Virus record (IMG/VR): IMGVR_UViG_3300046694_000269
Coordinates: 1 to 35,026 of that record
Length of the DNA stretch: 35,026 nucleotides
Source of the DNA: a virus
Reading direction: 5' to 3' (one strand)
Shown here piece by piece: positions 1 through 35,026 of the stretch. A model generated the notes under the pieces. That model did no database searches and was not told where the DNA came from. It saw only the letters and a program-made list of their open reading frames with translations. Every line of letters starts with the position of its first letter. Positions within the stretch are counted from its first letter, which is position 1. The translations under genes were made by a program, and so were the position numbers.

Positions 1-106
1 AAATAAAATAATAAATATATTATTTATCGACCTCATGAAACACAAAAATGTCCCAAGAGAACACTAAATGGAAAGAAATAAATGCATAATTTTATGTAAG
101 ATATAA

Positions 107-1147
107 ATGTTGTTAAATTTTGATTTGGTAGTATTTAGTTTAATTATGGTTACACGGACTAAACATGCATGTATTATTTGTGAATATCTATTACAAAACA
201 AATTTATTGATGGTCACAATTATGAAAAAATATGTGGTTCTATTTGCCGTGAATCAAATTTTGACTTAGATTTTAATAAAAATTTATCAAAATATTTAAT
301 TATTTTTTGCCTCAATCTTAAAAAGAATAATCTTGCTTTAAGTATGGGGGAAATTAATTTATCCCGATTATGGATACTAGAACTAGGAGCCTTAATACAA
401 CCTAATTACCTTTTAGCATTGCAGTTTATTATTGACCATCAAACGCATACATTTCCATTTGCAAAAATTGAGATGTTATTTGATAAACATTTTTATTTTA
501 CTATTGAACCTTTACTATTCCAGAATCCTACTGATGAAGGTTATATTTTTTCTGTAGAATATCACTTAAGTCAATTATTCAATATTGTTAAAACTTTAGT
601 TCCATTAATTGATTTTCCAAAAAAAATATCTGTAACATTCCCCCCTAATAATAAACTAAACTTCTACAAAGAATTTTTCAATTGTGAAATAATTTATAAT
701 TCACAAGAAAATAGGATTTCTTTTGGGATATCTAGATCTAAACTTACGGAAAAATTAACACCCATAAGTTTGTCTACAATTGAAGATAAAATTATACATT
801 TTTTAGAACGTTCAAAAGCAATTCAAAAATCCGACAGTGAACTTAAGAATAAAATTAATTTTATTCTTAATCACTCTGGAAATGACTTGCCTGATGAAGA
901 TACAGTAGCTAATCAGCTAAATATGCATCCTCGCACCCTTAGAAGGAAGTTGAAAGCTGAAGGAGAAACATTTAGAAATTTAATTACTGGATATAAAATG
1001 AAAAAAGCAATCAACTTACTAACTATGACAAAGCTAAATTACAAGCAAATAGCTTATCAACTCGGCTTCAAAACTAGCACTAGTTTCAGCAAATCATTTA
1101 AAAGTTGGACAGGTTATTCACCACAGAAATTTCGCCATAGCAATTAA
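107..1147 (+). CDS. AraC-family transcriptional regulator
   Basis: This is a 346-residue DNA-binding regulator. The last ~95 residues (about 250-343) form an AraC-type double helix-turn-helix, with the recognisable stretches VANQLNMHPRTLRRKLKAEG, YKQIAYQLGF and the closing SFKSWTGYSPQKFR. The preceding ~200 residues fit the arabinose-binding-like N-terminal domain of the long AraC/OruR-like regulators, which bind a small ligand. The first ATG (107) is used here, but an ATG at 146 (residue 14) is a credible alternative; neither has a good Shine-Dalgarno. It ends two bases from a convergent membrane-protein gene. No target operon is visible in the window. It lies outside the recognisable phage genes and is probably host chromosome. 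The family call is firm; the ligand and regulon are unknown. Confidence 0.88.
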   Translation: MLLNFDLVVFSLIMVTRTKHACIICEYLLQNKFIDGHNYEKICGSICRESNFDLDFNKNLSKYLIIFCLNLKKNNLALSMGEINLSRLWILELGALIQPNYLLALQFIIDHQTHTFPFAKIEMLFDKHFYFTIEPLLFQNPTDEGYIFSVEYHLSQLFNIVKTLVPLIDFPKKISVTFPPNNKLNFYKEFFNCEIIYNSQENRISFGISRSKLTEKLTPISLSTIEDKIIHFLERSKAIQKSDSELKNKINFILNHSGNDLPDEDTVANQLNMHPRTLRRKLKAEGETFRNLITGYKMKKAINLLTMTKLNYKQIAYQLGFKTSTSFSKSFKSWTGYSPQKFRHSN

Positions 1148-1149
1148 TA

Positions 1150-1362
1150 TTAAAGATATTTTCCAAAAAAATAACTATAAACAACAAGTATAAAGGAATA
1201 CAATATTAATGATATAATTGGACCAAATATTAAGACAAGAATCCTATCAAATAAACTTAAATATGGATTATATTTTTGTGTTAAAAACCATATTAATGAT
1301 AACACAATTGATACTATAAAAATAACAATATAAAAATACATTGCAAAAGAATAGAAACTCAT
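1150..1362 (-). CDS. Small two-helix membrane protein
   Basis: This is a 70-residue, very hydrophobic protein not assigned to a family. Two membrane spans are evident at about residues 8-28 and 40-65, joined by a short loop containing QKYNPYLSLFDR. An AGGT six bases before the ATG gives a weak but usable ribosome binding site. It converges on the AraC-type regulator with almost no gap, so transcripts from both sides would meet here. Base composition is as AT-rich as its surroundings. It could be a genuine small inner-membrane protein or a chance hydrophobic ORF in AT-rich DNA; the Shine-Dalgarno and full-length hydrophobic pattern favour a gene. Confidence 0.5.
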   Translation of the reverse strand: MSFYSFAMYFYIVIFIVSIVLSLIWFLTQKYNPYLSLFDRILVLIFGPIISLILYSFILVVYSYFFGKYL

Positions 1363-1864
1363 ACTTGACCTATACCTAAATTAACTCCACTAGCTAAATT
1401 TAATAAAAAATTTTAAAATTCAGCTACTTAATAGATTATATTCAATCTTTATAATTCAGAGTGGACAAATAGAGGTTTAAATAGGACACACATTAAAAAT
1501 TTTAATATATAGATATTAATTCTACAATTTAATCATCTCAATAAAAAACTCCTAAGATAAAAGCCTGAAAGCTGTTAGATGCTGCTCTTAACTATAAGGC
1601 CGACCAAACTGAGATTATTGGGATTTCCTCAATAAAGATAGTATCAAAGCAATTAAATCTCGTACTTATTACTTGAAAAGTATCACAAATAAATAATTAT
1701 CTTCCCAAAATTTAATAATTCTTTCTTATTTTAATTACCATTTAATATATGCTTATTTCCCTCCATTCATAATACCCTGTCCTTTAAAATTTATCCTAAA
1801 TAAATAATACGATTATTTAAATTTTAAAAATATATTATATTATCACCCATTATAAATGATTGTA
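1363..1864. other. AT-rich intergenic stretch without a confident gene
   Basis: About 500 bases with no credible intact ORF on either strand. The only coding-like signal is a scrap at about 1569-1696 (+), which reads as a continuous peptide only if one base is restored near 1630. It is listed among the findings. No tRNA, clear terminator or convincing repeat was seen in the rest. Confidence 0.5.
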
Positions 1865-2083
1865 TTATTCCTTAACCCTAAACTCATCCAACCAATACTC
1901 ATCAATATTTTTAAATTCATCCATCCTTTTACCCAAAAACTCTTCTTCCTTAGTAGCTTTACGTATTAGCCCAAGTAACTCATAAGAAGAAGTAAAAACA
2001 AAGCATGCATTATTTTCAATGGGATACTTAAATACGACTTTTTGCTTATTAAATATTTTATTCACGGGTATCACATCTATCAA
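1865..2083 (-). CDS. Hypothetical 72-residue protein, doubtful
   Basis: This small ORF must start at TTG (2083) or at a GTG a few codons later, because no ATG is available near the N-terminus. No strong Shine-Dalgarno precedes either. The product is charged and soluble, with a C-terminal part rich in Glu, Asp and aromatic residues (DEFKNIDEYWLDEF). I do not recognise a family. It lies between the decayed scrap to its left and the umuC remnant to its right, so it may itself be a leftover of a longer gene. Composition of the protein is natural, but evidence for expression is weak. Confidence 0.3.
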   Translation of the reverse strand: MIDVIPVNKIFNKQKVVFKYPIENNACFVFTSSYELLGLIRKATKEEEFLGKRMDEFKNIDEYWLDEFRVKE

Positions 2084-2149
2084 AACTTTAAAATATTATG
2101 ATTATATTTTCTTATTATTCTTTATTCGGACAATTACTATATATAATAG

Positions 2150-2568
2150 GACAACTTAATTTTATTCATATCTGCATCTAACCCTCTTGATGAAGATATT
2201 CCCTTCTATAACGCATCTTAATCAGTTCATTTTCTGAACCTAGCGATTGCGCAATTGATTTTGTTAAAGCTGCTACACGACTGGTGGGTGATATTTATAA
2301 AGAAGGAATTAAATATAAAAAGTGCGGCGTAATACTTACAGGTCTGGAGCCAAAGTCTGGCCATACTTATGACTTATTAACCGACTTTGAACATATAGAG
2401 AAAAAAGAATGTTTAATGCAGGCTATGGATGGTATTCATAGCAAGTTTGGAAAGAAGAAATTAGGGGTCGGGCCTTGTTTTGTTCCCGGTCGGAACTGGT
2501 CGATGAGTAGAGATAAGTTGAGTAGAAATCCTTTTAGGTGGGATGAATTATTAATTATAAACAACTAA
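2150..2568 (+). pseudogene. umuC: umuC-type DNA polymerase V fragment (3' end, disrupted)
   Basis: Only the C-terminal part of a Y-family translesion polymerase remains. From about 2150 the frame reads ISASNPLDEDIPFYNAS, matching the region before the UmuC C-terminal domain. It then meets a TAA at 2219-2221 and needs one extra base in the T run near 2230 to continue. The rest reads through an intact C-terminal DUF4113-like domain with YKKCGVILTGLEP, HTYDLLTDFE and a terminal RNPFRWDELL. A 94-residue ORF from GTG 2284 is therefore not a separate gene. The catalytic palm domain is absent. umuDC genes are common in Acinetobacter chromosomes and prophages, so this marks either a truncated host gene next to the phage or a decayed phage-borne copy. 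Confidence 0.8.
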
Positions 2569-2601
2569 GATATAAATACTTTATCCATAAAAGGGGAAAT
2601 A

Positions 2602-3123
2602 ATGAATCACTTCATTAATGCATTAGAATCATCAATAAATACAGAAAATTGGTATTCAGTTTTGTTCATTTCACTAACTTTACCAGATATTTGTGGAAAG
2701 ATTGATAATCCTGATGCTGGCTCACAACGTCGCACTATTTCATGGTTTGATCAATATCTAAAACCTATTTATACAAAAAAGATTGGGAGTGACAAAGAGG
2801 TACATACTTTTTTAAGTGGGTCTGATTTCTATGCTTTACGATGTGCTTACCTTCATGAGGGTAGTGATATTATAGCCACGCAAAAAGCTCAGAAAATTCT
2901 AGAGAGATTTAAATTTGTTCAACCTATATCAAATAAATCAATAATACATAAACTCCAAAAGGAAAAAACTCTTATGCTCCAAGTTAGTGAGTTTGGTAAA
3001 GAGATTCTAGAGGCTTTAAAGCAGTGGTCTCAAGACATCAAAAATGATCGAGTTAAATTAGAAAAAATTAACAACCTCTTAAATATTGAAATAATTGATT
3101 TTTCTAAGGGATTTTCATATTAA
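2602..3123 (+). CDS. HEPN-motif protein, possible RNase cargo gene
   Basis: This 173-residue protein has a good start: an AGGGGAAATA stretch precedes the ATG. The middle holds FLSGSDFYALRCAYLHEGSD, in which R80 and H85 form an Rx4H motif, the catalytic signature of HEPN-fold RNases. The N-terminal part (NWYSVLFISLTLPDICG) and this block look like a conserved family usually annotated only as hypothetical. The fold is predicted all-helical apart from the loop. It is transcribed opposite to the phage late operon, directly after the umuC remnant and just before an 18-bp inverted repeat. This is the usual position of lysogenic-conversion genes beyond the lysis cassette. HEPN proteins often act as toxins or anti-phage effectors; that role here is inference. 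Confidence 0.6.
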   Translation: MNHFINALESSINTENWYSVLFISLTLPDICGKIDNPDAGSQRRTISWFDQYLKPIYTKKIGSDKEVHTFLSGSDFYALRCAYLHEGSDIIATQKAQKILERFKFVQPISNKSIIHKLQKEKTLMLQVSEFGKEILEALKQWSQDIKNDRVKLEKINNLLNIEIIDFSKGFSY

Positions 3124-3157
3124 TAAGATGCAATGCTCCTTTTAGAACGCATCATGA

Positions 3158-3209
3158 TTACCTATATTAAGATAGTTATTGATCACAATGGCTATCTTAA
3201 TTTAGGTAA
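3158..3209. repeat. 18-bp inverted repeat, 16-base loop
   Basis: Arms at 3158-3175 and 3192-3209 pair over 18 positions with a single mismatch. The left arm starts TTACCTATATTAAGATAG and the right arm starts CTATCTTAAT. The loop is 16 bases and contains TGATCA. The only T-rich sequence after it is weak (AATAAAGATTT). It could be a terminator for the HEPN-like gene, an operator, or a recombinase or transposon end. The length and precision exceed those of the phage's other terminators. Confidence 0.7.
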
Positions 3210-3368
3210 ATAAAGATTTAAGATTGGTTACTGCTAAATGATTATCTGAATTAGTCGTTATAGAAGATAAATGAATAAAAATCTATTTAAATGCAAAGAA
3301 CTCATAACTATAAAAAATTGAGTATAAATTATATACTTAAAATAGATTTTGTTCTAAAAGTAAAAAAT

Positions 3369-4061
3369 ATGCGTACTAAAGACTTCGTACAGACAATAAT
3401 TTTAATTTGTGTGTTTATTACAATTATATTATTTGGATTCATTTACTATTTATTGTTGAATGAGGCTCAAAATTCACTTATTAAGGATACACTTTCTTTA
3501 GTAGCAAGTTTTTTTGGAGGTATTAGTACATTAGCTGCTGCATATGTTGCTACCTTTTTATTCAATGATTGGAAAGTACAACAAAATTTTCTAAATAAAC
3601 TCCAATTAATTAATAAAACTACTGAAGCGGCTGGAACCTTTTTAGCAAAAATATCAAAAGTTGTTGAATTTGTTGTACAAATAAAGCATGAAGCGAAAGA
3701 TATCATGTTTGATGGTGATAAAGACGGTTTAAAAATGAAAAAAATTAATGAACTATATATCTTATTAAATAATGAAAAGATGGAATACGTTAGAAGTTTT
3801 CAAAATTTAGAATCACATATTTTTAGGTATGGAGTATCTTGGAAAGATCCCACCTTCCCTGAAATGCATAAAAAAATCCAATTAATGAACAATATATTGC
3901 AAGAGAGTTTCCAAAACTATGAATTAGCTACTCATGTAGTACCTATTTTTCAAATTAGTGATGAAATTTTACTCAAAACTAAACATATGATGAAATATAT
4001 TCAATTAGAAATGCTCCCTATTTTAGATAAAAAGATGGCTCCTGATTCTGAAGAAGCCTAA
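3369..4061 (+). CDS. Two-helix membrane protein with helical cytoplasmic domain
   Basis: The open frame runs from 3291, but the ATG at 3369 (230 residues) is the more likely start because it places a membrane helix at about residues 9-30 behind a short basic N-terminus. A second helix lies at about 45-65, followed by a charged and mostly helical C-terminal domain of about 160 residues. Neither start has a strong Shine-Dalgarno. I do not recognise the family. It follows the HEPN-like gene on the same strand after ~245 bases that hold an inverted repeat, and it converges on the phage lysis genes. The architecture of a 2TM anchor plus soluble helices resembles the membrane half of several two-gene defence modules, but no specific motif supports that. 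Confidence 0.6.
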   Translation: MRTKDFVQTIILICVFITIILFGFIYYLLLNEAQNSLIKDTLSLVASFFGGISTLAAAYVATFLFNDWKVQQNFLNKLQLINKTTEAAGTFLAKISKVVEFVVQIKHEAKDIMFDGDKDGLKMKKINELYILLNNEKMEYVRSFQNLESHIFRYGVSWKDPTFPEMHKKIQLMNNILQESFQNYELATHVVPIFQISDEILLKTKHMMKYIQLEMLPILDKKMAPDSEEA

Positions 4062-4094
4062 TTTTAAATACATAAGTTTGTTAATTAGCCCTCC

Positions 4095-4193
4095 TCAAAG
4101 AGCTTTGACGCAAATACCCACATTCACATTGTTATTGATCGTATGAGCTGTGCATCCTGATAATAGAATGCACAGTAATAAAACTCTAAACAT
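4095..4193 (-). CDS. 32-residue lipoprotein, possible Rz1-like spanin
   Basis: This tiny ORF overlaps the end of the DUF6527 gene, with its ATG inside the last codons of that frame. It encodes MFRVLLLCILLSGCTAHT and 14 more residues: a short hydrophobic signal, then the lipobox LLSGC with the lipidated Cys at position 14. The mature part is only 19 residues and ends in VNVGICVKAL. It is the last gene of the late operon, after the endolysin, where phages commonly carry a spanin lipoprotein. It lacks the proline-rich stretch of classic Rz1, and no inner-membrane partner overlaps it. Lipoprotein processing is well supported by sequence; a spanin role is inference. Confidence 0.55.
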   Translation of the reverse strand: MFRVLLLCILLSGCTAHTINNNVNVGICVKAL

Positions 4194-4503
4194 CGATTGG
4201 TACCATGTCGACCGTTTGTCCCGCAAGCTCATGATGACAATCGGATAAGAATTGAATCTTGCCCTCGGTCATAAACAAGTGGCAACGGCTTGCCGGGTAA
4301 TGGTCATTTACAAGTAATGAAGGCGTAAAGGTTGGCTTTTCAATATCACCGTTAAAATTCCAAACGCTGCCATTATGATGTGCAGCTTCTTTAACATGGA
4401 ATGGATGTAAATACTTGCACCCGGGGCACTTAAACATATAAATGCCGCTGCTCCAATACTCAAGATATGGTGTGAGCTCAGTCACTGTTTCTGCCTGACT
4501 CAT
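4186..4503 (-). CDS. DUF6527 family phage protein
   Basis: This 105-residue protein matches the DUF6527 family found in many tailed phages and sometimes mislabelled ammonia monooxygenase. Diagnostic blocks are the CPGC zinc-knuckle-like pair near residue 26, the WNFNGDIEKPTFTPSLLV block and the QFLSDCHHELAGQTVDMVP block at the end. The Cys and His residues suggest a metal-binding domain. It starts directly after the endolysin stop codon, so the two are co-translated in the lysis operon. The biochemical function is unknown; association with lysis genes is typical of the family. Confidence 0.85.
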   Translation of the reverse strand: MSQAETVTELTPYLEYWSSGIYMFKCPGCKYLHPFHVKEAAHHNGSVWNFNGDIEKPTFTPSLLVNDHYPASRCHLFMTEGKIQFLSDCHHELAGQTVDMVPIDV

Positions 4504-5049
4504 TTACATCGCCACTCGGTTGCTGATCCAGCCATAAAAAAACTGTTCTTGCGAGGGATTGCGTTCACAGATTTCGATATAACGTTGGCCTTGCATGATG
4601 TTGAGTACTCGCACTAAGACTTTCTCGCCTTCTTTGCCACGCTTGGCCAAATAGGTTTTTAGAGCTCTCAACGTTTCCGAGCCATAAACTCCATCAATCA
4701 CAAGATCAGGAAAACCGGCTTTACCTTGATTATTCAGTAAGTTTAATGCACGTTGTAAAAGTGGTTTAGCAAATCCAGTACCACAATTAACGCCAGTGTC
4801 TAAAAGCTCTTCAGCAACTAACGAGCTAATTACATTTACCTGATCAAATCGTGGATCTATCCAGTACTGCTTTTTATAAATGGCTTTGGCTAAATCAAGC
4901 GGTAAATCTTTCATGTTGCCCTTAAAGCCGTTTGTACGTGCTACTGCTTCAGTAATGCCGTATTTAGTTGCACCTCCTCGATCTGCTGGATTATTTACAT
5001 AACCGCCTTCGCGTTTAATGAGTTCTTCAAGATATTGTTCAATGTTCAT
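4504..5049 (-). CDS. Endolysin, GH108 N-acetylmuramidase
   Basis: This 181-residue lysozyme cleaves host peptidoglycan at the end of the lytic cycle. The N-terminal half carries the GH108 signature KREGGYVNNPADRGGATKYG, with E14 as the expected catalytic acid. The second half, from about residue 90, fits the partner peptidoglycan-binding domain (PG_binding_3), including the GVYGSETLRALK block. No signal peptide or SAR segment is evident, so export should depend on the upstream holin. Length is normal for the family. The preceding intergenic region carries a terminator hairpin and the following gene is DUF6527. The identification is firm. Confidence 0.93.
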   Translation of the reverse strand: MNIEQYLEELIKREGGYVNNPADRGGATKYGITEAVARTNGFKGNMKDLPLDLAKAIYKKQYWIDPRFDQVNVISSLVAEELLDTGVNCGTGFAKPLLQRALNLLNNQGKAGFPDLVIDGVYGSETLRALKTYLAKRGKEGEKVLVRVLNIMQGQRYIEICERNPSQEQFFYGWISNRVAM

Positions 5050-5068
5050 TTTGCATTCCTATAAATAT

Positions 5069-5092
5069 AAAAAAACCGCCCGAAGGCGGTAC
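5069..5092 (-). terminator. Rho-independent terminator before endolysin
   Basis: On the minus strand an ACCGCC stem closes on a TTCG tetraloop with GGCGGT and is followed by seven T. It lies between the 49-residue membrane gene and the endolysin. It could attenuate or process late transcripts rather than end them completely. Confidence 0.85.
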
Positions 5093-5108
5093 GTAATTAA
5101 TAGCGCGA

Positions 5109-5258
5109 TTATTTCAGAGCCAAAATAATCGCGATAATGATGAGTCCTACAACTAATCCAAAATTGGTTATTGCCTGTAACAGTCCTGCTCGATCAGCGC
5201 CTTTCTCGCTCATTTTTCCATCTACCTTTAATTCAGATTTTGATGTATGCTTATGCAT
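5109..5258 (-). CDS. Small membrane protein of the lysis cassette
   Basis: The open frame is longer (to 5366), but the ATG at 5258 is chosen because a strong AAGGAG lies about nine bases upstream. The product is then 49 residues: a charged N-terminus (MHKHTSKSELKVDGKMSEKG) and one hydrophobic helix at about 28-47 that ends at the C-terminus. This is the topology of a tail-anchored inner-membrane protein. It lies between the larger holin-like gene and the endolysin, so a role as accessory holin, antiholin or pinholin is possible. No family is recognised. The gene is well supported by its ribosome binding site and position; its role is inference. Confidence 0.65.
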   Translation of the reverse strand: MHKHTSKSELKVDGKMSEKGADRAGLLQAITNFGLVVGLIIIAIILALK

Positions 5259-5303
5259 ATAGATATTTCTCCTTAACTTTCGCCGGTTGAGTTGAATTGA
5301 AGA

Positions 5304-5338
5304 CCTCAGTGCGCCAACACTGGGGTTTTTGCTTTTTT
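5304..5338 (+). terminator. Rho-independent terminator facing the plus strand
   Basis: CCTCAGTG (5304-5311) pairs with CACTGGGG (5318-5325), allowing one G-U pair. A T-rich tract interrupted by GC (5326-5338) follows on the plus strand. No plus-strand gene lies nearby, so it would stop antisense transcription entering the lysis genes. On the minus strand it would form only a hairpin without a U tract. Confidence 0.55.
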
Positions 5339-5355
5339 GGAATAAAGTACATTTC

Positions 5356-5577
5356 TTACTTCCCATAGAATGAATAGACGAACTTTACCCCCACCCGTTT
5401 TTTTATATCAGGCGGAAGGACTTCCGCTGACTTTGTTAAAATATTGTTTCTGCTGGTTGACGCATTCTTCATACCTGTTTTCCTACCCGTAAAAATAGAA
5501 CAGCCACCCGAATATGGTAGTTTCATAATATTGGTTGTTAATAGGTTTTCGTAGTAGTTAGAGGCTTGCACTGTCAA
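5356..5577 (-). CDS. Hypothetical 73-residue protein with TTG start
   Basis: The frame begins at TTG (5577) with AAGGAA about nine bases upstream, which is a plausible ribosome binding site. A later in-frame ATG at residue 18 gives a 56-residue version. The product is basic and polar, with the C-terminal block SAEVLPPDIKKRVGVKFVYS. No signal peptide, membrane helix or known family is visible. It lies in the ~380 bases between the holin-like gene and the 49-residue membrane gene, which otherwise hold only terminators. A short inverted repeat (GCGGAA/TTCCGC) lies inside it. It could be a genuine small phage gene or noncoding. Confidence 0.35.
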   Translation of the reverse strand: MTVQASNYYENLLTTNIMKLPYSGGCSIFTGRKTGMKNASTSRNNILTKSAEVLPPDIKKRVGVKFVYSFYGK

Positions 5578-5615
5578 CAGCAGATTTCCTTATCTCTTAT
5601 ACGTGTACATCTAAA

Positions 5616-5636
5616 CAAAACCGCCCGAAGGCGGTA
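5616..5636 (-). terminator. Rho-independent terminator after the holin gene
   Basis: The minus strand reads TACCGCC-TTCG-GGCGGTTTTG directly after the holin-like stop codon. It is nearly the same hairpin as the one at 5069-5092, so the lysis cassette is punctuated twice by the same design. Confidence 0.8.
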
Positions 5637-6026
5637 TTAACTGTTTTCGATGTCACTTCTGGCTTTTTTAACTTCCTTGATTACTTCAATAATCGTTTTA
5701 CCTTCCTGCTTATTGATAAAGTTAAATGTCCACCGGACCAAAGCCCAACCAGGAATACCACAAACAAAGAAGAATCCACCAAGTGCCATCATGCCCCAAA
5801 CATCTGTAATCCATTCATGAAGCCCCCACTTCACAATGATGAATGAACCACCAGCCAAACTTGATACAACGGTACAAATGAGCCCCACTGCCCACTCTTG
5901 AGGTGAACGTGGCATGCGAGTCATCAATACAACTGCTGCAACTAAGGCAACCGCTAAGGTCACCATAATTGCTGCCCCATAAAATTTTAATAATGCTGTT
6001 AAACCGCTTGTAGAAACTGGTTCCAT
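5637..6026 (-). CDS. Putative holin, three membrane helices
   Basis: This 129-residue protein has three predicted membrane spans at about 13-35, 45-65 and 76-97, followed by a charged C-terminal tail rich in Lys and Glu (EVIKEVKKARSDIENS). That matches a class I type holin, which opens the inner membrane so that the endolysin can reach the cell wall. GGAG lies about ten bases before the ATG. It follows the tail tip gene and precedes the endolysin region, the expected place for a holin. Sequence-level family membership is not clear, so the call rests on topology and position. It could instead be a phage inner-membrane protein of unrelated role. Confidence 0.7.
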   Translation of the reverse strand: MEPVSTSGLTALLKFYGAAIMVTLAVALVAAVVLMTRMPRSPQEWAVGLICTVVSSLAGGSFIIVKWGLHEWITDVWGMMALGGFFFVCGIPGWALVRWTFNFINKQEGKTIIEVIKEVKKARSDIENS

Positions 6027-6050
6027 GCCTTTTTACTCCAGAAGTAGGCA

Positions 6051-6075
6051 AAAAAAAGCACCCGTTTGGGTGCTA
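6051..6075 (-). terminator. Rho-independent terminator after the tail tip gene
   Basis: AGCACCC pairs with GGGTGCT around an AAAC loop and is followed by T8 on the minus strand. It lies just past the stop codon of the J-like gene and before the holin. Confidence 0.88.
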
Positions 6076-6089
6076 TGAATTAATTTAAA

Positions 6090-8579
6090 TTAAGCTTCAG
6101 AAGTACTTTGAGTAATCTGATTTGAATAGTTCCAGACTGTGTTTTCCCAGACATCACGTGCAGCAACACGGATGTAATATGGTGTTGTTGGTTGTAACCC
6201 TCCAATTGTGGTTGTTAATTCTGTGCCGGTCCACGAAGGCGGCGTTTGTGTTGGATCAAAATTAGAAGTATTGCTGAGCCAAACAGCATAGTCTTTCAGA
6301 TCCGGAACCTCACTAGGTACCCATGTCACTGTGACTGAATCAATAGTGGCAGAGGTATAAACATTTAGAAGTACTGGCGGTACAGGATTGCTAATACTTA
6401 ATTCAGCAAAAGTACTGATCTGATCGCCGTTTTTACTAGCAACACGAATGGTATAAGCACGGCCTATACCATCCGTTTTAGCCTCTTCAATCGAATAGCT
6501 ATAATCCGTATTGGTTGTATCCACCTCTCGAATCATTGCGCCATTCGACCAGACTTGCACACGGTAGCCATTTGCACCGGTTGAGCTTTGCCATTGAACT
6601 TTAAACGTAGTTCCTACAAACGGCGATTGAAGTGACAGCCCTTTCACACCTGCAGGACGTCCACCAGATAATGTATAGCTGAATGCCGTTACCTCATCTA
6701 ATGTTTGCTCTTTTCGCTCTAAGCCATTAAAGCTAGTGAACTTCAAGAAGATCTGTTTACCCACCAGATTTTCATTGTAAGGATAATTAAAAATAGCCTT
6801 ATCTAGTCGTACAAACGGCTCCCCTGCATTGTGATTTTGTGCATCGTCAAAACGGCCACGCAAAACATCACTCAACGTATAAAGCCCAGATCCGTTTAAA
6901 GTGGCCACTTGATAATTGAAATACTCGTCACCGACTTTACATAGTGTTTGGTCAACTTGAGCATCCTCTAAGGTTCCGCTAAAAATCTGGCTCACCGTAT
7001 TAAGTTCAACTTGTAGCGCTGTGTCATCAGCATCAATCGCCGTAACTAATTGGCCATATCGTGCAGAGCCGTAAATAGTACCAATCATTTCATAAGTCGT
7101 ATTATCAAGGCTGGCCCAAACGTTGCAGCCGCCCCAGTTAATACCACCAGACACCGCAACCCATACCTGATTTTTTCCGTCTGTTAGATCCAGCGGAGGC
7201 TCAAAAATAACAGGTGCATTCACATTACCCGGTTCTTCATTACCGCCTTGGTAACCGTTAGAGGCTTGAGAGTCATATTCAATTGCCGATCTTGAACCTA
7301 TAGCTAGCTCTTCAGCGGTAATTGTTAACTCACCGAACTCATCTTCTTCAATACGTGTAATACGTACAGGGAATTGATTTAAACCCAAAGCTTCATCAGT
7401 AATAGTAACAATATCCATTGGTTCTAACCGGCAGTACTTCCACCCCAAAGTAAACTCATATTCGTTACGCACATAGAGCAAACGTTGTAAGCGAAGCTGT
7501 GCAGCATGACGGGCTATTTTAGGCTCACAGAAATAATGGTTTTCTACTGGATCTTCAGTACGCAAGCCAAACATCTCAATATTGGCTTGGTCCTTTGCTT
7601 CAGTCGTTTCCGTGTTGTACTGGTTATATCGATTAATGTATTCAATCTGAACGTGATTATAAGCATCTGTATCACGGCTACGACGTACTCGTACCGGTTC
7701 ATCATCACCTATAAAATCATCATCAGTTAGGTGATAAACAGGTGTGAGATCCGGAATAAAAGTAACCCCATTACCAGTGATTGCGGAATCTCCAAAAGAT
7801 CTAATTTTTAAACCGTCTGGACTTGGTACCACTGCACAATTTACAGCTTCTACAATTTCATTAATCGTTTCATATGCTGCACGTTGTTCGGTGAATGCTG
7901 GACTAATCAAGAGATTGGCTGCACGGCAATACGTGCGGAACTCTTCCAGATCGGCCATATTTAAATTAGGTGCAGCTCCATGACGTGGATGTGTAATAAA
8001 GTCTTCAATTACATCAGCCGGATTAGCATCATCAATGGTATCTGACAAAGTAATTGTACTAATCACTTCAAAGTTATGATTTGAAAGGCTTGCACTGTTT
8101 CCCATTTCATAATTGGCTGCAGCCACATACCCTAGATATGGATAATTAATTGCCTGATTCGGATGTTTTGAAACTAGCCACCCCCACGGCGGGTTATTAT
8201 TTCCATCGAATAATTCAAACTTAAGCTGATCAATTGGATCTAAAACAATGGACCCTTCTTGCTTGGAAACAAATTGCTCCTTATCAACCCATATCAAGCC
8301 AATCTTCTTAATCTGATTTTCACACAAGCCAAGCATGAGAGACGCGCTATAACTAAATGTCGTGTTACTGGTTTTAGTGCTGCCACCCTTACCACCAGAT
8401 TTAGTGACAGTTGTGTGAGGTGTTGCTATGAAATCACCGTACCAAAACATATTTGCAGCAACACGGGTTTTACCATACACAAGTGGCTGACAAAGCCCAT
8501 AAGCTGATTGTTGAATCCGCATAGAGTTAATACGGGTATCAGTAGTACTAATCGTGGTACCGCCAAATAATCCACCCAT
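6090..8579 (-). CDS. J-like tail tip / host specificity protein
   Basis: This 829-residue protein is the central tail tip component that contacts the host and closes the tail tube. The N-terminal ~430 residues match the J-like phage tail protein type, with glycine-rich MGGLFGGTTIS at the start, the block QQSAYGLCQPLVYGKTRVAANM, and a baseplate hub-like middle. The C-terminal ~200 residues contain fibronectin type III-like repeats, for example the segment with TPYYIRVAARDVWENT and one before it with YTIRVASKNGD. Its start overlaps the NlpC/P60 stop by one base (TAATG), so the two are translationally coupled. It is shorter than lambda J (1132 residues), with fewer C-terminal repeats. Receptor specificity would lie in the C-terminal part and in the separate fibre genes upstream. 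Confidence 0.9.
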   Translation of the reverse strand: MGGLFGGTTISTTDTRINSMRIQQSAYGLCQPLVYGKTRVAANMFWYGDFIATPHTTVTKSGGKGGSTKTSNTTFSYSASLMLGLCENQIKKIGLIWVDKEQFVSKQEGSIVLDPIDQLKFELFDGNNNPPWGWLVSKHPNQAINYPYLGYVAAANYEMGNSASLSNHNFEVISTITLSDTIDDANPADVIEDFITHPRHGAAPNLNMADLEEFRTYCRAANLLISPAFTEQRAAYETINEIVEAVNCAVVPSPDGLKIRSFGDSAITGNGVTFIPDLTPVYHLTDDDFIGDDEPVRVRRSRDTDAYNHVQIEYINRYNQYNTETTEAKDQANIEMFGLRTEDPVENHYFCEPKIARHAAQLRLQRLLYVRNEYEFTLGWKYCRLEPMDIVTITDEALGLNQFPVRITRIEEDEFGELTITAEELAIGSRSAIEYDSQASNGYQGGNEEPGNVNAPVIFEPPLDLTDGKNQVWVAVSGGINWGGCNVWASLDNTTYEMIGTIYGSARYGQLVTAIDADDTALQVELNTVSQIFSGTLEDAQVDQTLCKVGDEYFNYQVATLNGSGLYTLSDVLRGRFDDAQNHNAGEPFVRLDKAIFNYPYNENLVGKQIFLKFTSFNGLERKEQTLDEVTAFSYTLSGGRPAGVKGLSLQSPFVGTTFKVQWQSSTGANGYRVQVWSNGAMIREVDTTNTDYSYSIEEAKTDGIGRAYTIRVASKNGDQISTFAELSISNPVPPVLLNVYTSATIDSVTVTWVPSEVPDLKDYAVWLSNTSNFDPTQTPPSWTGTELTTTIGGLQPTTPYYIRVAARDVWENTVWNYSNQITQSTSEA

Positions 8580-9007
8580 TATTTTTTCAGCCTCTTCATA
8601 CGAAAAAACCCGGCAATTCGCCGGGCTAAACTTCCTTTTGTTCCATCTTGGAGTATGACTCCTTGATGCATATAGCTATGAATGACCTGAGGCCACTCGA
8701 TGACAATTGCACCATGACTAATGCACTTGCCGAATTCATATAAAACGATGTCACCCGGTTGCGGTGGCCCTTCTACTGGATCACAAACACCAAGAATGAG
8801 CTCTAAATAACGTTGTCCCATCTGGTGCATGTGCCAATCTGGCGGATATGGTCGCGGATCAAGGTGATCCATGAGCCCTACTTTCTCGTAGACTTCACAG
8901 ATCAATGTTCCACAGTCGACACCTACGCCTTTTATACGACCTTGATGATGGTACGGTGTACCCAACCATGTAAGAGCCTCTTCAACCGCTTCAATATTCT
9001 TTTTCAT
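8579..9007 (-). CDS. NlpC/P60 family tail peptidase (lambda K-like)
   Basis: This 142-residue cysteine peptidase is the tail-associated cell-wall enzyme seen in lambda-like and related siphophages. The active-site block GVGVDCGTLICEVYE carries the nucleophile C32, and H98 in KCISHGAIVIEW supplies the general base. A third polar residue should follow in the IEWPQVIHSY segment. The lambda K N-terminal JAB domain is absent; the protein is NlpC/P60 alone, as in gene-transfer-agent-type tails that pair DUF2460, DUF2163 and NlpC/P60. It is coupled to the J-like gene by overlap and lies four bases after the preceding tail gene. Confidence 0.92.
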   Translation of the reverse strand: MKKNIEAVEEALTWLGTPYHHQGRIKGVGVDCGTLICEVYEKVGLMDHLDPRPYPPDWHMHQMGQRYLELILGVCDPVEGPPQPGDIVLYEFGKCISHGAIVIEWPQVIHSYMHQGVILQDGTKGSLARRIAGFFRMKRLKK

Positions 9008-9010
9008 ACA

Positions 9011-10555
9011 TTAAATATCCAATAGATTACTTACACGGCTTCGGGTAATGCCCCCTACGTGATATTTAAAATTGGTGTTATCAAACGGGTAGATTAAAGA
9101 TCCTGAAAACTCTGTAGTACGGTGCACAGCTTCCATCGTTTTATCTTCAGCATTAATGGATTTACGCCAAATAACAAACTTTGCTTTCTTGTCAGATGTA
9201 GCGGTACTACCTGAAATACTTAAAGTCGGTGCTAACGCATCATAAAGTTGGTCATTGTTAAATGCCTCTTCAAGTTCAAACAACATTGCACCATTCTTAT
9301 ATGTATTGATTGGTGAAACATTAACAATCCAGAGATTTGAACCTAAATTTCTAACCGTTTGAGCTTGGCGTGAGTAAATATTTTTACCCTCGAAACTAGT
9401 ACCATTTAGATCAATCCGTATAGAAATCGGAGTAGTCATTCTGGTTGGATCTATTGCGTTACTAATACCGTTAGTGTCCGAATCAATAAACAGATCTTTA
9501 AATTGAACAGCTACATAAGCTTTACCCTTAGCCATATAACTACCGATACGTTCTATTGAATTGGCTATAACATAGTATTCATTTACTTCATTATTGCCCG
9601 CTCGCCAGACATCACGACCATTAATTGCAGTATTGACCATCTGCATAAATGGCTCAAAGAAAGCAGTATCACCAGATCTATACAAGCTATGCCAGTGCAT
9701 AAACTCGCTATAGAGTCCACCGGCGACAATTGCACGATCAATTTCAGAAGCTGAATAATTTAAAGCTGCCGTTTGATCTACAATTTGCCCAGCATTTACA
9801 GCATCCCAACCCCGACATGTAGAGGCTTGCATCATCATTTCTTGGCGACTAAGGCCAAAGTATTTGATATTGCCGTTATTACCTGCATACCCATAAGCTG
9901 AATTACGCATACCAAATAATTTTGGGATCAGCACATTCCAACCACCTTGAGCCCCATTAGTAAAAGATCCTGAAGTTAAATCAATTCCAGAAATTGCTTT
10001 GATATGGTTTAGTTGCTGTTCAGTATGTAGGTAAGTTTCAGAGAGGTTTGACGCCCCCATAACTTGATAAACCATGTCATAGCCAAACTCACCATTTGAT
10101 TTATCAAATAGCTGCTGACCATGGTTAGGGTATTTCTCTACCTTAGTTTCACCAATGACAACATTAGGGAAATACTGCTGACCTAAACTGGTCCAAGTTT
10201 TTGCATTGTAGTCAGGAATAGTTTCTTGCACACCGGTGCGTGGATTAATCCACATATCGGAGCGCCAATACAAACCGAAACTGATACGGCCAGTATTGTG
10301 CACAGCCTTAATCGTCTCACCATAATTCTGATTTTCTACAGAGGTTATGCCATCTAGAGTTGAGGAAGTAGTCTCGCCGAATGCATGTAAAAAAGATGTG
10401 CATTGCACATTATGTTTAAATGCATACATCTCAGCTAATGCATAGTGACGATCAATCAAACGGTCGGTGTTATGACAGACAATAGCAATATGGCCATTAA
10501 AAATGGGGCAAATTGATGCCCCAAGTGTATTAGCTGAAAAAAAGGAAATGTCCAT
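9011..10555 (-). CDS. Tail protein, possible polysaccharide deacetylase-like
   Basis: This 514-residue protein is not confidently assigned. The first ~60 residues (GHIAIVCHNTDRLIDRHYAL, then a HNVQCTSFLHAFG stretch) resemble the start of NodB-type carbohydrate deacetylase barrels. Later HTEQQLNHIKAISG and FMHWHSLYRSGD supply His residues typical of such enzymes. The standard DD/HxxxH motifs are not clean, so the call is tentative. The C-terminal ~130 residues look beta-rich. It is inserted with a fibre gene between DUF2163 and NlpC/P60, which are normally adjacent, pointing to a host-recognition cassette. A modifying enzyme for capsule or surface polysaccharide would fit an Acinetobacter phage. 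Alternatives are a structural fibre or another glycan-active barrel. Confidence 0.5.
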   Translation of the reverse strand: MDISFFSANTLGASICPIFNGHIAIVCHNTDRLIDRHYALAEMYAFKHNVQCTSFLHAFGETTSSTLDGITSVENQNYGETIKAVHNTGRISFGLYWRSDMWINPRTGVQETIPDYNAKTWTSLGQQYFPNVVIGETKVEKYPNHGQQLFDKSNGEFGYDMVYQVMGASNLSETYLHTEQQLNHIKAISGIDLTSGSFTNGAQGGWNVLIPKLFGMRNSAYGYAGNNGNIKYFGLSRQEMMMQASTCRGWDAVNAGQIVDQTAALNYSASEIDRAIVAGGLYSEFMHWHSLYRSGDTAFFEPFMQMVNTAINGRDVWRAGNNEVNEYYVIANSIERIGSYMAKGKAYVAVQFKDLFIDSDTNGISNAIDPTRMTTPISIRIDLNGTSFEGKNIYSRQAQTVRNLGSNLWIVNVSPINTYKNGAMLFELEEAFNNDQLYDALAPTLSISGSTATSDKKAKFVIWRKSINAEDKTMEAVHRTTEFSGSLIYPFDNTNFKYHVGGITRSRVSNLLDI

Positions 10556-10557
10556 AA

Positions 10558-11916
10558 TTAGATCACCACTTTAACAAATCCATTTTCGTCCACATAAGTG
10601 TCTCCGACGGGTAGACCTTCTGGCGAACGTGGCCATGCCCCTCTGATATTTCCAACAATCAATTCATCGGCTGTTATGGTTCCAAGCGTTGCATCACTAC
10701 CTTGAACGACAACATTTTCTGGCAAAGGACCACCGCCACCCTCAGCAGTACCCGCAAGTTTTAAGCCGCTAATGCGAGTAATAGTATCGACGGGCTCAAT
10801 ATAATCTAATAAGACATCACCCTCATAAGCCGCCAGCTGTGCATATAAAGATGGATCTGTATTAGGGCGACATATATCAAATGCTAGCCAAGTTCCCCCT
10901 TCGGGAATCGTTATGGTTTTTGGTAATGTTCCTGTTTGATAACTTCCATACATCAAAGTAGCATTACTTGCTGCATTCAGAACCGAGTAGTAGCCGCTTG
11001 TAGTAATGCCAAATCCACCAAACGTATATGTCTTGCCTGCCACTACCGGAATCTTGATATATTTCCAACCTGCGCCAGCGGAAATTGTCCCAGTGTTATT
11101 TACGTAGTAATCATTAATAATGTACTCAGTGCGGGCTAAATTTAATGAAGTCTCCACAGTAAAGTCATTCTGCTTGACCACCTCACTAGAATTAATGACT
11201 GAGTCAATGACAGCATTACAGTATGGCAAAGCAACAAGTGTCGGATTATTGGATAATCTGACATAAGCTGCATTCGCAGGAACTACAGCCGTTCTTACAG
11301 TTACTCCACCATTACCCACAATGGGACTAATAAAATTAAAACTTGAATCATAAAAAGATAAGACTGATACAGCTGAGCTTCCAGCAGATACATAACTAAG
11401 ATTTTGACCAGCCTTTACTGGCTTAAAATAAGTGGTTTGATAACTTGATGCTGTAAATACCCCAGAACTACTAATGTGACCGGTAATAGAAAAATTAAAA
11501 GCTACAGCTAAAGGTGCTGGTCCACCGCTCTCCGTTCCTTGCAATTGACGCTGATAAACTTCATATAGTTCCCCTAATCGCCAGCCTGTCGCTATTCTAA
11601 TCAATAACTGGCCCTGTTCGGCCAATACACCAAATACGGTACCGCTGGCGCTTACAAGGTAGCAGTCCTTTTCTTTTGGTGAGGCTGGTGCAGCCGTTTG
11701 CGGAGTAGCTCCCCCTTTGTAATTTAAAGAAGGATCGTAAGTTTTAACCACAGTAGCTGGGCTGGTGGCAAGTGGTTGGACTTGAGCGGTTAATGTACTG
11801 ATATCCGTTTCTTTCTCACGGGCATTTTGTAGAAACTTCGCTAGGTTTGTCTTGAATTGCTGCTCAGAAACGGTATTGCCAATTAAATCATTATCGGCTG
11901 GAACTGGTGTGGCCAT
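10558..11916 (-). CDS. Tail fibre protein with two jelly-roll-like modules
   Basis: The 452-residue protein begins with a fibre-type anchoring region (NTVSEQQFKTNLAKFLQNAR) and a short coiled part, followed by a beta-rich KGGATPQTAAPASPKEKDCY block. Two similar modules of about 110 residues follow, roughly 145-240 and 250-375. Each has a phrase like FKPVKAGQNLSY or IPVVAGKTYTFG, then aromatic beta strands and a closing PANAAYVRLSNN-like strand. They look like tandem jelly-roll or carbohydrate-binding folds. The end (PVGDTYVDENGFVKVVI) suits a trimeric fibre tip. It lies directly upstream of the deacetylase-like gene, so both probably form the receptor-binding apparatus. Family assignment is by pattern only. 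Confidence 0.65.
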   Translation of the reverse strand: MATPVPADNDLIGNTVSEQQFKTNLAKFLQNAREKETDISTLTAQVQPLATSPATVVKTYDPSLNYKGGATPQTAAPASPKEKDCYLVSASGTVFGVLAEQGQLLIRIATGWRLGELYEVYQRQLQGTESGGPAPLAVAFNFSITGHISSSGVFTASSYQTTYFKPVKAGQNLSYVSAGSSAVSVLSFYDSSFNFISPIVGNGGVTVRTAVVPANAAYVRLSNNPTLVALPYCNAVIDSVINSSEVVKQNDFTVETSLNLARTEYIINDYYVNNTGTISAGAGWKYIKIPVVAGKTYTFGGFGITTSGYYSVLNAASNATLMYGSYQTGTLPKTITIPEGGTWLAFDICRPNTDPSLYAQLAAYEGDVLLDYIEPVDTITRISGLKLAGTAEGGGGPLPENVVVQGSDATLGTITADELIVGNIRGAWPRSPEGLPVGDTYVDENGFVKVVI

Positions 11917-11930
11917 CTCGGTAACCCCAT

Positions 11931-11959
11931 AAAAAGCCCTACTTAATGCAGGGCTTTTG
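11931..11959. terminator. Bidirectional-looking terminator before the fibre gene
   Basis: AAAAGCCCT and AGGGCTTTT form a perfect stem around nine bases, with a T run on both strands. It separates the DUF2163 gene from the tail fibre gene and may limit or modulate fibre expression within the late operon. Confidence 0.82.
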
Positions 11960-11976
11960 GTTAAAGATTAATTTGT

Positions 11977-12834
11977 TTAAATTGATGTTTCAGGTACTGG
12001 TACAAATGGTGCACCACGAAAACGGGAACGGTTATTAAATCGATTCGTACAAGTATCGAGCCGTTTATCACAACCCGGATAAACGCGAATGGCTTCACCA
12101 ATTGCTGGCATATCCAAGAGTGGCAAAGTCAAAATTAAAGCACCCGATTCATGCAAACGGACTGTACGTTTAATACCAACATTAGCGCCCTCTAAAAACT
12201 CCACAACTCCTTGAGTAAACCAACCTTGTGGCTGACTTAAATCACAAAGGATTCGATTAAGTGTGCTATTCGGTCCAATTGCCGTATTCACGGCAAAATC
12301 CACACTAAGTAGACCACATGCACTATCAAACAAGGTATTTAAACAACCTGGTGTGTACAAATTTCTCGGCATTTGAAGTTTTAAGTCATCCACTTCTGAA
12401 ACCACACTGGCGTTAATTTCATAACGATCGAGCTCAGGCTCAACAATACGCCCTTCAAATAAAACCAAAGTTCCAGCACTTGTATCTGTTGGTGTGTACA
12501 TATCCATAAAAATTCGTTCTAACTTAAAACGAGCGCCATCTAAAACACCGTTATGAAATGCCTGAGCTACAGGCACGTCACCGAATTTAGTGCTTTCATT
12601 GGTTTCAATTTTGATAGACAAGTTATCTACTTCAATGCCTAATGACAAACTAGTACCTTCGCGACTAATGATGGGACCATCAGCGCGAAATTCCTTGCCT
12701 TGTACCGTCAAATTGACGTCATAGCTGGTATAGCAATATTCAATGCCCTGTATAGTTGTGATGGTGAATAGATCGGCCATAATAAACTGATCAGCATCTA
12801 ACAAGGCTATTAATTGAGGTGATGCTTGTCTCAT
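11977..12834 (-). CDS. Tail protein, DUF2163 / BR0599 family
   Basis: This 285-residue tail component fits the DUF2163 N-terminal domain plus the BR0599 C-terminal domain. Diagnostic parts are the opening MRQASPQLIALLDADQFIMA, the middle LYTPGCLNTLFDSACGL and the end YPGCDKRLDTCTNRFNNRSR with its paired cysteines. In related phages and gene transfer agents this protein joins DUF2460 and the hub in the tail tip, comparable in position to lambda L. Its ATG overlaps the stop of the DUF2460 gene by four bases. The cysteines may coordinate a metal cluster, as lambda L does; that is inference. Confidence 0.9.
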   Translation of the reverse strand: MRQASPQLIALLDADQFIMADLFTITTIQGIEYCYTSYDVNLTVQGKEFRADGPIISREGTSLSLGIEVDNLSIKIETNESTKFGDVPVAQAFHNGVLDGARFKLERIFMDMYTPTDTSAGTLVLFEGRIVEPELDRYEINASVVSEVDDLKLQMPRNLYTPGCLNTLFDSACGLLSVDFAVNTAIGPNSTLNRILCDLSQPQGWFTQGVVEFLEGANVGIKRTVRLHESGALILTLPLLDMPAIGEAIRVYPGCDKRLDTCTNRFNNRSRFRGAPFVPVPETSI

Positions 12835-13484
12835 ATCTTAGTTCCTAAGGATCCGATTAACTCAACTTTTCCGGCTTTCCAAAGCTTGTGCATGAAGTTA
12901 ACGTACTGTTGAGTATCATCTTTAAAGCGGCATCGATAATAGTAAGTACCCTTAATATTGAGCTCGACACCAGCTTCGATAGGTTGAGAAAGAATGTATT
13001 TACCATCTGCTGTAATTTGCGCTGTAGCTGTATTCCACATACGTTTAGATGTATTTGCATCCCACATGGATTTAACTGGTGTTTGGTTCCACATGTTAGG
13101 ATCAACTGCCTGTACAATTTGCTCTTCTGTATTACCGAGTGGTAAATGCGTGTCATACATCATCTTGTAAAGCTGGTAAGTAGTTGTGACACCATCACCT
13201 ACAAACGAACAATCAAACTGGTTATCGTCTGGTAACTTATAAAGAAATGAATCAAATGCCCCGCGACGTTCTAAATAAAACCCTTGTAGCTGCTGCAATT
13301 CTTTTCTCCCCTTATTTTCACGCAAAAATGCGTAAGACAACGAGATTTCATATTTGGGTGAGGCCTGAAAACTCGCTCGGAGTTCTCGGCCATTAATTGA
13401 AGTCATGATCTTGGTGTTAAACATGGGAGTAATTGAAGTATCCCACTCAAGACCGGGTAATTCTGGAAATAATACGTTTGACAC
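12831..13484 (-). CDS. Distal tail protein, DUF2460 family
   Basis: This 217-residue protein matches DUF2460 (TIGR02217), a tail component at the end of the tail tube. Characteristic phrases are FPELPGLEWDTSITPMFNTK near the start and KYEISLSYAFLR, followed by LQGFYLERRGAFDSFLYK. It starts at GTG (13484) with a strong AAGGAGG five bases upstream, which partly overlaps the end of the tape measure gene and so couples the two. Downstream it overlaps DUF2163 by four bases. Length and position are typical. Confidence 0.9.
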   Translation of the reverse strand: MSNVLFPELPGLEWDTSITPMFNTKIMTSINGRELRASFQASPKYEISLSYAFLRENKGRKELQQLQGFYLERRGAFDSFLYKLPDDNQFDCSFVGDGVTTTYQLYKMMYDTHLPLGNTEEQIVQAVDPNMWNQTPVKSMWDANTSKRMWNTATAQITADGKYILSQPIEAGVELNIKGTYYYRCRFKDDTQQYVNFMHKLWKAGKVELIGSLGTKI

Positions 13485-13494
13485 TTAGGCCTCC

Positions 13495-16272
13495 TTATTT
13501 ACCAAAACCACGGTGATAGCCCTTCAAGCTTTCAGCAACGGCTCTACTGTTTTTCTTTAACCAACGATCTGCACCTTTGGTATCAAGGAAACCAAGATTA
13601 ATAACCGGCCCAGCTCCTCCGCCTTCTGCAGCCGCAGCTGCTCCAAAACTTGCACCACTACGCATAGCTTTGCCCATTTCACGAATGGTATTTGCATGTT
13701 GTGAAGGTAAAACCATTTCGTCTTCATGTAGCTGGGTAACAGGATTCACACCGGATGGAATGTCGTAACCGCCTCGAGCAGATTTGATCTTTCCAGCTAG
13801 ACCAGCAACTAAACCGAACGCAGCAGCACCGGCACCGACGGCGAGAATTGGACCAATGTATGGAATGGCAACCATTGCTTTAAATGCACCCGCCATGGCT
13901 TCCCATGCAGACATCATGATTCCTTTGATAGCTTCAGCTGCTTTTAAGCCCAATCGAGCTAAACCACCCGCAGCAGTAACACTGGTACGAGTTGCTTCAC
14001 CTGCAATTGTTGCCCCTGTTTGTGCAGCTTGGCCAGAAGCTTCAGCCGCTGTTTCAGCGCCAACAAAACCGAGCTTACGTGCTAACTTAATCGCTTGGAT
14101 TCTCAGCCAGCCTTGGAGCTCTTTAGTAGCCGATTGCAATGCAAATGCGCCCATATCAGCTAGCACCGCTTTAGTTGCATTACTCCAAGTCAAGGTTCCA
14201 TTCATAAGTGATTGAATGCCCTGATCCCAAAGGTTTGCAAGCCGAGAAGTGAACCCACCAAACTTAGCCTCAAAGTCTTTCATTTCAGCATCACTAATTA
14301 AGCCCATAGACTTAGTGTCAGAAACTTTCTGGTCTGTCTCTAAATCAGACATATTGTTTGTGATTTGGTTTTGATTGCCCTGTTTGCCAGTGACGCCCGT
14401 CATCTCTTCTTCAAGGGCCAAACGCTCCCTAAGCCCTTTCAACTTAATATCTCGAAGCTTATCTTCCTGCTGTTTCTCAAGTTGAACTTTTTGAACATTT
14501 GAGATTTTCTTGGCATCAAACTCAGCTTGAATTCGCGCCATCTCAATCTCATACATTCGTTGTGCTTGCTGTTGATAATTGTCGATCTGTTCTTCACGAG
14601 CTTTTTTATATTCCTCAAACTCTTTTAAACGGATAGCAATAATCTTGTCTGAAGCATCCTTTTCGGCTTTGACTTTAGCAGCGGCTTTTTCATCGGCAGT
14701 CATCTTAGATTTTTCAATCTCATCTAATGCCTTTTTGAGATCCATCGCTATTTTTTGCTCTTCAGTAGCATATTTATAGCGAATATCAGCTAATGCCTTA
14801 GCAGCTTGCTCAGCTTGACGTACAGCATCGGATTTGCCTTGCTTAGCCTTATCTGACTTACCGCCCTCTGGATTTAGTGCCTTATTCTGGCCAATACCCG
14901 AAGTGACACCACCGCTTCCACCTCTACTACCTAGTTGAGCTTTCTGGATATCAATAGTCGCTTTAGTTAAACGGTCAAAAGATGAAGTTCCACTAAATAT
15001 ATTAGATGCCGAATTAATAGCGGCTTTAGTATTCCCAGCAATATCAACCACAGTATCTTTAGTTTCAGTCCAGATCGACTTTACACCACTTGCCAGAGCT
15101 TTACCTTTAGCCAAAATTCCATCAGCATTTACAAAGTTTACAGCAGTACTTCCGATGGTTCTGAGATTACTCATTACACCAGACATTAATCGTACAAGGT
15201 TTTGCAAACCAGTGCCAAGGCCAACAATAACAACTGCCACACCTTTTGCAACTGAGCCTAATGTCTGAATAACTCCCGCAAATGCACCACCTTTTGTAGC
15301 ACCATTCATAAAATGACTAATAACACCACTTAAAGCAGGCATGACAGCTTGAGCTAGCTGATTTTTTAAACCTGTGTACTGCATTTGAAGTACTTCGGTT
15401 TGCGCCTTTAATTCAATGGATTTTTGAATTGCCTCTTCACCAGTAATAATCCCAGCTTCTTCCATCGCAGACTGGTATTCTTTCCAAAGCTTACCGCCAT
15501 CTTGCAAAATTGGAATTAAACCTGTGAGGTCCGAACCCATACTTTCAAGATAGAAAGACATTTGCTGCTGGTTAACCCCAGCATCTTCCAACTTATCTAC
15601 ATAAGTTTGTAAGGCTTCAACACCATCCATTTTGGACATTTCTTCGGCAAGCTTTTTAGCACCTTCGGCACCCGATTCTGTTTTAACGGCAATTTGCTCA
15701 AAAAAGTCTTTAGCTCCTCCAGAACCAACTGAAGCAAACTCTCCAATCTTTTCATTGAAGTCTTTCATCATGTCTGAAAGTTTATCTTGGGAAAAACCTA
15801 AAGTTTGTGCCGCGCCAGATAATCCCTGAAATGACTTTATTGAAGTATTTGCTAAAGCTGAAAACCTTGCAAGTTCAACATTATTATTGGCTACCTCTAT
15901 TGCCAGTGTACCCAAACCTGCTGCCGCTACACCTACTCCACCTACAGCTAAACCAGCAACCGCTCCAGCAGCAACCAATGCTCCACCACGTAATACATTT
16001 AGTTTGGATGTTAGACCTTCAAAAGCCGATCCTATTCTTGAGCCTCCAAAGGCTTCGCTTAATTGATTGCTAAAACCTTCTGAAATAGATTTAGAAACAT
16101 CATCGAATTGCCGCTTAATACCAGTCAGATCAAACTTAAAATTAATACCTTTGGTTGTACTTTCAATTTGCTTGGCGGAGGCTGAAACAATTTTTTCTGC
16201 ATCATCCATGCCCTTTTTTAGCTCGGATGTTTTCGCACCCACATGTACTTCTACGCGATTGTTACTTGCCAT
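13495..16272 (-). CDS. Tail tape measure protein
   Basis: This 925-residue protein sets tail length and is later ejected into the host envelope. The N-terminus (VEVHVGAKTSELKKGMDDAE) is the standard tape measure opening. A hydrophobic glycine/alanine stretch lies at about 95-125 and another at about 335-355. A long charged coiled coil at about 480-610 contains repeated Glu/Lys/Gln-rich heptads. The C-terminal third is Ala/Gly-rich with hydrophobic segments (780-850) and ends in a conserved GFGK. At about 0.15 nm per residue it predicts a tail near 140 nm, a siphovirus scale. The usual neighbour, the tail chaperone, is separated from it by two cargo genes. Confidence 0.93.
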   Translation of the reverse strand: MASNNRVEVHVGAKTSELKKGMDDAEKIVSASAKQIESTTKGINFKFDLTGIKRQFDDVSKSISEGFSNQLSEAFGGSRIGSAFEGLTSKLNVLRGGALVAAGAVAGLAVGGVGVAAAGLGTLAIEVANNNVELARFSALANTSIKSFQGLSGAAQTLGFSQDKLSDMMKDFNEKIGEFASVGSGGAKDFFEQIAVKTESGAEGAKKLAEEMSKMDGVEALQTYVDKLEDAGVNQQQMSFYLESMGSDLTGLIPILQDGGKLWKEYQSAMEEAGIITGEEAIQKSIELKAQTEVLQMQYTGLKNQLAQAVMPALSGVISHFMNGATKGGAFAGVIQTLGSVAKGVAVVIVGLGTGLQNLVRLMSGVMSNLRTIGSTAVNFVNADGILAKGKALASGVKSIWTETKDTVVDIAGNTKAAINSASNIFSGTSSFDRLTKATIDIQKAQLGSRGGSGGVTSGIGQNKALNPEGGKSDKAKQGKSDAVRQAEQAAKALADIRYKYATEEQKIAMDLKKALDEIEKSKMTADEKAAAKVKAEKDASDKIIAIRLKEFEEYKKAREEQIDNYQQQAQRMYEIEMARIQAEFDAKKISNVQKVQLEKQQEDKLRDIKLKGLRERLALEEEMTGVTGKQGNQNQITNNMSDLETDQKVSDTKSMGLISDAEMKDFEAKFGGFTSRLANLWDQGIQSLMNGTLTWSNATKAVLADMGAFALQSATKELQGWLRIQAIKLARKLGFVGAETAAEASGQAAQTGATIAGEATRTSVTAAGGLARLGLKAAEAIKGIMMSAWEAMAGAFKAMVAIPYIGPILAVGAGAAAFGLVAGLAGKIKSARGGYDIPSGVNPVTQLHEDEMVLPSQHANTIREMGKAMRSGASFGAAAAAEGGGAGPVINLGFLDTKGADRWLKKNSRAVAESLKGYHRGFGK

Positions 16273-16288
16273 ACGAACCCCTTAGGCA

Positions 16289-16312
16289 TAAAAAAACCAC
16301 CCGAAGGTGGTC
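16289..16312 (-). terminator. Rho-independent terminator before the tape measure gene
   Basis: The minus strand reads GACCACC-TTCG-GGTGGTT followed by T5. It belongs to the same TTCG-loop design as the lysis-region terminators. It lies just after the secreted cargo protein gene. Confidence 0.85.
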
Positions 16313-16330
16313 ATGCATTGTTTAGGAAAT

Positions 16331-16675
16331 TTATTTAGAAGAACTTCTGCTTTTTATACATTCTTCATAAATCATAGAGGAGTAAGTTTCCTTATATGAC
16401 TTTCTTTCACTGCTATACATCGTTAATGGAATATGGTCATAAATACTATCTATTAACTTCTTATTTATATCAGCAGATTCTTTATCGCTAGCATGTTGGT
16501 CAATAAAACCATATTGCTGTTCTCTGCTTTGACCATTGAAATAATTATCTAGATACAAAATTGTGGTATCCCTAAATACCCCACACTTTTCCTCCAAAGT
16601 CATTTTTTCAAGTGATTTTGCTTGAACAGAACTTATCAAAGTAAAAATAAGTGCAAATAGATAAAGTTTTTTCAT
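16331..16675 (-). CDS. Secreted cargo protein with signal peptide
   Basis: The 114-residue product starts with a classic Sec signal: MKKLYLFALIFTLISSVQA, with probable cleavage after VQA at residue 19. The mature part is about 95 residues, charged and helical, with two cysteines (C31 and C106) that could form a disulfide in the periplasm. AAGAG lies eight bases before the ATG. No family is recognised. It lies with the next gene between tail chaperone and tape measure, where no structural gene is expected. Small periplasmic phage proteins of this kind often block superinfection or alter the envelope of lysogens; that role is inference. Confidence 0.65.
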   Translation of the reverse strand: MKKLYLFALIFTLISSVQAKSLEKMTLEEKCGVFRDTTILYLDNYFNGQSREQQYGFIDQHASDKESADINKKLIDSIYDHIPLTMYSSERKSYKETYSSMIYEECIKSRSSSK

Positions 16676-16691
16676 TAAGGTTCTCTTGGGT

Positions 16692-17303
16692 TTAGTCTAT
16701 TAATAAATCATTTTCAATTTCAGGAAGCAGTACACACCTACAATTTGGCTCGTAACTCCCCCAATGACCAACGATTAAATCTAAATCACTCTTTAAATTA
16801 AAAACTTTGTTATTTAATTCTTTGCAATTGTTAGGCGCTTGCTCAAAGTTGCCATAACTAAAACTTATATTTTTTACTCCCATGTTTAAGAAGGAAAAAA
16901 TATTAAAAAGTACTAAATTTCTAGATATAAACCATTCTAGATAAATTTTATCTACTCTCAGCCTTTGAATATCGCATATTGGATCCGCAGTAGAAACATC
17001 AATAAATTTCAGAAATATCTTATTAGAAATTTCTTCATGTTTTCTTAGCCATTTAGATAAATTTTCAAGGAATGGTATCACTGCTTCATTTTTAATTTTG
17101 AAATCATCGATTGTGAAAATAGAACCATTAGTGGATGCCCCTAATATGTCTTGTGTATTAGGTTTAAATTCAGAACAAATCAACCCCCGCTCTGCAGAGC
17201 TGAATGTTGATTGCCACCAATCAGTAAGATCTATATTGAATAGCCCTATATATTTATTAGATTCATAATTTTTCTTTTCAAAAAGTTTTTTTATAAAGTC
17301 CAT
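16692..17303 (-). CDS. Hypothetical cargo protein, 203 residues
   Basis: The frame is open from 17342, but the ATG at 17303 has GGTGA close upstream and gives a 203-residue protein; the longer start lacks a site. The product is soluble and rather hydrophobic in its middle, with aromatic-rich stretches (YLEWFISRNLVLFNIFSFLN). It ends with a GHWGSYEPNCRCVLLPE segment carrying a Cys-x-Cys pair. That CxC recalls gpF-type head proteins only superficially. No family is recognised. It is clearly more AT-rich than the tail genes on both sides and precedes the secreted protein gene by 16 bases. The pair looks like one inserted cargo unit. Confidence 0.6.
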   Translation of the reverse strand: MDFIKKLFEKKNYESNKYIGLFNIDLTDWWQSTFSSAERGLICSEFKPNTQDILGASTNGSIFTIDDFKIKNEAVIPFLENLSKWLRKHEEISNKIFLKFIDVSTADPICDIQRLRVDKIYLEWFISRNLVLFNIFSFLNMGVKNISFSYGNFEQAPNNCKELNNKVFNLKSDLDLIVGHWGSYEPNCRCVLLPEIENDLLID

Positions 17304-17383
17304 CAAGTCACCAACTGTCCTAAAGTAAAAGTAATTTAACAAGTTGGATGCTTTTTGTCATACCTAGTTAAATTAGGGCAGCC

Positions 17384-17653
17384 TTAACCACCCTGAGGGA
17401 AACTCTCTAAAACTTCTAGCATATCGTCTTCATCTTCATCTGAAACAGTGATTGCTGGGTCTGTCTCTTCAATTCCCGCGAATGCTTCTAGGATGCGACA
17501 AAGGCGTTGTATTCCGATATGTGCGGGAGGGTTAATTTGCTGATACGCACTTAATGCTCTTAATCTAGGCAGATCCATTTCATTACGTACATAGTCGTAA
17601 TCTTTGCCCATGGTCAGCACTAAATGCGTGTACAGCTCCTCCCAGTTTATTCC
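17384..17653 (-). CDS. Tail assembly chaperone T part, read by -1 frameshift
   Basis: This frame encodes INWEELYTHLVLTMGKDYDY and then a helical, acidic-ended domain of about 60 residues. A GTG at 17620 would give only 78 residues, but the frame is open upstream in the -1 phase of the preceding G gene and lacks its own ribosome binding site. The two frames meet at a run of five G (17652-17656), one codon before the G stop. A -1 slip there yields a G-T fusion of about 194 residues. In lambda and most siphophages the G and G-T proteins coat the tape measure during tail assembly, and the fusion is made this way. The T identity rests on position, small size and read-through geometry. Confidence 0.75.
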   Translation of the reverse strand, partial: GINWEELYTHLVLTMGKDYDYVRNEMDLPRLRALSAYQQINPPAHIGIQRLCRILEAFAGIEETDPAITVSDEDEDDMLEVLESFPQGG

Positions 17654-17967
17654 CCCGATGATTCACCTGCAGGTTTAGCTGCACCTGTATATTCCAAGCC
17701 TGAGGTCTTAGTTACGAGTGATAAGACCTCTTCCATGTTAGCCATATCTAAGAGCTCATCAGAAACATATTCACGGGTAATATTTGGATAATTCCGCTTT
17801 AAACAAATATGGGCCATGTCTACAATTACGGACACAGGGACATCATTAGAGCTTAACTGTTCTTGGAAACGCTCAAGTGTACCCAATGGTGCCGGAGCAA
17901 AAATCCAAGTCTGACCAGCAATTTCTTTACTATTACCACGTGGGTTATCAACTTGCTTAAATTGCAT
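17647..17967 (-). CDS. Tail assembly chaperone G protein
   Basis: This 106-residue protein follows the tail tube gene and precedes the T frame, the standard place of the G-type tail chaperone. It opens with MQFKQVDNPRGNSKEIAGQT and is mostly helical, ending in a flexible AKPAGESSGE tail. Near its end the codons TCG GGG GAA TAA contain five G, the proposed slip site for production of the G-T fusion. G exists in excess over G-T in related phages, and both wrap the tape measure. The family match is structural rather than by strong sequence motifs. Confidence 0.75.
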   Translation of the reverse strand: MQFKQVDNPRGNSKEIAGQTWIFAPAPLGTLERFQEQLSSNDVPVSVIVDMAHICLKRNYPNITREYVSDELLDMANMEEVLSLVTKTSGLEYTGAAKPAGESSGE

Positions 17968-17973
17968 CTGGCA

Positions 17974-18741
17974 TTACTCCGATAAATCGATTTTGAAAAC
18001 ACGGTTAAGATCATCAGCCATAGGCTGGAATTCAAACTCAGGAATGTCGTAATCGTCCTGTTTTGAACTGAACCCAAGCTTGTTACTTGTACAACGGTAG
18101 AAAGTCATGTGCATGAATTTGCCCTTGTAATCACGTTGCAGATCCAATGCAAACTCAGGTGTATAACCCATGTCTAAGTTGGACACGGTAATTGACTTAC
18201 CACCTGCAACTGTTGCCGAATATCGGAAGCTAATAAAAACTATCTTCCCAACATCGGCAGTAGCAAATGTGTAGGCACCTGTCGCGTTATCCACGCTGTA
18301 TTGCCCTGCCGTTGGTGCTGAGGCTACGCGCTTCAGTGGAATAGCCTTCCCATCTGTAACACCTAAGTCTTTAACAAAAGTGCCAGCATTTGGAACTACG
18401 GGTGTAACCAAGCCGCCAGTTTGAATAGTTTCACCATTAATGGTTTGAGATACTGTCTCAATCCCACCTTCAGCAACTACACCACCAAAAAAAATCGAAT
18501 TTAACAAAGTTCCGTTGATACGTCCGAAAGATGCTTTACCTTTAATTGAACCTTTACCACGTGCAGCATCAACGGCGAACTGCCCACGGCCAAAGAGTTC
18601 TTTTAAATCGAAACTAATATCGACACCTACCGACTGCAAAACCCCCACTTCAACGGGTGTGGGATTGCTAATCGGTTGCCCATAGACATCTTGAATCGGT
18701 GTAGCAAAGATCTTGCCGGCACCAAATAAATATTGAGCCAT
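17974..18741 (-). CDS. Major tail tube protein
   Basis: This 255-residue protein should polymerise into the tail tube. The N-terminal part (MAQYLFGAGKIFATPIQDVYG, then SVGVDISFDLKELFGRGQF) is typical of tail tube proteins in DUF2184-capsid phages. The rest is beta-rich with glycine turns, including SYSV-type strands and a C-terminal YDIPEFEFQPMADDLNRVFK segment. It lies between the tail terminator and the chaperone genes, as expected. The call is well supported by position and the conserved opening. Confidence 0.85.
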   Translation of the reverse strand: MAQYLFGAGKIFATPIQDVYGQPISNPTPVEVGVLQSVGVDISFDLKELFGRGQFAVDAARGKGSIKGKASFGRINGTLLNSIFFGGVVAEGGIETVSQTINGETIQTGGLVTPVVPNAGTFVKDLGVTDGKAIPLKRVASAPTAGQYSVDNATGAYTFATADVGKIVFISFRYSATVAGGKSITVSNLDMGYTPEFALDLQRDYKGKFMHMTFYRCTSNKLGFSSKQDDYDIPEFEFQPMADDLNRVFKIDLSE

Positions 18742-18765
18742 TTATTTTGACCTCTCTAAAAATGA

Positions 18766-18788
18766 CAAAACCGCCATCCAGGCGGTCA
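18766..18788 (-). terminator. Rho-independent terminator before the tail tube gene
   Basis: On the minus strand ACCGCC pairs with GGCGGT around a short TGGA loop, followed by TTTG. The U tract is short, so termination may be partial. It separates the tail terminator gene from the tail tube gene. Confidence 0.7.
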
Positions 18789-18804
18789 TAAAATGAATGT
18801 TTTG

Positions 18805-19248
18805 TTAGTTGGTTGTGAGGATCCGGATAGGGATAATTGCAATCGCCTGATCATCCAGCATGTTTTCTACTGCTTCATATACTTCTACTGTACCCTCGAT
18901 CCAGCAGTGCTCTACCAAACCACCTAGGGCTTGACACTCATTAAAATCTGGATGGTCGGGTTTAATAGCTTCACGTACACGATCGATAAAAACATTCATC
19001 TGTGAAGATGGAGGCTTTGCAGTATCCGACTCATGGATATAGAGATAAACCTCTGCGGCAAGCTCAACTTTTGAATCTAAACCATGTACCGGAACTTCCT
19101 GTTGATTACCCTGTGTAATAAACATGGCTGGTCGCTGTTCTGGCGTTACATGGTTAAAGTGACGTAAACGGCGACTGACTGTAACTAGCCCTTCTACCCT
19201 TGTACTTAACTGCTCAAACAACGCTTGATAGATTGCTTCGCTATCCAC
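18805..19248 (-). CDS. Tail terminator-like protein
   Basis: This 147-residue protein is the expected size and place for a tail terminator, the ring that caps the tail tube and joins it to the head (lambda U position). It opens with MDSEAIYQALFEQLSTRVEG and has an alpha/beta pattern with the strand VELAAEVYLYIHE in the middle and a C-terminal IAIIPIRILTTN. Its start overlaps the end of the HK97 gp10-like gene by eight bases. The call is based on order and secondary-structure pattern. Confidence 0.7.
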   Translation of the reverse strand: MDSEAIYQALFEQLSTRVEGLVTVSRRLRHFNHVTPEQRPAMFITQGNQQEVPVHGLDSKVELAAEVYLYIHESDTAKPPSSQMNVFIDRVREAIKPDHPDFNECQALGGLVEHCWIEGTVEVYEAVENMLDDQAIAIIPIRILTTN

Positions 19249-19723
19249 CTGCTAAACCTCGCTGAATTGCCGCATCAATATTTTTTGGCACAATCTTGGC
19301 CACCATATCTAATGAATCACGCATGAATCGTAATTCCCTAAATCTGACGTTTCTTGAATGAGCCTTAATATTGACTTGTACTGGTGATATAGGTCGGCCA
19401 AAAGCTTGTTTAATTGTCCTAAGATGAGCCTTAACCCCCATCGAACCATTTAAGCCAAACTCATGAGCAAAAGCGTAAGGAACCAAAGCACCACCAGCTC
19501 CCACCGTTCCCTCTATCGAATCCTTATCCTCATCCACTTTAGATGAAACGGATCCACGTAAGCGGCCAGACTGAACATTCAGTCTTTGGCCACTCAGCAT
19601 ATCTTCCTGAATCGTTCGCTGTAAGCGTAAAGTAAGTGCGTTTATCGTGCGTCTTATTTCAAACCTAACGCGATCATTCATCTCATCAAAGTTGACTTGG
19701 CTATCAACACGATAATCGCTCAT
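19241..19723 (-). CDS. Head-tail joining / HK97 gp10-like protein
   Basis: This 160-residue protein resembles HK97 gp10-like neck components, which help join tail to head. Supporting parts are the long N-terminal helix with repeated Arg, the SGRLRGSVSSKVDED block and the PYAFAHEFGLNGSMG block with its Tyr-Ala-x-x-x-Glu-x-Gly pattern. The C-terminal helix reads FMRDSLDMVAKIVPKNIDAA. It overlaps the tail terminator gene by eight bases. Family assignment is moderately good. Confidence 0.75.
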   Translation of the reverse strand: MSDYRVDSQVNFDEMNDRVRFEIRRTINALTLRLQRTIQEDMLSGQRLNVQSGRLRGSVSSKVDEDKDSIEGTVGAGGALVPYAFAHEFGLNGSMGVKAHLRTIKQAFGRPISPVQVNIKAHSRNVRFRELRFMRDSLDMVAKIVPKNIDAAIQRGLAGG

Positions 19724-19730
19724 AGCTTAA

Positions 19731-19922
19731 TTACTCTTTAGCGGAGGTCGCCGATTTCTTTGGCTCAACCGCTTCGACATAACGCTCAAAACCTAAGGGT
19801 TTTAAAATATGGATAATGTCATCCTCAGCTTCTAAAACGCCGTTTTTGATATCTAGGTTTTTCCCAGCAATAACGATTTTGGTTGGCTTGTAACCTTCTG
19901 GTGCCTGATATTTAAAAGGCAT
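19731..19922 (-). CDS. Small head-tail region protein
   Basis: The 63-residue product (MPFKYQAPEGYKPTKIVIAG, ending with a basic KKSATSAKE tail) is compact and probably beta-rich. No family is recognised. It lies eight bases after the DUF4054 gene and seven before the gp10-like gene, within the uninterrupted head-tail connector cluster. It is therefore likely a genuine structural or assembly factor. The ATG is preceded by GGAGAT. Confidence 0.75.
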   Translation of the reverse strand: MPFKYQAPEGYKPTKIVIAGKNLDIKNGVLEAEDDIIHILKPLGFERYVEAVEPKKSATSAKE

Positions 19923-19931
19923 GGGTATCTC

Positions 19932-20315
19932 CTATACGACAAAAGCACCAACGCCTAAACGGTTAGGGTTTGTGCCTTCATCATCGAGTGGAATGGAATT
20001 TTTTAACGCAAGGTAGCGCTGGCCATACATGCTGAGATCATAGAAAGCTTCTTTCGATGATCGAGAATAACTCACACTTTGGCCCGCGATTGTCATGCTC
20101 GAGGCGTTACTAAAAGCGGCACCATTGCCGCTTGCTGTACCAACTTTAAGAATATGTGCTGCATATAGACCTACAGCACGTTCCTTTAATGCCCCGAACT
20201 CAATTTGAGACACGACCAAATCTGCTTCTTCTAAAGCATCTTGAATTCTTGCATCTGGCAAAGACATTAAACTCGAATCAGTCGAGAACTTTTCGCGAAA
20301 CGTTTGTACGTCCAT
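19932..20315 (-). CDS. Head-tail adaptor, DUF4054 family
   Basis: This 127-residue protein fits DUF4054, a head completion adaptor. The opening MDVQTFREKFSTDSSLMSLP and the helix LKERAVGLYAAHILKVG are characteristic, as is the conserved SYSRSSKEAFYDLSMYGQRY block near the end. In related phages it bridges portal and neck. It follows the LEM-like gene and precedes the 63-residue protein, all closely spaced. Confidence 0.85.
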   Translation of the reverse strand: MDVQTFREKFSTDSSLMSLPDARIQDALEEADLVVSQIEFGALKERAVGLYAAHILKVGTASGNGAAFSNASSMTIAGQSVSYSRSSKEAFYDLSMYGQRYLALKNSIPLDDEGTNPNRLGVGAFVV

Positions 20316-20324
20316 ATGTTCACC

Positions 20325-20696
20325 TTATTCCTTAGCTTGAGCTAACTTAGCTTGTAATTGTTCTAGTGTTTCATCATCACTGAACGTTACTTCAAGCGCT
20401 GCTAGTTCAGCTTTCACTGCAGCCAAAGCTGCTTCATCTGCTGCCTTGGCTGCGTCACTGGCTGCATCTGTTTGCTTGCCACCTTTGCCGCCACGTCCAC
20501 CGGTCTTACCTTTAGGCTCATCATCAGGAATTTCCTGAATATCAAGTTCACCCTTTTTAACGAGTGACTTAAAGGCTTTCCCTTTAGAAATGCGTGTGAA
20601 ATCCTCGGTACTGACTTCTACTGTTTGACTTTTACCAACCTGAATCCCGTCAAAAGAAAAAGCGGCCTGAGAGCCGCTATAAGTAATTTCTGGCAT
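20325..20696 (-). CDS. Structural-region protein with HeH/LEM-like end
   Basis: The 123-residue protein has a beta-rich first half (MPEITYSGSQAAFSFDGIQV to about residue 55). A Gly/Lys-rich linker follows with a GGRGGKGG stretch and an Ala-rich helix. The last ~25 residues (LEVTFSDDETLEQLQAKLAQ) resemble a HeH/LEM helix-extended-helix domain, a short DNA- or protein-binding motif found at the ends of some phage proteins. It lies between the major capsid and the DUF4054 adaptor. Its role is unknown; a capsid-associated accessory protein is the simplest reading. Confidence 0.7.
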   Translation of the reverse strand: MPEITYSGSQAAFSFDGIQVGKSQTVEVSTEDFTRISKGKAFKSLVKKGELDIQEIPDDEPKGKTGGRGGKGGKQTDAASDAAKAADEAALAAVKAELAALEVTFSDDETLEQLQAKLAQAKE

Positions 20697-20708
20697 GTTT
20701 AGTTTTCC

Positions 20709-21689
20709 TTATTCAACATCGTAGTAGCGGAGAGAGTCGACACGTTTTAAATAGACACCTTCATACATATAGTGCCCTGGTGTACGCATCACATAATTGA
20801 TAGGTTGAGCTGCCAAGAATTCCAGCTCATTACAACGGAAAGTAATACAGCTTGGATCACGGCGATAAATAATGCTACGGTCTGTACCACCTTCACCTTT
20901 TCCTTCCAATGTGCTTTCAGAAGTAAACGTTAGTGTCTTACCTTGCATTGCAAAAGTATTCTTTTCCTTAATGTATTCTAAGAAGGTTTTACCTGCTGAG
21001 TCCGGAACAATACGGCTTGCGAGAGTCGTGAACTTATTCTCAGGCATCACGAAAGTATCTGGCTGAACACTGCTATCAAACTTAGATGCATTGGTAGCGC
21101 CTTTGATTGCCTTGTTAATGTCCGCAAGAACGGCTTCAACTGTAGCTGTTGCATAATCAATAGTGGAAGTAATGACCTCTACACCGGTTTGATTATAGAA
21201 ACCAAGTAAACCCGTTTCAGGTTCACCAAACCATGCCACATCACTCATATGGTTTTCATAAGCCAGGCGAGCAGCTGCAACTTTGTCAGTCGTAAGCTGA
21301 ATACCTGCTTTTAATGCTGCTGCAGCATCAAAGATACTAATTTCATAACCAATAACACCTGGTTGTACGGTGAGTTTCACTTCGTCATACACCACTTCAG
21401 CAAGTGGCACATCATTGCCTGTACCAGAGAAGCGCTTTCCACGTCCTACACCTTTCTTACGCTGTAAGACACTTGCGGATCCCATTACTGCGCCGTCTAA
21501 TGACTCAATAGGCAAATATTTTGCATAGGCTTGAGCTTCGGCAAGCTGTGGTGTCATTTCATCAATTGATTCAAGTTTTAAGAGTAACTTGGCAAAGTTA
21601 TCTAAATTGAATGCATCGCCTACAGCAGCTTGAACACCATGGGCTACAGCAGTTAAGCGAATTTTCATCCGTTCTAATTGTTTTGACAT
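20709..21689 (-). CDS. Major capsid protein, DUF2184 family
   Basis: This 326-residue protein matches the DUF2184 family of HK97-fold major capsid proteins. Supporting blocks are LPIESLDGAVMGSASVLQRK, VQPGVIGYEISIFDAAAALK, HMSDVAWFGEPETGLLGFYN, and the C-terminal PINYVMRTPGHYMYEGVYLK. It is in the canonical place after the cement protein and before connectors. No propeptide is evident, consistent with a separate DUF2213 protease/scaffold gene upstream. Confidence 0.92.
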   Translation of the reverse strand: MSKQLERMKIRLTAVAHGVQAAVGDAFNLDNFAKLLLKLESIDEMTPQLAEAQAYAKYLPIESLDGAVMGSASVLQRKKGVGRGKRFSGTGNDVPLAEVVYDEVKLTVQPGVIGYEISIFDAAAALKAGIQLTTDKVAAARLAYENHMSDVAWFGEPETGLLGFYNQTGVEVITSTIDYATATVEAVLADINKAIKGATNASKFDSSVQPDTFVMPENKFTTLASRIVPDSAGKTFLEYIKEKNTFAMQGKTLTFTSESTLEGKGEGGTDRSIIYRRDPSCITFRCNELEFLAAQPINYVMRTPGHYMYEGVYLKRVDSLRYYDVE

Positions 21690-21692
21690 TAT

Positions 21693-22163
21693 TTACGCTC
21701 CACGTAATCGAAGAATTGCTAAGCCATCTGGACCTGTGATGGTTTCCCAAGAAGCATTAGGCAGCTCGGTTGAATCCAATGCTGCAGATGAAAGAGATCC
21801 AAGTGGCGCTTGTGCTGTTGGGTTTGCGGTACGGACATAAACCTTTGCTTTGATGTCAGTTACTGGTGCCGTAGGTTTTACCCAAATAGACCCAATCTGC
21901 ATGATGGGTGCACAGTCTTTGGCTTGATAAGCTTCTTTGCCTAAGGCGTTTTTTCCTGATTTACCAACATGCTGAAAAACTACTACACCAAACTTTGTGT
22001 TAGTTGCACCAGTTATCGCAGAGACGGTTTTACTATCTGCAGACTGTACCGCTACTTCCCCATCACTTAAGGCAGTATTGCCCGCGACTGCTAAAGATAA
22101 GATTTCTTCGGGCATGTGCAAACGTGCACGCATACCCGGAATAGCTTGAGGTGTTAATGACAT
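21693..22163 (-). CDS. Capsid cement / decoration protein (DUF2190-like)
   Basis: This 156-residue, Ala/Gly/Thr-rich and probably beta-rich protein lies directly before the major capsid gene. The pattern (MSLTPQAIPGMRARLHMPEE; AGNTALSDGEVAVQ; a VYVRTANPTAQAPLG strand; a closing LAILRLRGA) resembles structural cement proteins near DUF2184 capsids. It would stabilise the shell from outside. Spacing of three bases to the capsid gene implies tight co-expression. Exact family is less certain than role. Confidence 0.75.
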   Translation of the reverse strand: MSLTPQAIPGMRARLHMPEEILSLAVAGNTALSDGEVAVQSADSKTVSAITGATNTKFGVVVFQHVGKSGKNALGKEAYQAKDCAPIMQIGSIWVKPTAPVTDIKAKVYVRTANPTAQAPLGSLSSAALDSTELPNASWETITGPDGLAILRLRGA

Positions 22164-22181
22164 TCTCTTTTCTCCAGATAC

Positions 22182-23375
22182 TTAGAAGCTTTGTTTCCAA
22201 GCTTCTTTTTTGTTGTTGGTTTTGTTTTCATCTCCTTGAGGCTTACCATCACCAGCATTGACTTGCTGTTGTTGGTTAAGTGCATCACCTACAGGATTTG
22301 ATGGTTGTGTACCTTTCACAGCTGACAATGCGCGGAATACTGTATCGATCTGATCAGGTTTTGCATCGCCCACAGCAACACTTCCCAACACTGCACCCAC
22401 TAAGGCATCACCCGCTTTAGCCGCAATCACATCACGCTTGATTTGCTCACATGTGCAGCCTTCAGTTTTAACTGTTGGAACCAATGCTTTAGCGTCAGCA
22501 ATCACAGCAGCACGTTCGGTAGCCGCTTGTTCGAGCTTTTCTGGTGTCATTTGGTTCTTTTCCAGATCACCGACTTTTTGCTCAAGAGTGGTTTTATCGG
22601 TATGCAATTGATCTACAACCGCCTGAACTGCGCTTAGTTCATCACCGATAGAAAATTGCTTATCACCGACTTTAAGTTTTGCAGCCTTCAAGTTTTCAAG
22701 CTGATCTTGTTGCTGCTTTAATGCATCCGCCAAGGGCTTATTATCGCCAATGTCAAAACGAATACCGTTTACACTTACTTCCATTGTTTTCCCCTTTGGA
22801 GTTTGCTTTTCGTCACCTATGCGGCAATCACCACCACAACGCCCGTATTTAACGAGTGCAACGTGATTGCCAATAAAATTGATAAATTTTGCTTGGTACA
22901 CTGTGCCGTCTGGCGCCGTGCCCTGCTCTAAAACTAATGTGGCTCCATAACCGAGCGACATTTCTAATCGCTCGTTGTTCTGGATTAAATCAATGCTGTC
23001 CTTATCTTTAATGAGCAAATCGCCCACTAGATATTCGCCTTCTTGGCGGACGTTCTCACAATAGCCAATGTGGTAGTCCTTCCAGTTAGCAGCATTAATT
23101 TCATTCTTAGGTGGGTGATAATCCGTAGCGTCTGCACCATCCCAACTTTTGATAGTTTCTGGTTTAAAAAGCTCTTCAGCCGAGGTATAGACATTAATCG
23201 TCTGATCTGCTGAAAAGCCTTCTAAATTTGGAAACTCATACGCATAGTACTGGCGTACCTGAGGTGCTTTACCCAAGCGAACGTTTACGCATTTCAAATA
23301 ACCTTCCGGTGTAAATGAACGTGTGGATTCACTTGGCGCAAAGTCACCTACCTTGAAGAAGTAATTGTTTTTCAT
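22182..23375 (-). CDS. DUF2213 prohead protease and scaffold fusion
   Basis: The 397-residue protein fits the DUF2213 family. The first ~190 residues form the protease-like domain: VGDFAPSESTRSFTPEGYLK, LEMSLGYGATLVLE, and FINFIGNHVALVKYGRCGGD with a conserved His in NHVALV. From about residue 200 it becomes charged and helical, with a coiled coil near 210-290 that suits a scaffold. The end is rich in Gln and polar residues. It would shape the procapsid and then be cleaved. Two cargo genes lie just upstream of it in transcription order, separating it from the gpF-like protein. Confidence 0.85.
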   Translation of the reverse strand: MKNNYFFKVGDFAPSESTRSFTPEGYLKCVNVRLGKAPQVRQYYAYEFPNLEGFSADQTINVYTSAEELFKPETIKSWDGADATDYHPPKNEINAANWKDYHIGYCENVRQEGEYLVGDLLIKDKDSIDLIQNNERLEMSLGYGATLVLEQGTAPDGTVYQAKFINFIGNHVALVKYGRCGGDCRIGDEKQTPKGKTMEVSVNGIRFDIGDNKPLADALKQQQDQLENLKAAKLKVGDKQFSIGDELSAVQAVVDQLHTDKTTLEQKVGDLEKNQMTPEKLEQAATERAAVIADAKALVPTVKTEGCTCEQIKRDVIAAKAGDALVGAVLGSVAVGDAKPDQIDTVFRALSAVKGTQPSNPVGDALNQQQQVNAGDGKPQGDENKTNNKKEAWKQSF

Positions 23376-23388
23376 AAATTGCGCTCAA

Positions 23389-23414
23389 TAAAAAAGAGCC
23401 ATATTGGCTCTTTA
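23389..23414 (-). terminator. Rho-independent terminator after the DUF6602 gene
   Basis: On the minus strand AAAGAGCCA pairs with TGGCTCTTT around an ATA-type loop, followed by T-rich sequence. It closes the DUF6602 transcription unit before the DUF2213 gene, so a cargo transcript could end here. Confidence 0.85.
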
Positions 23415-23450
23415 AATACTTTGAAAAAAACTCACCGAAGTGGGTTAAAT

Positions 23451-24419
23451 TTAATCTGTACAACTCTTAAAATTAAAAAGTAATGTTGTCTTATCTTGAG
23501 TACTTGAAAAACTATAACTTACATCACTTGTATTAAAATCAATTCCATCTTTACTAAATTTACGACAACTGAGGTTTCCCCACATATCCTCATAACATAT
23601 AGAATATATTTTCGGACTTACTTCTTCTTCTTTAAGTAAATAGTTTCCAAAAGTTTCTCTGCACAAAGTATTTGATATGCCAGATAGAAGTGACAATTCA
23701 ACCTGATTTGTTGGTCCTACCATCCCAATCCATTGATGAATTTTAAAGCTTATATCAGAAAATTTAATATTATTAATTGTGAGCTTATCTAAATTGAAAT
23801 TTTCCACATCCCGAATATTTATTTTTAAAGCTTTAGAAACTGCTAAATCTTCAAAAAATTTCTTTTTATCAATAACATCCTTTAAGTATTTTTTAGAAGT
23901 ATTTAAATAATAATAACCTTTTCCCGATATACAAAACACAGAAATCTTAGGAGCATGAAGGAACTTATCATCGTATTTTTCGTATCTTTCCAATTCATTT
24001 CCATCTATATCACTTGAGAATGAGAACATTACAGTTGGAGCTTTCCCCCCCATATTACGATATTTTTCAAATTTCTTAATCGTTGACTTTAATTCCCCTG
24101 CATTTATCGTGCTTTTGACTTCGAATATATACCTTGTAGCCTCAATTGGAAGAAAGGCAAGATCCTGTTTTATATAAGGAGGTAGAATTTCATCGTCGTA
24201 AATAAAAAAATCTGTTTCATTTGATTGCTCATTTTTTGAGTTTTCAATAATTCCTTTAGAAATTTTGTATTTGCTAGGAATAACATCTTTTATTAGATTA
24301 ATTAACTCTTGTTCATTTAATCCACCCTTTACACCTTGATGTACAACATTTCTATTAATCTCAAAATCAGCTTTTAAAGAAGATACTTTTGCATTTATTT
24401 TTTCAGAAATTATTCCCAT
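23451..24419 (-). CDS. DUF6602 protein with PD-(D/E)XK-like core
   Basis: This 322-residue protein fits the DUF6602 family in its first ~180 residues: NEQELINLIKDVIPSKYKI, a KGIIEN turn, ETDFFIYDD and YIFEVKSTI. D70 and the E100-V-K102 pair on adjacent strands make a convincing PD-(D/E)XK nuclease core. The last ~140 residues are of unknown fold. DUF6602 proteins are found scattered in mobile elements, so a DNA-cleaving or restriction-like role is reasonable but unproven. It has its own candidate promoter with flanking direct repeats and its own terminator. It is more AT-rich than the capsid genes around it, which marks it as inserted cargo. Confidence 0.7.
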   Translation of the reverse strand: MGIISEKINAKVSSLKADFEINRNVVHQGVKGGLNEQELINLIKDVIPSKYKISKGIIENSKNEQSNETDFFIYDDEILPPYIKQDLAFLPIEATRYIFEVKSTINAGELKSTIKKFEKYRNMGGKAPTVMFSFSSDIDGNELERYEKYDDKFLHAPKISVFCISGKGYYYLNTSKKYLKDVIDKKKFFEDLAVSKALKINIRDVENFNLDKLTINNIKFSDISFKIHQWIGMVGPTNQVELSLLSGISNTLCRETFGNYLLKEEEVSPKIYSICYEDMWGNLSCRKFSKDGIDFNTSDVSYSFSSTQDKTTLLFNFKSCTD

Positions 24420-24434
24420 ATAAAAAATCTTTTA

Positions 24435-24475
24435 AAATTACTAAATTATTTTAGATAAATTACTAAATTTTTCAA
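24435..24475 (-). promoter_or_regulatory. Promoter with two 12-bp operator-like repeats
   Basis: On the minus strand TTGAAA (24470-24475) and TAAAAT (24448-24453) are separated by 16 bases, upstream of the DUF6602 gene. Two identical copies of ATTTAGTAATTT lie at 24457-24468 (between the -35 and -10) and 24435-24446 (just past the -10). Their centres are 22 bases apart, two helical turns. The layout suggests repression of the cargo gene. The AT-rich background makes chance matches more likely. Confidence 0.5.
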
Positions 24476-24499
24476 AAAAAAACCACTTAATAGTGTTTT
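24474..24499 (-). terminator. Terminator after the membrane cargo gene
   Basis: CACT pairs with AGTG around ATTA, extended by flanking A/T pairs with a bulge, followed by a T run of nine on the minus strand. The short stem makes it a moderate terminator. It separates the two cargo genes into separate units. Confidence 0.6.
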
Positions 24500-24511
24500 G
24501 CGAATTAAGGA

Positions 24512-25294
24512 TTAGGTCTTTTCAGTAATTTCATTCAATAATTTTTTTATTAAATTACAAGTTGCTTCATGTTCATCTTCAAGATTTTTAATGCACTTTG
24601 TAACTATTGATATTTTATCTACAGAAAGTGTATGAAGTGAGCTTTTCAAAGATTTTAGACTAGTTACGAGAAATTCAAGATAAAGGGTAACGCGATAGTT
24701 TTGTTTAAGTGAATGAGCTTTTTCAATCAATTTAACGGCTATGCTTGTAGTGAGCAGATAGTTTGGTTTCGCTAACCACTTCTCATATTGAAGCTCTAGA
24801 ACTTCAATACTTATAAATTTACTTTCTGAATGATAGCTATTTAAATTATATTTAAGTCCATCTAAATCTTTGGCTACATCTCCCCTTATTTTTTTATTTT
24901 CATAGTCTATTTTAATATTTGTTTGTTTTAAAATTTCAGCAATCAATTCATTTTTTCCTACATTTAACTCTCCTATAAGCTCCTTTTTTGAAGCATTTAA
25001 AGTTGTTAAGATTAGATCTTTAAAATATTGTGTCTCTTTCTCTTGATTTTTAAAGTTAGTAAACCAGTTATAACCTACCAATAGTATAACAATGCTGAAT
25101 ACTCCACCCAGCGACCAATAAACGGTAGTTAGAAAATTATCTTGATAACTTTTCATAACTTCAACTTGAGCTTTTAAGACTTCAATTTGAGTATTTGCAG
25201 CCTCTAAATTTTTCTGAAGTAATGTATTGTCAACATCCGCTCCATAAGCAGTAGCTGAAAATAAAATAAGTAAAGTAATGATGATTTTATTCAT
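24512..25294 (-). CDS. Membrane-anchored coiled-coil cargo protein
   Basis: The frame is open from 25312; the ATG at 25294 is preferred because it begins a clean Sec signal (MNKIIITLLILFSATAYG, cleavage likely after residue 18-19). The protein is then 260 residues. A coiled segment at about 25-50 precedes a membrane helix at about 58-78 (WSLGGVFSIVILLVGYNWF). The remaining ~180 residues are charged helices on the cytoplasmic side, with a KKELIGELNVGKNELIAEIL repeat-like stretch. No family is recognised. It lies between the gpF-like gene and DUF6602 as inserted cargo, with its own terminator. It could anchor or sense something for its neighbour. Confidence 0.6.
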   Translation of the reverse strand: MNKIIITLLILFSATAYGADVDNTLLQKNLEAANTQIEVLKAQVEVMKSYQDNFLTTVYWSLGGVFSIVILLVGYNWFTNFKNQEKETQYFKDLILTTLNASKKELIGELNVGKNELIAEILKQTNIKIDYENKKIRGDVAKDLDGLKYNLNSYHSESKFISIEVLELQYEKWLAKPNYLLTTSIAVKLIEKAHSLKQNYRVTLYLEFLVTSLKSLKSSLHTLSVDKISIVTKCIKNLEDEHEATCNLIKKLLNEITEKT

Positions 25295-25372
25295 TCTAAA
25301 GTTTGCCATCATAAGCCAATGTTATTACTAACATTACTACACCAACTAACTATTAGAAACCAAATAAAATCA

Positions 25373-26185
25373 TTACATCAATAAAATATCCTCATAGTTA
25401 GGCAAGGCTATGCAACGACATCGAATCGGCTGCCCGGGATGCCCACCCGCTGGAGGCGAATCCCATCTAAATGTCTTGCCCTGCTTATGTTGGTGGTCTG
25501 GCCGCACACGCTCATCTTTAGCCGTTTGCCATGTATATGTCTCTACTCCCATTGAAAGCTGTCTGGCTTGGTTAATTTGGCCGTTAATCTTGCCCATCTG
25601 ATCACTAGCAATAAGACGTGCACGGTAATCAGTAGATTGCCCTAATGCCTTAATCTCTTTAGCTAGATCCTGATTTGTTTGTCCTGTCTGCAATGCATTG
25701 GTGATTAATACCTCAAGCTTATCGGCATATTGCTGAGGAATGGACTTAATCAAACTGACGTTTGCAGTAATATTTAGATCTACTTCGTTCTGAATATCAG
25801 CAGCTCGATAGAACGGCGTTAGATCGACACCAATAATTGATTTGGTATGTTCAGCTATTTGTTTATCTACTTCCTTTTGTGTGTCAGTTACAACCTTTGT
25901 GGCCAACGGTTGGGAAACCTCAACAACATACTTTGTGAGCTTTTCCCGAAACGTCCACATCATTTCAGAAAACCAAGCATCACCGATGTTCTGGCCTACC
26001 GTCGGAATAACTAATTCCTTTACTTGTTCCTGACAATATCTAGATATAGCCAGTAATTGCCGTGTGTAGTAAAGCTCTACACGACGATTTACATGTACTG
26101 CTCTAGGCTTAGACGCTTTTCGCCCTTTCTTCCGTTTCTTAGCTTGCTGGAGGTGGGGTTTTAGGATCTGTATTATCGTCGTCAT
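25373..26185 (-). CDS. Mu gpF-like head morphogenesis protein
   Basis: The 270-residue protein matches the phage Mu gpF family (minor head protein) in its C-terminal ~110 residues. Indicators are ARLIASDQMGKINGQINQAR, ETYTWQTAKDERVRPDH, and GGHPGQPIRCRCIALPNYED with the conserved Cys pair. The basic N-terminus (KKRKKGRKASKPRAVHVNRR) may bind DNA or the portal. It overlaps the end of the portal gene by 47 bases. It acts in procapsid assembly. Confidence 0.9.
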   Translation of the reverse strand: MTTIIQILKPHLQQAKKRKKGRKASKPRAVHVNRRVELYYTRQLLAISRYCQEQVKELVIPTVGQNIGDAWFSEMMWTFREKLTKYVVEVSQPLATKVVTDTQKEVDKQIAEHTKSIIGVDLTPFYRAADIQNEVDLNITANVSLIKSIPQQYADKLEVLITNALQTGQTNQDLAKEIKALGQSTDYRARLIASDQMGKINGQINQARQLSMGVETYTWQTAKDERVRPDHQHKQGKTFRWDSPPAGGHPGQPIRCRCIALPNYEDILLM

Positions 26186-27464
26186 TAGGCTTCACCATTG
26201 TCTCAAGCTCTTTGATATGGTCTTCATCAATCACTGAATAAACACCGTCAATGAGTAACTGACGCGCTATCTGAGGTTCCGTAATGACACCCATCTGAAG
26301 ATATTTATCGTCACGTTCTGCGTTAGCTTTCTCAACCTCAGCACGAACCTTAGCGTCCAATTGCCATAGCGGATTAAATACAACGTCTAAACTTGGAATC
26401 TGACGACCTAATGTAGCTTGGCAAATTACTCTTAAAAGCTTCAACATGAATGGCTTTAATGACCAAGTCTGCTTGGTTGATATAGTGTCGTAATAGTTCC
26501 GTGTGTCATGTTCGCCTGTAGAATTCATACCTGCAGGTGATTGACCGAATAAAACCGTATATGGCATTTCGGCCGCTCCAGAAGTTTGAATCGAATATTC
26601 ACGCATAAGGTCAGGTAAACCACCAAAGCTATAAGATTTAGAGTCGTACTCCTCCTCTTTATCCAAAACGATCATGCCGTTTAGACCTTTAAGCAATCCA
26701 ACACTAAGAAAGCGTTCTGCTACACCTTTTAGATCCTCTTTGATCTTATCAACCAAATGCGGTGTTCTAATTACATCAATTTTTGATTCATGGACTAAAC
26801 TAGCAGTGGCTTTCTTAACTGCCGCATGATCAAGCAGATCCTCATAAACTTCCTGTAAAACACTTACAGGCTCTTCATTGACCACATCTGCATGGCCAAA
26901 TTTAATTAAGCGTGTGTGGTGGATCCGTTGGTTAGATTTGCCATCGAGTTTAAGCTTGTAAAATTCAGGTTGCTTTAGAAGCCCGCAAGCCTCATTTGGT
27001 GGCAAGTACTTTGAAGTATCGGCTTCAATCTGCTTTTTCTTGAGTACCGTGAAAAACTCTAAACGACCAACACCCAGTTTATTTAGATCGAATTGTTGAT
27101 CCAAGTTGCCGCCGTCCACCGTACCTAGAAGCACATAGCAAACGCCATATAAGCGAGAAAGGATCAAGCTAGATAAGAGGACCCCATCTAAATTAAAAGC
27201 CTTACACGCCTCTTTAAGCTTCTCTAATTCATTATCCTGAATCCCCTCATAGAACCAACCAGCTCGGAGCATGTCACTTGCTGGTCGGTTCACTATGCGC
27301 TTAGCTAACCAATGTTGATATACCGCCTCTAATTGCTCATCAGGAATAACCTTCTTAACAAAGCTCCCGTGTGATGCCTTATCACGATCTGTACCTATAT
27401 TTGAGACAAAGTTTGTGTACGCCCCTGCATCGCCAATTGCATCGGACTTTTTATTTTCAGTCAT
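26139..27464 (-). CDS. Portal protein, DUF1073 family
   Basis: This 441-residue protein fits the DUF1073 portal type. Characteristic blocks are YQHWLAKRIVNRPASDMLRA, LSRLYGVCYVLLGTVDGG, and the C-terminal GQSPAGMNSTGEHDTRNYYD. The portal ring forms the gateway for DNA packaging. It lies eight bases after the terminase and overlaps the gpF-like gene. Some databases name DUF1073 entries after anti-CBASS Acb1 because a few members carry that extra domain; nothing here resembles the Acb1 phosphodiesterase, which would need paired HxT motifs. Confidence 0.9.
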   Translation of the reverse strand: MTENKKSDAIGDAGAYTNFVSNIGTDRDKASHGSFVKKVIPDEQLEAVYQHWLAKRIVNRPASDMLRAGWFYEGIQDNELEKLKEACKAFNLDGVLLSSLILSRLYGVCYVLLGTVDGGNLDQQFDLNKLGVGRLEFFTVLKKKQIEADTSKYLPPNEACGLLKQPEFYKLKLDGKSNQRIHHTRLIKFGHADVVNEEPVSVLQEVYEDLLDHAAVKKATASLVHESKIDVIRTPHLVDKIKEDLKGVAERFLSVGLLKGLNGMIVLDKEEEYDSKSYSFGGLPDLMREYSIQTSGAAEMPYTVLFGQSPAGMNSTGEHDTRNYYDTISTKQTWSLKPFMLKLLRVICQATLGRQIPSLDVVFNPLWQLDAKVRAEVEKANAERDDKYLQMGVITEPQIARQLLIDGVYSVIDEDHIKELETMVKPNDDDNTDPKTPPPAS

Positions 27465-27472
27465 AATTTCCT

Positions 27473-28999
27473 CTAATCAAATACAGTTGGCTTGCTTGCA
27501 ATTGAATCGTTAATAGCATCAATGGTCGGATCCCACTGATCGTCATGATCATGTGACCAATCAGCGGTGAGTCCTTCAATCTCTTCGATGTAGTTCAATA
27601 ACCATGGTGCATTAGCAGGCAATAAGACTCGGCCATCTTCAACATAAAGAATGACGTCCATAGTCCTCGATAGCTTGTCATCTCCGCGCTGAATAGCCCG
27701 AATAGGTAAAGTTGTTTCTTTAGCAATGGTTTGAATTAATCCCGTACCACTAGCTTTATCCTCTACAGCCATATAGCGAAGTTTGCCGATTTGTGTATTG
27801 CCATCCTTATGTTTTTTAATAAAGTCCTTAGCAACTTTTAATAGTGCTGGTGCTTCCCATTTACCTCGTTTCACATCAATGATGTAAAGGTTATTGTCAT
27901 AGCCAAGGCCAGCACATATGAAAGCTGAATAGTCGTTATGTTTCTTGACCTTCTGAGCTGTATCAGCCCATATAGCACGCCATTTAAGGACAGGTAATTC
28001 AAGATATCGTGGGAACCACTCAGACTTAACAAGGTCACCACCAAGCTTTTTTGGGGCCTGTTGATATTGGCTTGCAAATGTATAACGGGATACCGTAGCG
28101 CCGTCTTTATCCTGACCACCTTGTTCGAGTTGCAATAGCGATTGCAATGATTCTTTCAACGGCCAATAGCTTTGACGTCCTTTAGCATCACGCTCAACAT
28201 TGCGTGGTACTTTCAGTTGTATTTTTTCTGGCAACATACTGATGTATTCATCATCAATAAGCGCTGGAATACTGATCTGTTCCCATTCACCAGGAACGTT
28301 ACCCGTCATCACAAAGTTAGTCGGATCCTCAACGTGTAAGCGCTGCATGATCAGAATAATTGGTGTATCAGATTTAGCTTTACGCGAGTTGACCGTGTTT
28401 AAAATCTTACGGTTAGCTTTACGTCTAGCGGTCTGGCTGAATGCATCCTCAGGCTTTAAGGGGTCATCAAGTATAATTGCGCCAGTAAAACCCTCATCCG
28501 CTAATGTACCAGCACGGCGACCGGTGACCTGACCACCCATGGAAGCAGAGTAAACATGACCAGCGTCATAACCATCGACTGTAGTTTTCCAGCTTGATTT
28601 AGCATCGGTACTTGTTGAAATCTTAATGGGCCAAAGGTTTTGAAAATCTTCTGACTTAACAATGTTTCTAGCTGTTGCCGATACATCCTCTACAAGTGAT
28701 TGTGAGAAAGACAAATACAGAAACCGGGAACGAGCATTACGCGCGATACCACGGGCAATTAGATTTGTGAGTAATTCAGTTTTACCGCTACCCGGTGGAA
28801 CGTTAATCACTAAATTCTTAACCTTGCCAGAAATTACCTCATCGATCTTGTCAGCAATATATTCATGATGCCAATTGACCGAAAACTTAAAGCCCATACG
28901 AGGCAAGAAAAATGCACGTGTAAAGAATAAATGTTCTTTCTCGCACTTAATCCGCTTAGCTTTGGTTTTAACAGGATCAATATTCGTTCTCGAGTTCAT
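27473..28999 (-). CDS. Terminase large subunit
   Basis: The 508-residue ATPase/nuclease packages phage DNA. Walker A is at 67-75 (VPPGSGKTE), Walker B at 175-179 (IILDD) and the coupling region around 216-224 (LIMQRLHVED). The C-terminal nuclease domain carries acidic residues D346 (WADTA), E413/D414 (VEDKASGTG) and D490/D494 near DDQWDPTIDA. It overlaps the small-subunit gene by 23 bases. Length is normal for the psiM2 ORF9-type family. Confidence 0.95.
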   Translation of the reverse strand: MNSRTNIDPVKTKAKRIKCEKEHLFFTRAFFLPRMGFKFSVNWHHEYIADKIDEVISGKVKNLVINVPPGSGKTELLTNLIARGIARNARSRFLYLSFSQSLVEDVSATARNIVKSEDFQNLWPIKISTSTDAKSSWKTTVDGYDAGHVYSASMGGQVTGRRAGTLADEGFTGAIILDDPLKPEDAFSQTARRKANRKILNTVNSRKAKSDTPIILIMQRLHVEDPTNFVMTGNVPGEWEQISIPALIDDEYISMLPEKIQLKVPRNVERDAKGRQSYWPLKESLQSLLQLEQGGQDKDGATVSRYTFASQYQQAPKKLGGDLVKSEWFPRYLELPVLKWRAIWADTAQKVKKHNDYSAFICAGLGYDNNLYIIDVKRGKWEAPALLKVAKDFIKKHKDGNTQIGKLRYMAVEDKASGTGLIQTIAKETTLPIRAIQRGDDKLSRTMDVILYVEDGRVLLPANAPWLLNYIEEIEGLTADWSHDHDDQWDPTIDAINDSIASKPTVFD

Positions 29000-29453
29000 C
29001 TATCGCCTGCCTTACCTGCTCATCGGTAGCAGTCACATAGGTAATATTTTCGCTTTGTAATGGACCACCGCCAGCGCCTGTAATTTCAGTCTTATTCGTG
29101 TACTTGCCGCCCATGTCCTCAGCAGCTTGCTTAAGAATGCTTAGAGCTGCTACACGGTTTCTACTGTGCTTTTGATATTGGCTTTCATAACGCTGTAAAC
29201 GTACCGCTAAATTTGCAATGGGGATTGCCTCAGGCTTACCCAAAAACATTTCGCGAGTCTTTTCAAAATCAACCCTTAACTCTTCGCTTAGGTTCTCACC
29301 TGCCCGTTTAGTCGGGTCGTATTTTTCACATTGCTGCTTAGTAACTTTTACCCCGTATTCTTGGTTGACGAGCTCAGCAGTTTCTGTGGGTGTATTAAAT
29401 ACGGCAAGTGAGCGAACTATAAAGAGTTTTACCTCTTTTTTTAGAGCCGCCAT
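28977..29453 (-). CDS. Terminase small subunit-like, DUF2280 family
   Basis: This 158-residue protein matches DUF2280, found just before large terminase genes in gammaproteobacterial prophages. The opening MAALKKEVKLFIVRSLAVFN and the block VNQEYGVKVTKQQCEKYDPT form a helix-turn-helix-like DNA-binding part, followed by long helices. It probably recognises the packaging site. The overlap of 23 bases with the large subunit fits that role. Confidence 0.88.
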   Translation of the reverse strand: MAALKKEVKLFIVRSLAVFNTPTETAELVNQEYGVKVTKQQCEKYDPTKRAGENLSEELRVDFEKTREMFLGKPEAIPIANLAVRLQRYESQYQKHSRNRVAALSILKQAAEDMGGKYTNKTEITGAGGGPLQSENITYVTATDEQVRQAIDELENEY

Positions 29454-29491
29454 ACCCTCAATCCTGTCAACCTACGTCAACCTAAATAGCC

Positions 29492-29515
29492 AAAAAAAAG
29501 AGCCCTAAGGCTCAT
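29492..29515 (-). terminator. Rho-independent terminator before the terminase genes
   Basis: GAGCC pairs with GGCTC around a four-base loop, followed by T8 on the minus strand. It begins right at the stop codon of the metallopeptidase gene. Confidence 0.85.
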
Positions 29516-30156
29516 CATGTGATAACGCAGTTTCCACAGCATTTTGATATATCTAAATCAGAAACAAACGGCGGGTTTTTAGCAACTTCAATAAGCCGCT
29601 TAACGTTTTCATTTGCTCCCCAGCGCTTAACAACACCGATAAACTCTTCCACATCGTGTCCAGCTAAATAGTGCTTTGGTAAGCCAGTATGATCACTATA
29701 AATAATCTCACCGTCCGAGTCTCGCTCTACACCGATGTGATAAAGCTCATGTTCTAGCAAAGCACAGAATTCACTATCATTGGCTTTATCGCAAAAGGTA
29801 GCATCGATAGTGATTAAGTAAGTCGGTACAAATCCAAACCAATCTCGCATTTGTTGTTCTTGGCGAGCTTTCTTCCATCCGCCTTGTTGAAACATAACCT
29901 TTTCACATTGGCCTAACACCATACGCTTAGCTCTCGTATATGCAGAAGATGCCCAAGCAAATGCTAGAAACTCTTCATTATCATGAAGTAACTCAGCGAT
30001 ATGATCATGGTCCGGGTTATGTAGAGGTCCACCGAGCGTAAGAAAATTAGCAACAACCCATTTCTTTAAATCTGGTGCCGGTATTAAACGGATTGCTTCC
30101 TCTTCTTCAGCTTGATCAATAAAGTCTGGTTGCGGGAATGGTCTGATCTGATCCAT
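29515..30156 (-). CDS. Putative phage metallopeptidase
   Basis: The 213-residue protein has a zinc-protease motif HELYH (H136, E137, H140) in CALLEHELYHIGVERDSDGE. A possible third ligand lies in the LAGHDVEEFIGVVKRWGAN block. This corresponds to the putative phage metallopeptidase family often found beside terminase genes. The C-terminus has a CCGNC cluster that could bind metal. Its start lies within the last 41 bases of the nuclease gene. Substrate is unknown. Confidence 0.85.
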   Translation of the reverse strand: MDQIRPFPQPDFIDQAEEEEAIRLIPAPDLKKWVVANFLTLGGPLHNPDHDHIAELLHDNEEFLAFAWASSAYTRAKRMVLGQCEKVMFQQGGWKKARQEQQMRDWFGFVPTYLITIDATFCDKANDSEFCALLEHELYHIGVERDSDGEIIYSDHTGLPKHYLAGHDVEEFIGVVKRWGANENVKRLIEVAKNPPFVSDLDISKCCGNCVIT

Positions 30157-30592
30157 TAAATATTTGCCTCTTCAAGTTTTTGAGCCACTCACTAGCGTAT
30201 TCAGTTCTTAACTGTAATGGTCCAGTATCATCGATCCTACATCTTGTAGCTGATTCTATACGAACTACTGTATAGCCCATCTCCTCAGCTACGTCGTAAC
30301 GATCAAGACTCCAAGCTTTATTCTTGAGCTTACCCTTTCGGCCACCTGACCAAGGACCTCCAGCAATTTCAACTAAAATACGATGCTCTATTAAATGAAA
30401 ATCAAATCGCCAGTGTTTAGTTGATTTAATTTGAAACATCTTTTCGTATTTAATTTCCAGAACATCTAAGGATTGAGTAAATTCTTCCTCAGCTTCTAGA
30501 TATTTTTGAGTAGCCTTAGGCAATGGTCTGCTTTTAGATTTTGTTTTAGGTGCTTTTTTTCTTGTTAGCCAAAAATAATCTTTAATGTCCAT
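30116..30592 (-). CDS. Vsr/DUF559-like PD-(D/E)XK nuclease, copy 1
   Basis: This 158-residue basic protein has the Vsr/DUF559-type core: WRFDFHLIEHRILVEIAGGP, where D64 and E75 are likely metal ligands, then WSGGRKGK and YDVAEEMGYTVVRI. A conserved-looking charged N-terminus precedes it. It is similar in layout and in the GGxWSGGR motif to the nuclease at 34077-34469, so the phage has two related enzymes. Likely roles are branched-DNA or nick processing before packaging. It overlaps the metallopeptidase gene by 41 bases. Confidence 0.75.
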   Translation of the reverse strand: MDIKDYFWLTRKKAPKTKSKSRPLPKATQKYLEAEEEFTQSLDVLEIKYEKMFQIKSTKHWRFDFHLIEHRILVEIAGGPWSGGRKGKLKNKAWSLDRYDVAEEMGYTVVRIESATRCRIDDTGPLQLRTEYASEWLKNLKRQIFNGSDQTIPATRLY

Positions 30593-30605
30593 TTATTACA
30601 CCCAT

Positions 30606-30630
30606 TAAAAAACCGCCATTAGGCGGCTGC
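30606..30630 (-). terminator. Rho-independent terminator after the zinc-ribbon gene
   Basis: GCCGCC-TAAT-GGCGG is followed by TTTTTTAA on the minus strand. It separates the zinc-ribbon cargo gene from the nuclease/packaging genes. Confidence 0.82.
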
Positions 30631-30633
30631 AAA

Positions 30634-31440
30634 TTATTTTCTTAGAGACGCTAACCTTTTTTTAAAATCTTCTTTATTTTGTTTGTGTGCAGCTAACTCA
30701 CTAATTAAGTATTCGATACAGGCTTGTAAATTTTCTGCTTTCTCCAAACATTCATTGTCCGTTAGCGAGTGAACACCATCACTTAATAATCCATAAATTT
30801 GACCTAGTGGATTGAATCCATCTGGTTTTAAATAGTCTGGAAGTGCATTATTAGCAATTCTAATCTTATCTGACATTGGGCTTGTTTTTTTAAGCTCTGC
30901 AAGGCTCAAAGCTAAACTTGATTCTTTATCCATATCTTCTTGTATTAAATCCAAAAGACTATTTATATTGTTTTCAACAATTCTTCGTATGTAAGCGAAG
31001 GCGGCTACTCCATAACCATTTGCTAAACAAACAACAGCCTTGTTATATTCCTGTTTATCAGCTTTAAAAAATTTACTTAAAACTTTACTCCTTGGTAATT
31101 CTTTTTGTGGATTTTCACCAATTTTAGTAACTTTTAATAGGTTATTTTCTAGCTTTTCAAAGTTTAATAGAAATGACTTTGCAAAATTTTGACAGGAAAC
31201 ACAAGTAAACCCTGCAAATGTCATAAGCACCTTCTTAGATACTTCAAATCTATATAATAGAAGATCTTCATTATCATTATGTAAAGGCTTCATACAATCA
31301 CAATTTGGGCACATGTACTCAATCTCCCTGAGAGTCACACTAGTCGTAATGTGCTGATGGAAAATTCTTGGGATTACTAATTCATTATATAGAGGGCGAT
31401 TTTCCAAAAAATCCTTTAATACAATTTGCTCTTCAGTCAT
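30634..31440 (-). CDS. Zinc-ribbon plus DUF4145/HEPN-like cargo protein
   Basis: The frame is open to 31542 (302 residues), but the ATG at 31440 (268 residues) is preferred because the extra 34 residues look noncoding. Neither start has a clear ribosome binding site. Two Cys pairs, C44-P-N-C47 and C80-V-S-C83, form a zinc ribbon. The second half fits DUF4145-like helical proteins, with AAFAYIRRIVENNINSLLDL and a YGLLSDGVHSLTDNECLEKA block, in which Arg and His occupy places typical of the HEPN superfamily. Such proteins occur in defence islands and prophages. It is AT-rich and has a terminator behind it. Function is unknown. Confidence 0.65.
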   Translation of the reverse strand: MTEEQIVLKDFLENRPLYNELVIPRIFHQHITTSVTLREIEYMCPNCDCMKPLHNDNEDLLLYRFEVSKKVLMTFAGFTCVSCQNFAKSFLLNFEKLENNLLKVTKIGENPQKELPRSKVLSKFFKADKQEYNKAVVCLANGYGVAAFAYIRRIVENNINSLLDLIQEDMDKESSLALSLAELKKTSPMSDKIRIANNALPDYLKPDGFNPLGQIYGLLSDGVHSLTDNECLEKAENLQACIEYLISELAAHKQNKEDFKKRLASLRK

Positions 31441-31735
31441 GATTATTAAGAAGTAATTTAAACTGTGTATTTTACAATTAATTAGATTGCAATTGCGAGC
31501 CACAAATCCTAAGAACTTTTGACTTACTGAAAGCTGATTCATTTTTAAGTTTTTTCAAGACTTTTATCTAACTTCCAAGAGACTTTTGGAATTATTTCTG
31601 ATTACCCCAAATTCAAATTTGTTAAAGATACCAACTCAAAGTCCACTAATAAAACCATTTTAGATTAACTCTGCCTTATAAATTTCCTAAATGATCCAGC
31701 TCAGAGAGTACTATAAACTTAAAAATACAGAATCA

Positions 31736-31780
31736 ACAAAAAAGCCCCGCCAATAATCGATATTTAGCGCGGTCATTTTG
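31736..31780 (-). terminator. Imperfect terminator hairpin
   Basis: The minus strand forms a long imperfect stem from GACCGCGCTAAATATCG to GGCGGGGC, centred on ATCGAT, followed by T6. It lies after the 72-residue gene and would end its transcript. Confidence 0.6.
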
Positions 31781-31809
31781 TGCCGTAATAAGTCCGGCAA
31801 ACGATAAAA

Positions 31810-32028
31810 CTAACTTTTAGTTGAGCGAAGAATTTCTAAAACTTCATTTGATAGCTTATGAAGATCAATACCATGAGGATGCCAGAACTGATACATAACA
31901 TTGTCACGATTATAAATTTGCAGGTAATAGGTTGATGTGTAGCTTGGGTCAATTTCTGATGCTTTAAATATTTTCACATCTTTTTCAATCTCTTGACCAT
32001 CTAATTCACCGCCAACACAAAGTGTCAT
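31810..32028 (-). CDS. Hypothetical small phage protein
   Basis: The ATG at 32028 is chosen over TTG at 32040. The 72-residue product opens MTLCVGGELDGQEIEKDVKI and has a beta-rich first half, then an aromatic YQFWHPHGIDLHKL stretch. It resembles small phage proteins of the G-G-x-L-D-G type seen near DNA-metabolism genes, without a named function. It lies between two terminators, so it would be its own short transcript unless read through. Confidence 0.6.
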   Translation of the reverse strand: MTLCVGGELDGQEIEKDVKIFKASEIDPSYTSTYYLQIYNRDNVMYQFWHPHGIDLHKLSNEVLEILRSTKS

Positions 32029-32069
32029 TTTAATTACCAATTTTTATGCATACGGGACTATATCACAAA

Positions 32070-32100
32070 TTAAAAAAGCCCATCGTTTGATGAGCTTTTC
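32070..32100 (-). terminator. Rho-independent terminator after the 2TM-GAF module
   Basis: GCTCATC pairs with GATGGGC (one G-U) around AAAC, followed by T6 on the minus strand. It lies ~80 bases after the 83-residue partner gene and ends the two-gene unit. Confidence 0.85.
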
Positions 32101-32181
32101 ATGTTGATCTAATGCAATAACCACATTACGACCATTCTATAAATACTTTACTTCAATTCCCAAAATAATGGAATAGGGAAT

Positions 32182-32433
32182 TTAATGTGAATGAACAAAC
32201 ATTTCCCTGATACGTAACCAGAAGCTTTTTTGTTGATAAGTAAAGGTGTTAAGAGCAGCTTTGGCCTCCTCAACGCTTTGCAGCAACTCACGACGGCGTT
32301 CTTCCTCAGATTTATTAGAATATGGTGATTTACTAACAATATCTGGAAAATCTTTTTCAGTTTGAATAGTTAACGTATGTTGAGCGTTTTTATATAAATT
32401 TATTGCATGTGCAGCAGATTGATTTTTTCTCAT
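32182..32433 (-). CDS. Small partner protein of the 2TM-GAF gene
   Basis: The 83-residue charged, helical protein (MRKNQSAAHAINLYKNAQHT; a central SEEERRRELLQSVEEAKAAL) starts at an ATG that overlaps the stop codon of the preceding membrane gene by one base. Such coupling usually means the two products work together in a fixed ratio. It ends with a basic/aromatic SFWLRIREMFVHSH tail that could touch the membrane. No family is recognised. No other gene separates it from the terminator. Confidence 0.65.
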   Translation of the reverse strand: MRKNQSAAHAINLYKNAQHTLTIQTEKDFPDIVSKSPYSNKSEEERRRELLQSVEEAKAALNTFTYQQKSFWLRIREMFVHSH

Positions 32434-33401
32434 TATAAAACCTTCTTTTTAAGTTGATCTAAAGAATGCTCTAAAGCTAAGCGAGATTTAAAGAAACCCA
32501 GTATCCATTCCAAATAGGCTACATTTTCTTGAACAATAACATTTTCTCGCTTAATAGCTATAGAAATAATAAAAATAATACTATTACTATTTATGCTATG
32601 AATTGGAGCACATACCTGACACCATTTTTCAGAAGGGTCTGACTGACCTTTAATGTACATTATATCAGCAGTAGATGGCTTTTGTATTTCATTTTGTGTA
32701 TCGGCAACAATAATAATTTTATTTTGTTTAATACATTTGGAAAAAGTGCTGTTAGGGTCTCTTAGTTCAACAATGCTTGTCCGTGGCTTAGTGTCATATG
32801 GGCTATGGCATACCCAGTCATCAATATTTGAATTAACTACTCGCATTAAAGCAACTTTTATTGTTTCATTGGGATAGATAGCAATTAGGCAATCACGTAG
32901 GGATTCAATAATTAATTCAATCTGTTCCTCAGGATGTGTTATTCCATCAAATAATGTTTTATGTTTTGGCTTTTGAACAGCAGGTGTATTTACATATCTA
33001 TGGGCAAGTGCTGCAAATCGTTTTCGTTTAGCAATTACGACATCTTCAATTTTTTGTAACACAACTAAAGCAATTTGATATTTTGCCTGTAAATCCTTAT
33101 GTTCTTTCTCAATGTTGTCACACTTCTTGTTTAAAAATGAAAGTAGGACACCATATAAACCAGAAATGAAAACAGTACCCATTACAATTGAACCAGCATT
33201 AGTTATAATAAATTCAGCTGGTAGTTTGAAATTAGATTTAAATGTTTCCGCTTGTTTATCATTGCCTAAAACAAATAAAATATAAGCATTAAAAGCAGTT
33301 AATAAAATTATTACTAATTTAGTAACCCAGTGCTCTAACCATCTTTTAAATGCCTGATATATACCTTTCTCAATCAAAACATTATCAATCTTATTTCCCA
33401 C
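32433..33401 (-). CDS. 2TM protein with GAF-like sensor domain
   Basis: This 322-residue protein starts at GTG with AAAGG nine bases upstream. Membrane helices lie at about 28-45 and 64-90, followed by a coiled segment to ~125. The C-terminal ~180 residues have the alternating strand/helix pattern of a GAF-type ligand domain: IELIIESLRDCLIAIYPNET, a central RTSIVELRDPNSTFSKCIKQ, and CQVCAPIHSINSNSIIFIIS. That is a sensor attached to a membrane. It has its own promoter and terminators, lies in an AT-rich island and is coupled to a small partner gene. The GAF call rests on pattern and is tentative; a defence or signalling role is inference. Confidence 0.65.
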   Translation of the reverse strand: MGNKIDNVLIEKGIYQAFKRWLEHWVTKLVIILLTAFNAYILFVLGNDKQAETFKSNFKLPAEFIITNAGSIVMGTVFISGLYGVLLSFLNKKCDNIEKEHKDLQAKYQIALVVLQKIEDVVIAKRKRFAALAHRYVNTPAVQKPKHKTLFDGITHPEEQIELIIESLRDCLIAIYPNETIKVALMRVVNSNIDDWVCHSPYDTKPRTSIVELRDPNSTFSKCIKQNKIIIVADTQNEIQKPSTADIMYIKGQSDPSEKWCQVCAPIHSINSNSIIFIISIAIKRENVIVQENVAYLEWILGFFKSRLALEHSLDQLKKKVL

Positions 33402-33444
33402 TATTAGGCCTTTCTAAATATAAGTGCTATTTTAAAATCAGCAC

Positions 33445-33472
33445 ATAGTAGCTCATCGTTACAATTTTGCAA
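33445..33472 (-). promoter_or_regulatory. Promoter of the 2TM-GAF module
   Basis: On the minus strand TTGCAA (33467-33472) and TACTAT (33445-33450) are separated by 16 bases. The -10 lies ~45 bases before the GTG start and just beyond a bidirectional terminator. This makes the two-gene unit an independent transcript, able to act in the lysogen. Confidence 0.6.
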
Positions 33473-33473
33473 T

Positions 33474-33504
33474 AAAAACTTATATTTTACATATACAAGT
33501 TTTT
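33474..33504. terminator. Bidirectional terminator behind the 184-residue gene
   Basis: AAAAACTTATAT pairs with ATACAAGTTTTT (one mismatch), so both strands end in a T run. It ends the upstream leftward operon and isolates the 2TM-GAF promoter. Confidence 0.65.
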
Positions 33505-33519
33505 AACCGTTAACTACAT

Positions 33520-34074
33520 TTATTTTGAAGTATGTTCTTCCCCAATCTTCATTAAACGACGATATTCCCCAATGCCATTTTCAATTTCCCATCTGGCATT
33601 TACTAAAGCAACTTCCATAAGCTTTTCATAATCCTTCCAAGTTTTACGGTAAGCATCATACGTTAAATAATGAGCTGCAATGCCTGCATAATACATACGG
33701 CCTTTACTGGTAAATACTTCATTGAGATTAGGGTCAATCTCAAAATCAAGAACAAGCCGTGCAACCATCTCTGCCAATTTTTCTAAAGGAATAATATTTG
33801 GCTTCTGATCTTTTTCATCAGCCGCACGAACCATAATTTTAGCCAAGTGCTTTTGTACAAATAAATATTCCTGCTTCGCCTTATGTCCCCATACATAAAC
33901 GGATGCAAGCGCTTTAGCTAGTGGAGTATCAATATTCTCAAACGCAGCACAACGCACTTCCCATGCTGCAACATCATCGATACTACTTGAAAATAATTGT
34001 TCATAATTTGGTGTCTTGACACGCATGTGCTGACCTAACCATTCAAGATTACTTAATTTTTCAGTTGTCTTCAT
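33520..34074 (-). CDS. Hypothetical phage protein, 184 residues
   Basis: The frame allows GTG 34080, but ATG 34074 has GGCGGGG better spaced and gives 184 residues. The product is helical and soluble, with a VYVWGHKAKQEYLFVQKHLA segment and a C-terminal ARWEIENGIGEYRRLMKIGE. No family is recognised. It overlaps the stop of the second nuclease gene or nearly so, which links it to DNA metabolism. An antiterminator or late regulator would fit the position at the end of an early operon, but no motif shows it. Confidence 0.7.
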   Translation of the reverse strand: MKTTEKLSNLEWLGQHMRVKTPNYEQLFSSSIDDVAAWEVRCAAFENIDTPLAKALASVYVWGHKAKQEYLFVQKHLAKIMVRAADEKDQKPNIIPLEKLAEMVARLVLDFEIDPNLNEVFTSKGRMYYAGIAAHYLTYDAYRKTWKDYEKLMEVALVNARWEIENGIGEYRRLMKIGEEHTSK

Positions 34075-34076
34075 TT

Positions 34077-34469
34077 TCACCCCGCCAATTGCTCAATTTG
34101 TTTAATCGCCACGCCCGCTTTAACTTGCTCTGTACTGAACCGTAAAACTGTAAAACCCATCATTGCTGCCGAGTTATATTTCTCCATATCCCCTAAATAG
34201 CCTTTACCTCTTGTATGACGGCCTCCGCTCCAGATCCCGCCCTCCACTTCAACCAGAGTCTTTGTACCTGTAATCAGAAAATCTGCTCTCCATTTACGTG
34301 TTGGATGGAATTTATATTCCTGCTCAAAACTGATCTTGCATGCTCTTAAGTGCGTTGCCAGTACCGTCTCACCTTCACTTTGCTGTCTGGCACTTTGCTT
34401 TGCTGAACGGCGTTTCTTTGTCTTCACTGGAAATAATTCACGATATTCAGCTAAACTCATGCTAGACAT
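34077..34469 (-). CDS. Vsr/DUF559-like PD-(D/E)XK nuclease, copy 2
   Basis: ATG 34469 is chosen because AAGAGG lies just upstream; a start at 34499 is less likely. The 130-residue basic protein has E34 in QSEGE, D63 in KWRADFLI and E74/E76 in LVEVEGGIWSGGRH, the metal-binding core of a Vsr/DUF559-type nuclease. KYNSAAMMGFTVLRFS closes the fold. It shares layout and the GGxWSGGR motif with the gene at 30116-30592. Possible roles are Holliday-junction or replication-intermediate processing. It is coupled to the 184-residue gene by a TGA overlap and to a 25-codon ORF upstream. Confidence 0.8.
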   Translation of the reverse strand: MSSMSLAEYRELFPVKTKKRRSAKQSARQQSEGETVLATHLRACKISFEQEYKFHPTRKWRADFLITGTKTLVEVEGGIWSGGRHTRGKGYLGDMEKYNSAAMMGFTVLRFSTEQVKAGVAIKQIEQLAG

Positions 34470-34539
34470 ACAAACCTCTTTCAAAAGTGTAGAGATCACA
34501 TTCCAAGAGCGCTACGTTGACATCGTAGAGGTCTGTCAT
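34462..34539 (-). CDS. Tiny 25-residue ORF coupling two phage genes
   Basis: Its ATG overlaps the stop of the preceding gene as ATGA, with AGGGGG close upstream. Its stop TAG lies inside the first codons of the nuclease gene. The peptide is MTDLYDVNVALLECDLYTFE and five more residues. The chain of overlaps suggests translation, perhaps only to carry ribosomes to the nuclease start. No function is recognisable. Confidence 0.4.
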   Translation of the reverse strand: MTDLYDVNVALLECDLYTFERGLYV

Positions 34540-35026
34540 GCTGCCCCCTGCAATGTGCCTTTGAATCCAACTTGCTTGAGATATGGTTCCCATTGTTTGG
34601 CCTGAGTTGGATCGCTAAGTTTTACGGCGATACGAGCAGCTAGTTGTTCATAGCTCTCATTACCTTCTGCGTATTTACCTGCGAATTCAGGTAGGACAGA
34701 AAGTTTTTGAGCGAATGAGTAAATTTGTTTTGAACTAAGTCTGTTTGATTCTCCCTGCGGGACTCGAACTTGTTTTCCTTTGTTTTTAGCTTGCTCAAGA
34801 GATTGGTATTTTCCACATGCGTTGATTAGCCAATCTGCAAAGTGGTAATTCATGAGCTCATCACAAAGGTTCTTCTCGGCGTTATAGAGTTCAAATGCTC
34901 GTAACTCACGATCGAACCAAGTCGCGTTTTTGATTTGCTCGTAAGTTTCCTGATCAGTTGCCAATCGAATTTCTTCACCAAGTTTTTTCAAACTCAACCA
35001 TTTTTTTTTATTTTTAGATTCTTCTG
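34536..35026 (-). CDS. C-terminal part of a phage protein, cut by window edge
   Basis: The frame is open to the right edge. A TTG at 34997 is not a convincing start because in-frame codons continue upstream (EESKNKKKWLSLKK), so the gene begins outside the window. The visible ~163 residues are helical and basic, with AFELYNAEKNLCDELMNYHF, a CGKYQSLEQAKNK stretch and a C-terminal LSDPTQAKQWEPYLKQVGFK. Position before a nuclease suggests an early or replication gene, but no motif is recognised. Confidence 0.65.
   Translation of the reverse strand, partial: EESKNKKKWLSLKKLGEEIRLATDQETYEQIKNATWFDRELRAFELYNAEKNLCDELMNYHFADWLINACGKYQSLEQAKNKGKQVRVPQGESNRLSSKQIYSFAQKLSVLPEFAGKYAEGNESYEQLAARIAVKLSDPTQAKQWEPYLKQVGFKGTLQGAA

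Follow-up and report, generated by a model that had tools for sequence, protein, structure and literature searches.

Two coupled genes of the analyzed phage, encoding a 322-aa membrane protein and a basic 83-aa partner, form a discrete low-GC cargo (moron) unit of a temperate Acinetobacter-type siphophage. The window, i.e., the whole stretch of DNA analyzed here, is a complete virus record of 35,026 bp; both its gene content and its DNA matches correspond to Acinetobacter Vieuvirus-type temperate siphophages. The pair most likely changes or protects the host bacterium of the phage; of the roles considered, defence or superinfection immunity comes first, with a chance somewhat short of even, as suggested by the architecture, the site, and the alternative cargo. 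Prophage cargo as a kind is known; the protein family is undescribed in the libraries searched. The coordinates of the features are given in Table 1.

Table 1. Features of the cargo site in the window, in the order of transcription.
Feature	Position	Strand	Details
phrog_5656 gene	33520..34080	-	in the place of the Q antiterminator; borders the cargo site upstream
AT-rich hairpin	33473..33505	-	weak terminator-like element or insulator; -10 kcal/mol, z -4.1
Putative promoter	33445..33472	-	TTGCAA (33467-33472), 16-nt spacer, TACTAT (33445-33450)
Membrane protein gene	32433..33401	-	322 aa, GTG start; 2TM, helical linker, GAF-like domain
Partner gene	32182..32433	-	83 aa, basic, pI 9.4; amphipathic C-terminal half
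Conserved non-coding block, putative late promoter pR'	32129..32175	-	TATTCCATTAT...GTAAAGTATTTATAGAATGGTCG; borders the cargo downstream
Intrinsic terminator, putative phage tR'	32073..32100	-	-14.6 kcal/mol, z -5.2

The scan of IMG/VR with a pattern for the pR'-like block matched 36 contigs. In 32 related contigs the joint is empty, the stop codon of the phrog_5656-type gene lying 1 nt ahead of the block. This gap spans 1,344 bp in the window and 1,351 bp in L035 (the same phage as L001), and in both it holds the pair; in L037 and L038 (L029 and L027, respectively) it is 721–723 bp long and holds one different gene of 200 aa. The pair is also carried by L002 (L036), as read directly, the L036 contig being too short for the gap to be measured. 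The totals are thus five phages with an occupied joint (four of them measured by the gap) and 32 with an empty one. The GC content of the pair unit is 31.2%, compared with 40.7% for the structural genes; the other cargo-like genes of the window are also low. Since the joint is exact, empty in these 32 contigs, and filled with other cargo in two phages, the assignment of the pair to prophage cargo, proposed in the initial annotation, is strongly supported.

The alternative cargo (L027:4626-5228 and L029:4654-5256) has its own upstream hairpin. The C-terminal half of its product shows a partial and distant match to the PADLOC model PDC-M14B (E 4e-6 and 2e-5); the PDC label denotes a phage-defence candidate.

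The family phrog_5656 bears a function-less label and is probably an unrecognised family of Q-type antiterminators, as its genes lie 1 nt from the promoter/terminator-like element in the empty contigs, and as its place in relatives L015 and L018 is held by genes of phrog_79 (the "anti-termination protein Q-like" family). The block that follows the stop codon of the partner (TTCCTATTCCATTATTTTGGGAATT...GTAAAGTATTTATAGAATGGTCG) is nearly identical in five phages, and a strong terminator comes next. Position and conservation suggest that block and terminator are the pR'-tR' on which Q-type proteins act. The terminator is present in relatives without the pair, and hence belongs to the phage.

Of the terminators initially placed on both sides of the pair, the downstream one is real, but it is the phage's own; upstream there is only an AT-rich hairpin, present in two of the three carriers (the window and L001) and absent in L002. 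The two hexamers of the proposed promoter are present, each matching the consensus at 4 of 6 positions, but the site is below the scan threshold, and its score is no better than chance (15 promoter-like matches are seen in the region, with 15.4 expected by chance). The block holding it is nearly invariant, 47 of 51 positions being identical in all three carriers, compared with approximately 62–66% identity at third codon positions, and phages lacking the pair yielded no match to this 51-position block. Because the block is conserved and restricted to carriers of the pair, and the upstream hairpin occurs in two of the three, self-contained transcription of the pair is likely. The description of the unit as autonomous is only partly right: the promoter is deduced from conservation, and the 3' terminator is the tR'-like element of the phage. 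An operator-like dyad near the transcription start is degenerate in L002, and is hence not claimed.

The order of elements can be compared with that established for Stx phages, Q–pR'–tR'–cargo (PMC8065619). The morons of lambdoid phages, e.g., Stx phages, are likewise variable low-GC units beside Q and the late promoter, with promoter-like signals of their own (PMC8065619). Here, however, the cargo sits between Q and pR', upstream of the putative late promoter rather than downstream of it, which leaves it outside late control; a further difference is that the protein family is undescribed.

Both proposed open reading frames are real genes, as shown by codon-position patterns and dN/dS values against two other IMG/VR phages, L001 and L002, that carry both genes (identity to the pair of the window 84/83% and 96/86%). 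The differences are mostly at third codon positions; dN/dS is approximately 0.1 for the 322-aa gene and 0.04–0.2 for the 83-aa gene. The genes are under purifying selection and are coupled, base 32433 being common to the stop codon of the first and the start codon of the second (TAATG, a 1-nt overlap), in keeping with the overlap given in the initial annotation.

The two-gene neighbourhood is conserved in all three phages, which are the known carriers of the pair, and a similar layout is found on the conjugative plasmid pS22303 of Shewanella baltica OS223. There, a 324-aa homologue (28% identity over 263 aa, E 7e-30), with hydrophobic segments at matching places by hydropathy, is followed by an overlapping small ORF of 56 aa, whose product has no detectable relatedness to the 83-aa partner. 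The search of the phage collection yielded no relative; neither did scans of species genomes with short peptide patterns, by which distant relatives may be missed, and literature searches turned up no description of a prophage pair of this 2TM-GAF type. A gene lying approximately 500 bp upstream of the Shewanella homologue (gene coordinates L003:3831-5333) weakly matches the Mrr restriction endonuclease domain (E 0.008, below the cut-off).

The architecture initially read from the 322-aa sequence holds for the GTG start, the two hydrophobic segments (residues ~29–47 and ~72–90 by hydropathy), and the helical linker; sequence comparison leaves the GAF domain unproven. The phage protein has no significant match to Pfam GAF or to any PHROG, NCBIfam, or PADLOC family, and the Shewanella homologue matches GAF_2 at E 0.03–0.1 (15.0 bits, with a cut-off of 28.6). 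Comparison of the GAF part with seven E. coli GAF segments and 124 decoys by hhalign gave no separation, nothing scoring above the decoys, and the PDB sequence search returned coiled-coil chance matches only. The structural model is compatible with a GAF fold, albeit at low confidence. The model of the C-terminal domain, built from three sequences (pLDDT 58.6), has the topology H-E-E-H-H-E-E-E-E-H, as in a GAF domain. For this model, the first-ranked Foldseek match is the GAF domain of a Geobacter membrane protein (E 0.011), and most of the top 50 PDB structures in VIA-align 2 are GAF domains (Z 8.0–9.8), with S. aureus fRMsr (3ksg) superposed at 3.2 A over 137 residues. The full-length fold (pLDDT 57.7) was left out of structure searching. 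The C-terminal domain is thus probably GAF-like; by model comparison its fold resembles that of fRMsr, the phytochrome GAF, and the NifA GAF, although those comparisons have no significant sequence match behind them, and here the domain is fused to membrane helices and comes with no output domain.

The C-terminal domain is the best-kept part of the protein, with dN of 0.05–0.08, compared with 0.14–0.19 in the first 100 residues (the membrane part). Two cysteines of the protein, C223 and C264, are shared with the Shewanella homologue, a feature that would fit the sensing of redox state or of a ligand. From the charge pattern, the GAF-like domain lies on the cytoplasmic side, and the probable arrangement is that of an inner-membrane protein with two helices, a short (~20-aa) external loop, and a cytoplasmic GAF-like domain on a helical stalk.

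The 83-aa partner belongs to no significant Pfam, PHROG, NCBIfam, or PADLOC family. Its sole PADLOC match, DrmE (E 0.013), covers a short stretch and was judged to be due to chance; its apparent relatives L009-L013 are chance NKSEEERR matches inside a marine phage protein of ~750 aa.

As to function, we tentatively favour lysogenic-conversion cargo that most likely serves defence or superinfection immunity and does so with no nucleotide cyclase. In such a prophage-borne device, the pair would be expressed in the lysogen from its own putative promoter; the GAF-like domain would sense a small molecule or an infection-associated change; the signal would travel down the stalk to the membrane helices, whose response might perturb the membrane or block a competing phage; and the basic partner may bind and restrain, or else transmit, the signal. 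Defence is the leading guess because of the PDC-M14B-like alternative cargo and because anti-phage systems are documented to collect in short swap loci flanked by conserved prophage genes, where membrane proteins are often thought to be the effectors (PMC9122126). The hotspots of P2-like, P4-like, and K139-like prophages are likewise short loci between conserved genes with swapped cargo (PMC9122126), and the present joint resembles them in this, one of its alternative occupants being similar to a PADLOC defence candidate; it differs in phage lineage, in the joint itself (Q | pR'), in its mostly empty state, and in having no validated defence gene.

Defence is weakened by the lack of sequence match to any known defence family; by PDC-M14B being itself a candidate only, partially matched; by the low confidence of the models (pLDDT 58) with no hhalign signal; by the small number of carriers; and by a promoter that consensus scoring does not raise above chance. 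A wider proposal, in which a GAF-like sensor directly gates a two-helix membrane effector with a small coupled regulator, as an undescribed cyclase-free prophage immunity system distributed on phages and conjugative plasmids, and in which the Q | pR' joint is a hitherto unrecognised cargo site of Acinetobacter phages that collects such systems, is less probable than not.

The comparison with Pycsar made in the initial annotation does not extend to membership. The transmembrane effectors of Pycsar and CBASS have the same general plan, i.e., membrane helices fused to a ligand-sensing domain, but the sensor here is GAF-like rather than CAP-type or SAVED, and PADLOC gives no match for the 322-aa protein. 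Neither the Pycsar pyrimidine cyclase (PF00211, Guanylate_cyc) nor the CBASS CD-NTase (PF18144, SMODS) was found in the window, the two phage records (which may be fragments), or the Shewanella plasmid, and the positive controls of both searches matched. As no cyclase of the Pycsar/CBASS type was found in any carrier record, the likeness to Pycsar is limited to the general plan.

GAF domains typically sense small molecules, and many non-defence sensors use them. It is thus conceivable, if rather unlikely, that the pair serves lysogenic conversion of another kind, with a membrane sensor tuning host physiology (envelope, metabolite, redox) for the lysogen and the small protein acting as output or adaptor. 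The strong conservation of the GAF part and of the two cysteines is consistent with this, and morons with their own promoters are usually of benefit to the host (PMC8065619); on the other hand, neither protein has a kinase, cyclase, or DNA-binding output domain, and other phages have the PDC-M14B-like gene at the same joint.

A toxin–antitoxin or addiction pair, in which the basic 83-aa protein neutralises a toxic membrane protein and the prophage or plasmid is thereby stabilised, is improbable: the two genes are small, coupled, and prophage-borne, with a similar layout on a conjugative plasmid, and an operator could lie in the conserved promoter block, but neither protein matches a TA family, the small protein encoded next to the Shewanella homologue shows no detectable relatedness to the 83-aa protein, the toxin-like gene is first and large, and the operator is putative only. 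Least probable, and very unlikely, is a part in lysis timing or late-gene control, suggested by the place between Q and the late promoter and by a remote structural resemblance between the GAF-like model and the T4 holin T periplasmic domain (Z 9.2), since 32 related phages lack the pair, the phage already carries lysis genes of its own at the opposite end (lysozyme-like, 4504-5049; membrane protein, 5637-6026), the charge pattern indicates a cytoplasmic domain, and the unit is upstream of the putative late promoter, not under it; the holin-like reading raised by the structural match was rejected on the first three of these grounds. Defence or immunity is accordingly ranked first, followed by the non-defence sensor and then the addiction pair.

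Whatever the function, the joint is a precise site in a common Acinetobacter prophage group, mostly empty and holding cargo of unrelated genes in a few phages. Its occupants form a small set of candidates for phage-resistance assays, one of which resembles a defence candidate, and the same joint data mark phrog_5656 for attention as a probable antiterminator family. If the pair does protect lysogens, it would represent a sensor–effector design without a second-messenger enzyme.

Several other genes of the window deserve mention. Two copies of a phrog_503 / DUF559-type nuclease gene flank the cargo region (30116-30592 and 34077-34499, minus strand). The left end carries low-GC genes of opposite polarity (2602-4061 and 107-1147, plus strand) that encode a phrog_18591 protein, a putative two-helix membrane protein, and an AraC-type regulator; these are either further cargo or host sequence. 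Between the structural genes lies a low-GC gene (23451-24419, minus strand) for a DUF6602 / PD-DExK protein resembling nucleases of the NucC type (Pfam DUF6602, 1e-20; PADLOC PD_DExK, 3e-32, and NucC, 2e-19), which is likely a second defence-like cargo. It adjoins a gene (24512-25312, minus strand) for a 266-aa protein without a family match, in which a hydrophobic N-terminus is combined with a coiled coil and one additional membrane segment; this protein may be the partner of the DUF6602 protein.
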